This document shows, piece by piece, positions 1 to 64,000 of a DNA stretch of 64,000 nucleotides; position 1 is the stretch's first letter, and each line of letters starts with the position of its first letter. The notes below the pieces were generated by a model. That model searched no databases. It was not told the DNA's origin and saw nothing but the letters and a program-made list of their open reading frames with translations. A program made the position numbers and the translations under genes. The stretch is taken from positions 846,824 through 910,823 of the forward strand of contig JAQYWK010000002.1 in the NCBI GenBank assembly GCA_030145055.1, written 5' to 3'. The DNA comes from Desulfovibrio sp. Its GTDB lineage: Bacteria; Desulfobacterota; Desulfovibrionia; Desulfovibrionales; Desulfovibrionaceae.

Positions 1-303
1 AGTGACTAAGGGGTGCAATATGCTAGTCGGGAATTCAGAAAACACCTCACGAAAAATGGTTGCATCCAAAGCATGAGTCGTAGAGGAAAGTGCTGGGATA
101 ATGCAGTTGCCGAGTCCTTTTTCCACACTTTGAAAACGCAAATGATCTATCACAGAAGGTTTTTAGACAAACATGAAGCAGAAATTGCTCTATTCCAATA
201 TATTGAGGCCTACTACAATCGTAGAAGGCGTCATTCCAGCATTGGCTGGATGTCACCTACTGAATTTGAAATCAACTGTCAGGAAAATATTTTTGTAGCT
301 TAA
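1..303 (+). pseudogene. IS3-family transposase OrfB, C-terminal remnant
   Basis: This is the C-terminal third of an IS3-type DDE transposase, cut by the window edge. The conserved block around GVQYAS, the catalytic glutamate in AVAESFF, and the closing YNRRRRHSSIGWMSP region are all visible. The frame contains a TAA stop at positions 7-9, exactly between Ser-Asp and Gly-Val-Gln-Tyr, where active members of the family carry Arg or Gln (HSDRG or HSDQG). A CAA to TAA change would explain it. The element is therefore probably dead, although the part 5' of the window is unseen. It lies at the left edge of the glycan gene cluster and is a sign of past rearrangement there. Confidence 0.85.
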
Positions 304-308
304 CTAAT

Positions 309-333
309 TGTCCAGAAAAGTGTGGTAGGATCA
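309..333. repeat. Putative right end of the IS3-type element
   Basis: The stretch begins with TGTCCAGAAAAGTG just after the transposase stop and ends in GATCA. Its position directly behind orfB and its TG...CA boundary are what is expected of an IS3-family terminal inverted repeat. The partner left end is outside the window, so this is unproven. Confidence 0.4.
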
Positions 334-797
334 GTCAACCCCGTAAATATACGTGAGACAGCTATAATTACGACAACGTAAATATCAAGGAAGACACGAA
401 AATATAGCACTTTCCCATATTCTCAGAGGGACGGTTAGAAATAAACCGCTGTGCATCATACAATTACTCAGATATCATTTAAAACCCTACAAGAGAATCG
501 TTATATTTTTTTCAGCACCAAACTACGCCCCTCCCCTGAGCCGAAGAACTGTTTGTTGTGTTGCAACCTCTGTTGGTGTATAAATTGCAAGCAGTATATT
601 TTGCTATATCGTAATGGAAAAACTTTCCGCCATCATAAATTTTATGATCAACGATGGTGTTGATTTCATTTTCCAATATGGCTATGCATGATTCAGGCTT
701 AAAAAATATTCTTTTAAAGTATACGGGACTATTCATTTTTAGTTCATAATATAACAATTCAAAGTAAAATTTTAGACTTCAACATAGGGTGACTTTT
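334..797. other. AT-rich intergenic stretch without a convincing gene
   Basis: Short open frames occur on both strands (about 70-80 codons), but none has a good ribosome binding site or recognisable protein sequence. It probably holds the promoter for the downstream glycan genes. No clear -35/-10 pair was picked out. Confidence 0.5.
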
Positions 798-3041
798 ATG
801 ATTTACTGGGTTTCTCCTGACACTATACACCAAGCTCTACGTGTTGAACTAAGCATCTATGAACACAACGAATCTGTACTTTCCGGAGACTGGGACAAAG
901 ACGTTCTGCCATTCGAAGAAAAGGTTGTTTTTTATGATTCTTTTAAACAACGCTTAGCCGGTGCAGACTGGGAAGAAACTCCATATTATCAAATAAATGT
1001 CGAAAAAATTATAAGCGGCGAAGAAAAATGGAGCTGCAAGACCGCGTCAGAATTCCTAACACGCTGTCAGAATTTAGAAAAAACATTCTATAACATCAAA
1101 GAATTCGGATTCCGTCAGGTCGGAACAGAAGACTGTATTTCAGTCGTAATAGACAGAGATGGAAGACTTATATTTTGCAACGGAAGACACAGGCTCACTT
1201 TTGCAAAACTGCTGAAAATTGAAATTATTCCGGTAAAAATTATAGCAAGGCACTCCAAGTGGATTGAATTCTGCCATCAGGTAAAACTCTATACTGAGCG
1301 GCATGGCGGAAAAATATATGCGCCTATAGATCACCCTGATTTTACCCATAGTCCTGCCTTCCACATGGCCCGTTCTTCCTACATCATAGACAACTTACTC
1401 CCCACGGGGAAAACCGTCCTAGATATAGGATCACATTGGGGCTACTTGCCGACCCTGCTGGAACGCCTAGGTAGAAAATGTGTAGCGGTTGAAGTTAGTC
1501 CTGAAGTATTATTCTTTATACACCAACTCCAAAAAGCCAACGAAACAAATTTTGAGATCGTTAATCAGGATATATTTGAATATATAGGCAAGGGTAAAAA
1601 CTTTGATACAGTCCTTGCTCTAGCAATCTTTCACCACTTCCTTAAAACGGAGGAACTTCACACCGCATTAGTTTCCCTTTTGCAGGCTCTGGAAATGAAA
1701 GAAATGTTCCTACTGACCCATAAGACCAACGAAAATCAAATGAAAGGGGCTTTTGCAAACTATGAGCCTGATGAATTTGCTGAATTCATTATTGAAAATT
1801 CGTGTCTGGATACATACCACGAAATTGCGGACTTCAAAGGGCGCAAACTTCTTCATATTTATCAAAAAAGCAATCAAGACCTCTACCCGCAGCCACAGGA
1901 CGATTTCAGAATAATTTTTCTTGCTTTCATAAATGCAACTTACCCACAAATATTCCGTAAGGTTCACGGTCAGTTTAGAGGTTTGAAAGAAATTCACCCC
2001 AACTGTCATTGCATTGTCATAGGCACCGGAGATGATTCAGTTGACACTTCATGCTATGATTTTGATTTTATAGATTTGCGTTCTCTCCCCGACGGTCAGA
2101 ATCAAAAAGGGCCCATTGCAGTTGATATTTTGAAACGACTTTCACCTGATGTTGTATACATGCGATACCCAGTTGCGGATGCACACCTTGAATACCTGAC
2201 CCGTAATTTTTCTGACATAATTTTTGAACACCAGACCTTTGAACTTGAAGAGCTTGAAAAGTCTAATCCTGCGCAATTTTTCAACGAACTTGCTTTCGGG
2301 GCGACGTGTATGCAGCGAGCTTTGGGCGGTGTAGGTGTAACAGATGAAATAACCAACTACGAACGCAGAAGAGCAGCCAAAAGCAAACATTTTCGCACAA
2401 TGGGTAATGGAATTGACACCTTATCGTTACCAATGTCAGCTAAGCCCGCTCAAACGGGAAAACTTCACGTTCTTCTAGTTGCAGCCTTTCAGTTCTGGCA
2501 TGGCTTAGATAGATTAATAGCCGGATGCATGAAAAATCCGGAAATTGCTGCAAAATTCAAATTTCATCTGGTGGGATATGGCCCTGCACTTGAACAATGC
2601 AAAGAGCTTATTGAATCCAATGGCCTTGATAAATTGTTTGTATTTCATGGCCATCTGCAACCAACTGACATCGATCCACTTGCAGACTTGTGCTGTATGA
2701 GTATTGGGGTGCTTGCTCCTCACCGCAAATCACTTTCACAAACATCGGCATTGAAACACCGGGAATATGTGTTGCGGGGACTTCCTGTTGCTTTCGCAGG
2801 TGAAGATACCGATTTAAACTCGGAACTTGAGTTCTGTCATATTCTTCCAGACGAAGACACGCCTTTTGATATAAAAGAGCTCTCAGTCTTCGCAGAAAAA
2901 AGCAGAGCCCTCCCTACACTGCGCCTCCACGCAAGAGAATTTGCACTGGAAAATCTCAGTTGGAAAGCGAAAATGAAAACAGTAAAAGAACTTGCGAGCC
3001 AAGCTTTAGCTGCCAAGAACAAAAAGACTCAAACTAGTTAG
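798..3041 (+). CDS. Three-part protein: ParB-like N-terminus, methyltransferase, GT4-like glycosyltransferase
   Basis: This protein of about 747 residues is inferred to build or modify a surface glycan. Three parts can be seen. An N-terminal section at about residues 80-170 contains GRLIFCNGRHRLTFAKLL, which resembles ParB/sulfiredoxin-like folds. A class I SAM methyltransferase (about 195-310) has the glycine-rich motif VLDIGSHWGY and an acidic loop at VAVEVSP. The C-terminal half from about residue 550 looks like the sugar-nucleotide-binding half of a GT4 enzyme (LVGYGPALEQC, FHGHLQPTDI). I chose the ATG at 798 because AGGGTGA sits six bases upstream; the in-frame GTG at 789 overlaps that ribosome site. 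The donor sugar and acceptor are unknown. Confidence 0.75.
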   Translation: MIYWVSPDTIHQALRVELSIYEHNESVLSGDWDKDVLPFEEKVVFYDSFKQRLAGADWEETPYYQINVEKIISGEEKWSCKTASEFLTRCQNLEKTFYNIKEFGFRQVGTEDCISVVIDRDGRLIFCNGRHRLTFAKLLKIEIIPVKIIARHSKWIEFCHQVKLYTERHGGKIYAPIDHPDFTHSPAFHMARSSYIIDNLLPTGKTVLDIGSHWGYLPTLLERLGRKCVAVEVSPEVLFFIHQLQKANETNFEIVNQDIFEYIGKGKNFDTVLALAIFHHFLKTEELHTALVSLLQALEMKEMFLLTHKTNENQMKGAFANYEPDEFAEFIIENSCLDTYHEIADFKGRKLLHIYQKSNQDLYPQPQDDFRIIFLAFINATYPQIFRKVHGQFRGLKEIHPNCHCIVIGTGDDSVDTSCYDFDFIDLRSLPDGQNQKGPIAVDILKRLSPDVVYMRYPVADAHLEYLTRNFSDIIFEHQTFELEELEKSNPAQFFNELAFGATCMQRALGGVGVTDEITNYERRRAAKSKHFRTMGNGIDTLSLPMSAKPAQTGKLHVLLVAAFQFWHGLDRLIAGCMKNPEIAAKFKFHLVGYGPALEQCKELIESNGLDKLFVFHGHLQPTDIDPLADLCCMSIGVLAPHRKSLSQTSALKHREYVLRGLPVAFAGEDTDLNSELEFCHILPDEDTPFDIKELSVFAEKSRALPTLRLHAREFALENLSWKAKMKTVKELASQALAAKNKKTQTS

Positions 3042-3099
3042 TAATTCAAATTAGATACACATTTGATGTAGCTAAGCTAAACTTGTAGGACTAACAATT

Positions 3100-5934
3100 A
3101 TGATTGACGTAAAAAAACTGGAAGCAGCAGTTGCTCAACTAATTCCGACTAATAAACGTCCAAAGAATTTATTCAAAGCTGTCACGGCACTCCTAAAAGA
3201 TGGTGGAGAGTCTGAACTACTAGCTAGCTGGGTGATGGAATCTCAACTGGCTGAAGGAAACGAGCTTCCCCCACATACTGGCAAACCAGATGTTTCTTTT
3301 ATCGTACCTTGCTACAATCATGGGGAATATCTTCGTGATTGTGTGGTCAGTCTGCTGAAGCAGGATTATACCGCTTTCGAAATCATTATTATAAATGATG
3401 GAAGCACAGACAACACTCATGAAGTCGCGACAGAAATAAAAGACGAGTTTCCTGAATACAATATCCGGTATATACAACAAGAAAACAGTGGCCTAGTACG
3501 ATCTCGAAACAAAGGGTGTACTATTGCCAAAGGCAAATACATCCTTCCAATTGACGCGGATGATTTGATTGCACCTTCTTTCTTAAGCAAAACAGTGGCG
3601 ATTTTAGAGTCCAACCCTCATTTGGGATACGTCAGCACTAAAGCTCTTTTCTTTGGTCATTCAAACCTGATTTGGCCTAAGGAAAACCTCACGCCGGTCA
3701 ACTTTGTCTCAACGAATCAACAAACCTGTACTACTCTATTCCGCAAAGAAATGTGGAAAGAACTCGGCGGATATGACGAGAGCATGATTCACGGCTATGA
3801 AGACTGGGAGCTATGGATCAGGGCAACAAAAAATGGATGGATAGGACTACAGATAGACGAACCACTTTTCTTTTACCGTAGAAAAGCAGACTCTATGATT
3901 ACCAATTCCAGGGACCGCGACGCTTCAATTAAAGAACAAATTGTCCGGCTTCATCCCGATATTTATGACGTTTTTAAGCTGCCCCATTTTGAAAAAGAAA
4001 TGCACTACTCAAACTGGATTCCCCCACAGCTTGTTCGTCCGGATTTTAGAATCCAACCCCGCCACGTGCCAGATGGGACCGTAGGCAATGAGAATAGCAA
4101 CGCAGAGCAAGATATCAACAACCAACTGAATGAGTTAAAAAAGCACATCCTTGGCATTCTGGCTCAAATAGTCCCGCAATCTAAGGAACAATTTTTAAGA
4201 AGCGAAGCTGGCTCTGGGGATGATAATAAATTTGAACAGTTGTACAAACAAATTAGTTCTAGAATCGCGAAATTTAATAAGACTGGCAATTTTGATGAAG
4301 CAGTAAATGTGGGGGCAATTCTACTGTCTCTCTATCCGATTGAAAAAACAGCTGTCCTGCTTTTGATGGATTCTCTGCTCAAAAAAGGGGATCTTGCAGC
4401 CGCATACAGTACCGGATCATTCTACTTATCCCTTTGGCACTGGGATAAACAAATTTTAAGAATCCTCTCCACCATCCTTTGCTATCAAGCTGATTTGCCT
4501 GAGCAATCTGATAAAGCTATGGGTTTTTTAGAAGGTGCTATTCTTTTATCCCCGGATTCAAGACTTGCCCTGACTAAAACTTTTGAATTTCAAATATCAA
4601 ATGAACTTTTGAGTGCCGCCGAAAGAACGCGGGCACTCGCTGAAAAACACAGCATAAAACTTCCCACTGTTCCCTTAAAGGGCGATGACAAAAGATCCCA
4701 TAAAAACCGCAAGCAAATATGGTATGTAACCAATGCATTCGGATATATTGGTGGCGGAGTTAATGGTGTTTCTCAAGCAAAATTTATGACCCTAGGCAGC
4801 TTGCTCAGTAATGATGATTTATGCGAAGTCACGGTCATAACGCCTTTAACTACAGAACTCCCCTCTGGAATAGCTGAATTTTCGCGCCAGTATCACATGT
4901 TGCGGAGCAAGAAAGACGCAGCATGGCCCAATTGGATTACTACCGTAAAAAAAGAACTTCATAGTCATCTGGGTAAAGAGAAACAGAAGTTTATCAACGG
5001 CGAATGGCTACCCTGCCGTGAGCCGGAAAACAAAGCTGACCTTATAATTATTGAAGGTATCCGCTTTGACCCAGACCAGTATTTGCAGCAGCTAGGACTA
5101 ACATTTAATTGTCCATCTGTTTACATGCACCATAATTCACCTTACCACTACTCAGCCGAAATCACCGACGCAGGTTCACTTCCTGTGATGTTAAAAACAT
5201 TGGAGCGGTACAAATTTAACATAAGTGTTTCACGCACAGTAACAGAGGAATGGAAAAGTCTGCCCGAACAAAAGGATAAGCAGTGGTTCAGCATTCTGAA
5301 TTGCATCCGTGAAGATGAAGCCACAGAAGTGAAATCCCGTCCTCCTGAAATTGTAAGGCAACAGTTAGGATTGCCAAAAAATGATTTTTTGATCCTTTGC
5401 CTGGCTAGTATTCAGCACCGCAAAGGACAAGACATCCTACTAAATCAAATGGACGAAATATTAGAATCAGTACCTTCGGCTCGGGTTATATTTATTGGAC
5501 CTGTTCTGGCTGATCGGGGTGGAAATGAAATAGTAGAGATGAGCAAAGGTAAGCCGTATTCTGAAAAAATTCACTTTCTAGGATCTAAAGAGAATGCCCT
5601 AGACTATATTCACGCCTCAGACCTTTTAGTCCTCCCATCAAGAGAAGAAGCCCTTCCCCTCTCCATCCTTGAAGCAATGGCTCTGGGTAGGACATGCGTA
5701 GCTTCTGATGTATACGGAATTCCTGAGCTAATAGTAGATGATGAAACAGGTTTGATGTTTTCTCTTGATAAACCTCAAGATTTGGCAAAGCATATTATAA
5801 GATTAGCGCAAAATCCTGATGAACTCGAGGCTATGTCCGAAAAAGCCGAATCGCGCTACTGGGATAAGTTTTCGCGTAAGCAGCATGCGAAGCGATGGCG
5901 TGAGGTTCTAATGAAAATTTTTAGTGAAACATAG
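3100..5934 (+). CDS. Bifunctional glycosyltransferase (GT2 plus GT4)
   Basis: This is a 944-residue cytoplasmic enzyme with two catalytic halves. Residues of about 64-280 are a GT2 (GT-A) domain with SFIVPCYNHGEYL, the nucleotide-binding INDGSTDN and the metal-binding DADD region (PIDADDLIAPSF). A helical linker at about 350-520 has TPR-like character. The C-terminal part (about 540-940) is a GT4 (GT-B) domain with YIGGGVNGVSQ, RKGQDIL and the donor-binding LPSREEALPLSILEAMALG. The two halves probably add consecutive sugars to one glycan. The gene stands 58 bp after its upstream neighbour on the same strand. The specific sugars cannot be read from the sequence. Confidence 0.85.
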   Translation: MIDVKKLEAAVAQLIPTNKRPKNLFKAVTALLKDGGESELLASWVMESQLAEGNELPPHTGKPDVSFIVPCYNHGEYLRDCVVSLLKQDYTAFEIIIINDGSTDNTHEVATEIKDEFPEYNIRYIQQENSGLVRSRNKGCTIAKGKYILPIDADDLIAPSFLSKTVAILESNPHLGYVSTKALFFGHSNLIWPKENLTPVNFVSTNQQTCTTLFRKEMWKELGGYDESMIHGYEDWELWIRATKNGWIGLQIDEPLFFYRRKADSMITNSRDRDASIKEQIVRLHPDIYDVFKLPHFEKEMHYSNWIPPQLVRPDFRIQPRHVPDGTVGNENSNAEQDINNQLNELKKHILGILAQIVPQSKEQFLRSEAGSGDDNKFEQLYKQISSRIAKFNKTGNFDEAVNVGAILLSLYPIEKTAVLLLMDSLLKKGDLAAAYSTGSFYLSLWHWDKQILRILSTILCYQADLPEQSDKAMGFLEGAILLSPDSRLALTKTFEFQISNELLSAAERTRALAEKHSIKLPTVPLKGDDKRSHKNRKQIWYVTNAFGYIGGGVNGVSQAKFMTLGSLLSNDDLCEVTVITPLTTELPSGIAEFSRQYHMLRSKKDAAWPNWITTVKKELHSHLGKEKQKFINGEWLPCREPENKADLIIIEGIRFDPDQYLQQLGLTFNCPSVYMHHNSPYHYSAEITDAGSLPVMLKTLERYKFNISVSRTVTEEWKSLPEQKDKQWFSILNCIREDEATEVKSRPPEIVRQQLGLPKNDFLILCLASIQHRKGQDILLNQMDEILESVPSARVIFIGPVLADRGGNEIVEMSKGKPYSEKIHFLGSKENALDYIHASDLLVLPSREEALPLSILEAMALGRTCVASDVYGIPELIVDDETGLMFSLDKPQDLAKHIIRLAQNPDELEAMSEKAESRYWDKFSRKQHAKRWREVLMKIFSET

Positions 5935-6112
5935 AAGAAACAAAGGCTTATTCTCGTTTTTAATAATTTCAATCGTCATTCAGAATACCTTTTTTAAAAT
6001 GACAGGTAAATGAATGAGAAGTAGCAGATTAATTATGCTCCAAAAGGCTCTTTATGAAAGAATTAAGTAGAATAAAGAAATTTTCCAAAAAATCAACAAA
6101 GAAGAGCTAAAA

Positions 6113-6940
6113 ATGTCAATACCTGTATCTATATTAATCCCTGTATTCAATGAAGGAAAGCATTTGAATACACTGCTGGAGAGCTGTATAGCTCAAGATG
6201 TTCAGGAAGTGTTTATCGGAGATAATTGTTCTACTGATGAAACAGAACAAATTTGTAGATATTATGAAGAAAAATATCCATGTGTACGATACGTCAGGCA
6301 CCCCAGCAATTTAGGGCCATTCGAAAACTACATGCATTTAATTAGAAATACTTCTTGTGATTATGTCGCGGTAAGTGGTGGGCATGATTTTTATACAAGT
6401 AAAGATCATTTTAAATGCCTATTTAACTTATGTAAAAATAATCCTGAAGCTGCAGGAGCTTACACTGGAGTTAACTACTATGATGAAAAGGATCACTTAA
6501 TTAAGTCTTTTCGGTATACTTTTGCTAAAGATCTGGAAAGCAATGATGTCTTTGAGCGTATAAATAGTTTAATGAAAAATTTAAGCGATGGATCAATACT
6601 CTATGGCTTGTATAAAAAAAATAATGCATTAGAGATTTCTACAAACAATGCAACAGGCCTAGTGGATTTATTATGGGTAGGATCTCACCTTGTAAAAGGA
6701 AAACTTCTATATTCTCCTAATATTTTTTTTGGACGCAGAATAGGTAGAACAGAAAGTTCTGCAGAAATATATAATAGGTACAAAAAGATTTTTAAGACAA
6801 ATAATTATCCAGGTTTTTGGCTTAAACAAGCAATGACTTTGGCAAAAATGTTAGACATCACAGAAAGTCAAAGAAATGAGTTAAGGCAAAAGGCTTTATT
6901 CAAATATGAGCTAATCCTTAAAAGATACGAATCAAAATAG
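6113..6940 (+). CDS. Family 2 glycosyltransferase
   Basis: This is a 275-residue GT2 enzyme. The N-terminus VSILIPVFNEGKHLNTLLES and the following GDNCSTDETE are the nucleotide-sugar-binding motifs. The metal-binding site appears as SGGHDFY rather than a plain DxD, with an aspartate in the right place. The open frame is more AT-rich than its neighbours and is flanked by 178 and 132 bp gaps, so it may have arrived separately. The role is sugar transfer during surface glycan assembly; donor and acceptor are unknown. Confidence 0.8.
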   Translation: MSIPVSILIPVFNEGKHLNTLLESCIAQDVQEVFIGDNCSTDETEQICRYYEEKYPCVRYVRHPSNLGPFENYMHLIRNTSCDYVAVSGGHDFYTSKDHFKCLFNLCKNNPEAAGAYTGVNYYDEKDHLIKSFRYTFAKDLESNDVFERINSLMKNLSDGSILYGLYKKNNALEISTNNATGLVDLLWVGSHLVKGKLLYSPNIFFGRRIGRTESSAEIYNRYKKIFKTNNYPGFWLKQAMTLAKMLDITESQRNELRQKALFKYELILKRYESK

Positions 6941-7072
6941 GATATTTTTTAAAATCACTAAACAAAGTAACAAATATGTTCTTAATATATGTTTTTGGGA
7001 TCCACAACCTACTCGCTATGCCACTTATAAAACAGCATAGCTACAGAAACTTCACGAAGGCAAACTATAAGT

Positions 7073-7903
7073 ATGCGCATACTAGTCACAGGGGCCTCAG
7101 GCTTCATCGGAAACTATGTTGTCAAAGCATTGCTAGCACAAGGCCATGAGGTTACAGCAACCACGCGGAGTCTTGAAAAAAACAAGCAAAAAAGCTGGTT
7201 TTCTGGTGTGGACTGCAAGGAACTTGATCTAGCCCGCATTCCTGACGAAGTTTTCACCTACCTTAATAGACCTGAACGGATCATTCATTTGGCATGGGGG
7301 GGGCTGTCAAACTATAACGACACCATCCATACAGAGCGAAACTATCAGGAAAGTATTACCTTCTTAAAAAAAATGATCGAGCAAGGAGCAAACCACTTAC
7401 TTGTAGCCGGAACTTGCTTTGAATACGGCCTGACAGAAGGAGAGCTTACTGAAAATACACCACCCGCTCCTGTCACCGAATACGGTAAAGGTAAAAACAT
7501 GCTACGAATAACGCTAGAAAATACATTTAAAAATACACCTGTTATTTTTCAATGGGCGCGATTATTTTATATGTATGGCGAGGGGCAAGCTCCAAGTTCA
7601 CTATATTCTCAAATCAATAAAGCCATCGCAAATAAAGACAAGATATTTAATATGTCCAAAGGTGATCAAATACGCGATTTTCTTCCTGTCGAACAGGTCG
7701 CCCAAAAATTAGTAGACTTAGCACTCAGCGTAAACAAGTCCGGCATCATGAACATTTGCAGCGGCAACCCAAGAACAGTATCATCTCTTGTGGAAGATTT
7801 TTTTGTGGCACAAGGATATAGCATTGAATTGAATAAAGGATATTACCCATATCCCACATATGAGCCATTTGCTTTCTGGGGCAAAAAAACAGGGAAAATA
7901 TAA
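7073..7903 (+). CDS. NAD(P)-dependent sugar epimerase/dehydratase (extended SDR)
   Basis: This is a 276-residue extended short-chain dehydrogenase. It has the Rossmann glycine motif TGASGFIG at the N-terminus and the catalytic Tyr-x-x-x-Lys as YGKGK around residue 140, with VAGTCFEYG upstream supplying the active-site region. It is slightly shorter than typical NDP-sugar epimerases (about 310). Its stop overlaps the ATG of the next gene by one base, so the two are translated together. Because the cluster makes a CDP-4-keto-6-deoxysugar further downstream (rfbF/rfbG), this enzyme is a reasonable candidate for the final 4-ketoreductase. That role is inference. Confidence 0.8.
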   Translation: MRILVTGASGFIGNYVVKALLAQGHEVTATTRSLEKNKQKSWFSGVDCKELDLARIPDEVFTYLNRPERIIHLAWGGLSNYNDTIHTERNYQESITFLKKMIEQGANHLLVAGTCFEYGLTEGELTENTPPAPVTEYGKGKNMLRITLENTFKNTPVIFQWARLFYMYGEGQAPSSLYSQINKAIANKDKIFNMSKGDQIRDFLPVEQVAQKLVDLALSVNKSGIMNICSGNPRTVSSLVEDFFVAQGYSIELNKGYYPYPTYEPFAFWGKKTGKI

Positions 7904-9729
7904 TGGAAAAAAAGAGCAGACCCTTGAACCTATTGATAGTTATGCCAAGATTTATTGATAATCAGGGCGGAGAGTACATCTTTCCTTTAGGAATTCCCTA
8001 TATTTCCGGAGCCTTAAAAGCTCAAGGATTTGCAGTCACAACACTGAATCTTAATCATAGAGAAGATCCATATACTGCTCTTAAAAACACTATCACCTCC
8101 AATAATATTGATGTGGTACTTTCCGGGGGATTATCTACAGAATTTCCTCAAGTTAAAATAATTTTCGAAGTTGCAAAAAAATGCTGTGATAGCATTATAA
8201 CTGTTTGCGGCGGCGGCATGATAACAGGTGATCCAGAGGCGGCAATGGAAGCCCTGGAGTACGTTGACTATGGTATAATCGGAGAAGGTGAAGTTACCAA
8301 CTGTGAGCTATGCGCCTGTTTTGAAAAAAATATCCCTCAAGAAAATATTGATGGAATTATTTATTCTGAAGAAGACAGCTGGATAAAAACCAAACCGCGT
8401 GAAGAAATTAAAAACATCGATGCCATCCCGTACCCAGATTACGAAGGATTCGAGTTAGATATATATCTTGAAAACCACACAAGCTCCCTGCTTGATATTG
8501 CCGGTGTTGATAAAGCACTGTCTCTTCTTTGTAGTCGTTCCTGTCCTTATAATTGCACTTTCTGCTTTCACACGGTCGGGAATAAATATCGTCAACGCTC
8601 GATAGATTCTATATTTGAAGAGTTAGACTTTATGATGTCTAAACATGATTTTGATTTTATTTTTGTCCTAGATGAACTTTTTGCAAGCACCATAGAAAGA
8701 GTCGAAGAATTCTGCAGAAGAATTGTTACTTACAATCTTCGCTGGAGTGCCTCATTTAGAGTAGACGGCATAACTGATGAGCTTGTCCAAATTTTGAAAG
8801 GAGCTAATTGCCAGAGCTTATGCCTCGGACTGGAAAGTGCAGATAATACTATTTTAAAAAGTATGCGTAAGAACATCACAGTAGAACAAAGCGAGAACGC
8901 CCTTGAAATAATTAGGCGAAATGGTCTAAGCCCTGTGGGTAATTTTATTTTTGGCGATATTTCTGAAACAAAAGAGACAGCAAGTAATACGCTACAGTGG
9001 TGGAAAAACAATCAAGAATATACAATTTCCCTAAAAATGATCCGAACATTACCCGGAAGTTATTTATATAAACATGCACTTGCTAATAATCTCATAGAAG
9101 ACAGAGCGCAGTTCCTAAAAGATGGTTGCCCTTATATCAATGTCAGCAAAATGTCAGACAGCGAAATGAGAGACTTAACGAATACTATTTCAGTGTTAGA
9201 CATGGAAAAAACTCAAAATATCGCATATTCGGATATTGCTTTGTCTAACGAACCTGGTGCAATTGATTTTACATGGGGTTGCCCGCAGTGTGGCAGCATC
9301 AATTCAGCGCGTAACGTGCGATTGTTCTCACTGTCTTTTGCTTCTTGCTCAAACTGCGCTTACAAAACCCTCCCGCCAATACCACAAGAAATTGTTACAA
9401 ATATTGATTCCAACCTTGAACAGCTTCTCTCCAAAACAAACGTAGGGCTATGGGGTATGGCAGATTATGCCGTTGAGCTTATCCACAAATCAACAGTCGT
9501 GCAGAATAGTGGTGTTTTTCTAATTGATATATCCCAATTTAAACAAGGCAATTATATTGCAGAAAAGTTAATTCACGCACCAAAAGTTATAGAAGAAAAG
9601 GATATTGATATAATCGTCCCCCTTGTTCCAGTTTTTGCGCCCACTATTTCTTCTTATATAAATGAAAGGTTTAAAAACAAAAAGATACTCAGTATTTATG
9701 ACCTATGTGACCCTAGTATTGAGATTTAA
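7903..9729 (+). CDS. B12-binding-type radical SAM protein with C-terminal zinc ribbon and Rossmann module
   Basis: This 608-residue protein has four parts. Residues 1-170 resemble a cobalamin-binding domain (GIPYISGALKAQGF, GEGE in IIGEGEV). A radical SAM barrel follows with the 4Fe-4S cysteines C214, C218 and C221 in CPYNCTFC. Next comes a CPQC...CSNC zinc ribbon near residue 460. The last 100 residues look like a Rossmann segment (GLWGMADYAVEL, LIDISQFKQG) that recurs in several neighbours. Class B radical SAM enzymes of this kind often methylate or rearrange unactivated carbons. A role in modifying a sugar or lipid of the glycan is inferred from context. Confidence 0.8.
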   Translation: MEKKSRPLNLLIVMPRFIDNQGGEYIFPLGIPYISGALKAQGFAVTTLNLNHREDPYTALKNTITSNNIDVVLSGGLSTEFPQVKIIFEVAKKCCDSIITVCGGGMITGDPEAAMEALEYVDYGIIGEGEVTNCELCACFEKNIPQENIDGIIYSEEDSWIKTKPREEIKNIDAIPYPDYEGFELDIYLENHTSSLLDIAGVDKALSLLCSRSCPYNCTFCFHTVGNKYRQRSIDSIFEELDFMMSKHDFDFIFVLDELFASTIERVEEFCRRIVTYNLRWSASFRVDGITDELVQILKGANCQSLCLGLESADNTILKSMRKNITVEQSENALEIIRRNGLSPVGNFIFGDISETKETASNTLQWWKNNQEYTISLKMIRTLPGSYLYKHALANNLIEDRAQFLKDGCPYINVSKMSDSEMRDLTNTISVLDMEKTQNIAYSDIALSNEPGAIDFTWGCPQCGSINSARNVRLFSLSFASCSNCAYKTLPPIPQEIVTNIDSNLEQLLSKTNVGLWGMADYAVELIHKSTVVQNSGVFLIDISQFKQGNYIAEKLIHAPKVIEEKDIDIIVPLVPVFAPTISSYINERFKNKKILSIYDLCDPSIEI

Positions 9730-9734
9730 GAACC

Positions 9735-11078
9735 ATGACTAATGTCCTGCACATAACTCCGCATTTTGGAGGTGGCGTTGGTTCAGTCTTGCGCACGCTT
9801 ATTGATGGACTGCAAGATTCTTATGGGTACCAGCAGGAAATTGTTACTTTTGAAGATATGAATGCACACAGCCAAGAGTGGGCAAGGGCACAAGGGCACA
9901 CAGTACATAGTGAAATGTCATCGTTAAGCCCTGCCCTGCATGCTATGGCACGCGCCTCTGATATTGTGCATATTCACTTCTGGAATCACCCGTTAACATA
10001 TCAATTCCTCTGGGCATTTTCTGGTGGTGCAGCACGTGTGGTTCTGTGGGCACATTGTAATGGCCACCATGCCCCAAATATGTTTCCTTCTGCTGCTCTA
10101 ACTTTTCCGGAAATTTTTGTTACAACATCTGAATACAGCCTTAAAGCCCCAAGCGTACAGGCTCAATCTGAAGAATGGCGTAAAAATCATATCTGCAACA
10201 TTACCTCTTGCTGTGATACCACTGAATTTACAAAAATTACTCCTGTGAAACATTCAGGAATTGTCGTTGGCTATGTTGGGACGGTGGATTACTGTAAGAT
10301 GCACAGAGATAGCATTAATATACTTGCCGCTGTTTCAACACCTGATATTCGTTTTATAATTTGTGGCGAAGATAGCCACAATACTATTCAGACAACGGCA
10401 CAAACAAAAGGAGTAGCAAGCAAATTCGACTTTCTCGGGAAGGTGTCGAATGTTCCTTCTGTATTGGCTGAAATGGACATTTTCGCCTACCCCCTTACCC
10501 CTGATCATTATGGAACAGGAGAACAGGTGCTTGTGGAGGCTATGGCTGCAGGTATTCCACAAGTGGTACTAAATAACGGGCCAGAGTCCAGCATTGTACA
10601 GAACGGGATAACAGGCATTATAGCAAATAGTCCTGAAGCCTTTACTAACGCAATAGAGCTACTTGCCAGTGATCCGGAATTACGGCTGCAAATGGGCATA
10701 AACTCAAAAAGACACGCAGCAATGCAGCATACTACTACGACCATGGTGAATGCATGGAATATGGTATATACTGAACTCTTATCTCATCCTAAAAAAACAT
10801 GTATTTTTAACTGTCCTCCCCTTGCGCAAGCTAGGCAAAATGATGTTGCCACGGGGCTATTCTTATGCAGCCTTGTCGATGAGCAAGTGCAAAATATATT
10901 CAGCACAACATTTTCGTTTTCCCCCAACCCTCTACCCGAGGAGATGTGTGATAAATTGAACACATTACACGACATCTATTTTGCCGAAGGAAAAGGCAGC
11001 ATTCATCAGTATGCACGGTTTTTAAAAGATGTGAAATTACTATACGCATCAAGAATAGTACGAGAAATAAAACAGTAG
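9735..11078 (+). CDS. Family 4 glycosyltransferase
   Basis: This is a 447-residue GT-B glycosyltransferase. The N-terminus HITPHFGGGVGSVL is the acceptor-side glycine loop. The donor-side signature around residues 255-280 reads GTGEQVLVEAMAAGIPQVV, with the glutamates expected of GT4. It is retaining by family rule. Only five bases separate it from the upstream radical SAM gene, which suggests a shared transcript. The C-terminal 80 residues after the GT domain have no assignment. Confidence 0.85.
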   Translation: MTNVLHITPHFGGGVGSVLRTLIDGLQDSYGYQQEIVTFEDMNAHSQEWARAQGHTVHSEMSSLSPALHAMARASDIVHIHFWNHPLTYQFLWAFSGGAARVVLWAHCNGHHAPNMFPSAALTFPEIFVTTSEYSLKAPSVQAQSEEWRKNHICNITSCCDTTEFTKITPVKHSGIVVGYVGTVDYCKMHRDSINILAAVSTPDIRFIICGEDSHNTIQTTAQTKGVASKFDFLGKVSNVPSVLAEMDIFAYPLTPDHYGTGEQVLVEAMAAGIPQVVLNNGPESSIVQNGITGIIANSPEAFTNAIELLASDPELRLQMGINSKRHAAMQHTTTTMVNAWNMVYTELLSHPKKTCIFNCPPLAQARQNDVATGLFLCSLVDEQVQNIFSTTFSFSPNPLPEEMCDKLNTLHDIYFAEGKGSIHQYARFLKDVKLLYASRIVREIKQ

Positions 11079-11221
11079 AAATACGACAAAGTCAAAACAA
11101 TGCTCCTACCCGCACTGCGGAGTATTGGGTGAATATAAAAGGTGTTTCGTTTCTTGCAATAACATGTTAGCAAACTAAATATAATTTCACCATAAACATT
11201 TAAAATGATTACTATAATATT

Positions 11222-12325
11222 ATGCTTAAAAGCTTTTTACAGGACTTTAAAATATTGCTAAAGGGAACACCTCTTGAGCCTGGATCATTGCTTCCGCGCT
11301 CCCCAGAAAAGATCGCCCTATATGGCGCGGGGAGCATGGGCAAAATGGCGCTAGATTGTATGCAGCGAGTAAACATGGAGCCTGTATATTTCATTGATGC
11401 CCACAGCCGTGAGCAGAATTTTCATAATATTCCTGTAATTCACCCCGCGGATATTTCAGAGCATGATAAAAAGACATTCACCTTTATTGTTTGCATAGCC
11501 ACTTTACCTTACGTCCCGATAAAAAAATTTCTGCAAGAATTAGGCTGTGCTGAAATATACCATTTTTATGATTTGAGCGAAGCGGCATTCCCTCAAATTA
11601 TGCCCAACGGCTGGATGCTGGAAGCACCCAATAAAACGTGTTTGAAGAGCATCTTTACTTCCCTTTCTCATGATGAGACTTCCGCGGCCCATTTTCTACA
11701 GTTTTTATGGTGGCGCATTGCTCGCGAAGAAAAAATTTACGAAGATTACCCTGTATTAACAGGCCAAAAATATTTTAAAGCTCCATGCATTCCACCTGCA
11801 TCAAAAAAAGAGTTTTTAATAGACTGTGGAGTGCACGCAGGACAAACTATTGCAGCCTTTAAACAGTATACCAAAGAACAATTTATAGGCGTTCATGGTT
11901 TTGAACCTGACCCACAAATGTATACTATTGCTACAAGTGGTCATTTAGAAGACAATATTAAGATAGAGTCACTAGCTGTAAGTGATACTATAAAAAAGGC
12001 GCCGTTTCGTTCAGGTCTTGACTTTGCATCATCTCTTGCAGAAGACGGCGTTCTTATAGTTCAAACAACAACGATTGATTGTCTTCAAGGCGCCAAGCCA
12101 ACTTTTATTAAAGTTCATGTTGAAGGTGCAGAATTAGCTGTGCTAAAAGGCGGTAAAAATTGCATTGAAAAACATCGCCCCATTCTAATGGTTTTTGCAG
12201 ACCATTCTCCTGATGGACTAAAAGAAATCCCTCAATTCCTTATATCGCTAGAGAAGTATAAACTTTATTTTTATTTGCATGACTATTGTGGTAACTCCGC
12301 AATTTTTTATGCGATACCACAATAA
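11222..12325 (+). CDS. FkbM-type methyltransferase with N-terminal Rossmann module
   Basis: This 367-residue protein starts with a short Rossmann-like segment (ALYGAGSMGK, YFIDAHS) and continues into an FkbM-type SAM methyltransferase (about 195-365). The methyltransferase motifs are altered: the glycine loop reads DCGVHAGQT where most members have DVGAN-G, and the second motif reads KVHVEGAE instead of K-DVEGAE. FkbM enzymes methylate hydroxyls of sugars or polyketides, so a glycan O-methylation role is likely if the variant site is active. A 143 bp gap precedes it. No strong ribosome site is visible before the ATG. Confidence 0.75.
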   Translation: MLKSFLQDFKILLKGTPLEPGSLLPRSPEKIALYGAGSMGKMALDCMQRVNMEPVYFIDAHSREQNFHNIPVIHPADISEHDKKTFTFIVCIATLPYVPIKKFLQELGCAEIYHFYDLSEAAFPQIMPNGWMLEAPNKTCLKSIFTSLSHDETSAAHFLQFLWWRIAREEKIYEDYPVLTGQKYFKAPCIPPASKKEFLIDCGVHAGQTIAAFKQYTKEQFIGVHGFEPDPQMYTIATSGHLEDNIKIESLAVSDTIKKAPFRSGLDFASSLAEDGVLIVQTTTIDCLQGAKPTFIKVHVEGAELAVLKGGKNCIEKHRPILMVFADHSPDGLKEIPQFLISLEKYKLYFYLHDYCGNSAIFYAIPQ

Positions 12326-12337
12326 AAGGGGACACAT

Positions 12338-13348
12338 ATGGTTGCGGAATATGAGTCAAAATTACAACAAGACGGCAGGCAAAATCTTGTCGAAATTTTA
12401 CCAGTAAAAACACCATTTTTGCTTTATATAGATCCGTCAAGCGCCTGCAATTTCAGGTGCAAGTTTTGTCCAACAGGGCATCAAGACTTATTGCGTAGTG
12501 CAGGGGTAAAAAGTTCTATTCTTGACTTTGATTTGTACAAAAGAATTATTGATAGTCTTGGGGAATTTTCTCAAAAAATAAAAGTGATACGATTCAATAA
12601 AATTGGTGAACCGCTACTCAACCCGCATATAAGTGAAATGCTTGCCTATGCAAAGGCAAGCGGTCATGTTGAGGCGATCCATCTGACAACAAATGCAGCA
12701 AAATTGACCAATAAACTGTCCACTCGTCTTGTTGATGCTGGAACAGATGTGATTAACATCTCGGTAGAGGGTGTTAATGAGGCTCAATATAAAAAAGTTT
12801 GCGGTGTCAACATTGACTTCCAGCAGTTTGTCAAGAATATTCAATGGCTCTACGCGCATAAAGAAAATACAAAGATAAATATTAAAATCCCGGGTAATTA
12901 TTTAACAGAAAAAGATAAAGAAACTTTTTTAAACATCTTCTCTGAGCACTGCGACACTATCTTTATTGAAAACCTAAGCTCCATATGGCCAGGCTTTGAT
13001 ATTGTGGAGAGAGGTGGCTTTCCGATACAAGATGAGCATCAATATGGCGAGAACGGTGGCGAAAAGCAAATATGCACCTACCTTTTTTACGCTATGGCTA
13101 TTAATGCCGATGGTACGGTAAGTGCATGTTGTCCTGACTGGGAACAAAAATTGATTCTCGGAGATACTAAGATACAACCTATTAAAGAAATTTGGAACAG
13201 TGAAGCCCTGCGCGTGTTGCAACTTGCACATCTAAGGTTAGAACGACAAAAGGTTGCGGTGTGTAACCAATGTGGCCACATCCGTTACTGTCAAGTCGAC
13301 TGCATAGATAGTGCGTCGCAAGATATCATACAAAGGTTTAAAGCATGA
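12338..13348 (+). CDS. Radical SAM/SPASM protein (first of two sisters)
   Basis: This is a 336-residue radical SAM enzyme. The cluster-binding cysteines are C37, C41 and C44 in CNFRCKFC, followed by the GEP motif (KIGEPLLNP). A C-terminal SPASM-like section carries further cysteines (SACCPDWEQK, CNQCGHIRYCQVDC) for auxiliary clusters. It matches the protein encoded at 16441-17463 in length, cysteine spacing and the GD-x-K..I-IWNS segment, so the pair arose by duplication. Its last four bases overlap the start of the next gene. The substrate is unknown; dehydrogenation or epimerisation of a sugar, or peptide modification, are both possible. Confidence 0.8.
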   Translation: MVAEYESKLQQDGRQNLVEILPVKTPFLLYIDPSSACNFRCKFCPTGHQDLLRSAGVKSSILDFDLYKRIIDSLGEFSQKIKVIRFNKIGEPLLNPHISEMLAYAKASGHVEAIHLTTNAAKLTNKLSTRLVDAGTDVINISVEGVNEAQYKKVCGVNIDFQQFVKNIQWLYAHKENTKINIKIPGNYLTEKDKETFLNIFSEHCDTIFIENLSSIWPGFDIVERGGFPIQDEHQYGENGGEKQICTYLFYAMAINADGTVSACCPDWEQKLILGDTKIQPIKEIWNSEALRVLQLAHLRLERQKVAVCNQCGHIRYCQVDCIDSASQDIIQRFKA

Positions 13349-14520
13349 CAGACTCGGTTCTACAACATACCTGTCCGATATGCTCCGGTAAAAGCAAGCT
13401 GGTAGCATCACATGAGCTATGCGGATTTAATGAGTCCATATTCGCAGGTACTGCCGAATACAGAACCTGTTCAAAGTGTAATTATGTTTGGCTGAGTACT
13501 GTTTCTAGTAAACAACTTACTGAATATTATTCTAACGAAGCTATTTATTTTGACAGCACACACTTTGCTGTAGATGCTCCCGGGAACATTACAAAATTTA
13601 AGCGCTACACAGAACTTGTCTCACAAATTTTAGTGTCATTTAGCACCGTTGCCGACATAGGCTGCGGGCGCGGTGGTTTTTTAAATTGGTTAAAAAGTGA
13701 ATATCCCCAACTTGAATGCTTTGGAGTAGACCTTGATGTAAAAAGCTTACCGGTAAATAAGCAAAACGCACCACATTTTAAAAACGGCGATATATATAAT
13801 CTACCCTTTTCTCGTTCCGAAATTGATGTCGTCACATGTTTTCATGTGTTAGAGCACGCTCTTGACGTTAATACGGTTTTAGAAGAATGCGCACGCGTCC
13901 TCAAAGACGACGGGTATCTTATCCTCGAAGTCCCTGATGGTTCACGCTACTCAAAGCAAACTCCTTGCAAGGGATTCTGGGTAGGTGTTCAAGAGCACAT
14001 TAATCATTTTTCTCCACATGCGTTGAGCATGGCACTAAGAAACGCTGGTTTTTATGTGCGTTCTATTGAACAAGGCATCGCAGAATCAAGCGATGTTGAT
14101 TATCCTTTTCTCGCTATTACTGCACAAAAGAGAACTCGCGCTACGACTTTGCCTGTTAAGACAACTCCTACGCATAGTATATCCACATACGTACAAGATT
14201 CTTTGCAATATTTTCAGGAAGTTGCTAAAGAAAAGAATAATTTAGCATGTCAAAATATACTATTTTGGGGAGTATCTATGCTGCTTATGTACATACTTCC
14301 GTATATTGATGCTAAAGAAATCGCCATCTGCGATGCATCGCAATTCAAGCAAGGACAACGACTCTTAACCGAAACGATTCTTTCTCCCGAAGAAGCTGCT
14401 CATATTTATAATAATGAAGAGACATGTCTCGTCATCTCTTCTGTGGTCAACTATGACGCTATTCATAAAGCGGCTGTAGCCTTAGGTTGGAACCCCAAGC
14501 AAATATTTAAATTGGTATAA
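13345..14520 (+). CDS. SAM-dependent methyltransferase with zinc ribbon and C-terminal Rossmann module
   Basis: This 391-residue protein begins with a zinc ribbon (CPICSGK...CSKC). It continues as a class I methyltransferase with the SAM loop ADIGCGRGGFLNWL near residue 110 and the post-I acidic FGVDLD. The C-terminal 120 residues carry a Rossmann-like stretch, ILFWGVSMLL and ICDASQFKQG, whose SQFKQG is shared with the radical SAM protein at 7903-9729. The architecture resembles sugar C-methyltransferases with a zinc-binding N-terminus. The ATGA overlap with the upstream radical SAM gene suggests coupled translation and a common substrate. Confidence 0.8.
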   Translation: MTDSVLQHTCPICSGKSKLVASHELCGFNESIFAGTAEYRTCSKCNYVWLSTVSSKQLTEYYSNEAIYFDSTHFAVDAPGNITKFKRYTELVSQILVSFSTVADIGCGRGGFLNWLKSEYPQLECFGVDLDVKSLPVNKQNAPHFKNGDIYNLPFSRSEIDVVTCFHVLEHALDVNTVLEECARVLKDDGYLILEVPDGSRYSKQTPCKGFWVGVQEHINHFSPHALSMALRNAGFYVRSIEQGIAESSDVDYPFLAITAQKRTRATTLPVKTTPTHSISTYVQDSLQYFQEVAKEKNNLACQNILFWGVSMLLMYILPYIDAKEIAICDASQFKQGQRLLTETILSPEEAAHIYNNEETCLVISSVVNYDAIHKAAVALGWNPKQIFKLV

Positions 14521-14523
14521 ACC

Positions 14524-15630
14524 ATGACAACATACCCTCTTGATTATAGTACAAAAGCAATTGAAAAAATTGTGAGCTCTTTGCAACCCTCTGTACAAAA
14601 TATCGATGCAGATTTTGCAGCAGGTATCGCCTTGTACGGTGCGGGCATGGTTGGAAAGTGGGCAGCCAACTATTTGGATCAACAAGGGGCTAATATACGT
14701 TGCTTTCTTGATAAAGATCTTAGAAAAAAGGGTACCACTATTTCGAATGTCCCTGTCTTATTGCCGGAAGAAGGAGCAGCTATAAAAATCAACTCCGTAC
14801 TGATTACGGCTCGACACTATGTACAAGAGATCACTCGCTCCATAGGTGATAAATATACAACGGTTCTATCCTTTGACGCTTATTTCATAGTAAAAAACTA
14901 CGCCCGCATAGCTAATGTTCGGGACAACATTCTGGGTGATGCACAAAGCAAAAAAGTCTACAACGCTATCCTCCATTCCATGCTTACAAGCTCACTTGAT
15001 AGCTGTTATGAAGTTATAGAAAAAAATATGTATTTTTCTTTGCCGCAGTTCAGTGGGAACTTTGAAGAAACATTTGTAGATGCCGGAGCGTTTGTAGGGG
15101 ACAGTATAGAGCATTTCATTTGGGAAAACCTAGGTACCTTCGGTCATTTATATGCTTTTGAACCTGGAGAAAGACAATTTCCTGCCTTACAAGCTAGAAT
15201 GAAAAGACTTGTGACCGAATGGGCTATTGACACCAAGAAGATAACCTTGGAAAAAGCAGGTCTCTCGGACGAAAACACTAAACTTTCCTGTACATACGTA
15301 TCCGAAGATGCCCTGCGGCATGGCTTAGCGCCCCTATCAAACTCAGATGAGAATACTGATTGTGTCCCTGTATATACACTGGATTCCTATTTGGATGGAC
15401 GCCCGGTAACATTTCTTAAAGTTGATATTGAAGGTATGGAAATGGCGTTCCTACGCGGTGCCCAAGAAACTATTCGTAATTGTCGCCCAAAAATTGCCAT
15501 TTGTATTTATCATTATCCTTCGGATCTTTATGAAATCGTAGAATTCATAAAAAATATTATTCCAGACTACACCTTTGCAGTGCGATGGCACGCACCTGTT
15601 TTTGGAGACTTTGTTTTATACTGTTACTAA
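14524..15630 (+). CDS. FkbM-type methyltransferase with N-terminal Rossmann module
   Basis: This 368-residue protein has the same two-part plan as the one at 11222-12325. An N-terminal GAGMVGKWAANYL/CFLDKD Rossmann segment (about 35-110) precedes an FkbM methyltransferase with FVDAGAFVGDS as the glycine loop and KVDIEGMEMAFLRGA as the closing motif. These motifs match the family better than those of the first copy. Three bases separate it from the upstream methyltransferase. O-methylation of the glycan is the likely role. Confidence 0.8.
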   Translation: MTTYPLDYSTKAIEKIVSSLQPSVQNIDADFAAGIALYGAGMVGKWAANYLDQQGANIRCFLDKDLRKKGTTISNVPVLLPEEGAAIKINSVLITARHYVQEITRSIGDKYTTVLSFDAYFIVKNYARIANVRDNILGDAQSKKVYNAILHSMLTSSLDSCYEVIEKNMYFSLPQFSGNFEETFVDAGAFVGDSIEHFIWENLGTFGHLYAFEPGERQFPALQARMKRLVTEWAIDTKKITLEKAGLSDENTKLSCTYVSEDALRHGLAPLSNSDENTDCVPVYTLDSYLDGRPVTFLKVDIEGMEMAFLRGAQETIRNCRPKIAICIYHYPSDLYEIVEFIKNIIPDYTFAVRWHAPVFGDFVLYCY

Positions 15631-15651
15631 AGATATTATTTGGAGTATATT

Positions 15652-16389
15652 ATGGATGATTTTAAAGAATTTGATAGTTTTGTAACTAGTAATATCAAAA
15701 AACTTGGTCAGTCAGAAGAGTGCAAAAGGCTGAGCAAAGAATGGCTTTCCGCCACAGGAGCCAATAACTACAGCTTTAATTTCCAGTGGATGGGAATGCC
15801 CGTACTGCAACAACCGGTAGATCTTATCGCCTTGCAGGAAATCATATGGAATATAAAACCTGACCTGATTGTTGAAACGGGTGTTGCGCGCGGGGGCTCG
15901 GTTATTTTTTATGCCTCACTGCTCGAAATGATGGGAATTGACGGGGATGTGATTGGGATTGATATTGATATACGCCCACATAATTTTGCTCGTATCATGC
16001 AACACCCCATGAAAAAGCGGATAACGTTGTTGGAAGGGAGCTCTACTTCAGACCGCATTGTGGAAAAAGTAAAAGCTGTTGCGGCTCACAAGGAACGCGT
16101 TCTCATTATTTTTGATTCAAACCACACGCATGAACATGTGCTTCAAGAACTAAACCTGTACACCCCCTTTGTAACCAAGGGCAGCTACTGTATTGTATTT
16201 GATACTATTATTGAAGATTTGGCAAAAGAGAATGATTACAGCGACCGTCCTTGGGGCAAAGGGAACAATCCCAAAACAGCTGTATGGGAGTTTTTGAAAA
16301 ACAATAGCAATTTTGAAATAGATAAAAATCTTGAAGATAAACTACAGACAACGATATGTTCGGACGGTTATCTTAAAAGAATATCCTAA
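15652..16389 (+). CDS. Cephalosporin hydroxylase (CmcI)-type methyltransferase
   Basis: This protein of about 245 residues belongs to the CmcI/rhamnosyl O-methyltransferase group. It shows the SAM loop VETGVARGGSVIFYASLLE, the acidic GIDIDIRPHN, and the metal-site region FDSNHTHEHVL. Despite the family name, members near glycan genes act as O-methyltransferases. I placed the start at the ATG at 15652, because TTTGGAG ends six bases upstream; an in-frame TTG at 15640 lies inside that ribosome site. It sits between an FkbM enzyme and a radical SAM enzyme in the same orientation. Confidence 0.8.
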   Translation: MDDFKEFDSFVTSNIKKLGQSEECKRLSKEWLSATGANNYSFNFQWMGMPVLQQPVDLIALQEIIWNIKPDLIVETGVARGGSVIFYASLLEMMGIDGDVIGIDIDIRPHNFARIMQHPMKKRITLLEGSSTSDRIVEKVKAVAAHKERVLIIFDSNHTHEHVLQELNLYTPFVTKGSYCIVFDTIIEDLAKENDYSDRPWGKGNNPKTAVWEFLKNNSNFEIDKNLEDKLQTTICSDGYLKRIS

Positions 16390-16440
16390 CGCATTTAACC
16401 AGTAAAATTATGCACCAACCCTCTATATAAAGAGCAGCAC

Positions 16441-17463
16441 ATGAGCGCCGAACTACAAACCAGAATAAACCAGCATGACCGAACTCCCTTGCAGGACGTC
16501 ATTCCTCTTTCAACGCCATTTGTTCTCTTTTTAGACCCTGCAAGTGTATGCAATTTTAAATGTAATTTTTGCCCAACTGGGAATAATGATTTAATTGCCA
16601 AATCTCGTCGAAAGAACAGCTTACTTTCTAAAGATTTATTCAAAAAAATAATCGATGATCTTGAAGAGTTTCCTGATAATATAAAAGTATTGCGGATGTA
16701 TAAAGATGGAGAACCATTCTTAAACCCACATCTTGCAGAAATGGTTGCGTATGCAAAGAAAAGTTCTAAGGTACTATCCATTGATACCACCACCAATGGT
16801 TCGTTGCTGACACCTGAACGAGCAATTCCGGTTATGGAGGCTGGCCTTGATCAAATCAATATATCTTTAGATGGTATGAGCGACGAACAATTTCAAGATT
16901 TTACTCACACAAAAGTAGATTTCGACCAGTACCGTAAAAATGTTGCAACCCTTTATAAAAATAGAGGCGATTGTAAAATATTAATTAAAACAGTTAAGGA
17001 AATCCTTACCCCTGAAACTGAAAAACTGTTCTATGAATATTTTAGCCCTATATCAGACAAAATTTTTGTGGAACATGTTGCCCCGTGCTGGCCAGAGTTT
17101 GATGTTTCTGAAAAAGTGGAAGGCAACTATGACATCGGTATTTATGGACAACCACTGGATTCTGTAGATACATGCCCATACGTATTTTACTCTATGTCAA
17201 TTAATGCAGATGGTTTTGTTAGCATTTGCTTCCTAGATTGGCAGCATAAGTACATTATTGGAGACGCGAACAAAACTCCTGTAGAGTCTATTTGGAATTC
17301 GAAAGAATTTAATAAATATAGAATAGAGTTTCTACAAGGGGACAGAAAAAAAATTCCGTTTTGTAAAAGCTGTATGCAACTTGTTTATGGCATGCCTGAC
17401 AACCTCGATCCCTACAAAGAGGTGCTGCTAGCTCGTCTGACGGGTACCAATAAAACCTTATAA
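16441..17463 (+). CDS. Radical SAM/SPASM protein (second of two sisters)
   Basis: This 340-residue sister of the protein at 12338-13348 has the 4Fe-4S cysteines at the same residues, C37, C41 and C44 (CNFKCNFC). It also has a GEPFLNP motif and C-terminal SPASM-type cysteines (VSICFLDWQ, CKSCMQLVYG). The SPASM cysteines are fewer than in the sister, so its auxiliary clusters may differ. The next gene, rfbF, follows after 17 bp, which links it to CDP-sugar synthesis by position only. The substrate is unknown. Confidence 0.8.
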   Translation: MSAELQTRINQHDRTPLQDVIPLSTPFVLFLDPASVCNFKCNFCPTGNNDLIAKSRRKNSLLSKDLFKKIIDDLEEFPDNIKVLRMYKDGEPFLNPHLAEMVAYAKKSSKVLSIDTTTNGSLLTPERAIPVMEAGLDQINISLDGMSDEQFQDFTHTKVDFDQYRKNVATLYKNRGDCKILIKTVKEILTPETEKLFYEYFSPISDKIFVEHVAPCWPEFDVSEKVEGNYDIGIYGQPLDSVDTCPYVFYSMSINADGFVSICFLDWQHKYIIGDANKTPVESIWNSKEFNKYRIEFLQGDRKKIPFCKSCMQLVYGMPDNLDPYKEVLLARLTGTNKTL

Positions 17464-17480
17464 AAACTTACGGATACCTT

Positions 17481-18260
17481 ATGCAAACAGTCATTCTCTG
17501 CGGAGGACTTGGCACTCGTCTTCGTGAAGAAACAGAGTTTCGTCCGAAGCCAATGGTCCCCATTGGAACGCATCCCATTCTTTGGCATATCATGAAAATA
17601 TATGCGCAGTACAACCACAAGGAGTTTGTTCTTCCTCTTGGATATAAGGGCGAGATGATAAAAGACTACTTTGTAAACTATGAATGGATGACTAATGACA
17701 TAACGCTAAAACTCGGAGCCCCCGAAACATTGCGTTGCCACAATTGTAATGATGAAGCCGATTGGACAGTTACTCTTGCAAACACCGGTGCAAACAGCCA
17801 AAAAGGTAGTCGCATCAAGCAAATTGAAAAATACATTACTGGTGACACCTTTATGATGACCTATGGTGACGGTGTTGCTAACGTTAACCTCGATGCCTTG
17901 CTTGATTTCCATCATTCCCATGGGAAAATAGCCACTTTAACAGGGGTCTCTCCTGGGAACCAGTTTGGAGAATTGCAAATAAAAGACTCTCAAGTAACCA
18001 GTTTCAGAGAAAAACCGGAAGCAGGGCAAAATAACTTTGTAAACAGTGGTTTTTTTGTATTAAATATAAAAATTTTTGACTATCTAACTTTTGATGAAAA
18101 TTGCGATTTTGAATATGGTCCTCTTGAAAATTTAGCACGGCAAGGTGAACTTATGGTGTATAAACATGAGGGATTTTGGGGCTGGATGGACACTATACGC
18201 GACACCGAGCGACTGAATGCCATGTGGAACTCAGGGAAAGCTGCATGGAAAACTTGGTAG
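17481..18260 (+). CDS. rfbF: Glucose-1-phosphate cytidylyltransferase
   Basis: RfbF makes CDP-glucose from CTP and glucose-1-phosphate, the first step toward CDP-linked deoxysugars. The 259 residues match the usual length (about 257). The nucleotide-binding start reads ILCGGLGTRLREETEFRPKP, with the Mg-site in MTYGDGVAN and the product-binding EKPE. It overlaps the start of rfbG by 16 bases, the usual arrangement of this pair. Confidence 0.95.
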   Translation: MQTVILCGGLGTRLREETEFRPKPMVPIGTHPILWHIMKIYAQYNHKEFVLPLGYKGEMIKDYFVNYEWMTNDITLKLGAPETLRCHNCNDEADWTVTLANTGANSQKGSRIKQIEKYITGDTFMMTYGDGVANVNLDALLDFHHSHGKIATLTGVSPGNQFGELQIKDSQVTSFREKPEAGQNNFVNSGFFVLNIKIFDYLTFDENCDFEYGPLENLARQGELMVYKHEGFWGWMDTIRDTERLNAMWNSGKAAWKTW

Positions 18261-19312
18261 ATTTCTACAAGAACAAACGAGTATTTATTACAGGCGATAC
18301 AGGTTTTAAGGGAAGCTGGCTTGCCTGCATGCTCCATTCTATGGGCGCAATAGTGCATGGATATGCTCTTTCTCCACCTTCGACCCCAAGTCTATGGGAG
18401 CTTGCCCATATCTCTGAGCATATTGAGCACACGCATGCAGATATTCTAGACAATCAAACTGTGCAAAAGAAAATACAAAATTGTGCACCGGATATAGTGC
18501 TTCACCTTGCGGCCCAATCTCTTGTGCGCCCCTCTTATGAATCACCTTTTGCAACCTTCAATACAAATGTCATGGGAACCGCGTCAGTGTTAGATGCGGT
18601 TCTATCTACGCCATCCGTAAAATGCACAATTATTGTCACCAGTGATAAATGTTACCAAAATATTGGTGAGCCCTACGCCTATAAAGAATCTGATTCTATG
18701 GGGGGAGACGATCCGTATTCTGCCAGTAAAGGCTGTGCTGAGCTTATTACCCATGCATATAGACAAAGTTTTTTTATAAAAACAGGACAAGCTCTTGCCT
18801 CTGTACGTGCAGGCAATGTAATTGGTGGTGGAGACTTTGCCAAAGACCGTCTAATTCCAGATATGGTGAGAGCTTTCGCCAAAAATGAATCGGTTTCTAT
18901 CAGGAACCCTACGGCAACGCGCCCATGGCAACATGTGCTTGACCCTCTGTATGGATATTTGCTTCTTGCCAAAAAGCTCATAGAAGAGCCTGCAACCTAT
19001 GACAAAGGTTGGAATTTTGGGCCTATGCATCAGGAAACGCATACCGTTGGAGAAGTCGTTAAACAATTCTCAACATACTGGAATGGCAGTAAGATATTCC
19101 TCGACACAAACGTTCATCCTCATGAAGCCGTATACTTGGGACTCGACTGCACGCAAGCGCACACACAGTTGCAATGGCAGTCCAAACTGTCCTTTACAGA
19201 CAGTATTACATGGACAGCAGATTGGTTCTTAAAATTGGCACAAGGCGAGAATGCCTACAGCTTGTGTATGCAGCAAATAGAATATTTTTTATCCTTGGGT
19301 AAAGAAAACTAA
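18245..19312 (+). CDS. rfbG: CDP-glucose 4,6-dehydratase
   Basis: RfbG is an NAD-dependent extended SDR that converts CDP-glucose to CDP-4-keto-6-deoxyglucose. The coenzyme loop is TGDTGFKGSW, and the catalytic Tyr-x-x-x-Lys is in DPYSASKGC. The protein is 355 residues from the ATG at 18245 (MENLVDFY), which fits the family. A longer frame begins at 18176 but would be read through rfbF coding sequence and adds 23 unrelated residues. No rfbH (3-dehydratase) follows; an epimerase and a C-methyltransferase come next, so the pathway leaves the 3,6-dideoxyhexose route. Confidence 0.93.
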   Translation: MENLVDFYKNKRVFITGDTGFKGSWLACMLHSMGAIVHGYALSPPSTPSLWELAHISEHIEHTHADILDNQTVQKKIQNCAPDIVLHLAAQSLVRPSYESPFATFNTNVMGTASVLDAVLSTPSVKCTIIVTSDKCYQNIGEPYAYKESDSMGGDDPYSASKGCAELITHAYRQSFFIKTGQALASVRAGNVIGGGDFAKDRLIPDMVRAFAKNESVSIRNPTATRPWQHVLDPLYGYLLLAKKLIEEPATYDKGWNFGPMHQETHTVGEVVKQFSTYWNGSKIFLDTNVHPHEAVYLGLDCTQAHTQLQWQSKLSFTDSITWTADWFLKLAQGENAYSLCMQQIEYFLSLGKEN

Positions 19313-19405
19313 ATCCATAAGTCTCTAGTCTAAATATTAACAAGACGTGGGCTTATTCAACGATGCAGCTAAGATGTGCCAGTAACAACAATAAAAGAGA
19401 TATAG

Positions 19406-19957
19406 ATGCACATAATTCCATGCCCTATACAAGGTTTATTTCTAATGAAGCTCGCTCCCATCGAAGACGATAGAGGTAGCTTTACACGACTTTATTGCCA
19501 GAAAGAATTAAAGCTGGCAGGCTTGCACAAGCCTATCGCCCAAATAAATACGTCCTTCACCCGTTCTAAAGGAGCTATACGAGGGATGCACTTCCAACAT
19601 CCTCCCCATGCGGAATATAAAATAATCCGATGCCTACAAGGAAAATGTTTCGACGTGGCAGTGGATATTCGTAGATATTCTCCCACTTTTTTACACTGGC
19701 ACGGGGAAATCCTTTCAGCAGAAAACGATAAATCTATTGTTATTCCAGAAGGCTTTGCTCACGGCTTTCAAACCTTAGAAGAAAACACCCGTTTGCTATA
19801 TTTGCACACTACAATGTATGCGCCTGAGGCGGAAGGGGGGCTACTATACAACGACCAAACTCTTTCTATAAACTGGCCACTCCCTCCTCAGGATATTTCA
19901 GATCGAGATAGGCACTTCCCACAGATTGATGCACATTTTTTAGGAATACAGATATGA
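19406..19957 (+). CDS. RmlC-like 4-keto-6-deoxysugar epimerase
   Basis: This 183-residue cupin of the dTDP-4-dehydrorhamnose 3,5-epimerase family has the active-site histidine in RGMHFQ, the substrate-binding KIIRCLQGKCFDVAVDIR and the late IPEGFAHGFQ. In this setting, between rfbG and a C-methyltransferase, it most likely epimerises C3 and/or C5 of a CDP-4-keto-6-deoxyhexose rather than a dTDP sugar. Its stop overlaps the next start by four bases. Confidence 0.85.
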   Translation: MHIIPCPIQGLFLMKLAPIEDDRGSFTRLYCQKELKLAGLHKPIAQINTSFTRSKGAIRGMHFQHPPHAEYKIIRCLQGKCFDVAVDIRRYSPTFLHWHGEILSAENDKSIVIPEGFAHGFQTLEENTRLLYLHTTMYAPEAEGGLLYNDQTLSINWPLPPQDISDRDRHFPQIDAHFLGIQI

Positions 19958-21198
19958 ATTGTAGACACTGTAACACCCCACTCACACACAGCTTCGCAAA
20001 CTTGCACCACCAACCGATCTCAAATGCTTTTTTAACTAAAAAGCAATTGGAGGAGCCTGAAGTTTATTATCCGCTGCACGTATATGTGTGTGAGTCCTGC
20101 TTTCTTGTACAAGTGGCAGAATATAAAAAATCAGACGATATTTTTACGAACGATTATGTTTATTTTTCCTCGATGTCTTCTTCATGGGTGGAGCATGCAC
20201 GCCAATACGTAGCCATGATGCAAAACCGCTTTGACCTTGGTGCTCATTCTTTTATGGTAGAAATAGCGTCCAATGACGGCTATTTACTACAACACTGTGT
20301 TGAGCGCGAAATTCCCTGTCTTGGTATAGAGCCAACAGGAAACACGGCACAAGTGGCAAAAGAAAAATCAATCCCTTGCGTGCAATATTTTTTTGGAACA
20401 ACACTGGCCGAAAAACTTGTAAAAGAAGGTAAAAAAGCAGACGTCTTGTTGGGTAATAACGTACTAGCTCATGTTCCTGATATTAATGATTTTGTAAGAG
20501 GGATGAAGATTCTTTTGGCAGATAATGGTGTTATCACTATGGAATTTCCGCATGTTATGGAACTCGTTACGAATAACCAGTTTGATACTATCTATCAGGA
20601 ACACTATTCATACTTATCATTTTCTACAGTGTGTCACATTTTTGAAACGCAAAGACTGCGTATCTTTGATGTAGAACAATTGCCTACGCACGGCGGATCA
20701 TTGCGTATTTTTGCTACACATACTGAGAACTCTGTACATAAAAAACATCTTTCTGTTTCTCGATTATATCAGATAGAAAAACAGGCCAATATGCATACCC
20801 TTGCTTATTACACAAACTTTCAGCAGCAAATTAAAACTACCAAAAATGCACTACTTCATTTTTTATTAGAACAAAATAAGAATGGCAAAAAAGTTGCCGC
20901 GTATGGAGCTGCAGCCAAGGGGAATACCTTTCTTAATGCTTGCGGTATAAAATCAGATTTAATTGATTTTTGTGTAGACAAAGCTCCTAGCAAACAAGGC
21001 ATGTATATGCCCGGCTCTCATATTCCTGTGTACGCCCCTAAACGTCTGCGGCAGGAAAAACCCGATGTAGTACTGATTTTGCCTTGGAATATTGCTGAAG
21101 AAATTGAAAAAGAACATTGCTATATTAAGGATTGGAATGGTGTATTTGTAACAGCTATTCCCGAAATGCACATTTCTGCAGAGGATCCACCCCGTTAA
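19954..21198 (+). CDS. NDP-4-keto-6-deoxysugar C-methyltransferase
   Basis: This 414-residue enzyme has the three-part layout of TylCIII/MtmC-type sugar C-methyltransferases. There is an N-terminal zinc ribbon (CRHCNTPL, CESCFL) and a central SAM domain (EIASNDGYLLQHC, IEPTGNTAQVAKE). The C-terminal lobe has a second Rossmann fold (VAAYGAAAKGNTFLNACG, FCVDKAPSKQG). Such enzymes put a methyl group at C3 of 4-keto-6-deoxysugars, giving a branched sugar. It ends the CDP-sugar run of four genes. Confidence 0.88.
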   Translation: MNCRHCNTPLTHSFANLHHQPISNAFLTKKQLEEPEVYYPLHVYVCESCFLVQVAEYKKSDDIFTNDYVYFSSMSSSWVEHARQYVAMMQNRFDLGAHSFMVEIASNDGYLLQHCVEREIPCLGIEPTGNTAQVAKEKSIPCVQYFFGTTLAEKLVKEGKKADVLLGNNVLAHVPDINDFVRGMKILLADNGVITMEFPHVMELVTNNQFDTIYQEHYSYLSFSTVCHIFETQRLRIFDVEQLPTHGGSLRIFATHTENSVHKKHLSVSRLYQIEKQANMHTLAYYTNFQQQIKTTKNALLHFLLEQNKNGKKVAAYGAAAKGNTFLNACGIKSDLIDFCVDKAPSKQGMYMPGSHIPVYAPKRLRQEKPDVVLILPWNIAEEIEKEHCYIKDWNGVFVTAIPEMHISAEDPPR

Positions 21199-21650
21199 AC
21201 GCTACCTTGCATAGCGCCTAAAAAAGAGATGATTACAGAATAAGTTCAGACTTCATGTTAAAAATGACAAGTAAGGATAGACATCTTTTTAGATACTTGC
21301 TCTAATTATCAACAAATAACAATTAAAGTGTAGCCCTCCCGTATAACAGTCCCAGCACAAAGTAGAGATTTCTGATAAAACAGCCATGAAGGAGGTTGTT
21401 TAAATGCGGAAACCTAAGTTCCGTGAAAAATGCAGACCTTTGTATTCTTACAGTGTAATTGTAACGAGTTAGCGTTTATGATAGACATTTTTTAACAGGC
21501 AACGTGTTTCTGATATGATCAGCATAATTGAACTATTATGATCTGACACATTACGCCCATTAACCATACGCGAAAGCAAAATATATAAACCTGAAAAAAA
21601 CATTTAAAATTCGGCCTGTACAGTCAATCTGGTTATAAAAGAGTATTAAA
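21199..21650. other. Intergenic region with one tiny ORF
   Basis: A 22-codon frame runs from 21404 to 21472, starting MRKPKFREKC. It has an excellent ribosome site, GGAGG, about nine bases upstream. The first residues recall the start of IS3-family OrfA proteins, so it may be the stub of an insertion sequence. It could also be a real small peptide. Nothing else was recognised. Confidence 0.35.
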
Positions 21651-22802
21651 ATGAAAAAAAAGATTGTTGTTTTTGGGGTAGGCGGATGCATCTACTCGTC
21701 AATTATTGATACTTTGCTTTCCAATTATGAAATAGTCATGTTGACTGATAACAATCATGAACTTTGGGGAAAGCAAAAAAATGGCCTTGAAATAAAGCCC
21801 CCAGACTTAATTGGCAATTGTGAATATGACATGATCATTATAGCCAGCTCTTTTATAGTTGATATAGCAAAGCAGCTCACCTCTTATGGGCTTCCTTTGA
21901 ATAAAATTGACTTTGCGTACAACTTTATATTTAAGTACAAATTGAAAAATGCCACAGTACAAACTACTCTGGATGATAATTTTAATGTATTAATACAAAA
22001 TTCCATGACACATAATGGTTTGTATCTATTCAATTACTACCAAGATAAACATGTTTTATTTAAAGAACACAACATAAAAACAATTATAGAAACATTATTA
22101 GAAAATGATGTAGATCATTTTTTTAAAATAAGTAAATATTTTAATAAATCAAAAGAAGGGACTTTTGTTGATGTCGGTGCAAATATTGGAACATCGACTC
22201 TTGAAGCTTCTGAAAATATAAATGTCACTAAATGCATTGCTTTTGAACCGAGTTCTGACAACTACTCCCTGCTAATGTCAAATATTTATGCAAACAAACT
22301 GCAAGACAAAGTTTCTGCATACAACTATGCTGTAGATGAGCAGAAAGGCAAAGTAAAACTGTTGCTATCTGAAGAATGCTCCGGAGATAATAAAATTACA
22401 ACAGATAACAACTCAACATCAACAAATGTAGAAATGGTAAATTCTATTGCTCTAGATGAATTTTTATCTGGTCATTATGAAGAAATAAAATATCTGTGGT
22501 TTGATGTTCAAGGATATGAATACTTTGCATTAAAAGGATGTGAAGAAATATTGAAAAACCATGACCCCGCCATTCAGATTGAATACTGGCCTCATGGACT
22601 GTCAGGAACAAACTCATTGGATTTATTAAATGAGTTTTTAATTAAAAATTTCAATTACTATGTTGATATGGACGAATACGATGGCAAAAACCCCATCATC
22701 AAAGACATTATAGAAATAAAAAATCTCCCACAGCAATTACATAGAAAAAAAAGTAAAGCCCATACTAATCTTTTCCTGCTAAAATCATTGATGTCCGATT
22801 AA
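21651..22802 (+). CDS. FkbM-type methyltransferase with N-terminal Rossmann module
   Basis: This 383-residue protein is the third two-part FkbM enzyme of the cluster. The N-terminal segment reads VVFGVGGCIYSSI and MLTDNN, and the methyltransferase loop is the canonical FVDVGANIGTST, with FDVQGYEYFALKG as the second motif. Glutamine replaces the usual glutamate of DVEG. The base composition is clearly more AT-rich than that of the FkbM genes at 11222 and 14524, and it stands alone after a 450 bp gap, so it may have been acquired separately. Confidence 0.8.
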   Translation: MKKKIVVFGVGGCIYSSIIDTLLSNYEIVMLTDNNHELWGKQKNGLEIKPPDLIGNCEYDMIIIASSFIVDIAKQLTSYGLPLNKIDFAYNFIFKYKLKNATVQTTLDDNFNVLIQNSMTHNGLYLFNYYQDKHVLFKEHNIKTIIETLLENDVDHFFKISKYFNKSKEGTFVDVGANIGTSTLEASENINVTKCIAFEPSSDNYSLLMSNIYANKLQDKVSAYNYAVDEQKGKVKLLLSEECSGDNKITTDNNSTSTNVEMVNSIALDEFLSGHYEEIKYLWFDVQGYEYFALKGCEEILKNHDPAIQIEYWPHGLSGTNSLDLLNEFLIKNFNYYVDMDEYDGKNPIIKDIIEIKNLPQQLHRKKSKAHTNLFLLKSLMSD

Positions 22803-22997
22803 GCCCTAATGCAAACTTCTCAAAAAGGTTATATAAAGTTATTACTAAAGAACCTACAACAAGTGTAGTTGCCCGGTATCTCCCCATTTTTAGAGGACCT
22901 GAAAAGTAAAGGCTATGCTGCAGTTCTCGTTTTTTGCATCAGAGTGATGTTGCTGATCTCATTTCTTTTTCTGCATCGGTTAAACTGATATCGTCCC

Positions 22998-24269
22998 CTA
23001 TTCTGTATCGGTCAAATCTAGAAAAATTTGACCTTCTGGAACAGCCTGCGAAATCGTTTGGCGTCTGATCTCCCAACCACTTTCCCCCCGCTTCCGAAAA
23101 GGAATAACCTTACCACCATCTCCACTCTCACCAAGCATATCAAGAGCACAGCGGGCAGCCTCCTCATCGCCGTGCATATAGCGTAAGGCCATAGCCGGAA
23201 CTTTCCAGCCCATGACATCCATTAGAGAACGGAGATCAAGAGCCTTTGCCAATTCGGTGGCCACGGTATGTCGAATTGTGTGAAAACTGATACGGTCTAG
23301 TCTGTCTCGTCCTTCGTTGAACCCAAGATTTTTGGTTACACCGGCAAATGCCGTTGGTGCTTCATTATAAGGAAGCCCCCTGCTGTTCAAGAAAACCTTT
23401 TCTATAGGACCAGTGCGCTGCAGTTCGGATATAAGCTCTGCCAGCGGGCCAGAAATCGGAATACGCCTTGATTCAGCGTTCTTAGTCTTTTCAAAAATAA
23501 CGTGCGTAGAACTGACATTACGCCACTCAAGCTTAAAGGCTTCCCCTGCCCTACAGCCGGTCAAAAAAGCAAACTGAGTAATCATCCATGACGAACGATC
23601 TTGCTCTTCGAGAGTGGACATAATCTTTCTACGCTCAGCAGGAGTAATAATTCTCTGTCTGCGGTTATTCTTGGGTGCTGTTGCTCCGATGTCTTTTCCA
23701 GACGGTGGAGGTATGGTCACAACCTTTCGGCGTAACGCATGTTTTAAAACACGGCGCAATGAGCCGGTAATGTACTCTATAGATCTCTGAGACAGTTTTT
23801 TCTTACTCAAGGCAAGTACAAGATCATCCCACTGAGGAATCTGAATATCGCAGAGCGGCACATTTCCCAGCACAGGGTCAATATGGAGCCGCATATGAGA
23901 TTCTTCTTTATCCCAAGAACCGGGCTTGCTCTGCTTTGCAAAGGGCAAATAGTGCTGGTAATAATAATCGTGAAGAGAAATTTCTCGGGACTCTTGTTCG
24001 CGAAGTTCCCTGTTTTTGATTTTGCGAGCTTCTCCAAGCGTACGCGGCCCACTACCTGCCCTAGCTGCTCTTTTGAGATTTGCCAACTCTTCTGCAGCCT
24101 TTTCAGCAGTCCACCCTTCCGAAGCCCAGCCTAAAGCTTCCTCAGTTCGTTTACCATCCATCTGGAAACGGATAGAGAAATATCTATCTTTCTTCACACT
24201 ACCGTTTTTACGAGTTGGATGCTCCCGGTAACGAACTCCCGGATATGTCGAAGATTTCCACTTTATCAT
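22998..24269 (-). CDS. Tyrosine recombinase (phage/island integrase)
   Basis: This site-specific recombinase of about 423 residues is expected to integrate and excise DNA at a tRNA gene. The catalytic set is present: the first Arg in LTGCRAGEAFKLEW, His-x-x-Arg in FHTIRHTVATE, and the nucleophilic Tyr in ALRYMHGDEE. The N-terminal SSTYPGVRYREH region resembles an arm-binding domain. I favour the ATG at 24269; a GTG 45 bases upstream lies in a tandem repeat. The gene points away from a tRNA-Leu fragment 175 bp from its start, the normal position of an integrase next to its attachment site. Confidence 0.9.
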   Translation of the reverse strand: MIKWKSSTYPGVRYREHPTRKNGSVKKDRYFSIRFQMDGKRTEEALGWASEGWTAEKAAEELANLKRAARAGSGPRTLGEARKIKNRELREQESREISLHDYYYQHYLPFAKQSKPGSWDKEESHMRLHIDPVLGNVPLCDIQIPQWDDLVLALSKKKLSQRSIEYITGSLRRVLKHALRRKVVTIPPPSGKDIGATAPKNNRRQRIITPAERRKIMSTLEEQDRSSWMITQFAFLTGCRAGEAFKLEWRNVSSTHVIFEKTKNAESRRIPISGPLAELISELQRTGPIEKVFLNSRGLPYNEAPTAFAGVTKNLGFNEGRDRLDRISFHTIRHTVATELAKALDLRSLMDVMGWKVPAMALRYMHGDEEAARCALDMLGESGDGGKVIPFRKRGESGWEIRRQTISQAVPEGQIFLDLTDTE

Positions 24270-24293
24270 GAATTCACCATTCCTAATCAAATT

Positions 24294-24314
24294 CTGTCCC
24301 CACCCTGTCCCCAC
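24294..24314. repeat. Two 10-bp direct repeats upstream of the integrase
   Basis: CTGTCCCCAC occurs twice with an 11-base period directly upstream of the integrase start. It may bind the integrase or a regulator; this is a guess from position. Confidence 0.5.
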
Positions 24315-24401
24315 TTGAACAGGTATTGTGCAGTATATCGAATGATAGATAGTGAAGTCAATAAAGAAATTAAATTCAATTATTAAAAGAACTTAAGTAC
24401 A

Positions 24402-24430
24402 ACCTGTGACGACCTGTGAAAACGTGTGAA
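24402..24430. repeat. Three 10-bp tandem repeats next to the attachment site
   Basis: ACCTGTGACG, ACCTGTGAAA and ACGTGTGAAA follow one another at exactly one helical turn. They lie 14 bases before the tRNA-Leu fragment. Phased repeats in this position are typical of integrase arm sites or excisionase sites. Confidence 0.55.
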
Positions 24431-24443
24431 ATGGCCATTTTCA

Positions 24444-24500
24444 GACTTAAAATCCCTCGAGCTTCGGATTGTACGAGTTCAAGTCTCGTTCTGGGTACCA
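24444..24500 (+). other. tRNA-Leu(UAA) 3' fragment, putative attachment site
   Basis: This is the 3' part of a leucine tRNA gene. It contains the anticodon loop CTTAAAA followed by TCCCT, a variable arm, a T stem-loop ACGAG-TTCAAGT-CTCGT with perfect pairing, the acceptor strand TCTGGGT, and ACCA. The expected 5' half (acceptor ACCCAGA, D arm and the pairing half of the anticodon stem) is absent; upstream bases pair with the stem only for two positions. This is the duplicated end left when an element integrates in a tRNA gene. The intact copy should lie upstream of the window if the glycan cluster is the island. Confidence 0.8.
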
Positions 24501-24698
24501 ACAGAACCATAATAAAATCGGGAAACCAGCCTCTACCCTCATCTTACTTATCCCACACAGATATAAATTTATTTTTTACAGTATGTCTGAACTTTATTAC
24601 AAATCTAAGTTGTATAAAAAAATCTAATAACTTAGTCTAAAAATCACTATATATCAATACCTCTTAAATTTTCTCCGTCAACAATAAGAATACACACA

Positions 24699-25091
24699 AT
24701 GAAGCATAAAATTTTATTTGTAGACGACAATCAAAATCTGCTGCGAGGAATCAAAGCCATGCGCACACCAATTTATTAGTAAACCACGCCGCTCGAAAAC
24801 CCTTATTGAGACAATACAGCATTTAATAAAATTGCGTCACATTCTTAATAATAATAAGATAAGTATCATGGAGGCACGGTTAAATTCTCTCCCAGCTATT
24901 GCAGACCTATATGTGAAAATATGCGCTGAACTGGAAAAGCAGATCCAAGTCTCGACCGTGTAGGAACGTTTGTAGAAAAAGATCCCGGAGTCCCAACCAC
25001 AATGATCACGGTTGTTAATTCTGTTTTTTTAGGATTTTTCAACACAATTATCCTCCCCTTTACGCAAGACTCATCATCTGGCGAAGGTTAA
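24699..25091 (+). pseudogene. Decayed REC-HDOD response regulator
   Basis: Three pieces of one protein can be joined across frames. MKHKILFVDDNQNLLRGIK (24699 onward) is the start of a receiver domain, which then stops at 24777. In the next frame, FISKPRRSKTLIETIQHLI gives the receiver end with its lysine, then SLPAIADLYVKICAELEK, the usual start of an HDOD domain, with a stop at 24961. A third frame has PSLDRVGTFVEKDPGVPTT and VVNSVFLG, the HDOD core, ending at 25091. The middle of the receiver, with the phosphorylated aspartate, is deleted. The gene is dead and borders the island end. Confidence 0.75.
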
Positions 25092-25232
25092 CAAGGGATA
25101 TTGTTGTTTTTACGGAAAGACTTGGAATATGGAATCAGGGGTCGAGTTCCTGAAAATGCAAATGACGGTAGCGGTAATCTTCCAGCTATGGGTTTATTTG
25201 AAGATATTAGGATTAATAAGCCACATCCTTAA
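25092..25232 (+). pseudogene. Possible coding remnant of unknown origin
   Basis: An open stretch of 46 codons without a start contains KDLEYGIRGRVPENANDG and NLPAMGLFED. It looks protein-like but I do not recognise the family. It may be a further part of the decayed regulator or of another lost gene. Confidence 0.3.
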
Positions 25233-25267
25233 TCTTGATCATAATTGCACATAAAATTTCTGCCTCC

Positions 25268-25326
25268 GATCCCCCAAGGGGGGCAGCCCTTACGGGGGAT
25301 CAGAGATGCCGCTTTTCAGACGGCAT
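25268..25326 (-). terminator. Two hairpins after nhaB
   Basis: On the minus strand, ATGCCG-N9-CGGCAT comes first. A larger GATCCCCC...GGGGGATC hairpin follows. They lie just past the nhaB stop. No long U tract follows, so efficiency is uncertain. Confidence 0.5.
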
Positions 25327-25334
25327 GCTGTCAA

Positions 25335-26957
25335 CTACAACAAGTAATTAACAGCCAGAAGGCCCGTTATAGACATCGTGATGGTGTAGGGCAATGCAAG
25401 CACTACCATCCGGCCGTAAGATAATCTTATAACCGGAGCAAGGGCCGAGGTTAAAAGGAAAAGGAAAGCAGCCTGACCGTTCGGAGTGGCAACGCTTGGG
25501 ATATTGGTTCCGGTGTTGATTGCCACTGCCAACTTGTCAAAATTATGCATAATATCAATGATCTTAGAAGCTGTTACTTGAGGCATGCCAGCAACAACAT
25601 CTGCACGAAGCAGATGAGGATCAGTCAGTTTTGCCATCAACGCCTGTCCACTGATACCTACGCCGGGCAAGGTGCCTAGCAAGTTTACGAAATGCAACTT
25701 GGTTTCAGAGATGTAAACTGTTGCAACAAAAACATTGTCTGATATTGCAGAAAGCAAACCGTTGGCAATATAGTAGGCTACAAGCTGTGTCTGCCCCTTA
25801 AGACTGAGAACAAATTCAATGATGGGATGAAATAGACCTTGATCATGAATCACTGCGACAATAGAGAAAAAGACAACTAAAAGGGCGGTAAATGGCAATG
25901 CTTCTTCAAAGGCTTTACCTAGTTGGTGTTCTTCAACAATACCGTTCATAGATGTGAGTATAATAATCACTGACAGACCTACAATTCCTACTGCCGCCAA
26001 ATGGAAAGCAAGTGCCGCAATCAACCATACCCCGGTCAAAGCTTGAACTAACAGTTTCGTTTTACCTTTCTGGCCCTGATTTTTTTCCATTTCTATGGCA
26101 GTTTCAAGTAGGTGGGAACGAATGTTACCCGGTAGTTTTGCACCGTATCCAAAAAGATGAAATTGCTCGACAGCCACGCAGGTCAATAGACCCACGGCAA
26201 GAACAGGCATTGTCACAGGCACCATTCTTAGAAAAAAGTCTGCAAAATGCCAGCCCATTTCGCTGGCTATAAGCAAGTTCTGAGGTTCACCGACGAGAGT
26301 GCATACTCCGCCTAGCGCAGTCCCAACCGCACCATGCATCATTAAGTTACGCAGAAAACCTCTAAATTCTTTAAGATCTTCACGATTTTTTTCAACAACA
26401 ACCTTATCGCAACATAGATCGTGGTCACAGTGCATGCTCTTACCAGACGCAAATCGATGGTAAACATTATAAAAACTGTAACCAACAGCAATCATAACAG
26501 CCGTTACAGTAAGTGCATCTAAAAATGCAGACAAAAATGCTCCAGCCAAACAAAATAGTAGAGAAATTATTATCTTAGACTGAACTCGAACAAGAATGCG
26601 CGTGAATGTGAATTGTAGAAAATCTTTCATGAAATAAATACCTGCTACCATAAAGATAAGTAGCAGAATTACTTCAAAGTTTTTAAGGGCTTCATGATAA
26701 ACTGTTTCTGGAGAAGTCAGACCTATAATTACAGCTTCAAATGCGAGAAGACCACCTGCCGGAAGGGGGTAACACTTCAAAGCCATTGCCAAAGCGAAAA
26801 TAAATTCAGCAATTAATGCCCACCCTGCGACAGTGGCTCCAAGTGTAAACATAAGACAGGGATTTAAAATTAAAAAAGCGACAATGACCATTTTATACCA
26901 TTTAGGGGCATTGCCGAGAAAGTTACTACCTAGCGATTGCAAAAAAGATGGCTGCAT
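25335..26957 (-). CDS. nhaB: Na+/H+ antiporter NhaB
   Basis: This 540-residue inner-membrane antiporter exchanges sodium for protons. The N-terminus ([14 protein letters not shown], then a series of hydrophobic segments) and the blocks [26 protein letters not shown], and [20 protein letters not shown] are strongly NhaB-like. The length slightly exceeds the E. coli protein (513), mostly through a His/Cys-bearing insertion near residues 173-185 ([10 protein letters not shown]). A ribosome site AAGGAGA precedes the ATG. A terminator separates it from the upstream permease, so it may have its own promoter. It fits a marine or sodium-rich habitat. Confidence 0.95.
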
Positions 26958-27072
26958 CAGTTTCTCCTTATAAAATTAAAAAACGACGGTCGCAGATTCG
27001 CACCATCGGATTGTAAAACATCCCGATATTGTTCCCTGCATCCGTCTTATTATGTTTGAAAAAAGAGCAATT

Positions 27073-27104
27073 AATTAAAAGAGCCGGGGATAATCCCCCG
27101 GCTC
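27073..27104 (-). terminator. Rho-independent terminator after the SLC13-type permease
   Basis: On the minus strand, GAGCCGGGG-N6-CCCCGGCTC is followed by TTTTAATTAATT. It lies 14 bases past the permease stop. Confidence 0.8.
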
Positions 27105-27117
27105 CAAGTGCTCTTGG

Positions 27118-28917
27118 TTAATACAAAACCATCAAGGTAAAGATCATTACTCCCATGTAAAGTACGGTCATACCTGTACCTGCCCGGACATAGTCGATCG
27201 TTTTATAACCGCCTGGTCGCATAATTAGTGCGTTAACCTGATGGGTGGGCAACACGAATGTGTTAGATGCCGCAACAGCTACAGTCAGCGCCGCAATGCG
27301 TGGATCAACACCGGCATTCAAAGCCATATTCATGGCTAAAGGAACCAGCAATACTGTTGCTCCGACATTTGATGCAACCAAGGTGAAGAACGAGGTCAAT
27401 ACACCTATCACCGTCAGCAATACCACCGTCGAAGGATGGCCGAGCGCAGACATGATCGTGGCTGCAATATATTGTGCTGCCCCAGTGTTTTCAAACGCCA
27501 TTCCAAGCGGAATTAGTCCTCCAAGAAGAAAGACAGTCATCCAGTCAACAGACTGGTATGCTTCATCAATGCTTAGAACCTTGGTTAGAATCATGCCTAA
27601 AGCTCCCGCGAGTAAGGCGATGGAAAGCTGAATGTGCAGCGCAAGAATCAAGAACAAAGACACACCAAGCCACAGCAAGGCAAATTTAGCCTTATCAGTG
27701 CGCAGTATTTCTCCCTTTACTTCTTCTGTGAAGACAAAATCAGGTCTTTCTTTAAGTAAATGGAACATCTCCCAGCGTCCGTGGAGAAGAATAGCGTCTC
27801 CAGACTCAATCTTGAGATCACTTAGGCCGCTGATAAATAGTTTTTCACCACGAAATATTGCAAGCGGTGAAACTTGAAAGCGGTTACGTAATCGTATTTC
27901 CCCAAGAGTCTGACCAACAAGCTCGGAACGAGGAGTTACAATCCCCTCCATTATTCCGGCATTATTAGGAGAAAGCTCTTCTGCAAAAGAACTGAGTTCA
28001 CCTTGAAGTTCCCATCCGAAGTGTTCGGACATATGCTCAACAAACTCACGGTGACCGACTATAGCCAAATGATCACCTGGTTTGATAACTTCGGTAGCAT
28101 CAGGTGCAATCTTATGTGCTTTGCCACGATCTCTTGCAATGGCGACCACTGTTGAAAAGTAAATAGGGCGGAGTTCTAGGGTCTGCAAATCCTGATCACA
28201 CTCCCATGTCTCTGGAACATGCAGTTCAAACAAAGAACCAATGCCGCCATATGTGTCATTCAAAAGTTCCGACATAGGACCGGAGAATTCAGCTATATCC
28301 TTGCTGGGAAGAATGAATCTTCCAAAAAGCATAAAGTATATAAGAGCTGCTACCAGCAGTGCAATACCTATGGGGGTTACACCGAACATTCCGAAGGGTT
28401 CGTACTGTTTCCCGCCAACAATCATCAAATCGTTCAACAAAATCAGAGGACTTGATCCGACCAAAGTCAGACAGCCTCCGATAATTGCGCAGAACCCCAT
28501 GGGCATAAGTAATCTTCCAACCGGAACTCCGGTCTGATTACCAATGCGTTTAGCCGCAGGGAGAAACAGGGCCGCGGCCCCGATATTCTGCATGAATCCT
28601 GAAATGATCGCTACGGTACCTGCAATCAGCGTCATGATTCTGGTTTCACTTTTACCAGCAAATTTAAGGATAACTCGGGCCATAGAGTTCATAACACCGG
28701 TCTTATCCAGTCCGGCCCCGATGATAATAACGGCTATAATTGATACGACAGCATTACTGCTTAAGCCACTGATTGCCTGTTTAGGGGTAACCAATCCGAG
28801 CAAAGGAAGAAGTACCATCATGATGATACCAACTACATCCACACGGACCCATTCGAATATGAAGAGCAGTATTGCAAAAGCAAGAACTGCCATAACTAGA
28901 ATAATCTCTGGAGTCAT
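27118..28917 (-). CDS. SLC13/DASS-type permease with two TrkA-C domains
   Basis: This 599-residue membrane protein moves anions such as sulfate or di/tricarboxylates, driven by sodium or protons. Hydrophobic segments flank a cytoplasmic middle section (about 200-385) with two TrkA-C (RCK-C) regions, one ending KPGDHLAIVGH and the other ESGDAILLHG. The conserved transport loop appears as FMQNIGAAALFLP, and a second one as ASNVGATVLLVPLAM. In a sulfate reducer, sulfate is a plausible substrate, but this cannot be decided here. The gene lies 42 bp after the stress protein gene, and both probably share its sigma-54-like promoter. Confidence 0.88.
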   Translation of the reverse strand: MTPEIILVMAVLAFAILLFIFEWVRVDVVGIIMMVLLPLLGLVTPKQAISGLSSNAVVSIIAVIIIGAGLDKTGVMNSMARVILKFAGKSETRIMTLIAGTVAIISGFMQNIGAAALFLPAAKRIGNQTGVPVGRLLMPMGFCAIIGGCLTLVGSSPLILLNDLMIVGGKQYEPFGMFGVTPIGIALLVAALIYFMLFGRFILPSKDIAEFSGPMSELLNDTYGGIGSLFELHVPETWECDQDLQTLELRPIYFSTVVAIARDRGKAHKIAPDATEVIKPGDHLAIVGHREFVEHMSEHFGWELQGELSSFAEELSPNNAGIMEGIVTPRSELVGQTLGEIRLRNRFQVSPLAIFRGEKLFISGLSDLKIESGDAILLHGRWEMFHLLKERPDFVFTEEVKGEILRTDKAKFALLWLGVSLFLILALHIQLSIALLAGALGMILTKVLSIDEAYQSVDWMTVFLLGGLIPLGMAFENTGAAQYIAATIMSALGHPSTVVLLTVIGVLTSFFTLVASNVGATVLLVPLAMNMALNAGVDPRIAALTVAVAASNTFVLPTHQVNALIMRPGGYKTIDYVRAGTGMTVLYMGVMIFTLMVLY

Positions 28918-28959
28918 AATTTACCTTTTAAGCTTAAAGCATAATGCTGGTTTGCAGGC

Positions 28960-29568
28960 TTATTTTACCCGCAGCATCGCTCGAGTATATACGGGGATAG
29001 CCGTATTAGTTTTTCTATCTGCGACATCTTCCATTACATAGCGGTAGCCACAATCTTCACAATGGAGTTCTGCCACAACAGCGTCTTCTTTGCCGCTTTT
29101 AACGATATGTGCGAACAGGAGGCCGGCCTCTTTAGCTTGTCCTGAAAAATCAGCGATATTTTCTTCAGACTTATCGCAGAAATTTTTGAAATCTGAACCA
29201 TGTTCATCTAGGTTAAGCGCAACCAGACTGCTTTGCGTCTTAGCTGCCATTCCTATTGCGTAGCTTACGACGCTTCCTGAGAAAGCCGCGCCTTTGCTGA
29301 CGACAAGAATTTTTCCACCAGCGGTTGTTGTTTCTGAAAGATTCTTAACAAGCTCATCATTTACTTTCTGAGAAATTGGCGCTTTCTGGCTACCTAGCCG
29401 AAAACGGTTTAATAATGATTTCAAGAAAAGCCCCCTTTCGTTTTGGCCAGTTAATAACTGGTCCCGATTAATGGCCCATTTGCCAACGTTACAAGTATTG
29501 CATTGATTTTTGGCCTGGGTTGCATAATGTCGATCAAAGAAGCCAATAATGTACTGAACGGTAGCCAT
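28960..29568 (-). CDS. Universal-stress-like protein
   Basis: This 202-residue protein begins MATVQYIIGFFDRHYAT. The central and C-terminal region (KILVVSKGAAFSGSVVSYAIG, SLVALNLDEHG, VAELHCEDCGYRYVMEDVAD) looks like a single, diverged Usp domain with a nucleotide-type fold. Cysteines occur in pairs (CNTCNVGKW and CEDCGYR), which might bind a metal. The ATG at 29568 has GGAGG upstream; the longer frame has none. First gene of the unit with the SLC13-type permease. Its role may be to regulate transport, by analogy with stress domains attached to transporters. Confidence 0.65.
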   Translation of the reverse strand: MATVQYIIGFFDRHYATQAKNQCNTCNVGKWAINRDQLLTGQNERGLFLKSLLNRFRLGSQKAPISQKVNDELVKNLSETTTAGGKILVVSKGAAFSGSVVSYAIGMAAKTQSSLVALNLDEHGSDFKNFCDKSEENIADFSGQAKEAGLLFAHIVKSGKEDAVVAELHCEDCGYRYVMEDVADRKTNTAIPVYTRAMLRVK

Positions 29569-29608
29569 GGAACCTCCTCGTTTTTGTTTCCTCTCACTCC
29601 CCTTAAAG

Positions 29609-29624
29609 ATCAATAAGCATGCCA
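29609..29624 (-). promoter_or_regulatory. Sigma-54-like promoter of the stress/permease unit
   Basis: On the minus strand it reads TGGCATGCTTATTGAT. The -24 GG is perfect and the spacing is correct; the -12 element is TTGA instead of TTGC. It lies about 40 bases upstream of the ATG at 29568. Confidence 0.5.
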
Positions 29625-29698
29625 ATCAAATAGACACACTTAACTACTCGTAATTTCTGAATAAACATAAAACGGATCTATAATTCAGCGCTCGACCC

Positions 29699-29713
29699 GT
29701 TGCGTTATGCAAC
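29699..29713. promoter_or_regulatory. Palindrome upstream of the sigma-54-like promoter
   Basis: GTTGCGTTATGCAAC is a perfect 5+5 inverted repeat about 75-90 bases upstream of the -24 element, a normal distance for an activator site. Two further TGCAAC half sites occur at 29786 and 29964. The likely protein is the NtrC-type regulator at 32112-33458. Confidence 0.45.
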
Positions 29714-30009
29714 TCAGACAGCTCAAAACTTCAAGGAAAACCACTAATTGGAGCGGCACAGAGGGATTAATCTGATGTTTCACTTTGCAACGCCTTTACT
29801 CTCAAACCCGACATCAGTGTGATGTTATAAGTTTCTTAGATTTTTAATAGGGTCGTTATATTCCGCAGAACTAGCGACAATATGACGTTGTGCCTTTCCT
29901 CACAAAGTTTTAAGACATTTTTTTGCCCTTAAAACAATGAGCTAAAGCCCTGTTGTTTCAAAATGCAACATTAACAACGTAGACCATTGATGATAATAAC
30001 TGTCGTATC

Positions 30010-30038
30010 TTCAATGACGTGGCGTTATATTTTATAAT
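30010..30038 (+). promoter_or_regulatory. Sigma-70-type promoter of the lon-like gene
   Basis: TTCAAT and TATAAT are separated by 17 bases. Transcription would start near 30045, which places the ATG at 30064 as the true start. Confidence 0.6.
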
Positions 30039-30063
30039 GATTTTCAGTGAGAAGGATGTGCAA

Positions 30064-32115
30064 ATGCTAAGGTGGTTCAATAAAAAAAATGATGAAAGCC
30101 TAAATCTGGAAGCGAAAACTCCGGACGATAATGAAAGTAATTTACCTCAGCAAAGAAACGGAGCGCAAGAGCTTATCGACCGCGTCAATTCAGCCGAACT
30201 TCCCGACCACATAGTAAATACAACTCACGATGAATGCGAAAGACTGCTTAAGCTGGACAGCTCATCTCCTGAATTCGCTATTGGGCATAACTATCTTGAT
30301 TTCATACTATCTTTACCGTGGAACAAAACGACTAAAGACGATCTTGACCTCGAGAGGGCGAAAGAAGTGCTTGATGCACGCCATTACGGTTTAAACAACG
30401 TAAAGGAGAGAATTCTGGAATTTCTTGCTGTGAAAAACCTTCGCAGCAGAATCAGCCCCAGCTTAATTATTGCTGACGATGAAATCATCGCCAGAGAAAA
30501 TTTATCAATTATTTTTGAACACGAGGGGTTCGCAGTACGAACTGTTGCCAATGGACAGGAAGCTGTTGAGGCCATGGAAGATGAACCTGCGGATATCGTA
30601 ATAACCGATCTTAAGATGGATGTGATGGACGGTTTGGAACTTCTTCAAGAGGTACGTAGCCGCTGGCCCGATACAGGCATGATAATGCTCACTGGATATG
30701 CAACAGTGAAAACAGCTGTAACAGCCATGAAGAAAGGAGCCGATCAATATCTCGGTAAACCGGTGAATTTGACTCGCTTGCGTGAGCATGTTCAAGACTT
30801 GTTAGGTAAAAATCAACGTATCCAAGGATTACGCGGGCCTGTACTCTGCTTCAGCGGTCCTCCCGGAACAGGTAAAACATCAATTGGAAAGGCTATCGCC
30901 GAATCGATGGGACGTAAGTTTATCTGCATGTCTCTTGCCGGATTACGGGACGAAGCAGAACTGCGCGGACACCGCCGCACTTATGTAGGAGCCATGGCAG
31001 GAAGGATTTTGCAGGAAATCCAGAAATCGGGAGTGCGTAATCCAGTTATTATGCTGGATGAGATGGACAAGATCATTCAAAATTTTCAAGGTGATGCGAC
31101 TTCTGTACTGCTTGAAATTCTCGATCCGCAGCAAAACTCAGAGTTTGTAGACCAGTATCTGGGATTACCCTTTGATCTTTCGGGTGTACTTTTCATTGCC
31201 ACCGCAAACCTCATTGACCGCATACCAGTACCACTGCGAGACCGCATGGAAATGATCGAATTTTCAAGCTATACACTTACTGAAAAATCCAAAATAGCGA
31301 CAAACTACCTTATTCCTGAGCAATTGCTTCAGCACGGACTTGGAGTAAGGGAAATCACAGTGCAGCCCGAAGCTGTTAAGCATCTCATTATGGACTACAC
31401 CCGTGAACCGGGGTTACGCGGACTGGAAAAACAGATTGCATCTCTTTGCCGCAAGCTTGCGAGAAAAATTATAGCAAAAACAGATGGAAATAAAACATTC
31501 GTTGTAGAGCAAGAAAAGCTTGCAGAAATTATGGGGCCTCCCCCGCATTTCACAACGTCAGCTAGTGACACCTCAAAAGTGGGGTTGGCAACCGGACTGG
31601 TTTGGTCTGAAAACGGAGGAGAAATAATCTTTGTAGAAGCAGCAAAGATGTATGGTAATAAAAATCTCATTCTAACCGGATCTCTTGGTGATGTTCTTCA
31701 AGAATCTGCTCAGACAGCTTTAAGTTTCATACGTGCTAATGCAGAGAAGTTTGACTTATCACCTGATTTTTTTGAATCTTCAGACATTCATGTACATATT
31801 CCTGCTGGCTCTGTAACAAAAGAAGGCCCTTCCGCGGGAGTCACCATTGCTATTGCCATCCTTTCTCAGCTTACCGGACGCTCTGTGCATCAGAATATGG
31901 CTTTCAGCGGAGAAATATCACTACATGGAGATGTGCTGCCGGTCGGCGGGGTACGCGAAAAAATTATGGCTGCGTCAAGGTCGGGAATCCGCACCGTGGT
32001 TTTACCGGATAAATGTTCGCACGCTCTCCAGAGAATAGAACCGGAGGTCCTTGAAGGTATTGAAATCCGCCTTGTGAACAAATTAGAGGAAGCCGTAGAA
32101 CTGGCCCTTCTTTAA
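30064..32115 (+). CDS. lon: Lon-type AAA+ protease with an inserted receiver domain
   Basis: This 683-residue protein lacks the usual Lon N-terminal substrate domain. It starts with the Lon helical region (LSLPWNKTTKDDLDLERAKE). At the linker before the ATPase it carries a full response-regulator receiver (about 133-252) with D138/D139, phosphoacceptor D182 in VITDLKMDVMDG and lysine K232. The AAA+ module follows (Walker A GPPGTGKTS at 265, Walker B VIMLDEMDK), then the protease domain with Ser590 (GPSAGVT) and Lys633, 43 residues apart as in classical Lon. All catalytic residues are present. The start at 30064 has AAGGA upstream and follows the promoter. It is convergent with the NtrC-type gene and overlaps it by four bases. 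Phosphorylation-controlled proteolysis is the likely function. Confidence 0.93.
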   Translation: MLRWFNKKNDESLNLEAKTPDDNESNLPQQRNGAQELIDRVNSAELPDHIVNTTHDECERLLKLDSSSPEFAIGHNYLDFILSLPWNKTTKDDLDLERAKEVLDARHYGLNNVKERILEFLAVKNLRSRISPSLIIADDEIIARENLSIIFEHEGFAVRTVANGQEAVEAMEDEPADIVITDLKMDVMDGLELLQEVRSRWPDTGMIMLTGYATVKTAVTAMKKGADQYLGKPVNLTRLREHVQDLLGKNQRIQGLRGPVLCFSGPPGTGKTSIGKAIAESMGRKFICMSLAGLRDEAELRGHRRTYVGAMAGRILQEIQKSGVRNPVIMLDEMDKIIQNFQGDATSVLLEILDPQQNSEFVDQYLGLPFDLSGVLFIATANLIDRIPVPLRDRMEMIEFSSYTLTEKSKIATNYLIPEQLLQHGLGVREITVQPEAVKHLIMDYTREPGLRGLEKQIASLCRKLARKIIAKTDGNKTFVVEQEKLAEIMGPPPHFTTSASDTSKVGLATGLVWSENGGEIIFVEAAKMYGNKNLILTGSLGDVLQESAQTALSFIRANAEKFDLSPDFFESSDIHVHIPAGSVTKEGPSAGVTIAIAILSQLTGRSVHQNMAFSGEISLHGDVLPVGGVREKIMAASRSGIRTVVLPDKCSHALQRIEPEVLEGIEIRLVNKLEEAVELALL

Positions 32116-33458
32116 ACTTTATCCTTTTCCAAACCGAGACGTTTCATTTTACGCCAGAGGGAAACTCTATCTATACCGAGGATTTTGGCTGCCTGCGTCT
32201 TATTTCCACCAGTAGCAAGCAAAACTTTTTCTATATGGTGGGATTCAACTTCCTCCAAAGTCTGTAACGGATTGTCATGAGGAATATCTCGTATCTCCCG
32301 TGGCAGAAGGTCCGGGGTAAACACGGTCCCCTTTGACAGGGCCAAAGCTCTTTGAGCTATATTTTCCAATTCCCGCACATTTCCCGGAAATGGATAATTC
32401 ATTAATGTGTCTAACGTTTCTTGAGAAATAGTATTAATGGCCTGAACTGGAGTCCTGTGTTTTTCAAGGAAGTGCCCTATCAACACAGGAATATCTTCCC
32501 GATGCTCGCGCAAGGGTGGCGACAAAAGAGTTACCACATTCAACCTATAAAAAAGATCCTGCCTGAAAGTACCGTTTTCCACATTCTTTTTGAGGTCACA
32601 GTTGGTCGCCGCGAGAACCCTGATATCAACTGGAATTTCCTTAGTTCCCCCAACACGTAGAAACGTGCGTTCTTGGAGCACCCGCAAAAGTTTCACCTGC
32701 ATGTTAAGTGGAAGTTCACTCATTTCATCAAAAAAGACTGTCCCGCCGTTTGCAACCTCAAGTATACCTTTCTGCCCACGCTGAGCTCCAGTAAAGGCTT
32801 CCCGTTCATGACCGAACAATTCTTTATCCATTAGCTCTGCGGTGAATGTTCCGCAGTTTATAGCCATAAATCTTTCGTCTGAACGGGGGCTAAGCATATG
32901 GATGCCCCGAGCGATAAGTTCCTTACCAGTACCAGTTTCTCCCTGAATGAGAACATTGCAGTTCATATTTGCAAGCTGCTTGATGGTGCTTTTCAATTTA
33001 AGGATTTCATCACTTTGCCCAACCAGAGGGAAATCCTGTTTTCCTTGTGCCAGCACCTGCCTGAGACGCAGGACCTCTACCGATAGCGCTCGGCACTCCA
33101 GAGCCTTGCGAACCTGTGCACGCAATTCATCTAAATTGAACGGTTTTGCAATATAAGAGTGCGCCCCGTGTTGCATTGCAGACACAGCAGTAGTCACTGT
33201 TGCATGGCCGGTAATAACTATTACCTGTGTTGAAGGTTCCATCTCTTTAATGTGCTCAAGCAACTCAATTCCGTTCATACCCGGAAGCATGAGATCGGTA
33301 AGCACCAATTCAAACTCAGCTTTTTCAAATTGCTGTAAAGCTTCTGACCCTGAGCCGACCGCAACAGTAGAATACCCTTCCTGATTTAAAACATGGGTAA
33401 GATTATCCCGTGCGATTTCTTCGTCATCAACAATAAGTATTTTAATGTTGCTGATCAT
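32112..33458 (-). CDS. NtrC-type response regulator, sigma-54 activator
   Basis: This 448-residue activator has a receiver (D55 in VLTDLMLPG), a sigma-54-interacting AAA+ domain (Walker A GETGTGKE, Walker B as GGTVFFDE) and a C-terminal Fis-type helix-turn-helix (NKTQAAKILGIDRVSLWRKM). The sigma-54 contact loop, normally GAFTGA, reads EAFTGA here. It overlaps the kinase gene by ATGA, so the two form one pair. Likely targets are the sigma-54-like promoter at 29609-29624 and palindromes nearby. Confidence 0.92.
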   Translation of the reverse strand: MISNIKILIVDDEEIARDNLTHVLNQEGYSTVAVGSGSEALQQFEKAEFELVLTDLMLPGMNGIELLEHIKEMEPSTQVIVITGHATVTTAVSAMQHGAHSYIAKPFNLDELRAQVRKALECRALSVEVLRLRQVLAQGKQDFPLVGQSDEILKLKSTIKQLANMNCNVLIQGETGTGKELIARGIHMLSPRSDERFMAINCGTFTAELMDKELFGHEREAFTGAQRGQKGILEVANGGTVFFDEMSELPLNMQVKLLRVLQERTFLRVGGTKEIPVDIRVLAATNCDLKKNVENGTFRQDLFYRLNVVTLLSPPLREHREDIPVLIGHFLEKHRTPVQAINTISQETLDTLMNYPFPGNVRELENIAQRALALSKGTVFTPDLLPREIRDIPHDNPLQTLEEVESHHIEKVLLATGGNKTQAAKILGIDRVSLWRKMKRLGLEKDKV

Positions 33459-34870
33459 ATATTTACACCATCTTCCAGAGGGATAGTAATATAGAAAGTG
33501 GTTCCTTTACCCTCCCGGCTTTCGGTCCGGATATGGCCTTGATGCTTTTCAATAATTCCATAAACTATATATAGTCCCAAGCCGGTGCCTTGCCCGACTT
33601 CTTTTGTAGAAAAAAACGGATCGAAAATTCTTTCCAGCGTGTCTTGAGACATGCCTTCGCCTGAGTCGGATACTGTAATAATTGCGTTGTCCTCTTTAGT
33701 AGAAGCTGCAATGTGAATAGTGCCCTGCCTCGGCTCAATAGCCTGAATAGCGTTGATAAGAAGATTGATAAATGCCTCCTGTATCTTACGCCTATCAACC
33801 CGAACAATAATATGTTCCGAGATTTCTTTTGTAAGGTAAATATTAGATGGAACCTGACTTGAAACAAGGCTTATTGCTGACCGTACAATCTCATCGAGTT
33901 CAATTGGTCCCGGCGAATACTCACGCTCGCGAGAAAACTCAAGAAGCCCTTTTACAATATCGCGCGAACGCAGTGTCTCCTGCATAATATTATCCATCAT
34001 TTTATCGGCAAGTTCATCCTTCCCTTTTGTCCCTTCCATCAAAATCTGGCAGGATGTCGAGATATTATTAAGTGGATTGTTTAACTGGTGGGCTATGCCT
34101 GAAGCTAGGGTTCCTATTGATGACAACTTTTGAGCCTGTACCAATTGGCGACGTCTTTTTCTCAATTGTTCAACCATAGAATTTAGTGCCGCAAATACCT
34201 GCTGAATTTCATCATGAAAATTTTTGATAGGCAACGCCATAAAAGTTCCTAGCGATATTCGTTTTGTAGCTTCCTGCACTTGCCTCAGAGGTTTCAAGAT
34301 ACTGGAGGAAACAAACACCACAAGAATAAAGACCACTACAGCAATTCCAATCATGGAAAAAGTTAAATTAGAGCGTAGATTCTGATTGATAGAAAGAATA
34401 TTTTTTCTCTCAAACCGGGAAATTGCTTTTGAATCCTCAACAAGTGCCTGACCTACTTCTCGAATATTACTGTTTCGAGTTCCAACAAGAATAGGGCTCT
34501 TTTCCCCTGACAATTCAAGTTTCTGTAATAATTTTCTATAAAGGTCCAAATTGATTTTCAGACTTGTCCCGGTTTGCTTTACTTCAATATTAACGAAATC
34601 CTGCATCAGCGCCGACAGTAACTTGTCGGTCTGATTTAGGTATTCAAACCCCTGAGTAAGCAGAGCCTTATCCTGATAAAGTAAAACGTTCTTTTCCGTT
34701 CGACGAATTTCCAAGATAAGATTGCTAAGGTCGTCGACTCGCTCAATAAGCATAACCTCTCGTTCAAGTTGCAAGGTGTTCATATATGACAACATCCCTA
34801 TGCAACCAAAACAGATGGAAAAGATAATAATACCTAAAATGATTTTTTGGCGAATATTTAATTTGGGCAT
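33455..34870 (-). CDS. Membrane histidine kinase with HAMP domain
   Basis: This 471-residue sensor kinase has a first membrane helix at about 9-29, a periplasmic helical section to about 170, a second helix (about 172-194) and a HAMP domain. A dimerisation domain has the phosphorylated histidine near residue 261 in GIAHQLNNPLN, and the ATPase domain has NLLINAIQ, DSGEGM and GTGLGLYI. The periplasmic part resembles four-helix-bundle sensors; the signal is unknown. It is upstream in a two-gene unit with the NtrC-type regulator, and it may also phosphorylate the Lon receiver. Confidence 0.92.
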   Translation of the reverse strand: MPKLNIRQKIILGIIIFSICFGCIGMLSYMNTLQLEREVMLIERVDDLSNLILEIRRTEKNVLLYQDKALLTQGFEYLNQTDKLLSALMQDFVNIEVKQTGTSLKINLDLYRKLLQKLELSGEKSPILVGTRNSNIREVGQALVEDSKAISRFERKNILSINQNLRSNLTFSMIGIAVVVFILVVFVSSSILKPLRQVQEATKRISLGTFMALPIKNFHDEIQQVFAALNSMVEQLRKRRRQLVQAQKLSSIGTLASGIAHQLNNPLNNISTSCQILMEGTKGKDELADKMMDNIMQETLRSRDIVKGLLEFSREREYSPGPIELDEIVRSAISLVSSQVPSNIYLTKEISEHIIVRVDRRKIQEAFINLLINAIQAIEPRQGTIHIAASTKEDNAIITVSDSGEGMSQDTLERIFDPFFSTKEVGQGTGLGLYIVYGIIEKHQGHIRTESREGKGTTFYITIPLEDGVNI

Positions 34871-34987
34871 GAAGATAACCTTCTTTGCAAACGTTACTCT
34901 GATTGAGCTTATACAGTTCCAGATGTTAATCGAGTCTAGATACGACTAGTGCAGGTAAAAGGCAAACGGAAGCAAAGCTATGTTTTC

Positions 34988-36700
34988 TCAACCCCAATAT
35001 TTATTCAATTTCATTTTAACCTCAGCGGCAGTGGCAAGTCCTAGCACTTCCCCTGCAATCTCGCGAAGTCTGGTGCGACTGTGTTGCCTTATGGCATTTT
35101 TAACTCGTGGAATATGTACTGGGCTCATACTCAATTCTTCCACCCCCATCCCCACTAAAAGCAGAGCTGAATGGACATCCCCGGCCATCTGCCCACAAAC
35201 GCAGACGGGTTTTCCTTCCTCGCGGGCAGCATCAACAGTATGCTTGATACCGAGTAGAACGGCAGGCGAAAGTTGCTCAAATAGATCAGCTATGCGCTCA
35301 TTCTGACGATCCACAGCTAGAGTGTACTGAGTCAAATCATTTGTACCAATGCTGAAAAAATCTGTTTCATGAATAAGGTGCGATGCCAGAAAAACTGCTG
35401 CCGGAGTTTCGATCATCACTCCGAGTGGAAGTTTTTTCGCGTGGGCAATCCCGTCATGTTCCAATGAACTTTGGGCCTCGGCAAGAAATTCTTTAAACCT
35501 TCGAACCTCATCTACTGATGAAATCATGGGCACAAGAATTCTGACATCTCCATGCACACCGGCGCGGAGCAAAGCCCTAAGTTGACAGAGAAGCAGACTT
35601 GGACGTTCAAAACACAGCCGTATACCACGGCATCCAAGAAAAGGATTATCCTCTTTAGGCAGAGCCAAATAAGGCAGATCTTTATCTCCACCCACATCCA
35701 GTATGCGGATTACTACAGGCATCCCTTTCATATCATCTACAACTGACTTGAAGGCCTGATATTGCATTTCTTCATTAGGCTGTTCAGTAGTTTCCATGAA
35801 CAAAAACTCTACCCTATATAAACCTACGCCCTCGGCCCCTTTGCTTAAGGCAGGCCCACTTTCAGTAGGCGAACCAATATTAGCAACTAGTTTGATTCGT
35901 ACTCCGTCACCGGTCTGAGCTGGTAGATCGCGCAGCTTTTCAAGCTGCCTTAATTCCGACATATATTGCTCACGGCTATACTCAATATTATCACTCTGGG
36001 AGGGGCTTGGGTTTACAATAATCAAGTTATGTTCTGCATCCAGTGCGACCATATCCCCATTTTTAATTACGGCTGTAACTCCTTCAACTCCAACAATAGC
36101 GGGAATCTCCATAGAAGCCGCAATAATAGCAGTATGCGAAGTTCGACTACCCCGTTCGGTTATAATTCCAGTGACCTTTGAACTATCCAGCACCGCAGTT
36201 TGTGACGGGGTAAGTTCATCAGCCACAACAATGACCTCGTTATCAAAAGTCTCCAGACTTTGCGGCACAATGCCCAGACAATTGAGCACGAGCCTTTGCC
36301 CTAAGTCGCGCATATCCACAGCACGCGCTCTGAGATACTCGTCCTCCAGCTCTTCCATGGCAGAAACATGCTCGTCTATTACTTGCTCTACAGCCGCTGG
36401 AGCTGGCAAACGTTGTGTTTGAATCACTTCAATCACGGCTTCGGACAGTTCTTCGTCCTCCACCAGCATCAGGTGGGCTTCAAAAATTGCGGCTTTGTCA
36501 GTACCAATTTTTTCACGCACATGGGTTTCGATCAAGGTCAACTGTATAACAGAACCAGCCACAGCATTCTTAAACTTATCAATTTCACTTTCAATAAATT
36601 CAGTTGCGACAGGAGATCTATCAAATTTAACAGATTCACTGCTCAGTACAAAAGCCCGCGCAAGAGCCATCCCCGGCGATACAGATATTCCACTTAACAT
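34988..36700 (-). CDS. ptsI: PTS enzyme I
   Basis: Enzyme I takes phosphate from PEP and passes it to HPr. The 570 residues fit the usual length of about 575. The phosphorylated histidine is in GSRTSHTAIIA, the PEP-binding part has LPLGVMIETPAA, and the active-site cysteine is in VCVCGQMAGD. The ATG at 36700 (MLSGIS) has GGAGG nine bases upstream; a TTG two codons earlier is too close to it. Third gene of the nagE-ptsH-ptsI set, so this copy likely serves N-acetylglucosamine uptake. Confidence 0.95.
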   Translation of the reverse strand: MLSGISVSPGMALARAFVLSSESVKFDRSPVATEFIESEIDKFKNAVAGSVIQLTLIETHVREKIGTDKAAIFEAHLMLVEDEELSEAVIEVIQTQRLPAPAAVEQVIDEHVSAMEELEDEYLRARAVDMRDLGQRLVLNCLGIVPQSLETFDNEVIVVADELTPSQTAVLDSSKVTGIITERGSRTSHTAIIAASMEIPAIVGVEGVTAVIKNGDMVALDAEHNLIIVNPSPSQSDNIEYSREQYMSELRQLEKLRDLPAQTGDGVRIKLVANIGSPTESGPALSKGAEGVGLYRVEFLFMETTEQPNEEMQYQAFKSVVDDMKGMPVVIRILDVGGDKDLPYLALPKEDNPFLGCRGIRLCFERPSLLLCQLRALLRAGVHGDVRILVPMISSVDEVRRFKEFLAEAQSSLEHDGIAHAKKLPLGVMIETPAAVFLASHLIHETDFFSIGTNDLTQYTLAVDRQNERIADLFEQLSPAVLLGIKHTVDAAREEGKPVCVCGQMAGDVHSALLLVGMGVEELSMSPVHIPRVKNAIRQHSRTRLREIAGEVLGLATAAEVKMKLNKYWG

Positions 36701-36746
36701 TTGCAAACACCTCCGCGCCCTGAATTCAAGACGTGGCTTTACGGGG

Positions 36747-37004
36747 TTATTTCAGAGATACTAAAAATGCTGAAAGGGCTTCAACTGCTTCCTGCTCATC
36801 ACTGCCCGTTGCTTCAATAACCACATCCGCGCCTTTAACAAGCTCGAGCAATTGCAGTTTAAAAAGGCTTTTACCGCTGGCAGACTTACCGTCCACGCTC
36901 ACTTTAATATCAGATTCAAAACCTTTTGCTATCTTAACGAATTCTGACGCAGGTCTGACATGCAAGCCGTCTTCGGCCTGAATTGTGATTGTATTTTTAG
37001 ACAT
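36747..37004 (-). CDS. ptsH: PTS phosphocarrier HPr
   Basis: HPr is 85 residues long, carries phosphate on His15 (EDGLHVRPAS) and also has Ser46 in GKSLFKLQLL, at the position phosphorylated by HPr kinase in organisms that have it. It follows nagE after eight bases. Confidence 0.96.
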   Translation of the reverse strand: MSKNTITIQAEDGLHVRPASEFVKIAKGFESDIKVSVDGKSASGKSLFKLQLLELVKGADVVIEATGSDEQEAVEALSAFLVSLK

Positions 37005-37012
37005 ATTATACT

Positions 37013-38872
37013 CTATTTTTTCTTAATAAACAGGATCGGATCACCGACAGCGACCTTGCCGCTGACCTTGGTCATCTCCCCAAAATCTTCCATATTACTT
37101 ATGACTACAGGAGTAATCACCGACTTAGCCTTCTCAGTAAGAAGCCCGAGATCAAAACGAATAACAGGATCACCTTTTTTGACGGTTGCCCCTTGCTCAG
37201 CCAAACGGGTGAACCCTTCTCCATTGAGATTTACAGTATCCACACCAAAGTGCACAAACAACTCTATTCCGTCATCGGTGAACATGCTGAACGCATGATT
37301 CGTCTTGAATATCTTTCCTATTGTTCCGTCAGCCGGAGCACACATAGTATCCCCGCTCGGAATGATAGATACACCGTCACCCACTGTTTTTTCGGCAAAA
37401 ACGGGATCAGGGGTATCTTCGATGGAAATAACCTCACCTTCGATAGGAGAAAATAGCTTAATAGCTTGGGATTCAAGAAGCGCGGTTTCTTCTCTTTTCA
37501 TGCCGCCCATGGCCATAGCCACCAGCTCTGCCTGCGTTCCGAGAATAACCTGCACCCCGACTTTGCCAACACGAACAACACCTTTCGCTCCGCAACGCTT
37601 AAGACCATCATCATTAATGATAGACGGATCATTCACTTCAAGGCGAAGTCTGGTTATACAGGAATCAATGGATATTAAATTGGAAAGACCGCCCAACTCT
37701 CTAATGCAGGCTTGGGCAAGGTTTAACGTGTCCTCATCTGAAATATCTACAAGAGCGGTACTGGTCTCATCCTCTCTACCGGGAGTCTTAAGGTCGAACA
37801 GCTTGATGGCAAAGACAAACAAGAAATAATAAACGAAGAAGAAAATTGCCCCAAGCCCTAAACCGAGCAGAGGATTCTTAGCCAATCCATAGTTCAGCAC
37901 ATAGTCAATGGCCCCAGCAGAAAAACCGAACCCGAGCTTGATATCGAACAAAGTGCACAATGCCAAAGAAACACCCGTTAACAGAGCGTGGAGGACATAT
38001 AAAACTGGAGCAATAAACATGAATAAGTATTCGATTGGCTCCGTAACTCCAGTGAGAAATGCAGTGAATGCAACAGAAAACAATATCCCTGCCACTTGCG
38101 CTCGATGTTCAGTTCGGGCTGTTTTGTACATTGCAAGAGCGATTGCAGGGAGTCCGAACATCATTATTGGGAAGAATCCGGCCATGAATCCGCCTGCATC
38201 GGGATCTCCAGCAAAAAATCTATGCAAATCACCATGCACAACCTGACCGGCAGCATTGGTAAAATCTCCAAACTGGAACCATACGATATTATTCATGATA
38301 TGATGCAATCCGGTAGGAATAAGCAGCCTATTCATAGTACCGTATACAAATGTTCCGATGGGACCAGACCCGATAACCCAGTTGGCAACGAAGTCAATTC
38401 CGGCTTGAACAGGCGGCCATGCAAAATTGAAAAAATAGGCGAGAACCAGAGCACAGCCCGAGGTGGCAATGGGCACAAATCTTCGGCCTCCAAAAAAAGC
38501 AAGCCACTCGACGAGTTTGATTTGATAAAAGCGGTTATATAGCGTCCCGGCTACCAATCCCATGATAATACCGGACAGAACCCCCATGTCCAAATCCTCG
38601 TTCAGACTACCGAGGGCGGCAGTAAACACAAGATAACCTATCGCTCCGGCAAGGGCTGAAGCTCCAGCATTATCTTTGGAAAGTCCCACAGCAACACCGA
38701 TCGCAAAAATCAGCGGAAGATTTGAGAAAATTGCATCCCCGGCTTTAAAGATAAATGGAATATCAAGCAGATCCCCGGCACCAAGGCGTAGCATCAAAGC
38801 TGCAACCGGCAAAACTGCGATGGGCAACATTAATGAACGGCCCAGCTTCTGCAATCCTTCCAAAATACTCAT
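37013..38872 (-). CDS. nagE: N-acetylglucosamine PTS enzyme IICBA
   Basis: This 619-residue membrane protein imports and phosphorylates N-acetylglucosamine. The IIC part (1-370) has many hydrophobic segments and GLHHIMNNIVWFQFGDF. The IIB part has the phosphocysteine in DSCITRLRLEV, and the C-terminal IIA part has the phosphohistidine in ELFVHFGVDTV. The order C-B-A and the near-normal length (E. coli NagE is 648) support nagE over glucose permeases, as does nagA next door. The start has AGGAG upstream. Confidence 0.92.
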   Translation of the reverse strand: MSILEGLQKLGRSLMLPIAVLPVAALMLRLGAGDLLDIPFIFKAGDAIFSNLPLIFAIGVAVGLSKDNAGASALAGAIGYLVFTAALGSLNEDLDMGVLSGIIMGLVAGTLYNRFYQIKLVEWLAFFGGRRFVPIATSGCALVLAYFFNFAWPPVQAGIDFVANWVIGSGPIGTFVYGTMNRLLIPTGLHHIMNNIVWFQFGDFTNAAGQVVHGDLHRFFAGDPDAGGFMAGFFPIMMFGLPAIALAMYKTARTEHRAQVAGILFSVAFTAFLTGVTEPIEYLFMFIAPVLYVLHALLTGVSLALCTLFDIKLGFGFSAGAIDYVLNYGLAKNPLLGLGLGAIFFFVYYFLFVFAIKLFDLKTPGREDETSTALVDISDEDTLNLAQACIRELGGLSNLISIDSCITRLRLEVNDPSIINDDGLKRCGAKGVVRVGKVGVQVILGTQAELVAMAMGGMKREETALLESQAIKLFSPIEGEVISIEDTPDPVFAEKTVGDGVSIIPSGDTMCAPADGTIGKIFKTNHAFSMFTDDGIELFVHFGVDTVNLNGEGFTRLAEQGATVKKGDPVIRFDLGLLTEKAKSVITPVVISNMEDFGEMTKVSGKVAVGDPILFIKKK

Positions 38873-38926
38873 AACTCTTCTCCTAAAAATATTTCACTTT
38901 TACAGGACATAATATCCAAAAATTCA

Positions 38927-38942
38927 TGCACTCCGCGGCCCT
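38927..38942 (-). promoter_or_regulatory. Possible sigma-54 promoter of nagE-ptsHI
   Basis: The minus strand reads AGGGCCGCGGAGTGCA. The -24 GG and -12 GC are spaced correctly, about 55 bases before the nagE ATG, but the -24 element departs from TGGCAC, so this is tentative. Confidence 0.35.
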
Positions 38943-39103
38943 GACTAACCTGCTATATCCATCGTTATATGCAGCAAAAACAGTATAGTACGAAAAGTAG
39001 TTTCACAAGAAAAAGAACTTAAATTTTATCGTGCAGATCAGGCTGACAGAGTTATCGCCAACATTAATTCCGTCTTTTATCAAAATTAGGCATTGCTATC
39101 ACA

Positions 39104-39115
39104 TGGCTAAAGCCA
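39104..39115. promoter_or_regulatory. Palindrome upstream of nagA
   Basis: TGGCTAAAGCCA is a perfect 12-base inverted repeat about 83 bases before the nagA start. A regulator site is possible; no protein can be named. Confidence 0.3.
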
Positions 39116-39197
39116 ATAGGCATGGTTGTACAATTTACAGTATTAATCTTAGTTTCAACCATCTGAAAACCTGCAATACCCCAAATAGGTAACACCA

Positions 39198-40343
39198 GTG
39201 TACGCACTAACCAATGGAACAATTTTCACCGGTCGGGAAATTTTGACAGACTCGGCGATCATAATTGAGAACAAACACATCATAAATGTGGTGAAGACAA
39301 GTGCGATCCCGCCGCAAGCTGAGGTAATTGACCTGAACAAGGGAGTTCTCGCACCGGGCTTCATAGACCTGCAACTTAACGGATGCGGCGGACGTTTTTT
39401 TAATGATAATATTTCAGAGGAAACTCTGGACATAATGACTGAAAAGATTCTGCCTACGGGCTGCACTTCATTCCTGCCGACTCTGATAAGCGGGCCCGAA
39501 AAAGATATTGTGAAGGCCCTAGAGGTCGTGCGTAAATATAGGAAAAAGAATGGCGAAACAGTTCTCGGATTGCATCTAGAAGGCCCCTACATTAGCCATA
39601 AACGTAGAGGAATACATAACCCTGACATGATCAAACAGCCTAGCAATAAAACAATTTCCCTTATTGCAAAATATGGAGCTGAAGTAACCAGAATATGTAC
39701 GGTAGCCCCGGAGGTTGTAGATCCTAGGCATTTGGAAGAACTCGTGAAAGCCGGAGTCAGAGTTTCCGCCGGACATAGTAGCGTCAGTTGCTCACTTGCC
39801 CGAAAAATGTTCAGGACGGGAATAAGCATGGCCACTCACCTCTTCAACGGGATGGAGTCGCTACAAGGACGTGAACCAAGCCTTGTAGGGGCTGTTTACC
39901 TTGAAAAACCATGGACTGGAATCATCGCCGACGGCGTGCACGTATCATGGGATAATATTGAACTGTCTAAAAATATTTTAAAAAATAAACTGTTCTGCAT
40001 TACTGACGCAACTTCAGCAGTTGGAACAGATATCACTGAGTTCGTACTAGGCGATCAGACTGTGCATGTGAAGGATGGCAAATGTGCCACAGCTGAAGGA
40101 ACCATCGGAGGCTCAATGCTGACCATGGATAAAGCCGTGCATAACTGCGTCAATCACGCAAACATTGAGCTTTCCGAGGCACTAAAAATGACTTCGCTCT
40201 ACCCTGCCAGAGCAATTGGAGTTGATTCTGAATACGGAATAATAGCCCCCGGCTACCACGCAGACCTAGTGATTCTGCATCATGAAAGCCTTAAAGTTCG
40301 TTCTGTTATGAAGAATGGAGAACTCCATAAAATTAGGAACTGA
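39198..40343 (+). CDS. nagA: N-acetylglucosamine-6-phosphate deacetylase
   Basis: NagA removes acetate from GlcNAc-6-phosphate, the product of NagE. The 381 residues match the family. Metal- and substrate-binding motifs are visible: HLEGPYI, SAGHSSVS, THLFNGM, ADGVHVS and the catalytic aspartate in CITDATSA. The start is a GTG with a weak ribosome site (TAGG). No nagB deaminase gene lies in the window, so the next step must be encoded elsewhere. Confidence 0.93.
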   Translation: MYALTNGTIFTGREILTDSAIIIENKHIINVVKTSAIPPQAEVIDLNKGVLAPGFIDLQLNGCGGRFFNDNISEETLDIMTEKILPTGCTSFLPTLISGPEKDIVKALEVVRKYRKKNGETVLGLHLEGPYISHKRRGIHNPDMIKQPSNKTISLIAKYGAEVTRICTVAPEVVDPRHLEELVKAGVRVSAGHSSVSCSLARKMFRTGISMATHLFNGMESLQGREPSLVGAVYLEKPWTGIIADGVHVSWDNIELSKNILKNKLFCITDATSAVGTDITEFVLGDQTVHVKDGKCATAEGTIGGSMLTMDKAVHNCVNHANIELSEALKMTSLYPARAIGVDSEYGIIAPGYHADLVILHHESLKVRSVMKNGELHKIRN

Positions 40344-40465
40344 CGATTGACTTGCTACGCTCAAGAGTACTACTGACAACGCTTCATCCTGACATATAGT
40401 ATACTTTACAGAATCATACACAGAGAGAATACATAAGTTATATTCAAGCAGAGGTCGGATAAATT

Positions 40466-41818
40466 ATGGACAAAACAGAACATTTCGGACTTAATTTCGA
40501 AACCTTTGCAAGGCTCATCGACAATCTTCACGATGAGGTCATTATCTACGATAACAACTATAGAATGCTATACGTAAACAAAGCCTGCGAAAGACATTAC
40601 GGATTCTCACAACAGGAAATGATCAGGATGCCTTTCTGGGATATAATCCAGAAACACAATTCATGGGACCGGCCCATTCTACCCCTTGTTTATGAAAAAA
40701 AAAGTCCAGCAAAACAGGTACAAAAAACATACCTAGGACTTGAAGTCTTAACCATTGCAATCCCGATGTTAGATGAGAAGCAAAATGTTGAGCATGTCCT
40801 TTTAAGTATACGGGACAACTTCCATGAAGGAAGAATCCTGCACCCCGAAAAGCTTATTCCCGAACATGAAGATTCTATATATGCTAGACCAGAAGATCTA
40901 ATCTACCGCAGCAAGATCATGGAACAAACAGTCGATGCCGCCCGTAAAGTGGGAACTATCTCAGCTCCATGTCTACTACTGGGGGAATCTGGTTGCGGTA
41001 AGAGTCTGCTAGCAAAGTATATCCACTCCAATGGCAGTAGAGCCGATAAACCTTTTGTGGTGGTCAACTGTGCCGCCATCCCTCAGGAACTTTTTGAATC
41101 AGAGCTTTTCGGACATGTGAAAGGAGCTTTCTCTGGCGCAACCCATGCTCGCGGTGGACTCGTTGCCAAAGCCGAAGGCGGAACGCTATTTTTAGATGAA
41201 ATTTCTGAACTGCCTTTGCCCATGCAGGCCAAACTACTCTACGCAGTACAAGAACTTGAGTACCGTCCGGTCGGCAGTTCTACCAGTGTAAAAGCAGACA
41301 TACGCATTCTTACCGCCTCGAATCGCAATATGGACCGCATGGTTGAGTCCGGAGCTTTCCGGCAAGATCTATTTTTCCGCTTGAACGTGTTTGATATTGT
41401 CATACCTCCTTTACGTGAACGCCCGGAAGATCTCGTCCCTCTGCTCCATTTTTTCCTTAATCGTTATGGAAAAGCCCACGGAAAAGGAAAACGCCTTTCA
41501 TCTAATGCGCAAAAACTACTCTGCCAATATTCATGGCCCGGAAACATCCGCGAACTAGCCCACCTTATTGAGCGACTGGTGGTCACAGTTGAAGAAGAGA
41601 CCATCCGCGTAGTCCATCTTCCCTTGTCACTTTATAAAACAACCGGCAATAGAACTTCTCCCATCTTATCAGCAGATTCACTGGATGAAGCGATCGAGGG
41701 AGTAGAACGCCAACTCATCATTGATGCTCTTGCTGAACACGGTAGCAGCAGAAAAGTAGCCTCAGCCCTTAAAATTAGCCAATCTCGAGCTTCGCGGTTA
41801 ATTAGAAAATACACTTAG
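40466..41818 (+). CDS. PAS-sigma-54 activator with Fis-type DNA-binding domain
   Basis: This 450-residue regulator has a PAS domain (about 10-115, [19 protein letters not shown]), a sigma-54 AAA+ domain (Walker A GESGCGKS, contact loop [16 protein letters not shown]) and a C-terminal helix-turn-helix ([18 protein letters not shown]). There is no receiver, so a ligand or redox state sensed by PAS probably controls it. It ends just before three palindromes and a consensus sigma-54 promoter, so it probably activates the molybdenum hydroxylase accessory operon rather than the nag genes. Confidence 0.9.
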
Positions 41819-41839
41819 CCAAAGCCTTCCCTAACCATC

Positions 41840-41855
41840 GAGTCACCAAAGACTC
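41840..41855. promoter_or_regulatory. Activator site 1, GAGTC-N6-GACTC
   Basis: GAGTCACCAAAGACTC is a perfect inverted repeat about 190 bases upstream of the sigma-54 promoter. First of three related sites. Confidence 0.7.
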
Positions 41856-41858
41856 AGT

Positions 41859-41874
41859 GAGTTGAAAGAGACTC
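41859..41874. promoter_or_regulatory. Activator site 2, GAGTT-N6-GACTC
   Basis: GAGTTGAAAGAGACTC has the same 16-base plan as site 1, with one mismatch in the arm. It begins 19 bases after site 1. Confidence 0.65.
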
Positions 41875-41916
41875 AAGCACTAGCAGACCCGACATTCAAC
41901 ACTTTTGTCAATTCTC

Positions 41917-41932
41917 GAGTCACTTTCAACTC
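41917..41932. promoter_or_regulatory. Activator site 3, GAGTC-N6-AACTC
   Basis: GAGTCACTTTCAACTC matches sites 1 and 2 in length and arms. It lies about 97 bases upstream of the -24 element. Confidence 0.65.
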
Positions 41933-42028
41933 ACAACCACATTACAGACTGAATGAGCATATAGTCGTTATATTATTTAACACGCTAAAATAACAGACTA
42001 TTACATTGAGAAAACTCTCACATTCAAT

Positions 42029-42044
42029 TGGCACACCCCTTGCT
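42029..42044 (+). promoter_or_regulatory. Consensus sigma-54 promoter
   Basis: TGGCACACCCCTTGCT matches the -24/-12 consensus at every fixed position with correct spacing. It is the clearest promoter in the window and should drive the six-gene operon that follows. Confidence 0.88.
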
Positions 42045-42267
42045 GATATAGAAGGCAATACATAGCAAAAATAAATGATGTAATACCCACCGAGTGAGGA
42101 GGAAAAGTTCTGGCGATAACATTTTAAGCGGCACAAACTGCATAAAATGTATCCGCATCAAAACTTTATCAGGGGTACCATCATAGTTGTGTTCGTGGAG
42201 GCAGCCGCAAAATATATTCAAGCGGCAATTAAATGAGGCAGAAATACTTACCAAGGGAGAGGATTGT
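42045..42267 (+). other. Long untranslated leader of the sigma-54 operon
   Basis: About 210 bases lie between the expected transcription start and the first ATG. A hairpin with outer arms GCGG/CCGC and inner arms TGCAT/ATGTA can be drawn near 42126-42154. A GAGGAGGA sequence without a start codon near 42096 is also present. No known riboswitch was recognised. Confidence 0.35.
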
Positions 42268-43197
42268 ATGTTTAAGAACCGCAGATACTACGGAATGGCG
42301 TGCGCACTGCTTGCCACAATGCTTTGGGCTGGTGCTTTTGTTGTAGCAAGACTTGCTGTAGGTCAAATTTCCCCAATGACTCTTGGAGCAACCCGTTGGT
42401 TCATGGCTCTACTTATTTTGTGTGTTTTCACATTACCTAGAGTAAAAAAAGAATGGCACATTGCCAAAAAATTTCTACCACAAATCTTCGCTGCGGCTCT
42501 GACTGGTGTGGCAGCATACTCACCCTTAAGTTATTTTGCAGCCCAGACGACATCGGCCATTAACCTTTCCCTTATCTCAGTAACAACACCAATTTTTATC
42601 GTAATTATTTCTTCAGTTATGGGCCAGAAGCAGTCCAGTAATACATGGATAGGCTGTACAGTGGCACTGATCGGTTCATTCTACCTTGTTGCAAACGGTG
42701 ATCTAGAAAAACTAGTTGGCCTACAATTTGCCGCTGGTGACATACTTATGCTTCTAGCAGCTGTAGGTTTCGCAATATACAGCCTGATTCTCAGAAAGAT
42801 TCCAGAAGGTCTTTCCCAGCTCACTATCATGACACTCATGTCTTTCTTTGCAGTATTATTACTCATCCCATGCGTCATCTGGGAATCTACTCAGCCAAGC
42901 ATGATTTTCAACATGAACGGCATCGTATTCTTCAGTATCATATTCTCAGCTGTCTGTTCTTCCGTAATCGCATGGCTGGCATGGAATATGGGTCTTGAGC
43001 ATGCAGGTCCAGCTACATCCGGTATGATCTACTACAGTCTCCCTTTATGGGGTGGCCTATTTGCATACCTTTTCCTCGGAGAAACCATGGGATCCGTGCA
43101 TCTCGTCAGTGGAATACTGATCATCGGTGGTATCTTCTGGGCTAGCCGGGCACCCAAAGATGCAGTTGCAACAGAAGCAGCTGTCAACAAAGCATAA
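42268..43197 (+). CDS. DMT-family (EamA) permease
   Basis: This 309-residue inner-membrane protein has two EamA repeats and about ten membrane helices. The start of repeat one reads GMACALLATMLWAGAFVVARL, and repeat two closes near PLWGGLFAYLFLGE. Substrates of this family range from amino acids to purines and metabolites, so none can be named. The ATG at 42268 has GGGAGAGG upstream; the longer frame has none. First gene of the sigma-54 operon, so it may import or export a substrate or product of the hydroxylase pathway. Confidence 0.85.
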   Translation: MFKNRRYYGMACALLATMLWAGAFVVARLAVGQISPMTLGATRWFMALLILCVFTLPRVKKEWHIAKKFLPQIFAAALTGVAAYSPLSYFAAQTTSAINLSLISVTTPIFIVIISSVMGQKQSSNTWIGCTVALIGSFYLVANGDLEKLVGLQFAAGDILMLLAAVGFAIYSLILRKIPEGLSQLTIMTLMSFFAVLLLIPCVIWESTQPSMIFNMNGIVFFSIIFSAVCSSVIAWLAWNMGLEHAGPATSGMIYYSLPLWGGLFAYLFLGETMGSVHLVSGILIIGGIFWASRAPKDAVATEAAVNKA

Positions 43198-43222
43198 CCG
43201 CACCTGAACTCCATAGACAAAT

Positions 43223-43243
43223 GGGCGGGCAATTTGCCCGCCC
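43223..43243 (+). terminator. Hairpin after the DMT permease gene
   Basis: GGGCGGGCA-ATT-TGCCCGCCC has a nine-base stem but no U run. It may attenuate transcription or stabilise RNA rather than end the operon. Confidence 0.5.
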
Positions 43244-43318
43244 TACTTGAAACTTATTTAGCTTCCATTCCAAGACATATAGTCTGGCAACAGAAGAGGT
43301 GTGTTCTACAAACATTAG

Positions 43319-43507
43319 ACTTCCGACTGTAGAAAGCACCTTCGAAAAGACGGTCCTGTACACGTTACCGAATTAGCAAAATCAGACACAAATTTCATCT
43401 TTCTAGACATGCATCATACCTCGCTTTTACGTAGTCTCTACCCTGCAGCAAATATCGTTTCAATGGTTATAAGCGCAGCGGAAGCAGGGCAAAACAATCG
43501 TGGGTGA
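43319..43507 (+). pseudogene. Unidentified protein remnant
   Basis: An open stretch of 62 codons without a start reads in part GPVHVTELAKSDTNFIFLDM and SLYPAANIVSMVISAAEAGQ. The composition is clearly protein-like, and it ends at a TGA. It is probably the tail of a gene lost between the permease and mocA. The family was not recognised. Confidence 0.45.
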
Positions 43508-43556
43508 CACTCTCATTGAGTGCAGCCGCTAGATTTATTAAAATAGGTTCATTAAA

Positions 43557-44186
43557 ATGAAGAACCAGAGCTTAAAACAAGAATTAGTTAGTACAGCCGG
43601 CATTATCCTCGCAGCCGGAAAAGCGTCCCGTATGGGTAGGGATAAATTATCCCTACCCTTTCGGGGAAAACCCATGCTCCAGCATATAATTAACGCTGCC
43701 AAAGCATCGATGCTTAGCACCGTAACAGTAGTACTGCCCGAAAATTCAGAGTTGCAAAACATTCTCAACCTCGATGGGTGTGAAATTGTGATCTGCCGTA
43801 ACCGAGACAAAGGGCAGGCAGAATCATTCAAAGCAGGACTACATAATATAAAGGATCGAGCGCAAGGAGCTATGTTCTTCCTTGGAGATCAACCGCTGAT
43901 AACCACAGATACAATTGACCGTCTGCTCTGGGCTTTTTCACAGGAACCACAGTGCTGGGTAGCGCCCGTTCAAGAAGGCATGCGCGGCAATCCAATTACC
44001 ATTCCATCTGGCTGGTTTGAGAAAGCTTTAGAATTGGAAGGAGATACCGGAGCAAGGCCGTTGCTGGCTTCACCGGGATTGGCTCTACGTTTAGTGCGAA
44101 TTCACGAAGTGGGACCTTTCCTCGATGTCGACACCGACATTGAATATCAACAATTACTCAAGAATTACGACGCAAAAAGCGCCTAG
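43557..44186 (+). CDS. mocA: MocA-like molybdopterin cytidylyltransferase
   Basis: This 209-residue nucleotidyltransferase starts with GIILAAGKASRMGRDKLSLP, the nucleotide-binding loop of MobA/MocA enzymes. The later FFLGDQPLI and PVQEGMRGNPITI also match MocA. It should transfer CMP to molybdopterin, giving the cofactor form used by xanthine-dehydrogenase-type hydroxylases. It precedes yqeB by eight bases, which supports that role over MobA. Confidence 0.85.
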   Translation: MKNQSLKQELVSTAGIILAAGKASRMGRDKLSLPFRGKPMLQHIINAAKASMLSTVTVVLPENSELQNILNLDGCEIVICRNRDKGQAESFKAGLHNIKDRAQGAMFFLGDQPLITTDTIDRLLWAFSQEPQCWVAPVQEGMRGNPITIPSGWFEKALELEGDTGARPLLASPGLALRLVRIHEVGPFLDVDTDIEYQQLLKNYDAKSA

Positions 44187-44194
44187 GATTTAAG

Positions 44195-45007
44195 ATGAAC
44201 AAGCTACCTCCTCCAATTATCGTGATTCGTGGTGCAGGCGACCTTGCCACCGGAGTAGCCATGCGCCTTTACCGGGCCGGACTACAGCGTATTGTAATGC
44301 TCGAAACAGGTCATCCTCTGGCCGTACGGCGCACCGTAGCCATGTCCGAAGCAGTCTATCATGGACACGTTCAGGTAGAAGAAATTACTTCGCAGTTTGC
44401 TGATACAACGGAAAATATCCCAGAAATTTGGGAAGCTGGTAAAATAGCCATTATTTGTGACCCCTGCGGATTACATCTTCCAGATATCAATCCAGAAATA
44501 ATTATTGATGCCATAATCGCAAAAAAAAATCTCGGCACAAAAATATCTATGGCTCCACTGGTTATCGGCCTTGGCCCCGGTTTCACCGCCGGAAAGGACG
44601 TACACAAGATTGTTGAGACCAAACGAGGCCATCATCTAAGCCGAGTTATTTCAGAAGGATCGGCTGAACCCAACACTGGAATTCCTGGCAATATTGGCGG
44701 ATATACCATTGAGCGGGTTTATTGGGCTGAGCATGGTGGAGTCTTTTCCACTCGCCATGATATCGGAGAAAAAATTTCCAAAGGTGATATTCTTGGCGAT
44801 GTAGACGGAACAGAAGTAGTGGCAGCCATTTCCGGGATAATCAGGGGGTTACTGCGCAACGGAACCCCCGTCAGAAAAAAAACCAAACTCGGAGACATCG
44901 ACCCAAGAGCTACAGCATCTTATTGCCATGAAGTTTCCGACAAAGCCCTATCCATTGCCGGAGGAGTGCTTGAAGTCGTGAGTGCACATATTTTTTCTCA
45001 GGAGTGA
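44195..45007 (+). CDS. yqeB: Selenium-dependent molybdenum hydroxylase accessory protein YqeB
   Basis: This 270-residue protein starts with VIRGAGDLATGVAMRLYRAG, a Rossmann-type motif characteristic of YqeB (EF2563-type). Later it has IGLGPGFTAGKDVH and the GEKISKGDILGDVDG end. The family occurs with selenium-dependent molybdenum hydroxylases and is thought to help make or insert the selenium-containing cofactor; the exact reaction is not known. It lies between mocA and yqeC with gaps under ten bases. Confidence 0.88.
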   Translation: MNKLPPPIIVIRGAGDLATGVAMRLYRAGLQRIVMLETGHPLAVRRTVAMSEAVYHGHVQVEEITSQFADTTENIPEIWEAGKIAIICDPCGLHLPDINPEIIIDAIIAKKNLGTKISMAPLVIGLGPGFTAGKDVHKIVETKRGHHLSRVISEGSAEPNTGIPGNIGGYTIERVYWAEHGGVFSTRHDIGEKISKGDILGDVDGTEVVAAISGIIRGLLRNGTPVRKKTKLGDIDPRATASYCHEVSDKALSIAGGVLEVVSAHIFSQE

Positions 45008-45010
45008 TCA

Positions 45011-45835
45011 ATGGGCAACTTTATGAATTTATCAAGTACTAACTCACTCATATCAAATAACCATACCCTCATTACCCTCACCGGGGCGGGAGGTAAAACT
45101 TCGCTAATGCGTTGGCTAGCCATGTTCTCCAGAGCAGAAGGAAAACGTGTAATTACCACAACAACAACGAAGATTCTCCCGCCGCCTCGTGGCCATATTG
45201 TTTTACAAAATGACGGACCCAACTTTGAGGAACGAGTGCAATCTGCGCTTCAGTTATTTTCAGAAATTACTGTTGCCCAAGATTTCGATATATCCACCGG
45301 AAAACTTCTTGGCTTAAGCAGAAAATTAGTTTCCATTTTGCACAATTCAGAAATGGCAGACCTAATTTTAGTCGAAGCTGACGGAGCAGCCCGCAAACCA
45401 CTCAAAGCCCCGGCTGACCACGAACCAATTATCCCGGAAGAAACTGACCTTTGTATTGGTATTATGGGCCTTGATGCTGTTTATCGCACTCTGCATGAAG
45501 CTAATGTTCACCGCAGTGAAATTTTTTCTAAAATTACCGGGGCAAAAAAAGGATACGGAGTCACACCACGACATTTGATTACTCTGGCAGAATCAAAAAA
45601 AGGGCTGTTCAAAGGTTGTACTGAAGCTTGCAATAAAATTGCCTTTCTCAACAAGACCGACAGTCCCGGTGGAAAAGAACTTGTTTCCGAATTTTCGAGG
45701 CTGCTTACACCAGAAAAAATCAAAAAAATTAAATGGGTTGCAGGAAGTGCTCGCAATGGAGTTTTCTTTCCTGTTATGAATATTATTCCCAGTCCAATGA
45801 TAAAATCGGAAAACCGGTTTGCTTTTTCACAATAG
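45011..45835 (+). CDS. yqeC: Selenium-dependent molybdenum hydroxylase accessory protein YqeC
   Basis: This 274-residue protein has a P-loop (TGAGGKTSLM) and the YqeC blocks TTTTTKILPP, LVEADGAARKPLKAPADHEP and FLNKTDSPGG. YqeC is a putative nucleotide-binding protein found with YqeB and MocA wherever the selenium-dependent molybdenum hydroxylases occur. Three bases separate it from yqeB. Confidence 0.9.
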   Translation: MGNFMNLSSTNSLISNNHTLITLTGAGGKTSLMRWLAMFSRAEGKRVITTTTTKILPPPRGHIVLQNDGPNFEERVQSALQLFSEITVAQDFDISTGKLLGLSRKLVSILHNSEMADLILVEADGAARKPLKAPADHEPIIPEETDLCIGIMGLDAVYRTLHEANVHRSEIFSKITGAKKGYGVTPRHLITLAESKKGLFKGCTEACNKIAFLNKTDSPGGKELVSEFSRLLTPEKIKKIKWVAGSARNGVFFPVMNIIPSPMIKSENRFAFSQ

Positions 45836-45857
45836 TTCTGAAAGGGAGGAGGTTTCT

Positions 45858-47429
45858 ATGGAAGATCTAGAAAGGGGTGAACCGCAACTTGCGCCATGCC
45901 CCACTGGCAAAAAAGGTGTCTGTAAAATATGTTTTTACGGAGCCTTTTCACTTATTCTTGCCACCTGTGTTCCCCTCATAGCTTACCCCGAAAAAGGGGA
46001 AAAAATCATCAATAAGCTTTTCAAATTTGTCACCATAGAAATGGGCTGGTTATATATGCTGGCCGCACTGGGGGCTTTTGCTACTATTCTCTGGTTTGCC
46101 TTCGGTCCCCTTAGCGGAAAACGTCTGGGTGACAAAATCGAATATTCAACTTTTTCGTGGATCGGTATGCTTTTCTGCGCCGGTGTCGGGGCTGGAATTA
46201 TGTTTGGTGGAGCTATCGACTGGGCCTACTACATGGCCTATCCCATGCACGGTGAACCAGCCGGATCGCGGAAAGCCGCCGAATGGGGAACCGCTTACGG
46301 CATGTTCCACTGGGGTCCCATCTGCTGGTCCATCTATGCTATTCTCGCCATCCCTATCGGCTACAGCTATTACGTAAAAAAAGTACCCATTTTGAATATC
46401 TCGCAAGCCTGTAAAGGACTACTGGGAGAGCGGGTTCACGGCTGGCCTGGAAAGGTCATTGATATCCTGTTCATGACCGGACTAGTGGCGGGTTCTGCTA
46501 CAGCGCTCGGGCTTGGTATCCCTATTGTTGCAGCAGGCGTAGTCTCGGTTACAGGGCTTGAACATTCCTTTCAGTTAGAGTTTGGAATTCTTGTTTTCGT
46601 AACTCTCATTTTCTCAGTCACATCCTGTCTTGGATTGAAAAAAGGGCTCAGCAGATTATCCGACTTCAACGTATACATGGCCTTAGCATTAATGCTGTTT
46701 GTATTTATTGCCGGCCCCACTGTATTTTTGACAGATATGGCCATATCATCTCTAGGGTTAATGGTCTCCGAATTCGTGACCATGGCCACATGGATGGATC
46801 CCATAGGTGGCAAAGGATTTACTCAGGATTGGACCATATTTTACTACGCATGGTTTGTGGCCTACGCCCCTTTCATGAGTTTGTTTATCGCTAAAATATC
46901 ACGCGGGCGTACTGTTCGTCAGGTTGTTCTGGGCCCGGTTCTAATTGCATCCCTCGGTTGCGGCTGCTTTTATCTTATCTTTGGTAACTTCGGACTATAC
47001 TTACAAATGACCGGACAAATTGACGCTGTCAGCATGGTTCAACAGTTCAAAGGTGCCACGGTTATCATGGCAATCGCCGATTTCCTACCCTTTGCCTCCG
47101 TTTATAAGTTGGTTTTCGCAATGGTCACTGCCATCTCTATGGCAACCACATTCGACGCAGTTTCTTTTGCTCTAGCAGCAACCACTACAACTATGCTTTC
47201 ACCTGACGAAGAGCCTGCACGCTGGAACCGCCTGTTTTGGGCAATTTCACTAGGGCTTGTTCCGACCGGAATAATGCTCATTGACGGCCCGCTCTCAGTC
47301 CTGCAAACAGCCTCAATAGTTGTGGGTCTGCCGGTACTAGGCATTGTCATCATAGGGGTGGTAGCATTCTTGAAAGAGTATAAGAGCACTGGATGGGTTG
47401 AAGTTGACTGTGTTCCGTCTGACAAATAA
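45858..47429 (+). CDS. BCCT-family transporter
   Basis: This 523-residue membrane protein belongs to the betaine/choline/carnitine transporters. It has about twelve hydrophobic segments, and the glycine-rich helix is GMLFCAGVGAGIMFGGAIDW. The aromatic substrate site appears near FHWGPICWSIYAI. The ATG at 45858 has GGGAGGAGG directly upstream. In this operon it probably imports the quaternary amine or N-heterocyclic compound on which the hydroxylase pathway acts; this is inference from context only. Confidence 0.9.
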   Translation: MEDLERGEPQLAPCPTGKKGVCKICFYGAFSLILATCVPLIAYPEKGEKIINKLFKFVTIEMGWLYMLAALGAFATILWFAFGPLSGKRLGDKIEYSTFSWIGMLFCAGVGAGIMFGGAIDWAYYMAYPMHGEPAGSRKAAEWGTAYGMFHWGPICWSIYAILAIPIGYSYYVKKVPILNISQACKGLLGERVHGWPGKVIDILFMTGLVAGSATALGLGIPIVAAGVVSVTGLEHSFQLEFGILVFVTLIFSVTSCLGLKKGLSRLSDFNVYMALALMLFVFIAGPTVFLTDMAISSLGLMVSEFVTMATWMDPIGGKGFTQDWTIFYYAWFVAYAPFMSLFIAKISRGRTVRQVVLGPVLIASLGCGCFYLIFGNFGLYLQMTGQIDAVSMVQQFKGATVIMAIADFLPFASVYKLVFAMVTAISMATTFDAVSFALAATTTTMLSPDEEPARWNRLFWAISLGLVPTGIMLIDGPLSVLQTASIVVGLPVLGIVIIGVVAFLKEYKSTGWVEVDCVPSDK

Positions 47430-47466
47430 TTATCTCATAATTTTGTGAAAATATATCGAGGTTAGC

Positions 47467-48492
47467 ATGAAGACTATCAATGTACAGGATGCAGTAGGCA
47501 CAGTTCTTTGTCATGATATCACACGCATTATACCAGGAAAGGATAAAGGTCCGGCCTTTCGCAGAGGACATGTCGTCCGCGAAGAAGACATCCCGAATCT
47601 ATTGGATATCGGCAAAGAGCACCTCTATGTATTTGATCCGGAAGATGGATATGTGCATGAAGATGACGCGGCCTTACGCATAGCGAAAGCTGCCGCAGGA
47701 CCGGGTATTGATCTGAGTTTACCAAGTGAAGGTAAAATCAATCTCACAGCCACACAAGATGGCCTTCTCGACATAGACACCGAAACACTGTTCAAGCTGA
47801 ACTCTGTGCAAGATGTAATTTTCGGAACCATCCACACCAACCAACTGGTGAGTAAAGGAAGAGGCCTTGCAGGTACACGAGTCATCCCGCTAGTCGTGCC
47901 CGAAGCAATTGTTGCTGAAGCAGAACAAGTACTGCGCAACAACCCTCCGCTAGTTCAAGTTCGTCCGCTTAAAATATGCAAGGTAGGTATCATCACCACC
48001 GGAAGTGAAGTTTATAGTGGACGTATCAAGGATAAATTTGGACCAGTAGTAACCAATAAATTTGAAAGCTATGGCAGTGAGATTATAGGGCAAACATTTG
48101 TTTCTGATCAAGAAGAAATGACCGTGAAAGCCATCAACGACTTTCTAGACCAAGGCGCCGATTTTATAGTGCTAACAGGCGGTATGTCCGTTGACCCTGA
48201 CGACCAAACCCCGTCCTCCATTCGCGCAGCGGGAGCGGAAGTTGTAACATACGGAGCTCCCACCTTCCCCGGAGCCATGTTCATGCTCGCCAAAATCGGA
48301 GACGTTCCAGTGGTCGGACTGCCCGGCTGCGTGATGTACTACAAAGCCAGCATTTTTGACTTAATCATTCCCCGTGTTCTTGCTGGTAAAGAAGTGACAC
48401 GCGATGATATCGTAGCACTTGGCCACGGCGGATACTGCGAAGGATGCAAAGAGTGTCGCTACCCAGTCTGTGGATTCGGAAAAGGGGCCTAG
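47467..48492 (+). CDS. Molybdopterin-binding (MoeA/MogA-like) protein
   Basis: This 341-residue protein has an N-terminal part (DAVGTVLCHDITRIIPGKDKG) resembling MoeA and a MogA-fold part from about residue 165 (CKVGIITTGSEVYSGRIKD, VLTGGMSVDPDD, GLPGCVMYYKA). The C-terminus carries a cysteine group, CEGCKECRYPVC. Proteins of this kind accompany selenium-dependent molybdenum hydroxylases and probably handle the molybdopterin cofactor. Last gene of the sigma-54 operon. Confidence 0.85.
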   Translation: MKTINVQDAVGTVLCHDITRIIPGKDKGPAFRRGHVVREEDIPNLLDIGKEHLYVFDPEDGYVHEDDAALRIAKAAAGPGIDLSLPSEGKINLTATQDGLLDIDTETLFKLNSVQDVIFGTIHTNQLVSKGRGLAGTRVIPLVVPEAIVAEAEQVLRNNPPLVQVRPLKICKVGIITTGSEVYSGRIKDKFGPVVTNKFESYGSEIIGQTFVSDQEEMTVKAINDFLDQGADFIVLTGGMSVDPDDQTPSSIRAAGAEVVTYGAPTFPGAMFMLAKIGDVPVVGLPGCVMYYKASIFDLIIPRVLAGKEVTRDDIVALGHGGYCEGCKECRYPVCGFGKGA

Positions 48493-48518
48493 TCACCCTA
48501 TTAGTAAAAAGAATCTTT

Positions 48519-48553
48519 GCCGAGCTCTCTTAATCAGGAGGGCTCGGCTTTAT
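48519..48553. terminator. Terminator between convergent operons
   Basis: GCCGAGC...GCTCGGC followed by TTTATTT ends the molybdenum operon, and the hairpin lies just past the fliD stop on the opposite strand. Confidence 0.75.
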
Positions 48554-48576
48554 TTCGAAGCCCTGCCCAAAGAGTC

Positions 48577-50301
48577 TTATTCCAAGTTTGCAAGTGAAGA
48601 GTCAAGCTGACTCTCAATATTTGAGTAGTATGACAGCATCGCATCTAATGCGGCGTATTTGCGAGTTAGGTCTGTTTCCAGCGTATCCAGCCTTGCGCTT
48701 TCGTCGTAGATTTCATTTTCAAAATTAGTGCATGAGCTTTCGTAACTACTTATAAGTAACGGTATAGACCCTGTTTCAACATCTGTAAGCTCTGAACAAA
48801 GATCCGCAATTTCTCCAGCCTTCCCCTGCTTAATTGAAATTGTAGCCGAGTAAACACCATCCGCACTTTCTGTTCCGTCCAGATACAGTCCATTTGCATT
48901 GCTGTCAGATCCAGCAAGCATGGTATTCCCATCTATCAACATATCAACACCGTCAATTGTTGCCGAGACAATTACTCCGCCCGAAACTTCATATTCAACA
49001 TCATATTCACCAGCATTCGTAAGTCCACTAATGCTTGAAATTATCTCCAAAGAGGAATTACTTGATAACGCTTCACCTGATGCAGCAAAAAGCTCTGCTA
49101 CATTTTCCGGAGATTCAGTAAGAGCATCATTAAGTTCATCGTAATCAATGACAAGTTGCCCGAAAGTCGCTGAGCCCTGTTCTGAATCAGTAGAAATTCC
49201 AACCATGGAAAGAGATGAATACATATCTCCTGTTCCGGTATCACTGTCATAACGCTGAAAGCCTTGTCCTATTGAGGATAAAACTGATTTGAGCTGATTA
49301 TATAGCAAATCCAAAGTACTATCGTTCATTCTAAAAGAAGTATCTTCGTCATTGGAGCTACTATCCAGCCTACCTGTAACACTCTGAATATCATAAATAA
49401 TTTGATTAATTTCAGTAATGAACGTTTCAACCTTTTCAATCATGGATTCGGTGTCATAACTAATGCCTACCTCTATACCATCTTCATCCGTAGTGCTGTT
49501 TAAGGTGAGGGTCACATCACTAATAAGATCATCTACAGTATTTGATTCTCGTTCAAGCCACTCATCTACGGCAGACGGATAACCGTCGATCTTGAGGTAT
49601 GCGTTCTGAGCTTGTTGCGTATTAGTAAAATCTGCCGCAGCTATAGAATCAAGTCCGCTGAGATCTTTTATTTCGATTACGTTATCAGCACCCGTATCTG
49701 CGCCCGAAAAACTTAAATGGTAGTTTGTGCCATCAAATACAAGTGACGCTTCAACTTTATCATCAAAACTACTGCTACTATTAATTTTTGACACTAACTC
49801 TTCAGCTGTGGTGCCTGCCGAAATATCCAAGGTGATATCTTCACCTGCATACGCCAAAGTTATTGATGAATCTGCTGTGCATATCTCTGTATCATAAGAA
49901 CCGATGTCGTAATCTTCCGCTACCCATGTATCCCTCTTGGCAAGCTGCTCAATAACCACATTGTGAGTACTCGGCTCGGCTCCGTCTTCGACTATGGCAC
50001 TCAGTTCATCACCCGAAATAGAACCAGTATATGAATAGAATTCCTCAACCTCGTCCATCCCCTGCATAGTTACCGAAAGAGCAATAAGCTCCTCATCAAG
50101 AGTAGTGAGAACCTCTACTGCATTTTCGGAATATTCAAGATCATTCTCATACTGTTCTTTCTTATATGATTCAGCCTCGATTGTGACATCAATAATCTGC
50201 TCAAAGTCCGTGCCGTTACCAAGTCCTTGAAAATTTACCGCACCGGAAGTTGAAGTAGAGGAATATGACAGAACATCTGATGATAGTGATGATATAGCCA
50301 T
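48577..50301 (-). CDS. fliD: Flagellar filament cap protein FliD
   Basis: FliD caps the growing flagellar filament. The 574 residues begin with the FliD_N block (FQGLGNGTDFEQIIDVTIEAES). A variable, acidic and serine/threonine-rich middle section follows, then a C-terminal FliD_C helix (ARLDTLETDLTRKYAALDAM). A ribosome site AGGAG precedes the ATG. Last gene of the flgK-flgL-fliD run. It is longer than the E. coli protein (468) owing to the middle domains. Confidence 0.9.
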   Translation of the reverse strand: MAISSLSSDVLSYSSTSTSGAVNFQGLGNGTDFEQIIDVTIEAESYKKEQYENDLEYSENAVEVLTTLDEELIALSVTMQGMDEVEEFYSYTGSISGDELSAIVEDGAEPSTHNVVIEQLAKRDTWVAEDYDIGSYDTEICTADSSITLAYAGEDITLDISAGTTAEELVSKINSSSSFDDKVEASLVFDGTNYHLSFSGADTGADNVIEIKDLSGLDSIAAADFTNTQQAQNAYLKIDGYPSAVDEWLERESNTVDDLISDVTLTLNSTTDEDGIEVGISYDTESMIEKVETFITEINQIIYDIQSVTGRLDSSSNDEDTSFRMNDSTLDLLYNQLKSVLSSIGQGFQRYDSDTGTGDMYSSLSMVGISTDSEQGSATFGQLVIDYDELNDALTESPENVAELFAASGEALSSNSSLEIISSISGLTNAGEYDVEYEVSGGVIVSATIDGVDMLIDGNTMLAGSDSNANGLYLDGTESADGVYSATISIKQGKAGEIADLCSELTDVETGSIPLLISSYESSCTNFENEIYDESARLDTLETDLTRKYAALDAMLSYYSNIESQLDSSLANLE

Positions 50302-50310
50302 GCCGCGCTC

Positions 50311-51513
50311 CTATATGTAATCCATTATGCTGGTACTTATTATTTTAGCTGAGGATTCGAGAACCGCTTGATAAACGTATTCCGCCTGACTCAATTCAAT
50401 AGATAGCTGCGCAGTATTGGCGTCTTCCTCAGAGCTTATAGATGAAGCTACTCGCTCCCGCGAAAGCGACAAGCTACTAAGTATAAAAGATATTTCCTCT
50501 TCACTTGACCCGATATAGGCAGAAACAGTTGCCATAGCTTCATGCCCATCGCGAAGCGTTTCAAGACAGTTTGCTACACCAGCATTATCCCCTATTTCCA
50601 AATATGCGATTGCATCATTAATAGTTTCAAACAGATTAGGTTCACCGTACGGTTCGCCAGTATCAGAATCTACCCCCCCGAACGCGGTATGTCCTACCGT
50701 ATTCACATCAACTTCCGTACTCGCTGAAACAGATACAGACATAGCCTCTTCTGATCCATTATATGAAAGCGCAGTTCGAACTATAAACTGGCTACCAACG
50801 TCACCATCCGCCGCGGTCATAACCGTCCCCGAATTCATTTCTACTGACACATCCCCAAGCTCGAGCGTTGTATCAGGAGGCAGAGATGTTCCGTCAATTG
50901 TTCCTGTTTCCCAAGACTCACCACCGTCAGTTGAGTATCTATAGTCAACCGAATCTACCCCCACAGTTCCATCCGAAGTAAACTCAACCCAAACGCTCTC
51001 ATCGAGTTCGCCCGTAATTTGCGCTATGTCCGTTAGCTCGGGCGAGTCACCACTTAAAGTTACCCCCGTAGTATATTCATATGGAGAAGTATCAGTAGCT
51101 TCACCCGAAAACAGGTAATCATCTCCTGATTTTGAATTCGCAATATTAACAAGTGAATCCAGGTAACTTCTCATCTCTTCTGCCATCATCTGATTCTGTG
51201 TAAGAGTATACGTTCCGGTAGCCCCTTGCTCAGCCTGTTCCAGCACCGAGTTCATGATCTCGCTAGCCTGTACTAGCAGATCATCAGCCGTTCCGAGAAT
51301 TCCATTTGCGGTGTTTCCATTATCAATCTGCGATTCAAGACTTGCGTCATATGTCCTTAGCTTCATGACATTGCCCATAGCAGCCGGATCGTCAGAGGGA
51401 GCATTTAATCTCTTCTGGGAGCTGGTTTCCTTACTAAGCTCATTCATTCTGACCAAAGAGGAATTAATCGCGGTTAAACTCTGCGCATAGATTTGGGTGG
51501 TGCTAATTCTCAT
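50311..51513 (-). CDS. flgL: Hook-filament junction protein FlgL
   Basis: FlgL (HAP3) joins hook and filament. The N-terminus (MRISTTQIYAQSLTAIN, then NAPSDDPAAMGNVMKLRTYD) and the C-terminus are flagellin-like. The 400 residues exceed the usual length because of an extra beta-rich domain at about 169-246 (YRYSTDGGESWETGT), which resembles one in FlgK. Lies 13 bases after flgK. Confidence 0.92.
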   Translation of the reverse strand: MRISTTQIYAQSLTAINSSLVRMNELSKETSSQKRLNAPSDDPAAMGNVMKLRTYDASLESQIDNGNTANGILGTADDLLVQASEIMNSVLEQAEQGATGTYTLTQNQMMAEEMRSYLDSLVNIANSKSGDDYLFSGEATDTSPYEYTTGVTLSGDSPELTDIAQITGELDESVWVEFTSDGTVGVDSVDYRYSTDGGESWETGTIDGTSLPPDTTLELGDVSVEMNSGTVMTAADGDVGSQFIVRTALSYNGSEEAMSVSVSASTEVDVNTVGHTAFGGVDSDTGEPYGEPNLFETINDAIAYLEIGDNAGVANCLETLRDGHEAMATVSAYIGSSEEEISFILSSLSLSRERVASSISSEEDANTAQLSIELSQAEYVYQAVLESSAKIISTSIMDYI

Positions 51514-51526
51514 AAATTCTCCTGAC

Positions 51527-53554
51527 TTACATCATACCTAGAATGGTATCGAACATATTTTGAGAAACCGTAATAATCTGGCAGGCGGCTTCATATTGCT
51601 GCTGTTGGCGAGTGAGATTAATCATTTCCTCATCCACATTCACTCCACTGACTGAGGCTTGTTGATCATAATACAGCTGAGCCGCGGACGAATCGCACAC
51701 AACTTGTGTTTCCGCTGTTAGAGCGGCAGCACCAACCTCGGCAACAATTCCTGATAAATATTCCGACAATGATGCGACCTGTGACGAAGTTGCATCTCCG
51801 ATATTTACAGCCTTAGTCATCAGCTCATTAATATTTTTTGCAGTATCATTACTACCTGCTGAGACAAGGCCATCAGTCCCGACTTCGCCGCAATTTACAT
51901 GTGAGGAATCGGCTTGAATGTACGAATTTACGGCAATGTTAGAAGCTCCACTTCCTTCGAAGAAAGTGTTCATCCCAGTTGCGGCCAAAAAGCCGGAGGT
52001 ATCATTGGATAATTCGAAACTCACATCGGTAGCGGATTGTAATTTTAGATAGCCGTCTGAATCTACAGAGGCTGTGAGTGAACCGGGAAAAGCGGTATTA
52101 ATGGCATTGACAATATCATCAAGTGAATCAGTTGATGGATCAATGGAGATAGACCCATTGGATGCCAAGGTTCCATCCGCATCATAAGTATTAATGGAAA
52201 ATGAACCTGATTCAATTTCATCGGCAAAAGTAAGACCACTGTTTGATAAAGTAGCAGTTTGATCATCTACACTATATGTACCCTGCAAAGAAAGATGTGC
52301 TGTTAACCCTGCACCTTGCGAGTGAATCTCGTTAACCTCCCAGATCAAGGCGGTAGCCATATCGTCTAGATTCTCCATGGCAGGAATCAGTTCGTCATCT
52401 CGAACCTTAAACAGTCCAGAGAGACTCCCGCCAGTTGATCTATTCGAAACATCTACGCCGCTATCATCGGTCATGGGGGTGCAATTTATTAAGGAAGAAT
52501 CGTTGCCCTGCCAGTAAAGTCCACTCTTCGGGACGATTGTATAACGGTCCCCTTCAACATGATCTGTGGTGCCACCTGAAAAATAAACATCTACCCCTTC
52601 AATATTCACGGAATTATCGACATCACCTGCAGTATAAATAAGGGTGTCGCCATTTTCATCTTCAGCCCATGTTTTACCACCATCGAAGGATACTTTGAAT
52701 TCTGCGCTACCGTCCGGTCCGGTGGTGGTAAACTCTAAAAGAAGCTCTTCGCTCGAAGAACCAGAATAGCTCACATCTCCATCATAAGTGGATGACGGCA
52801 TAAGTGATTCTGTGCTTCTAGCTGAGGTATAAACAAGATTATGAGTTTCGGCGCCCTCTACTAGAGGCATACCGCTTTCAGTATATATCTTTACCTGTCC
52901 ATCACTTGGAACAATCACCGCAACGCCTATTATTTCGTCAAGTTCCCGAATCATCTGGTCGCGGCTTGCAACCAGTTCGTAATTATCTGGTGCGGCGGCA
53001 ATCTGCCGATTTAAAAGAGCTATTCCATCAATATATTCATTAGCGCTTGCAACCTGCTCAGCTATTTCATCCTCAACCGTATACTGCATGTTTTTAAGTT
53101 CAGAGGAGGTTGAATTAAGTGAATATACCAGAGATTCAGCTTCGCCGAGCAGCGCCTCACGCTCTGCGGCAGAACCAGGAGACATTGATAGTTCCGACCA
53201 TGCTGTGAGGAAAGCATCCTGCGTAGTAGCAAGCCCTTCTTCATCGCTTTGATTAAAGATAGAATCCATTTGCGAAAGGTAAGTTGATTCCGCCTTGCTC
53301 GCAGCAAGGTCAGCTGAAGTCGCCAAGTATTGGCTTTCAATGAAGCTATCCCAATTGGCCTGAATAGCAATAATATCCGCGCCTGTACCAATGCTGCTGC
53401 CACCAACATTAATATTGCCGGAGCTGTCGTAAACTGCGTCAGCGCGCTGGTAGCCAGTTGTTTCCGCGTTAGCGATGTTATTGGACGTGGTATTGATGGA
53501 AACCTGAGCATTAGTGATGGCCTTGGAACCGATATTGAACAGGTTACTAATCAT
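51527..53554 (-). CDS. flgK: Hook-associated protein FlgK
   Basis: FlgK (HAP1) sits between hook and FlgL. It has the N-terminal rod/hook block (LFNIGSKAITNAQVSINTTS, SNNIANAETTGYQRAD), and its C-terminus ends in NLTRQQQQYEAACQIITVSQ. The 675 residues include a beta-rich insert at about 266-343 (VSFDGGKTWAEDENG) like that of FlgL. It follows flgE after 95 bases. Confidence 0.94.
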   Translation of the reverse strand: MISNLFNIGSKAITNAQVSINTTSNNIANAETTGYQRADAVYDSSGNINVGGSSIGTGADIIAIQANWDSFIESQYLATSADLAASKAESTYLSQMDSIFNQSDEEGLATTQDAFLTAWSELSMSPGSAAEREALLGEAESLVYSLNSTSSELKNMQYTVEDEIAEQVASANEYIDGIALLNRQIAAAPDNYELVASRDQMIRELDEIIGVAVIVPSDGQVKIYTESGMPLVEGAETHNLVYTSARSTESLMPSSTYDGDVSYSGSSSEELLLEFTTTGPDGSAEFKVSFDGGKTWAEDENGDTLIYTAGDVDNSVNIEGVDVYFSGGTTDHVEGDRYTIVPKSGLYWQGNDSSLINCTPMTDDSGVDVSNRSTGGSLSGLFKVRDDELIPAMENLDDMATALIWEVNEIHSQGAGLTAHLSLQGTYSVDDQTATLSNSGLTFADEIESGSFSINTYDADGTLASNGSISIDPSTDSLDDIVNAINTAFPGSLTASVDSDGYLKLQSATDVSFELSNDTSGFLAATGMNTFFEGSGASNIAVNSYIQADSSHVNCGEVGTDGLVSAGSNDTAKNINELMTKAVNIGDATSSQVASLSEYLSGIVAEVGAAALTAETQVVCDSSAAQLYYDQQASVSGVNVDEEMINLTRQQQQYEAACQIITVSQNMFDTILGMM

Positions 53555-53649
53555 AATTAATGCTCCCTTGAAAAATCAAAACTTCGAATTAATTTCCTGC
53601 TGACAACCAAAACTCATTCAAGCTGCCAGCAGGAATTCTACATCACTGA

Positions 53650-55206
53650 TTAACGCTTCAGACCGATGGCAGTCTGGAGCAATGTATCTGCTGTAGTTAC
53701 GACTTTACTATTGGCCTGATATGCGGCCTGAATGATAATCAACTTGGTCATTTCTGAGGCTAAATCGACATTTGATGCTTCAAGCGAGTTTGAGACAACC
53801 GTCCCGAAACCAGCATTCCCGGCTGTTCCGATAATGGCTTCGCCCGAATCAGTTGTGGCATTAAAGAGATTGCTTCCATTTGCTACCAAACCATTTGGAT
53901 TGGTAAAATCGGCAAGTGCAAGCTGGTACAATTGAATGGTCTGACTATTTGAATAATTACCGCTGACTATACCATTTTCGTCTACATTTACTGAAAGTAA
54001 AGCCCCTGTAGCATAGCCGTCCTGACCCGCACTATAGGTGGCGGAAGAACTATCGCTGTAACTGGTCGTTGCTCCAGTGCTAAGATCTACCCCTTCAAAA
54101 GAAGGTAAATCTGAGTAATCCGTGGCCGCGGTTACATCCGCAAGAGACGTGACGGTTGACCCCGTTGACCATCCACCATTTGAGCCTACATCTGCACCGG
54201 GGTTCGACATACCAAAACTGAATGCGATATCCTGCCCTTCTGCACTTCCTGTGAAGTTCACATTCATTTCTGGGACACCGGAATCACTGAAAGAAGCTAA
54301 CTCCCAGTTCGACGGATCTTTCGCATTTGAAGAGACAGGAGTGTCAGTAAGAGTAAAAGAACTCATTGAGGTCATTTGACCTTCGGAATTAAATGTAAGC
54401 GTTCCAGTCATAAGCATCCCTGCTCCACTGGTCGTATTCATATCGATTCCATTAAATGTCCGCAGATCTTCTTCTGGATCGCAGGAAATCACATATTCCC
54501 AGACAATATTACCGTCCGAATCTACGCTGACGGGGTCCATATAAGTTGTGAGGTCATGCGAAGAGCCGTTTTCATCATAAATGGTCAACGATGATGAATA
54601 GCTATAACGAGAGTCATCCAAAGGAGGAGCTTCAGTTCCATCATACAAATCAAATTCAGAAGTATATGGATTAGACGTAATGGCACTATCTACACTCTGG
54701 GAATCAAGATTCATGGAAAGACTAACATCGCTGGTGGCCTTAGGCGGAGATTGTGACTGGTCCAGTACAATATCGGTCAGTGTACCAGAAGCAGTTCCAT
54801 TATTAACTTCCCAGCCCTGCACATTATTTCCGTAAGGATCTACAAGATTCCCATCCTTATCAAAATCAAAGTTTCCAGCTCTTGTATAATATGTAGAGCT
54901 GGTATCAGGATCAACTACGATGAAGTAACCCTCACCATTGAGCGCGACATTAGTAGCGGTGCTGGAAGTTTCATACGATCCTTGTGTGTAATCGGTATTA
55001 ACTGTCGCAACACCTGCTCCGTTACCAACCTGATCGCCACCGCTTCCAGTTGTAATCGTTGAATAAAAGACATCCTCAAACGTAGTATATGATCCTTTAA
55101 ATCCGACAGTACTTGAGTTTGCCAAGTTATTACTGACTACAGAAGTAGCCTGACTGTTCACATTAAGCCCCGAAATTCCAGTATATAATGAACTTGTGAG
55201 TCCCAT
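53650..55206 (-). CDS. flgE: Flagellar hook protein FlgE
   Basis: FlgE forms the hook. The 518 residues have the N-terminal block GISGLNVNSQATSVVSNNLA and the typical late EMTKLIIIQAAYQANSKVVT. Variable beta domains fill the middle, giving a longer hook protein than in E. coli (402). The ribosome site is AAGGAG. It follows flgD after 22 bases. Confidence 0.95.
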   Translation of the reverse strand: MGLTSSLYTGISGLNVNSQATSVVSNNLANSSTVGFKGSYTTFEDVFYSTITTGSGGDQVGNGAGVATVNTDYTQGSYETSSTATNVALNGEGYFIVVDPDTSSTYYTRAGNFDFDKDGNLVDPYGNNVQGWEVNNGTASGTLTDIVLDQSQSPPKATSDVSLSMNLDSQSVDSAITSNPYTSEFDLYDGTEAPPLDDSRYSYSSSLTIYDENGSSHDLTTYMDPVSVDSDGNIVWEYVISCDPEEDLRTFNGIDMNTTSGAGMLMTGTLTFNSEGQMTSMSSFTLTDTPVSSNAKDPSNWELASFSDSGVPEMNVNFTGSAEGQDIAFSFGMSNPGADVGSNGGWSTGSTVTSLADVTAATDYSDLPSFEGVDLSTGATTSYSDSSSATYSAGQDGYATGALLSVNVDENGIVSGNYSNSQTIQLYQLALADFTNPNGLVANGSNLFNATTDSGEAIIGTAGNAGFGTVVSNSLEASNVDLASEMTKLIIIQAAYQANSKVVTTADTLLQTAIGLKR

Positions 55207-55228
55207 TTAATTTCTCCTTTTATTAAAA

Positions 55229-55894
55229 TCAAAGCACTAAGGATACGTCTGCAAGAGCGACTTCTCTTCCGTCATCGAGGGTAAATTGGACACCGGATGT
55301 TCCCTGATTAACGGCCGTAACAGTTCCAACGGACGTGATTGAAACGCTCACGCTGGCACCGTTTTCATCGTAGGCCGTGGCATCGAGGTAGTAGGTCCCG
55401 TCCGAAGACAATTTTCCATCGGGATTAAGTTCATTCTGGCCGTACTGGGCCTGTGTGGTTGAAACATTTCTGAACTCTCTGGTGTCCACTATGTTTCCTT
55501 CTGAATCATAGATATTGATGCTGAGTAATGCGGCATCGTCGCCAAGTTGAAGGGAGACTTCTGATGCAACACCATCTTCGACCTCAACGACTCCTCCATC
55601 TGCAATCACATCCTGACCGAGGTAGTCGGAGCTGCTTATGGCAGAAATAGAGCTAAGCTGCTCAATAATGGTATCGAGACTTTCATTGGTCTGAGCCTGC
55701 TCATCCAACGAAGAATAAGCGGTCATTTGGTTAATCATTTCAGCATTATCAACAGGATTGGTCGGGTCCTGATATTCCATCTGAGTGGTGAGAAGTGTCA
55801 GGAAATCAACCTGAGTGAGGCTGGAACTGCTACTCGAGGTCTCAGCTGTGACTGCTGAATTTGGAGTTGTATAACTTACCCCTTCAATACTCAT
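55229..55894 (-). CDS. flgD: Hook assembly scaffold FlgD
   Basis: FlgD caps the hook during assembly. The 221 residues show the FlgD N-terminal block (DFLTLLTTQMEYQDPTNPVD, then MINQMTAYSSLDE) and a C-terminal FlgD-Ig-type region (YDSEGNIVDTREF, LSSDGTYYLDATAYDENG). It overlaps the sigma factor gene by four bases and is followed by flgE. Confidence 0.95.
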   Translation of the reverse strand: MSIEGVSYTTPNSAVTAETSSSSSSLTQVDFLTLLTTQMEYQDPTNPVDNAEMINQMTAYSSLDEQAQTNESLDTIIEQLSSISAISSSDYLGQDVIADGGVVEVEDGVASEVSLQLGDDAALLSINIYDSEGNIVDTREFRNVSTTQAQYGQNELNPDGKLSSDGTYYLDATAYDENGASVSVSITSVGTVTAVNQGTSGVQFTLDDGREVALADVSLVL

Positions 55895-56436
55895 GATACG
55901 ATCCTCCTTTCGCTTTCCGCTCCGAAGTAGCGGCGCAATTTTGTAATTGCCTGATGCTTGATGCTGCGAACTGTCTGTGGCGAAATGCCGAGCTGTTCCG
56001 CAACTTCAACAGCACGCAAATCTCCCCAGAAGATCATCTTGATCACTTGTGTTTGCCTCTCTGAAAGCATTCCTCTAGGGATTTTTATTGTATGACTGTG
56101 GACTTCTACGACTGATGGTTCAGTGTATTCATCTATAAGGAGTGTATTGCGATACATTTTGCGCATATAATCAATAGCAACAGATTTGCTAATAATGTAT
56201 AGCCATGTATTAAGTGAGCTTTTATCTGAAGAATACTTCTCAAGGTAATTGTTTTTAATTATCTTAAAAGCTACCTCTTGAAATATTTCGTCAACTTCAC
56301 ACTGTTTAATACAGTTAAACTTTGTCTTTAAAAAACTTCCAATATCATTTTTAATCTTAATATCGTTATCTTTAAAGAACTTATCAACATTAACTGCATT
56401 GCTTGGATCATATGTACTATGTGCATTTGCGTTCAT
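55891..56436 (-). CDS. Small sigma-70-family factor at the head of the flagellar operon
   Basis: This 181-residue protein has the two conserved parts of an ECF-type sigma factor. Region 2 (EVDEIFQEVAFKIIKNN, LNTWLYIISKSVAIDYMRK) contains the core-binding and -10-recognition helices. Region 4 (LSERQTQVIKMIFWGDLRAV, then EQLGISPQTVRSIKHQAITK) is the -35 helix-turn-helix. No anti-sigma factor gene is adjacent. Coupled by ATGA to flgD, it probably directs expression of hook or late flagellar genes. It is too short for classical FliA, which also has region 3. Confidence 0.85.
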   Translation of the reverse strand: MNANAHSTYDPSNAVNVDKFFKDNDIKIKNDIGSFLKTKFNCIKQCEVDEIFQEVAFKIIKNNYLEKYSSDKSSLNTWLYIISKSVAIDYMRKMYRNTLLIDEYTEPSVVEVHSHTIKIPRGMLSERQTQVIKMIFWGDLRAVEVAEQLGISPQTVRSIKHQAITKLRRYFGAESERRIVS

Positions 56437-56459
56437 AGCTCCTCCTATGCGTATAAGAG

Positions 56460-56475
56460 AGCAACTAGTGAACCG
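56460..56475 (-). promoter_or_regulatory. Possible sigma-54 promoter of the sigma factor-flgDE operon
   Basis: The minus strand reads CGGTTCACTAGTTGCT, with the -24 GG and -12 TTGCT in correct spacing, but the -24 element is imperfect. The leader would be only about 14 bases. Confidence 0.45.
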
Positions 56476-56826
56476 TAATACATTAATACAATATTATTTA
56501 TTGTTCATATCGAGGTAAGATAAATCGAAGTTTTGTTAAAAACCTAAAGTAGTAATAAAGGATTCGGCGTGAAAATTAATAGTTCTTAATCGTAATTCTC
56601 AGAATAATTAGTTCAACAATTAAAACCGTCATTTTTTTGATTAAAGTGGAAAAATATGCCCTAAAACAACCACACCACTAAACCAAAAGTGTTATAAACA
56701 AAGGGATAGCGGCAAATATTGCTGGAGTTAAATATGGCAAACTTGAGTTCAACGATATTATCTTTGGGTGACACCTAAAATATTGCCTTGAACCCAATAG
56801 ATCAGTAGACAGGGGGGGCGATTTGA
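56476..56826. other. AT-rich intergenic region between the sigma factor gene and flagellin terminator
   Basis: No ORF with coding character is visible. It should hold upstream activator sites for the flagellar operon; none was identified. Confidence 0.5.
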
Positions 56827-56855
56827 CAAAAAAAAGACCCGGATAAACCGGGTCT
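56827..56855 (-). terminator. Flagellin terminator
   Basis: On the minus strand, AGACCCGG-N5-CCGGGTCT is followed by eight or more Ts. A strong Rho-independent terminator 32 bases past the flagellin stop. Confidence 0.9.
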
Positions 56856-56886
56856 AGATCTTGCCACTAAGCCTTTTTGAAGAGAG

Positions 56887-57744
56887 CTAACCAATAAGGC
56901 TAAGAGCCATCTGTGGCAGAGAATTTGCTTGTGAAAGCATTGATACAGCAGACTGGGTAATGATCTGCTGCTTTGAGTAGTTGGTCATCTCAGTAGCAAC
57001 GTCCACATCTGAAATCTGAGATTCGGCAGACTGAAGATTTTCTGCCTGAATTTCCAAGTTAGAGATCGTCGCGCCGAGTCTATTCTCAAGGGCACCAAGA
57101 TTCGCTCTGATCTTATCCTTGGATATGATCGCGTTATCAAGAGCTTCAAGCGCGGCCTGAGCCTGCTCCTGAGTAGAAACAGTGAAACCGGCCCCGTCGG
57201 TACTCTGGTTACCGATTCCAAGAGAAGAGGCTGTGCAATTACCTATTTCCACGCTGTACTTATCTTCTGCGGAATCATTACCTGTTCCAAAGTGAATAAC
57301 CATGGCGGAATCACCATCAAGGTTTCCATTAAGAAGATGGATTCCATTGAAATCAGTAGCACTCGCAATTCGGGTGATTTCCGAAGCCATAGCCTGATAC
57401 TCCTGATCAATTAAGGCACGCTGATCTGAAGTATATGTTCCGGTTGAGGCCTGTTCTGCCAATTCCTTCATGCGGATGAGCTTTTCATCTACAACAGAAA
57501 GTGCGCCGTCAGCGGTCTGAATCATTGAAATACCATCGTTGGCATTTCTTACGCCCTGACTGAGAGTCGTGATGTCAGAACGCATAAGCTCGCGAACGGC
57601 AAGCCCTGCGGCATCATCAGCCGCCGAGTTAATTCTCAGACCAGACGCCATCTTTTCTGTAGACTTACCTAATGCACCGTATGCATTATTAAGGTGACGA
57701 GCTGCTGAATTAGCCATTGTGTTGTTGTTAATTACTAATGACAT
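56887..57744 (-). CDS. fliC: Flagellin
   Basis: This 285-residue flagellin has conserved ends. The N-terminus has SAARHLNNAYGALGKSTEKM and SGLRINSAADDAAGLAV, and the C-terminus has NYSKQQIITQSAVSMLSQAN. The central variable domain is short. The ATG at 57744 has GGAGG upstream; a longer frame adds 12 residues without support. It forms its own unit with a terminator, apart from the hook operon. No sigma-28 or sigma-54 promoter was found with confidence; a palindromic GACCAATGA/TCATTTGGTC lies in the likely leader (57783-57806). Confidence 0.94.
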   Translation of the reverse strand: MSLVINNNTMANSAARHLNNAYGALGKSTEKMASGLRINSAADDAAGLAVRELMRSDITTLSQGVRNANDGISMIQTADGALSVVDEKLIRMKELAEQASTGTYTSDQRALIDQEYQAMASEITRIASATDFNGIHLLNGNLDGDSAMVIHFGTGNDSAEDKYSVEIGNCTASSLGIGNQSTDGAGFTVSTQEQAQAALEALDNAIISKDKIRANLGALENRLGATISNLEIQAENLQSAESQISDVDVATEMTNYSKQQIITQSAVSMLSQANSLPQMALSLIG

Positions 57745-57907
57745 AAAAACCTCCGTGTTTATTTGTACATCCATGCACAAAAGACCAATGACCGATTCAT
57801 TTGGTCCTCATGCATAATTATACGTGGCAAACATGCAGAACGTTCATGTCTATTTTTTGTTATTTTACATTCAGTTTTTTGACCGCTTTAGTTTTGTATA
57901 GAGAGCC

Positions 57908-57978
57908 TTAACATTTCTTAAGGTTCTTAACATTTTTTAACATTAAACATTTATGCTTATTCCTTCTAAACATTTATG
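57908..57978. promoter_or_regulatory. Repeated TTAACAT elements upstream of the OmpR-type regulator gene
   Basis: TTAACAT occurs at 57908, 57927 and 57937. AAACATTTATG occurs twice, at 57945 and 57968. Direct repeats of this kind are typical for OmpR-family binding, so autoregulation of the downstream operon is likely. Confidence 0.5.
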
Positions 57979-57998
57979 GTGCATGAAGGAGAACAACC

Positions 57999-58706
57999 AT
58001 GACCAAAATATTATTAATTGATGACGACCCGGAACTTGGCGAACTTTTAGGTACTTACCTAGGGGACGAAGGCTACACTCTGCACACAGAGTGCAACGCA
58101 TCCGAAGGGTTAAAAATATTTCGCAATGAAAGCTTCGACCTTATTCTACTAGATATTATCCTTCCTGATATCAGCGGCTTAAGCGTGCTTGATATCATCC
58201 GTTCCAAATCCAACGTGCCCGTTATCATGCTCACAGGTAAAGGTGATGAGGTCGATAGAGTAGTAGGTCTCGAGATGGGGGCTGACGACTACATTTGTAA
58301 ACCTTTTCAGCTGAGAGAACTGCTTGCGCGCATGCGGGCAGCACTTCGCAGATGCGCCATGGTAACCGAGGATTCAAAAAAATCTGCAGGCTCAAGCCGA
58401 GGTAAGATTGCAGTTGGAGGCATTGAGGTTAATCTGGATTCGCAATCAATCCTGATTGACGGAGTAGACACCCACTTCACCGCCGCAGAATTCAGCATAA
58501 TTGAACACCTGTCAGCAAGCTGCGGCACATTAGTTGAACGTGATGAGCTCATGGAAATAGCTTTGGGACGAACAGTCGATTTTGACGACTATGTACTAAA
58601 TGTTCACATGAGCAACCTGCGCCGCAAAATTGGTGAATCCATTAGCATCAAAACAATTCGCGGCCGTGGTTATATGATGACAGCTAAAAATCAGGCTGAT
58701 GCATGA
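57999..58706 (+). CDS. OmpR-family response regulator
   Basis: This 235-residue regulator has a receiver (D8-D10, phosphoacceptor D52 in LILLDIILPDISG, then MLTGKGDEVDRV) and a winged-helix DNA-binding domain (VDDYVLNVHMSNLRRKIGES adapted as FDDYVLNVHMSNLRRKI, IRGRGYMM). It starts an operon with a TonB receptor, a YfiR-like protein and a histidine kinase, with ATGA overlap to the next gene. The kinase encoded three genes downstream is its probable partner. Confidence 0.93.
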   Translation: MTKILLIDDDPELGELLGTYLGDEGYTLHTECNASEGLKIFRNESFDLILLDIILPDISGLSVLDIIRSKSNVPVIMLTGKGDEVDRVVGLEMGADDYICKPFQLRELLARMRAALRRCAMVTEDSKKSAGSSRGKIAVGGIEVNLDSQSILIDGVDTHFTAAEFSIIEHLSASCGTLVERDELMEIALGRTVDFDDYVLNVHMSNLRRKIGESISIKTIRGRGYMMTAKNQADA

Positions 58707-60634
58707 TCCTTTTCCGCAAGGCAATCTTTGCCTTTTTCTTTTTATCCCTTTTTATATCAGGAGGAATACTACCCTTCTATGCCGAAGCGGCAGAACCAGA
58801 TTCTTCTTCGCTTGAACAATTAGATCTTGAAGGGCTTTTAGATGTAGAAGTAATCTCCCCGACAAGCAGAAAACAATCGCTCGAGAACATTGCCGGATCT
58901 TACACAATCCTCACCGAAGAAGACATAAAAGCTAGCGGTGCCATGTCTGTTCCTGAAGCATTACGAGTTGTACCGGGCGTTCTAGTCACTCGCATGGACA
59001 CGAACAAATGGGCTATTGGAATTCGCGGATTTAACGGGATGTTCAATAGCAAACAGCTCATTCTTATTGATAACCGCCCGATAACATCTCCATTCTATTC
59101 AGAAGTAATCTGGTCAAATAATGATCTGCCTATTGAGCTCGTGAAGAGAATTGAAGTTATTCGCGGCCCTTGGACGAGTCTGTGGGGATCAGAGTCTTTG
59201 AACGGTGTAATCAAAATCATCACCAAATCAGCTGAAGAAATGAAAGGGACTCAAAGTGTCACGGTAGTCGGGACTGATGGCGTAAACCAGATGATTCGGC
59301 AAGGCGGAGAGATATTGGGTGATGGCGACTTTATGGTCTACGCGAAAGGTGGCTATGAAGCGGGAAAATCATATAAAGTTAAAGGTGAATCTCACAAAGG
59401 ATCACGCGATTTAGTAAAAGGAGCCGCAGGCTTCAGATCAGATTGGCAGAATGCATTCACCGACCAGCTCACTGTTCAAGGAGATATTTCAGCATCATCC
59501 ATTACAGAGAAATCACCTCCGGGAACGCCCTTTTCAGCGGATAGAGATAAGAAAGAATATGGGGGTTACGCCCAGTTCACATGGGACCGTGCCACCGGAA
59601 TAGATTCAGGAATGCAGTTCCGTACATCTTATACCCGCTCCGCAACGACCTTCGATGATCTCGACGGAATATCAAACACCGTTGATGCTGAATTTCTATA
59701 TTCTGCCGAGCAATTCGGAATACACCTCATGACATTTGGTGCCGGGGGACGCTATTTCTGGGATTCATTTGATCAAGGCAAACACGTTAAAGTCCACAAT
59801 GACAAGTTCAGCCGCATGGATGTCAGCGCTTTCGCTCAAGACAAAATGACTCTGATCGAGGAAAGTCTTTTCCTCACACTAGGCTTAAAACTGGATTACT
59901 CAGGAAAAGGTAAATTATCTCCCCAAGCAACAGCCAGACTTCTCTATACTGCGGAGGAGGACGAATATTGGCTAGCCGCGTCACGTGCAACCAAAACTCC
60001 AAGCAACTGGGCCAGAGAGGGCCGTTACGAAGTCAGGTTCCGCGATAAGAGGTACGAAGTTGATGCAACTGGCGGCCTTGATTCTGAAGAACTGACTTCA
60101 CTTGAAGCCGGTTATCGTAGAATTTTCAGTGACAATCTTAAATTTGACCTTTCACTCTATTTCAACAGTTATGACAAGCTGTTAACTCTCAGCTATGATG
60201 AAGACACAAGAATTGCGACACCAACCAGTTCGCTTTGTGGGCTAACCTACGGAACAGAAGCCTCCATTGACTGGAAAGCCCTTCCAAGACTGACATTGCG
60301 CCCTTCGGTCAGCTTATCCAACCAAGATTTCACAGGGTCATCCATCAACAGCCCCGGCTTTTCTCCTCCGCTCAACAGCCCCATTTATGACCTCAGACTC
60401 CAAGCCCTAATTGACCTTGCTGACAACTGGGATCTTGATCTTTTCGGTTCCTACCTGAACAGTATGGACAACACAGAACTAACCACCGGTTTCAGACTTG
60501 ATACCCGTCTGGCATGGCGTCCCGTACCAAATTTATCTCTTGAGCTAATCGGCTCATCCCTCCTCTCTCCCGTGACTGAAGGTAACTTCACCACCGAACC
60601 TTCAGGTTCATTGAGAGTTATATGGAACTTCTAG
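58703..60634 (+). CDS. TonB-dependent outer-membrane receptor
   Basis: This 643-residue protein has an N-terminal signal segment (IFAFFFLSLFISGGILPFY). A plug domain follows (about 50-165: GSYTILTEEDIKASGAMSVP, IRGFNGMFNSKQLILID, RIEVIRGPWTSLWGSESLNG), then a beta-barrel ending in an aromatic residue (VIWNF). The plug resembles that of vitamin B12 or siderophore receptors. It overlaps the regulator by ATGA and the YfiR-like gene by 13 bases. The ligand is unknown. Confidence 0.93.
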   Translation: MILFRKAIFAFFFLSLFISGGILPFYAEAAEPDSSSLEQLDLEGLLDVEVISPTSRKQSLENIAGSYTILTEEDIKASGAMSVPEALRVVPGVLVTRMDTNKWAIGIRGFNGMFNSKQLILIDNRPITSPFYSEVIWSNNDLPIELVKRIEVIRGPWTSLWGSESLNGVIKIITKSAEEMKGTQSVTVVGTDGVNQMIRQGGEILGDGDFMVYAKGGYEAGKSYKVKGESHKGSRDLVKGAAGFRSDWQNAFTDQLTVQGDISASSITEKSPPGTPFSADRDKKEYGGYAQFTWDRATGIDSGMQFRTSYTRSATTFDDLDGISNTVDAEFLYSAEQFGIHLMTFGAGGRYFWDSFDQGKHVKVHNDKFSRMDVSAFAQDKMTLIEESLFLTLGLKLDYSGKGKLSPQATARLLYTAEEDEYWLAASRATKTPSNWAREGRYEVRFRDKRYEVDATGGLDSEELTSLEAGYRRIFSDNLKFDLSLYFNSYDKLLTLSYDEDTRIATPTSSLCGLTYGTEASIDWKALPRLTLRPSVSLSNQDFTGSSINSPGFSPPLNSPIYDLRLQALIDLADNWDLDLFGSYLNSMDNTELTTGFRLDTRLAWRPVPNLSLELIGSSLLSPVTEGNFTTEPSGSLRVIWNF

Positions 60635-61182
60635 GCAACCATAAAATCCTGAAGCCGATTATTACGGCGTTCCTTGCGATCATGATTCTAATGTCATCCT
60701 CAATAGCAATGGGAGCAGACACAAAAATAACTGCAACGAAGACACAGCTTCGCGCGCTGTTCATTCAAAAAATACCTAAATATGTTCTGTGGCCTGAGCA
60801 AGAAGACCCGGCCAAAGACTCAAAAGAAGGCACCCCGTATACCGTTGCAACCATTGATAAAGAATCACTGCTTCCATATTTCAATAAGCCGGAATCCTTT
60901 AAGCTGGTACGCTGGCCCGTTGCGAATTGTCAGGTGCTTTTCCTTGACAGCAAAAACCCGCGTGTAATAGCGGCAATTATACAGCGGGTAAAAGACAAAC
61001 CCATCCTAACCATCGGGCAAAATCCCGACTTCATGCGCATGGGTGGAATCATTAACTTTGTGGAGTCCGGTTCAAGGATGAAGCTGCAAGTAAATATTTG
61101 CGCAGCACGTAAAGCAGGACTTACCATCAGTTCAAAACTACTTAAACTTTCTGAGATATATTGTGGAGATGAAAAAGAATGA
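60622..61182 (+). CDS. YfiR-like periplasmic protein
   Basis: This 186-residue protein has a signal peptide (ILKPIITAFLAIMILMSSSI) and a YfiR (DUF4154) domain: ALFIQKIPKYVLWPEQ, CQVLFLDS, PILTIGQNPDFMRMGGIINF. In Pseudomonas, YfiR binds the periplasmic part of YfiN, a diguanylate cyclase, and inhibits it. Here the neighbour with the matching sensor domain is a histidine kinase. The gene overlaps the kinase start by four bases. Confidence 0.88.
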   Translation: MELLGNHKILKPIITAFLAIMILMSSSIAMGADTKITATKTQLRALFIQKIPKYVLWPEQEDPAKDSKEGTPYTVATIDKESLLPYFNKPESFKLVRWPVANCQVLFLDSKNPRVIAAIIQRVKDKPILTIGQNPDFMRMGGIINFVESGSRMKLQVNICAARKAGLTISSKLLKLSEIYCGDEKE

Positions 61183-62690
61183 TTGGCTTCCAGAATAGTA
61201 TTGGGCGCAAGATAGGCGCGGCAATTCTGGGGACAACCGTTTCCGCACTTGTCTTGACCATGACGCTTAATATTGCCTCATTTTTCCATTCATATAGGCA
61301 AGCAACTGTACAGAAAGCTAATGGGCTCGCTAAAATAATGGCGACATCTACCATTTCCGCACTTGACTTTAATGACCCTGATTCGGCCAAAGAAATCCTT
61401 GATTCAATTTCACTAATCACAAATATTGTTGGCGCCACAATCTTTATGCCTTCGGGAGATATATTTGCATCATTCGGCACAAAAGCGAAATCGTTGCCCG
61501 TTCTAGATGATGGATCACAAGTTGAAATAAACACATTCATCGTGACTCAGCCCATTAAGTCCGGCAAGGACACTCTGGGCTATATTGTGCTCGAAGGAAC
61601 ATTCTCTGATCAAGGAGAATGGTTCTATCACAACCTTGCGACCTCGGGGTTGATACTCCTCGCGGTTTTAGCGGCGTGCATAATAGCAGCTAACCATTTT
61701 CGAAAAAAGATCACAAAACCTATCGCCCAATTGACAGCTGCGGTTAGGGAAATTTCAGAGAATAAGGATTATTCTAAACGCGTTGCTTACAAAAGTAAGG
61801 ATGAAATTGGTTATCTGGTTTCAGAATTCAATTCCATGCTCGGCAAAATTGAAACCCGCGATTCGTGGCTTAACAGTCACAGAGAAATGCTTGAAACAAT
61901 TGTTTCTCAGCGTACAAAAGAAGTTCGCGCCAAGCAGGGACAGTTAAAAGAAAAGAACACTCAGCTTATTAAACAGATTCACGAAAGACGCACCGCAGAA
62001 ATGATCCGCGAAGAAGTAGAACGTATCAATAGGCACGACCTGAAATCATCTCTCAATCTGGTAATCGGATATCCGGAACTACTGCTGAACAAAGGCAACC
62101 TGACTCCGGAACAGGGTAAATATATCAAGAGAATAGCAGCGGCAGGATATCGCATGCTCGACATGATTCAATTCCATCTGGAGATGTTTAAGATGGAGCA
62201 AGGGATATACACATTAAAAACCATGCCGGTCGATCTCATAGAAATGCTCTGTTCACTAGAAGAAGAAATGGCGTTATTGCTCAATCAATCAGAAGTGTCA
62301 CTCTCCATCATAATGAACAAAGAAGAGATAAACGGAGCAGAAGAAGTTCATATTAACGGGGAAATGGTTCTACTGCGGACAATGTTTAGAAATCTGATAA
62401 AAAACGGTGTGGAAGGATCTGTAAAAGGCGGGAAAGTCTCTATTGATATCGAAAGTGACGAATTATTTACGACTGTCAGCATAAGCAACAGCCTTCCTGT
62501 TCCAGCCGAGGTCCGCGGCAGATTTTTCAACAAATACGTAACAGCGGGCAAAGAAGACGGAACAGGACTCGGAACATACTCAGCAAACCTTATCGCAAAA
62601 ACTCACAATGCATCAATAAATATGGAAACATCTGATCAGACGGGTACGACTGTTTCTGCTAGATTTGCAGCTGTCACGATAGAGTCTTAA
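61179..62690 (+). CDS. CHASE8-like histidine kinase
   Basis: This 503-residue sensor kinase has a first membrane helix (about 10-31), a periplasmic CHASE8-like domain (KANGLAKIMATSTISALDFN, as in YfiN), a second helix (about 150-170), a HAMP domain and a coiled linker. The kinase core has H286 in RHDLKSSLNLVIGYPELLL, an N box (NLIKNGVEGS) and GTGLGTYSANLI. The N box is slightly unusual, with Gly for the usual Ala. YfiR probably controls its activity, and the partner is the OmpR-type regulator of the same operon. Convergent with tunR, overlapping by four bases. Confidence 0.9.
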   Translation: MIGFQNSIGRKIGAAILGTTVSALVLTMTLNIASFFHSYRQATVQKANGLAKIMATSTISALDFNDPDSAKEILDSISLITNIVGATIFMPSGDIFASFGTKAKSLPVLDDGSQVEINTFIVTQPIKSGKDTLGYIVLEGTFSDQGEWFYHNLATSGLILLAVLAACIIAANHFRKKITKPIAQLTAAVREISENKDYSKRVAYKSKDEIGYLVSEFNSMLGKIETRDSWLNSHREMLETIVSQRTKEVRAKQGQLKEKNTQLIKQIHERRTAEMIREEVERINRHDLKSSLNLVIGYPELLLNKGNLTPEQGKYIKRIAAAGYRMLDMIQFHLEMFKMEQGIYTLKTMPVDLIEMLCSLEEEMALLLNQSEVSLSIIMNKEEINGAEEVHINGEMVLLRTMFRNLIKNGVEGSVKGGKVSIDIESDELFTTVSISNSLPVPAEVRGRFFNKYVTAGKEDGTGLGTYSANLIAKTHNASINMETSDQTGTTVSARFAAVTIES

Positions 62691-63751
62691 ACCACGTGAA
62701 GAACGATAGATAAAGCCTTAAAGCAAAACTCTACCTCATCTCCCTCATTCATATTGTCTTCCTCAACACTCCATGAAGTCACAAGCGCACACAGCCTTGT
62801 ACCAGCAGCGGTTTCAGCGGAAACTTCTGCCAAAACTTCAGTCCTTTTAATTCCCGTTACTTTCGCAACAATACAATTCCTTGTACTGGAACTACCATCT
62901 CCAGCTATGGGCCTAACGGCCACAAGAGGAGCTTTGATTGTAGCAGAAACAGGCACGCCGACATCAAGATCAAGTTTATATAAGCTTTCAAGCGTAATGA
63001 CGGAGCTGATACATATATCTTCGGCAGTATTAAACTCCACGTCTGCGAGAATCCCATCACGGGTAATCCGGGTAACATGACCGATGAATGTATTTCGGGC
63101 ACTACTTTTAAGTGATGGATCCTCAAGAGCCATGCGCCTGACAATATTCTGTACATCCCCTGCAGACCACTCTTGATAAACAGCCGACAGATCCGCTGAA
63201 GATTGCCCAAGAACCTTCCGAACTACACCGAGCGGCACGCCATTCCGAAGCAATTCAACAGCTCGTGAACGCCTGAGTACACTGGGCGAACCTAGCTCGC
63301 GCGGGAGACTACATGCTTCCGCCCTGTCATAAAATATACGCCGCACATATCCCGGGTCGAAATGAAATATTTTACCCTCAAGACCAGCACCCATCGGACC
63401 TTCAATTAAAGCTTTAAGTTCTCGACAAACAGATTGCGGAAGCGGAACTTCACGGCGGTGAGTTCCGGTTCCCAGAACAACGGTTGCACTCGCTAAATTT
63501 AAGCTTTTACTTTCATCTATTTTCAGAATCTCACCCAGCTTTGCACCACTATGACGCAAAAGCAAAAACAGGCAAAAGATCCGCGTTCTTGAGCGCAGGT
63601 GATCCGCGCGCACAGCTTCATCCCGCCATGAACGATAAGCAGACTCAAGACAATCAAGCATCTTTGTGTCCAGATGTTTTACATTATCCGGAACTTCAAA
63701 GACTTCTGAAACTGATAATTTATCACTATTACTTATATTATTCTTTTCCAT
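62687..63751 (-). CDS. tunR: TunR-type oxyanion-responsive regulator
   Basis: This 354-residue regulator joins an integrase-like DNA-binding part (1-205) to two TOBE/Mop-type domains (about 210-275 and 285-354). The integrase fold is visible (HSGAKLGEIL, LRRSRAVELLRNGVPLGVVR, KVLGQSSADLSAVY), but catalytic residues are lost: the first Arg is Lys, the His-x-x-Arg box reads SVLRR, and GH is GQ. It therefore binds without cutting. TunR proteins of sulfate reducers respond to tungstate or molybdate and control oxyanion transporters. It is divergent from modA with 149 bases between them. Confidence 0.9.
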   Translation of the reverse strand: MEKNNISNSDKLSVSEVFEVPDNVKHLDTKMLDCLESAYRSWRDEAVRADHLRSRTRIFCLFLLLRHSGAKLGEILKIDESKSLNLASATVVLGTGTHRREVPLPQSVCRELKALIEGPMGAGLEGKIFHFDPGYVRRIFYDRAEACSLPRELGSPSVLRRSRAVELLRNGVPLGVVRKVLGQSSADLSAVYQEWSAGDVQNIVRRMALEDPSLKSSARNTFIGHVTRITRDGILADVEFNTAEDICISSVITLESLYKLDLDVGVPVSATIKAPLVAVRPIAGDGSSSTRNCIVAKVTGIKRTEVLAEVSAETAAGTRLCALVTSWSVEEDNMNEGDEVEFCFKALSIVLHVV

Positions 63752-63784
63752 ATTAATGCTTCTACCCTATAGCAAATACCTAAG

Positions 63785-63810
63785 GTCACGCTTTCTATTT
63801 TTACCGTGAC
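63785..63810. promoter_or_regulatory. Inverted repeat between tunR and modA
   Basis: GTCACG-N14-CGTGAC is a perfect six-base inverted repeat. It lies between the two starts, 34 bases upstream of the tunR ATG and 91 upstream of modA. The likely ligand is TunR. Confidence 0.5.
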
Positions 63811-63900
63811 GGGATTGTTTATTCCTAAGCATCCACATAATCACAGAACAACCTAATAATCTCAATGCACAATAATAACAATGAAATTGGAGAATTTACA

Positions 63901-64000
63901 ATGCAACGTATGCTTACTCTAGCCCTTACAATCCTTCTAGCTATGCCTATAGCGGCGAACGCGGAAGATCTCCTCCTAGCTCAAGCAGCCAATTTTATGC
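63901..64000 (+). CDS. modA: Molybdate/tungstate-binding protein ModA (start only)
   Basis: The first 33 codons are visible. A signal peptide (MLTALTILLAMPIAANA-like: RMLTLALTILLAMPIAANAE) is followed by DLLLAQAANFM, the start typical of ModA, the periplasmic subunit of the molybdate ABC importer. TTGGAGA lies upstream of the ATG. The window ends inside the gene. Confidence 0.85.
   Translation, partial: MQRMLTLALTILLAMPIAANAEDLLLAQAANFM

Follow-up and report, generated by a model that had tools for sequence, protein, structure and literature searches.

Proteolysis can be controlled through phosphorylation of a receiver, as in CpdR and RssB, which are separate receiver adaptor proteins for ClpXP. 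The LonA proteases (peptidase family S16) have a helical bundle, an AAA+ core, a lid and a Ser-Lys protease domain in common with the protein studied here, called REC-Lon, but REC-Lon has no N-terminal substrate domain and carries a receiver (REC) inserted ahead of Walker A. A system of this kind is in print as the 'three-component system' DVU3303-DVU3304-DVU3305 of Desulfovibrio vulgaris Hildenborough, together with the idea of a phospho-switch (Rajeev 2011, PMC3333781). According to these accounts, a response regulator with a Lon protease in the same protein is encoded next to a kinase and an NtrC-type regulator, and the NtrC-type regulator governs an operon nearby that codes for UspA-type and membrane proteins (PMC3333781, PMC4641369, PMC10102598). 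A DVU3305 binding site is reported to be conserved beside DVU3303 orthologues (Rajeev et al., PMC3333781). A search of the open-access literature, with most subscription journals outside its reach, found no biochemical test of a REC-Lon.

In this study, a stretch of 64 kb, referred to as the window, was analysed around a REC-Lon gene with the following features.

30064..32115, + strand: REC-Lon gene, 683 aa (ORF and domain search)
30163..30381, + strand: Lon helical segment (3-helix bundle), residues 34-106
30394..30450, + strand: helix 111-129 (VKERILEFLAV), final Lon element ahead of the insertion
30460..30819, + strand: inserted receiver (REC), residues 133-252
30475-30480, + strand: receiver acid pair D138/D139
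30607-30609, + strand: receiver phospho-acceptor D182
30691-30693, + strand: receiver T210
30757-30759, + strand: receiver K232
30838..31266, + strand: AAA+ core
30856-30882, + strand: Walker A GPPGTGKTS
31045-31062, + strand: Walker B VIMLDE
31267..31533, + strand: AAA+ lid
31561..32112, + strand: Lon protease domain
31831-31833 and 31960-31962, + strand: catalytic S590 and K633

An earlier note on this DNA had read a complete receiver, with D138/D139, D182 and K232, between the Lon helical region and Walker A, an intact Ser-Lys dyad and a missing Lon N-terminal substrate domain, and each of these readings was borne out. The domain search confirmed the residues and the fold of the receiver, which has the acid pair, the acceptor Asp, the Thr/Ser and the Lys, and placed it just ahead of the Walker A strand. 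The dyad is S590/K633 with a spacing of 43, both residues being invariant in 55 of 55 REC-Lons, and the Lon_C domain of the window protein gave an E-value of 1.6e-68. Walker A, Walker B and the Lon lid are present in the AAA+ module, and the match to TIGR00763 lies above its cut-off. Identity to solved LonA chains is about 42% over about 520 residues (VIA-align). The N-terminal substrate-binding domain PF02190 was found in none of the 55 REC-Lons and in all six ordinary Lons searched. REC-Lon is a Lon-family protease without the full LonA domain set, and the nested fusion is real and conserved. The family matches of CpdR and RssB cover only the REC part of the protein and fall below their cut-offs. 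A receiver with control of proteolysis by phosphorylation, which for REC-Lon is proposed, would be common to all three, whereas CpdR and RssB are separate proteins and the REC-Lon receiver is part of the protease motor. A chance fusion or a misread frame was considered and is ruled out by the domain matches and the residue conservation.

All 55 divergent REC-Lons compared keep D138, D139, D182 and K232 unchanged, and the insertion point, inside the AAA+ motor, is the same in the 27 REC-Lons aligned there. These two observations bear on whether the receiver could have a structural role or serve the kinase as a phosphate sink, with proteolysis controlled by expression only. An operator upstream of the gene, described below, does suggest transcriptional control; however, the four invariant residues would be needless in a purely structural domain, and a sink would not need its constant place inside the motor, so that this explanation appears very improbable. 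Two of the REC-Lon alignments held 25 and 15 of the 27 REC-Lons, with L031 left out (its region occurs again as L135); a third held the window protein and 54 of 55 frames, with L084 (start cut) and further near relatives left out.

The earlier note had also suggested a search for this architecture across genomes, and the outcome is that of a conserved kind of protein. REC-Lon was found in 48 of 395 sampled genomes of the window's phylum, own genome included, when matches extending into residues 1-100 were counted (62 genomes had a match of any extent at E 1e-150). A sample of Nitrospirota, the phylum of G453, gave REC-Lon in 24 of its 198 genomes and two further matches covering Lon only. Among close relatives it was present in 28 of 58, again with the own genome included. 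In a set of 369 gammaproteobacterial genomes none was found at E 1e-150; this is no proof of absence, since the set had no positive control and regulator orthologues, most with the Lon, are reported from Thioalkalivibrio and Dechloromonas (PMC3333781). A named collection comprised the best 80 of 583 relatives, picked by REC similarity, and its proportions are therefore not prevalence. In a tree of the AAA+ and protease parts (71 of 104 non-redundant rows, from 133), one branch (100/98) split 36 REC-Lons from 35 ordinary Lons, which places REC-Lon by its sequence in a separate lineage; as the root is not fixed, one origin of REC-Lon is consistent with the tree but not proven. REC-Lon as a replacement of the housekeeping Lon was rejected, as the own genome has two further Lons, C1:945047 and C3:73315 (L002, L003), both with the N-domain.

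The genes surrounding REC-Lon in the window are the following.

32112..33458, - strand: partner response regulator, NtrC-type, with REC, AAA+ (Sigma54_activat) and Fis-type HTH
33455..34870, - strand: partner sensor histidine kinase (HAMP, HisKA, HATPase_c)
28960..29625, - strand: divergent UspA-like gene (named by eye and from the published DVU3303 neighbourhood)
27118..28917, - strand: anion transporter of CitMHS/SLC13 type carrying TrkA_C domains; frequently linked to REC-Lon
25335..26957, - strand: NhaB-type Na+/H+ antiporter, linked in close relatives

The regulator gene is convergent with REC-Lon with a 4-nt overlap, and the kinase gene comes next. Kinase and regulator were both present at 25 of 27 REC-Lon loci of relatives and at 32 of 48 loci of the named collection (from the best 80 of 583 relatives); at the remaining loci of the same 48 the kinase stood alone in three and neither was found in 13, several of the contigs being short. 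Overall the pair flanks REC-Lon in 57 of 75 loci (48 of them from the best 80 of 583), with variable gene order and orientation. The SLC13/TrkA_C anion transporter occurred at 20 of the 27 loci and 16 of the 48 (from the best 80 of 583). With the same thresholds, kinase, regulator and transporter were each found at 0 of 40 ordinary lon loci, which came from 21 genomes (20 with REC-Lon relatives and the own genome) and extended about 8 kb to each side, a few being cut at contig ends. Of 15 genomes with an orthologous regulator and no REC-Lon beside it, 12 had no REC-Lon at E 1e-120 (genome completeness not given), and so the kinase-regulator pair exists without the protease. The stretches L083, L091 and L116, titled Gammaproteobacteria, hold the same pair, an SLC13 transporter and an operator upstream of the kinase; their genomes lack REC-Lon at E 1e-120.

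In both the window and the D. vulgaris system, as published, receiver and Lon lie in one protein, next to a kinase and a regulator of NtrC type. REC-Lon of the window runs convergently to the regulator and kinase genes, whereas DVU3303-3305 are given as one operon. As for the other neighbours, the window has an anion transporter, and its UspA-like gene, without a Pfam match in the window protein, has its likely start at 29568. Because the gene neighbourhoods are alike, the window gene is taken as a member of the DVU3303 system, with DVU3303 taken to be its putative orthologue, and thus of a kind already mentioned in a 2011 publication.

Some further features of the neighbourhood were observed. 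The UspA-like protein (28960-29625, - strand) has two CxxC motifs, and its gene shares the operator-bearing gap with REC-Lon. The H-box of the kinase (33455-34870, - strand) reads HQLNNP; its phospho-acceptor His is followed by Gln instead of the usual Glu or Asp. A phage-type integrase (22998-24314, - strand) adjoins the NhaB/transporter cluster, and no tRNA gene was found within the window.

The relation between the Lon receiver and the receiver of the partner regulator was assessed at Spo0F positions 14, 15, 18, 21 and 22, which we take to be the kinase-docking residues of receivers. In Lon and partner receivers these positions mostly read I-A-N-H/Y/I-V/I. Asn at 18 together with Ala, Ser or Thr at 15 was shared by 75 of the 76 Lon receivers and by 53 of the 58 partner receivers (both from loci drawn partly from the best 80 of 583 relatives), and in 13 of 15 orthologous regulators without REC-Lon in the stretch. 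Among other receivers, one of 15 of the NtrC type had the combination, and none of 21 from the own genome did. Partner receivers were counted one per stretch, so that stretches with two regulators (e.g. L045) kept one; the 21 control receivers came from 20 stretches of about 90 REC matches, at the more similar end of the list. When five other positions were drawn at random, 10 of 100000 draws gave a mean excess identity as high as that of the five docking positions, of which position 22 alone adds little (0.18 vs 0.09). Overall, the Lon receiver is on average 46% identical to its partner and 34% to control receivers (38 pairs).

A tree of 152 receivers, left from 185 after removal of near-identical ones, placed the Lon receivers (58), the partner receivers (44) and the orthologous receivers (15) together in one group (91/89); a single further NtrC receiver joined them, and none of the remaining own-genome receivers did. 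A single gain of the Lon receivers did not emerge from this tree, which has few columns: two changes were counted, with one gain in 16% of bootstrap trees. Locus-by-locus covariation of the docking residues was not seen either, as a Lon receiver was identical to its own partner at 2.97 of five positions and to the partners of other loci at 3.02, and 7179 of 10000 pairing shuffles scored as high. The claim of a shared kinase therefore rests on the contrast with other receivers, and as the docking signature is family-wide, common descent could explain part of it. The two receivers are kin in sequence, with a kinase-facing surface that appears to have been kept. Because they are related and the docking residues occur in none of the 21 other own-genome receivers, one kinase probably serves both. 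The kinase at 33455-34870, already named in the earlier note as the candidate phosphodonor of REC-Lon, gains support from this kinship and these residues, and the NtrC-type regulator at 32112-33458 is added as its other likely target; like the operators described below, it had no mention in the earlier note. Relative to the consulted parts of the published D. vulgaris accounts, the place of the receiver in the AAA+ motor, the kinship of the receivers and the docking residues are new.

Upstream of REC-Lon, the 438-nt gap to the UspA-like gene holds three copies of the palindrome TGTTGC-N5-GCAACA.

29698..29714, no strand assigned: operator copy CGTTGCGTTATGCAACT, 2 mismatches
29776..29792, no strand assigned: operator copy TGTTTCACTTTGCAACG, 2 mismatches
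29954..29970, no strand assigned: operator copy TGTTTCAAAATGCAACA, 1 mismatch

They are three of the eight operator matches in the 64-kb window, against a shuffle mean of 3.2. With at most two mismatches, the palindrome was found within 450 nt upstream of REC-Lon in 57 of 75 loci (partly from the best 80 of 583), 11 of them exact, 31 with one mismatch and 15 with two, against 2.5 expected from shuffled sequence; the 76th REC-Lon locus, with too short an upstream stretch, was left out. Upstream of ordinary lon it was found at 0 of 40 loci. Where the kinase-regulator pair occurs without REC-Lon, 13 of 15 stretches had a site with at most one mismatch, which in 12 of them was no more than about 260 nt away from the kinase start, and stretches with other NtrC regulators had a site in 1 of 8. 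In REC-Lon loci (partly from the best 80 of 583), sites with at most two mismatches were also counted around gene starts: 15 of 58 kinase frames, 8 of 35 transporter genes and all 19 UspA-like genes had one. The UspA-like group overlaps in DNA with the REC-Lon operator count, as the two genes are divergent in many loci. Of 2000 background pieces, 34 had a site. The kinase and regulator genes of the window have no operator of their own (at most two mismatches) upstream of the kinase start. In the own genome, exact GTTGC-N5-GCAAC occurred in six places, one being the REC-Lon locus, and in none for the reversed control; with one mismatch allowed the numbers were 12 and 4, near chance. The simplest reading is that the palindrome is the putative binding site of the regulator and REC-Lon a conserved target; given Rajeev et al. 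(PMC3333781), the motif is not claimed as new.

How the regulator would act on this target was approached through its AAA+ domain and the promoter. The window regulator (32112-33458, - strand) reads EAFTGA in place of GAFTGA, presumably the sigma-54 contact loop, and the same is found in the regulator of the genus. The first Gly was absent (E, D or S) in 30 of 58 partner regulators of REC-Lon (partly from the best 80 of 583), and one such case was found among 29 regulators without REC-Lon, 6 of the 29 being unmatched by the pattern. The window regulator may perhaps no longer activate sigma-54 promoters. Nothing strong resembling such a promoter was found in the window gap before REC-Lon. In the 75 upstream regions (partly from the best 80 of 583), 23 reached a sigma-54 score of at least 13 against 13.0 in shuffles, and 7 a score of at least 14 against 4.0. 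As the scores are barely above shuffles, sigma-54 activation is not claimed despite the Sigma54_activat domain. A further sigma-54-activator-type protein, with a PAS domain, is encoded at 40466-41818 (+ strand), adjoining NagA and PTS genes.

The reading preferred here, and considered fairly probable, is that a branched two-component system has REC-Lon as its second, proteolytic output, and that in it one kinase controls the protease both via transcription and via phosphorylation of D182. The membrane kinase (33455-34870) would phosphorylate two related receivers, that of the regulator and, at D182, that of Lon. The phosphorylated NtrC-type regulator would probably bind TGTTGC-N5-GCAACA before REC-Lon and before the stress and transport neighbours. 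Phosphorylation of the Lon receiver would alter the coupling of ATP hydrolysis or the assembly of the ring, and so switch degradation; these are the most likely effects because the receiver sits in the N-linker of the AAA+ motor and the N-domain is gone. The switch of proteolysis by phosphorylation that the earlier note predicted is plausible and better supported than before. We infer the activating sign and the substrates.

Receivers act both ways, by activation or inhibition, and the sequence leaves the sign unfixed; phosphorylation could thus silence the protease, with lower kinase output releasing it. In D. vulgaris, however, kinase and protease mutants are reported to behave alike (PMC10102598), which fits activation better and makes the opposite sign unlikely, with the caveat of polarity. 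The same 2023 transposon study describes DVU3303-3305 as all detrimental in chlorate, with pairwise cofitness >0.9, and the anion transporter DVU3299 as important there (PMC10102598); the cofitness may be polar, as the three genes are listed as one operon.

Receivers commonly pair, and the two receivers are related in the REC tree, so the Lon receiver might instead be a docking site that delivers the regulator to the protease by pairing with its receiver, in a negative feedback for which REC-Lon would, as it likely is, have to be a target of the regulator. The loss of a destroyer should look opposite to the loss of what it destroys, yet the fitness effects reported for loss of protease, kinase and regulator in D. 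vulgaris have the same sign, with cofitness >0.9 (PMC10102598). Unless these effects are polar, this speaks against such feedback, to which a low probability is given.

Under the preferred reading of a branched system, the chlorate results hold a puzzle. If the regulator simply activated a protective transporter, its mutant should be sensitive to chlorate, yet it is reported to do better. Two explanations offer themselves: the regulator is a repressor, or a protective factor is degraded by the protease. The EAFTGA loop, the first Gly missing in 30 of 58 regulators and the lack of a standout sigma-54 promoter are in line with a repressing regulator. More tentatively, a Lon may on a single occasion have captured the receiver of its partner regulator into its AAA+ motor, so that the kinase directly gates the ATPase and also sets the amount of protease, and in D. 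vulgaris the protease may remove a protective factor, e.g. the anion transporter. Such removal would leave protease, kinase and regulator mutants better off in chlorate and a transporter mutant worse off.

If true, REC-Lon would be an AAA+ protease with a signal switch inside its motor, driven by the commonest signalling chemistry of bacteria, and one kinase would feed a transcriptional and a proteolytic arm. The protein can be purified, which makes it suited to asking how a receiver might gate an AAA+ ring, and it marks a conserved pathway of regulated proteolysis in sulfate reducers and Nitrospirota.
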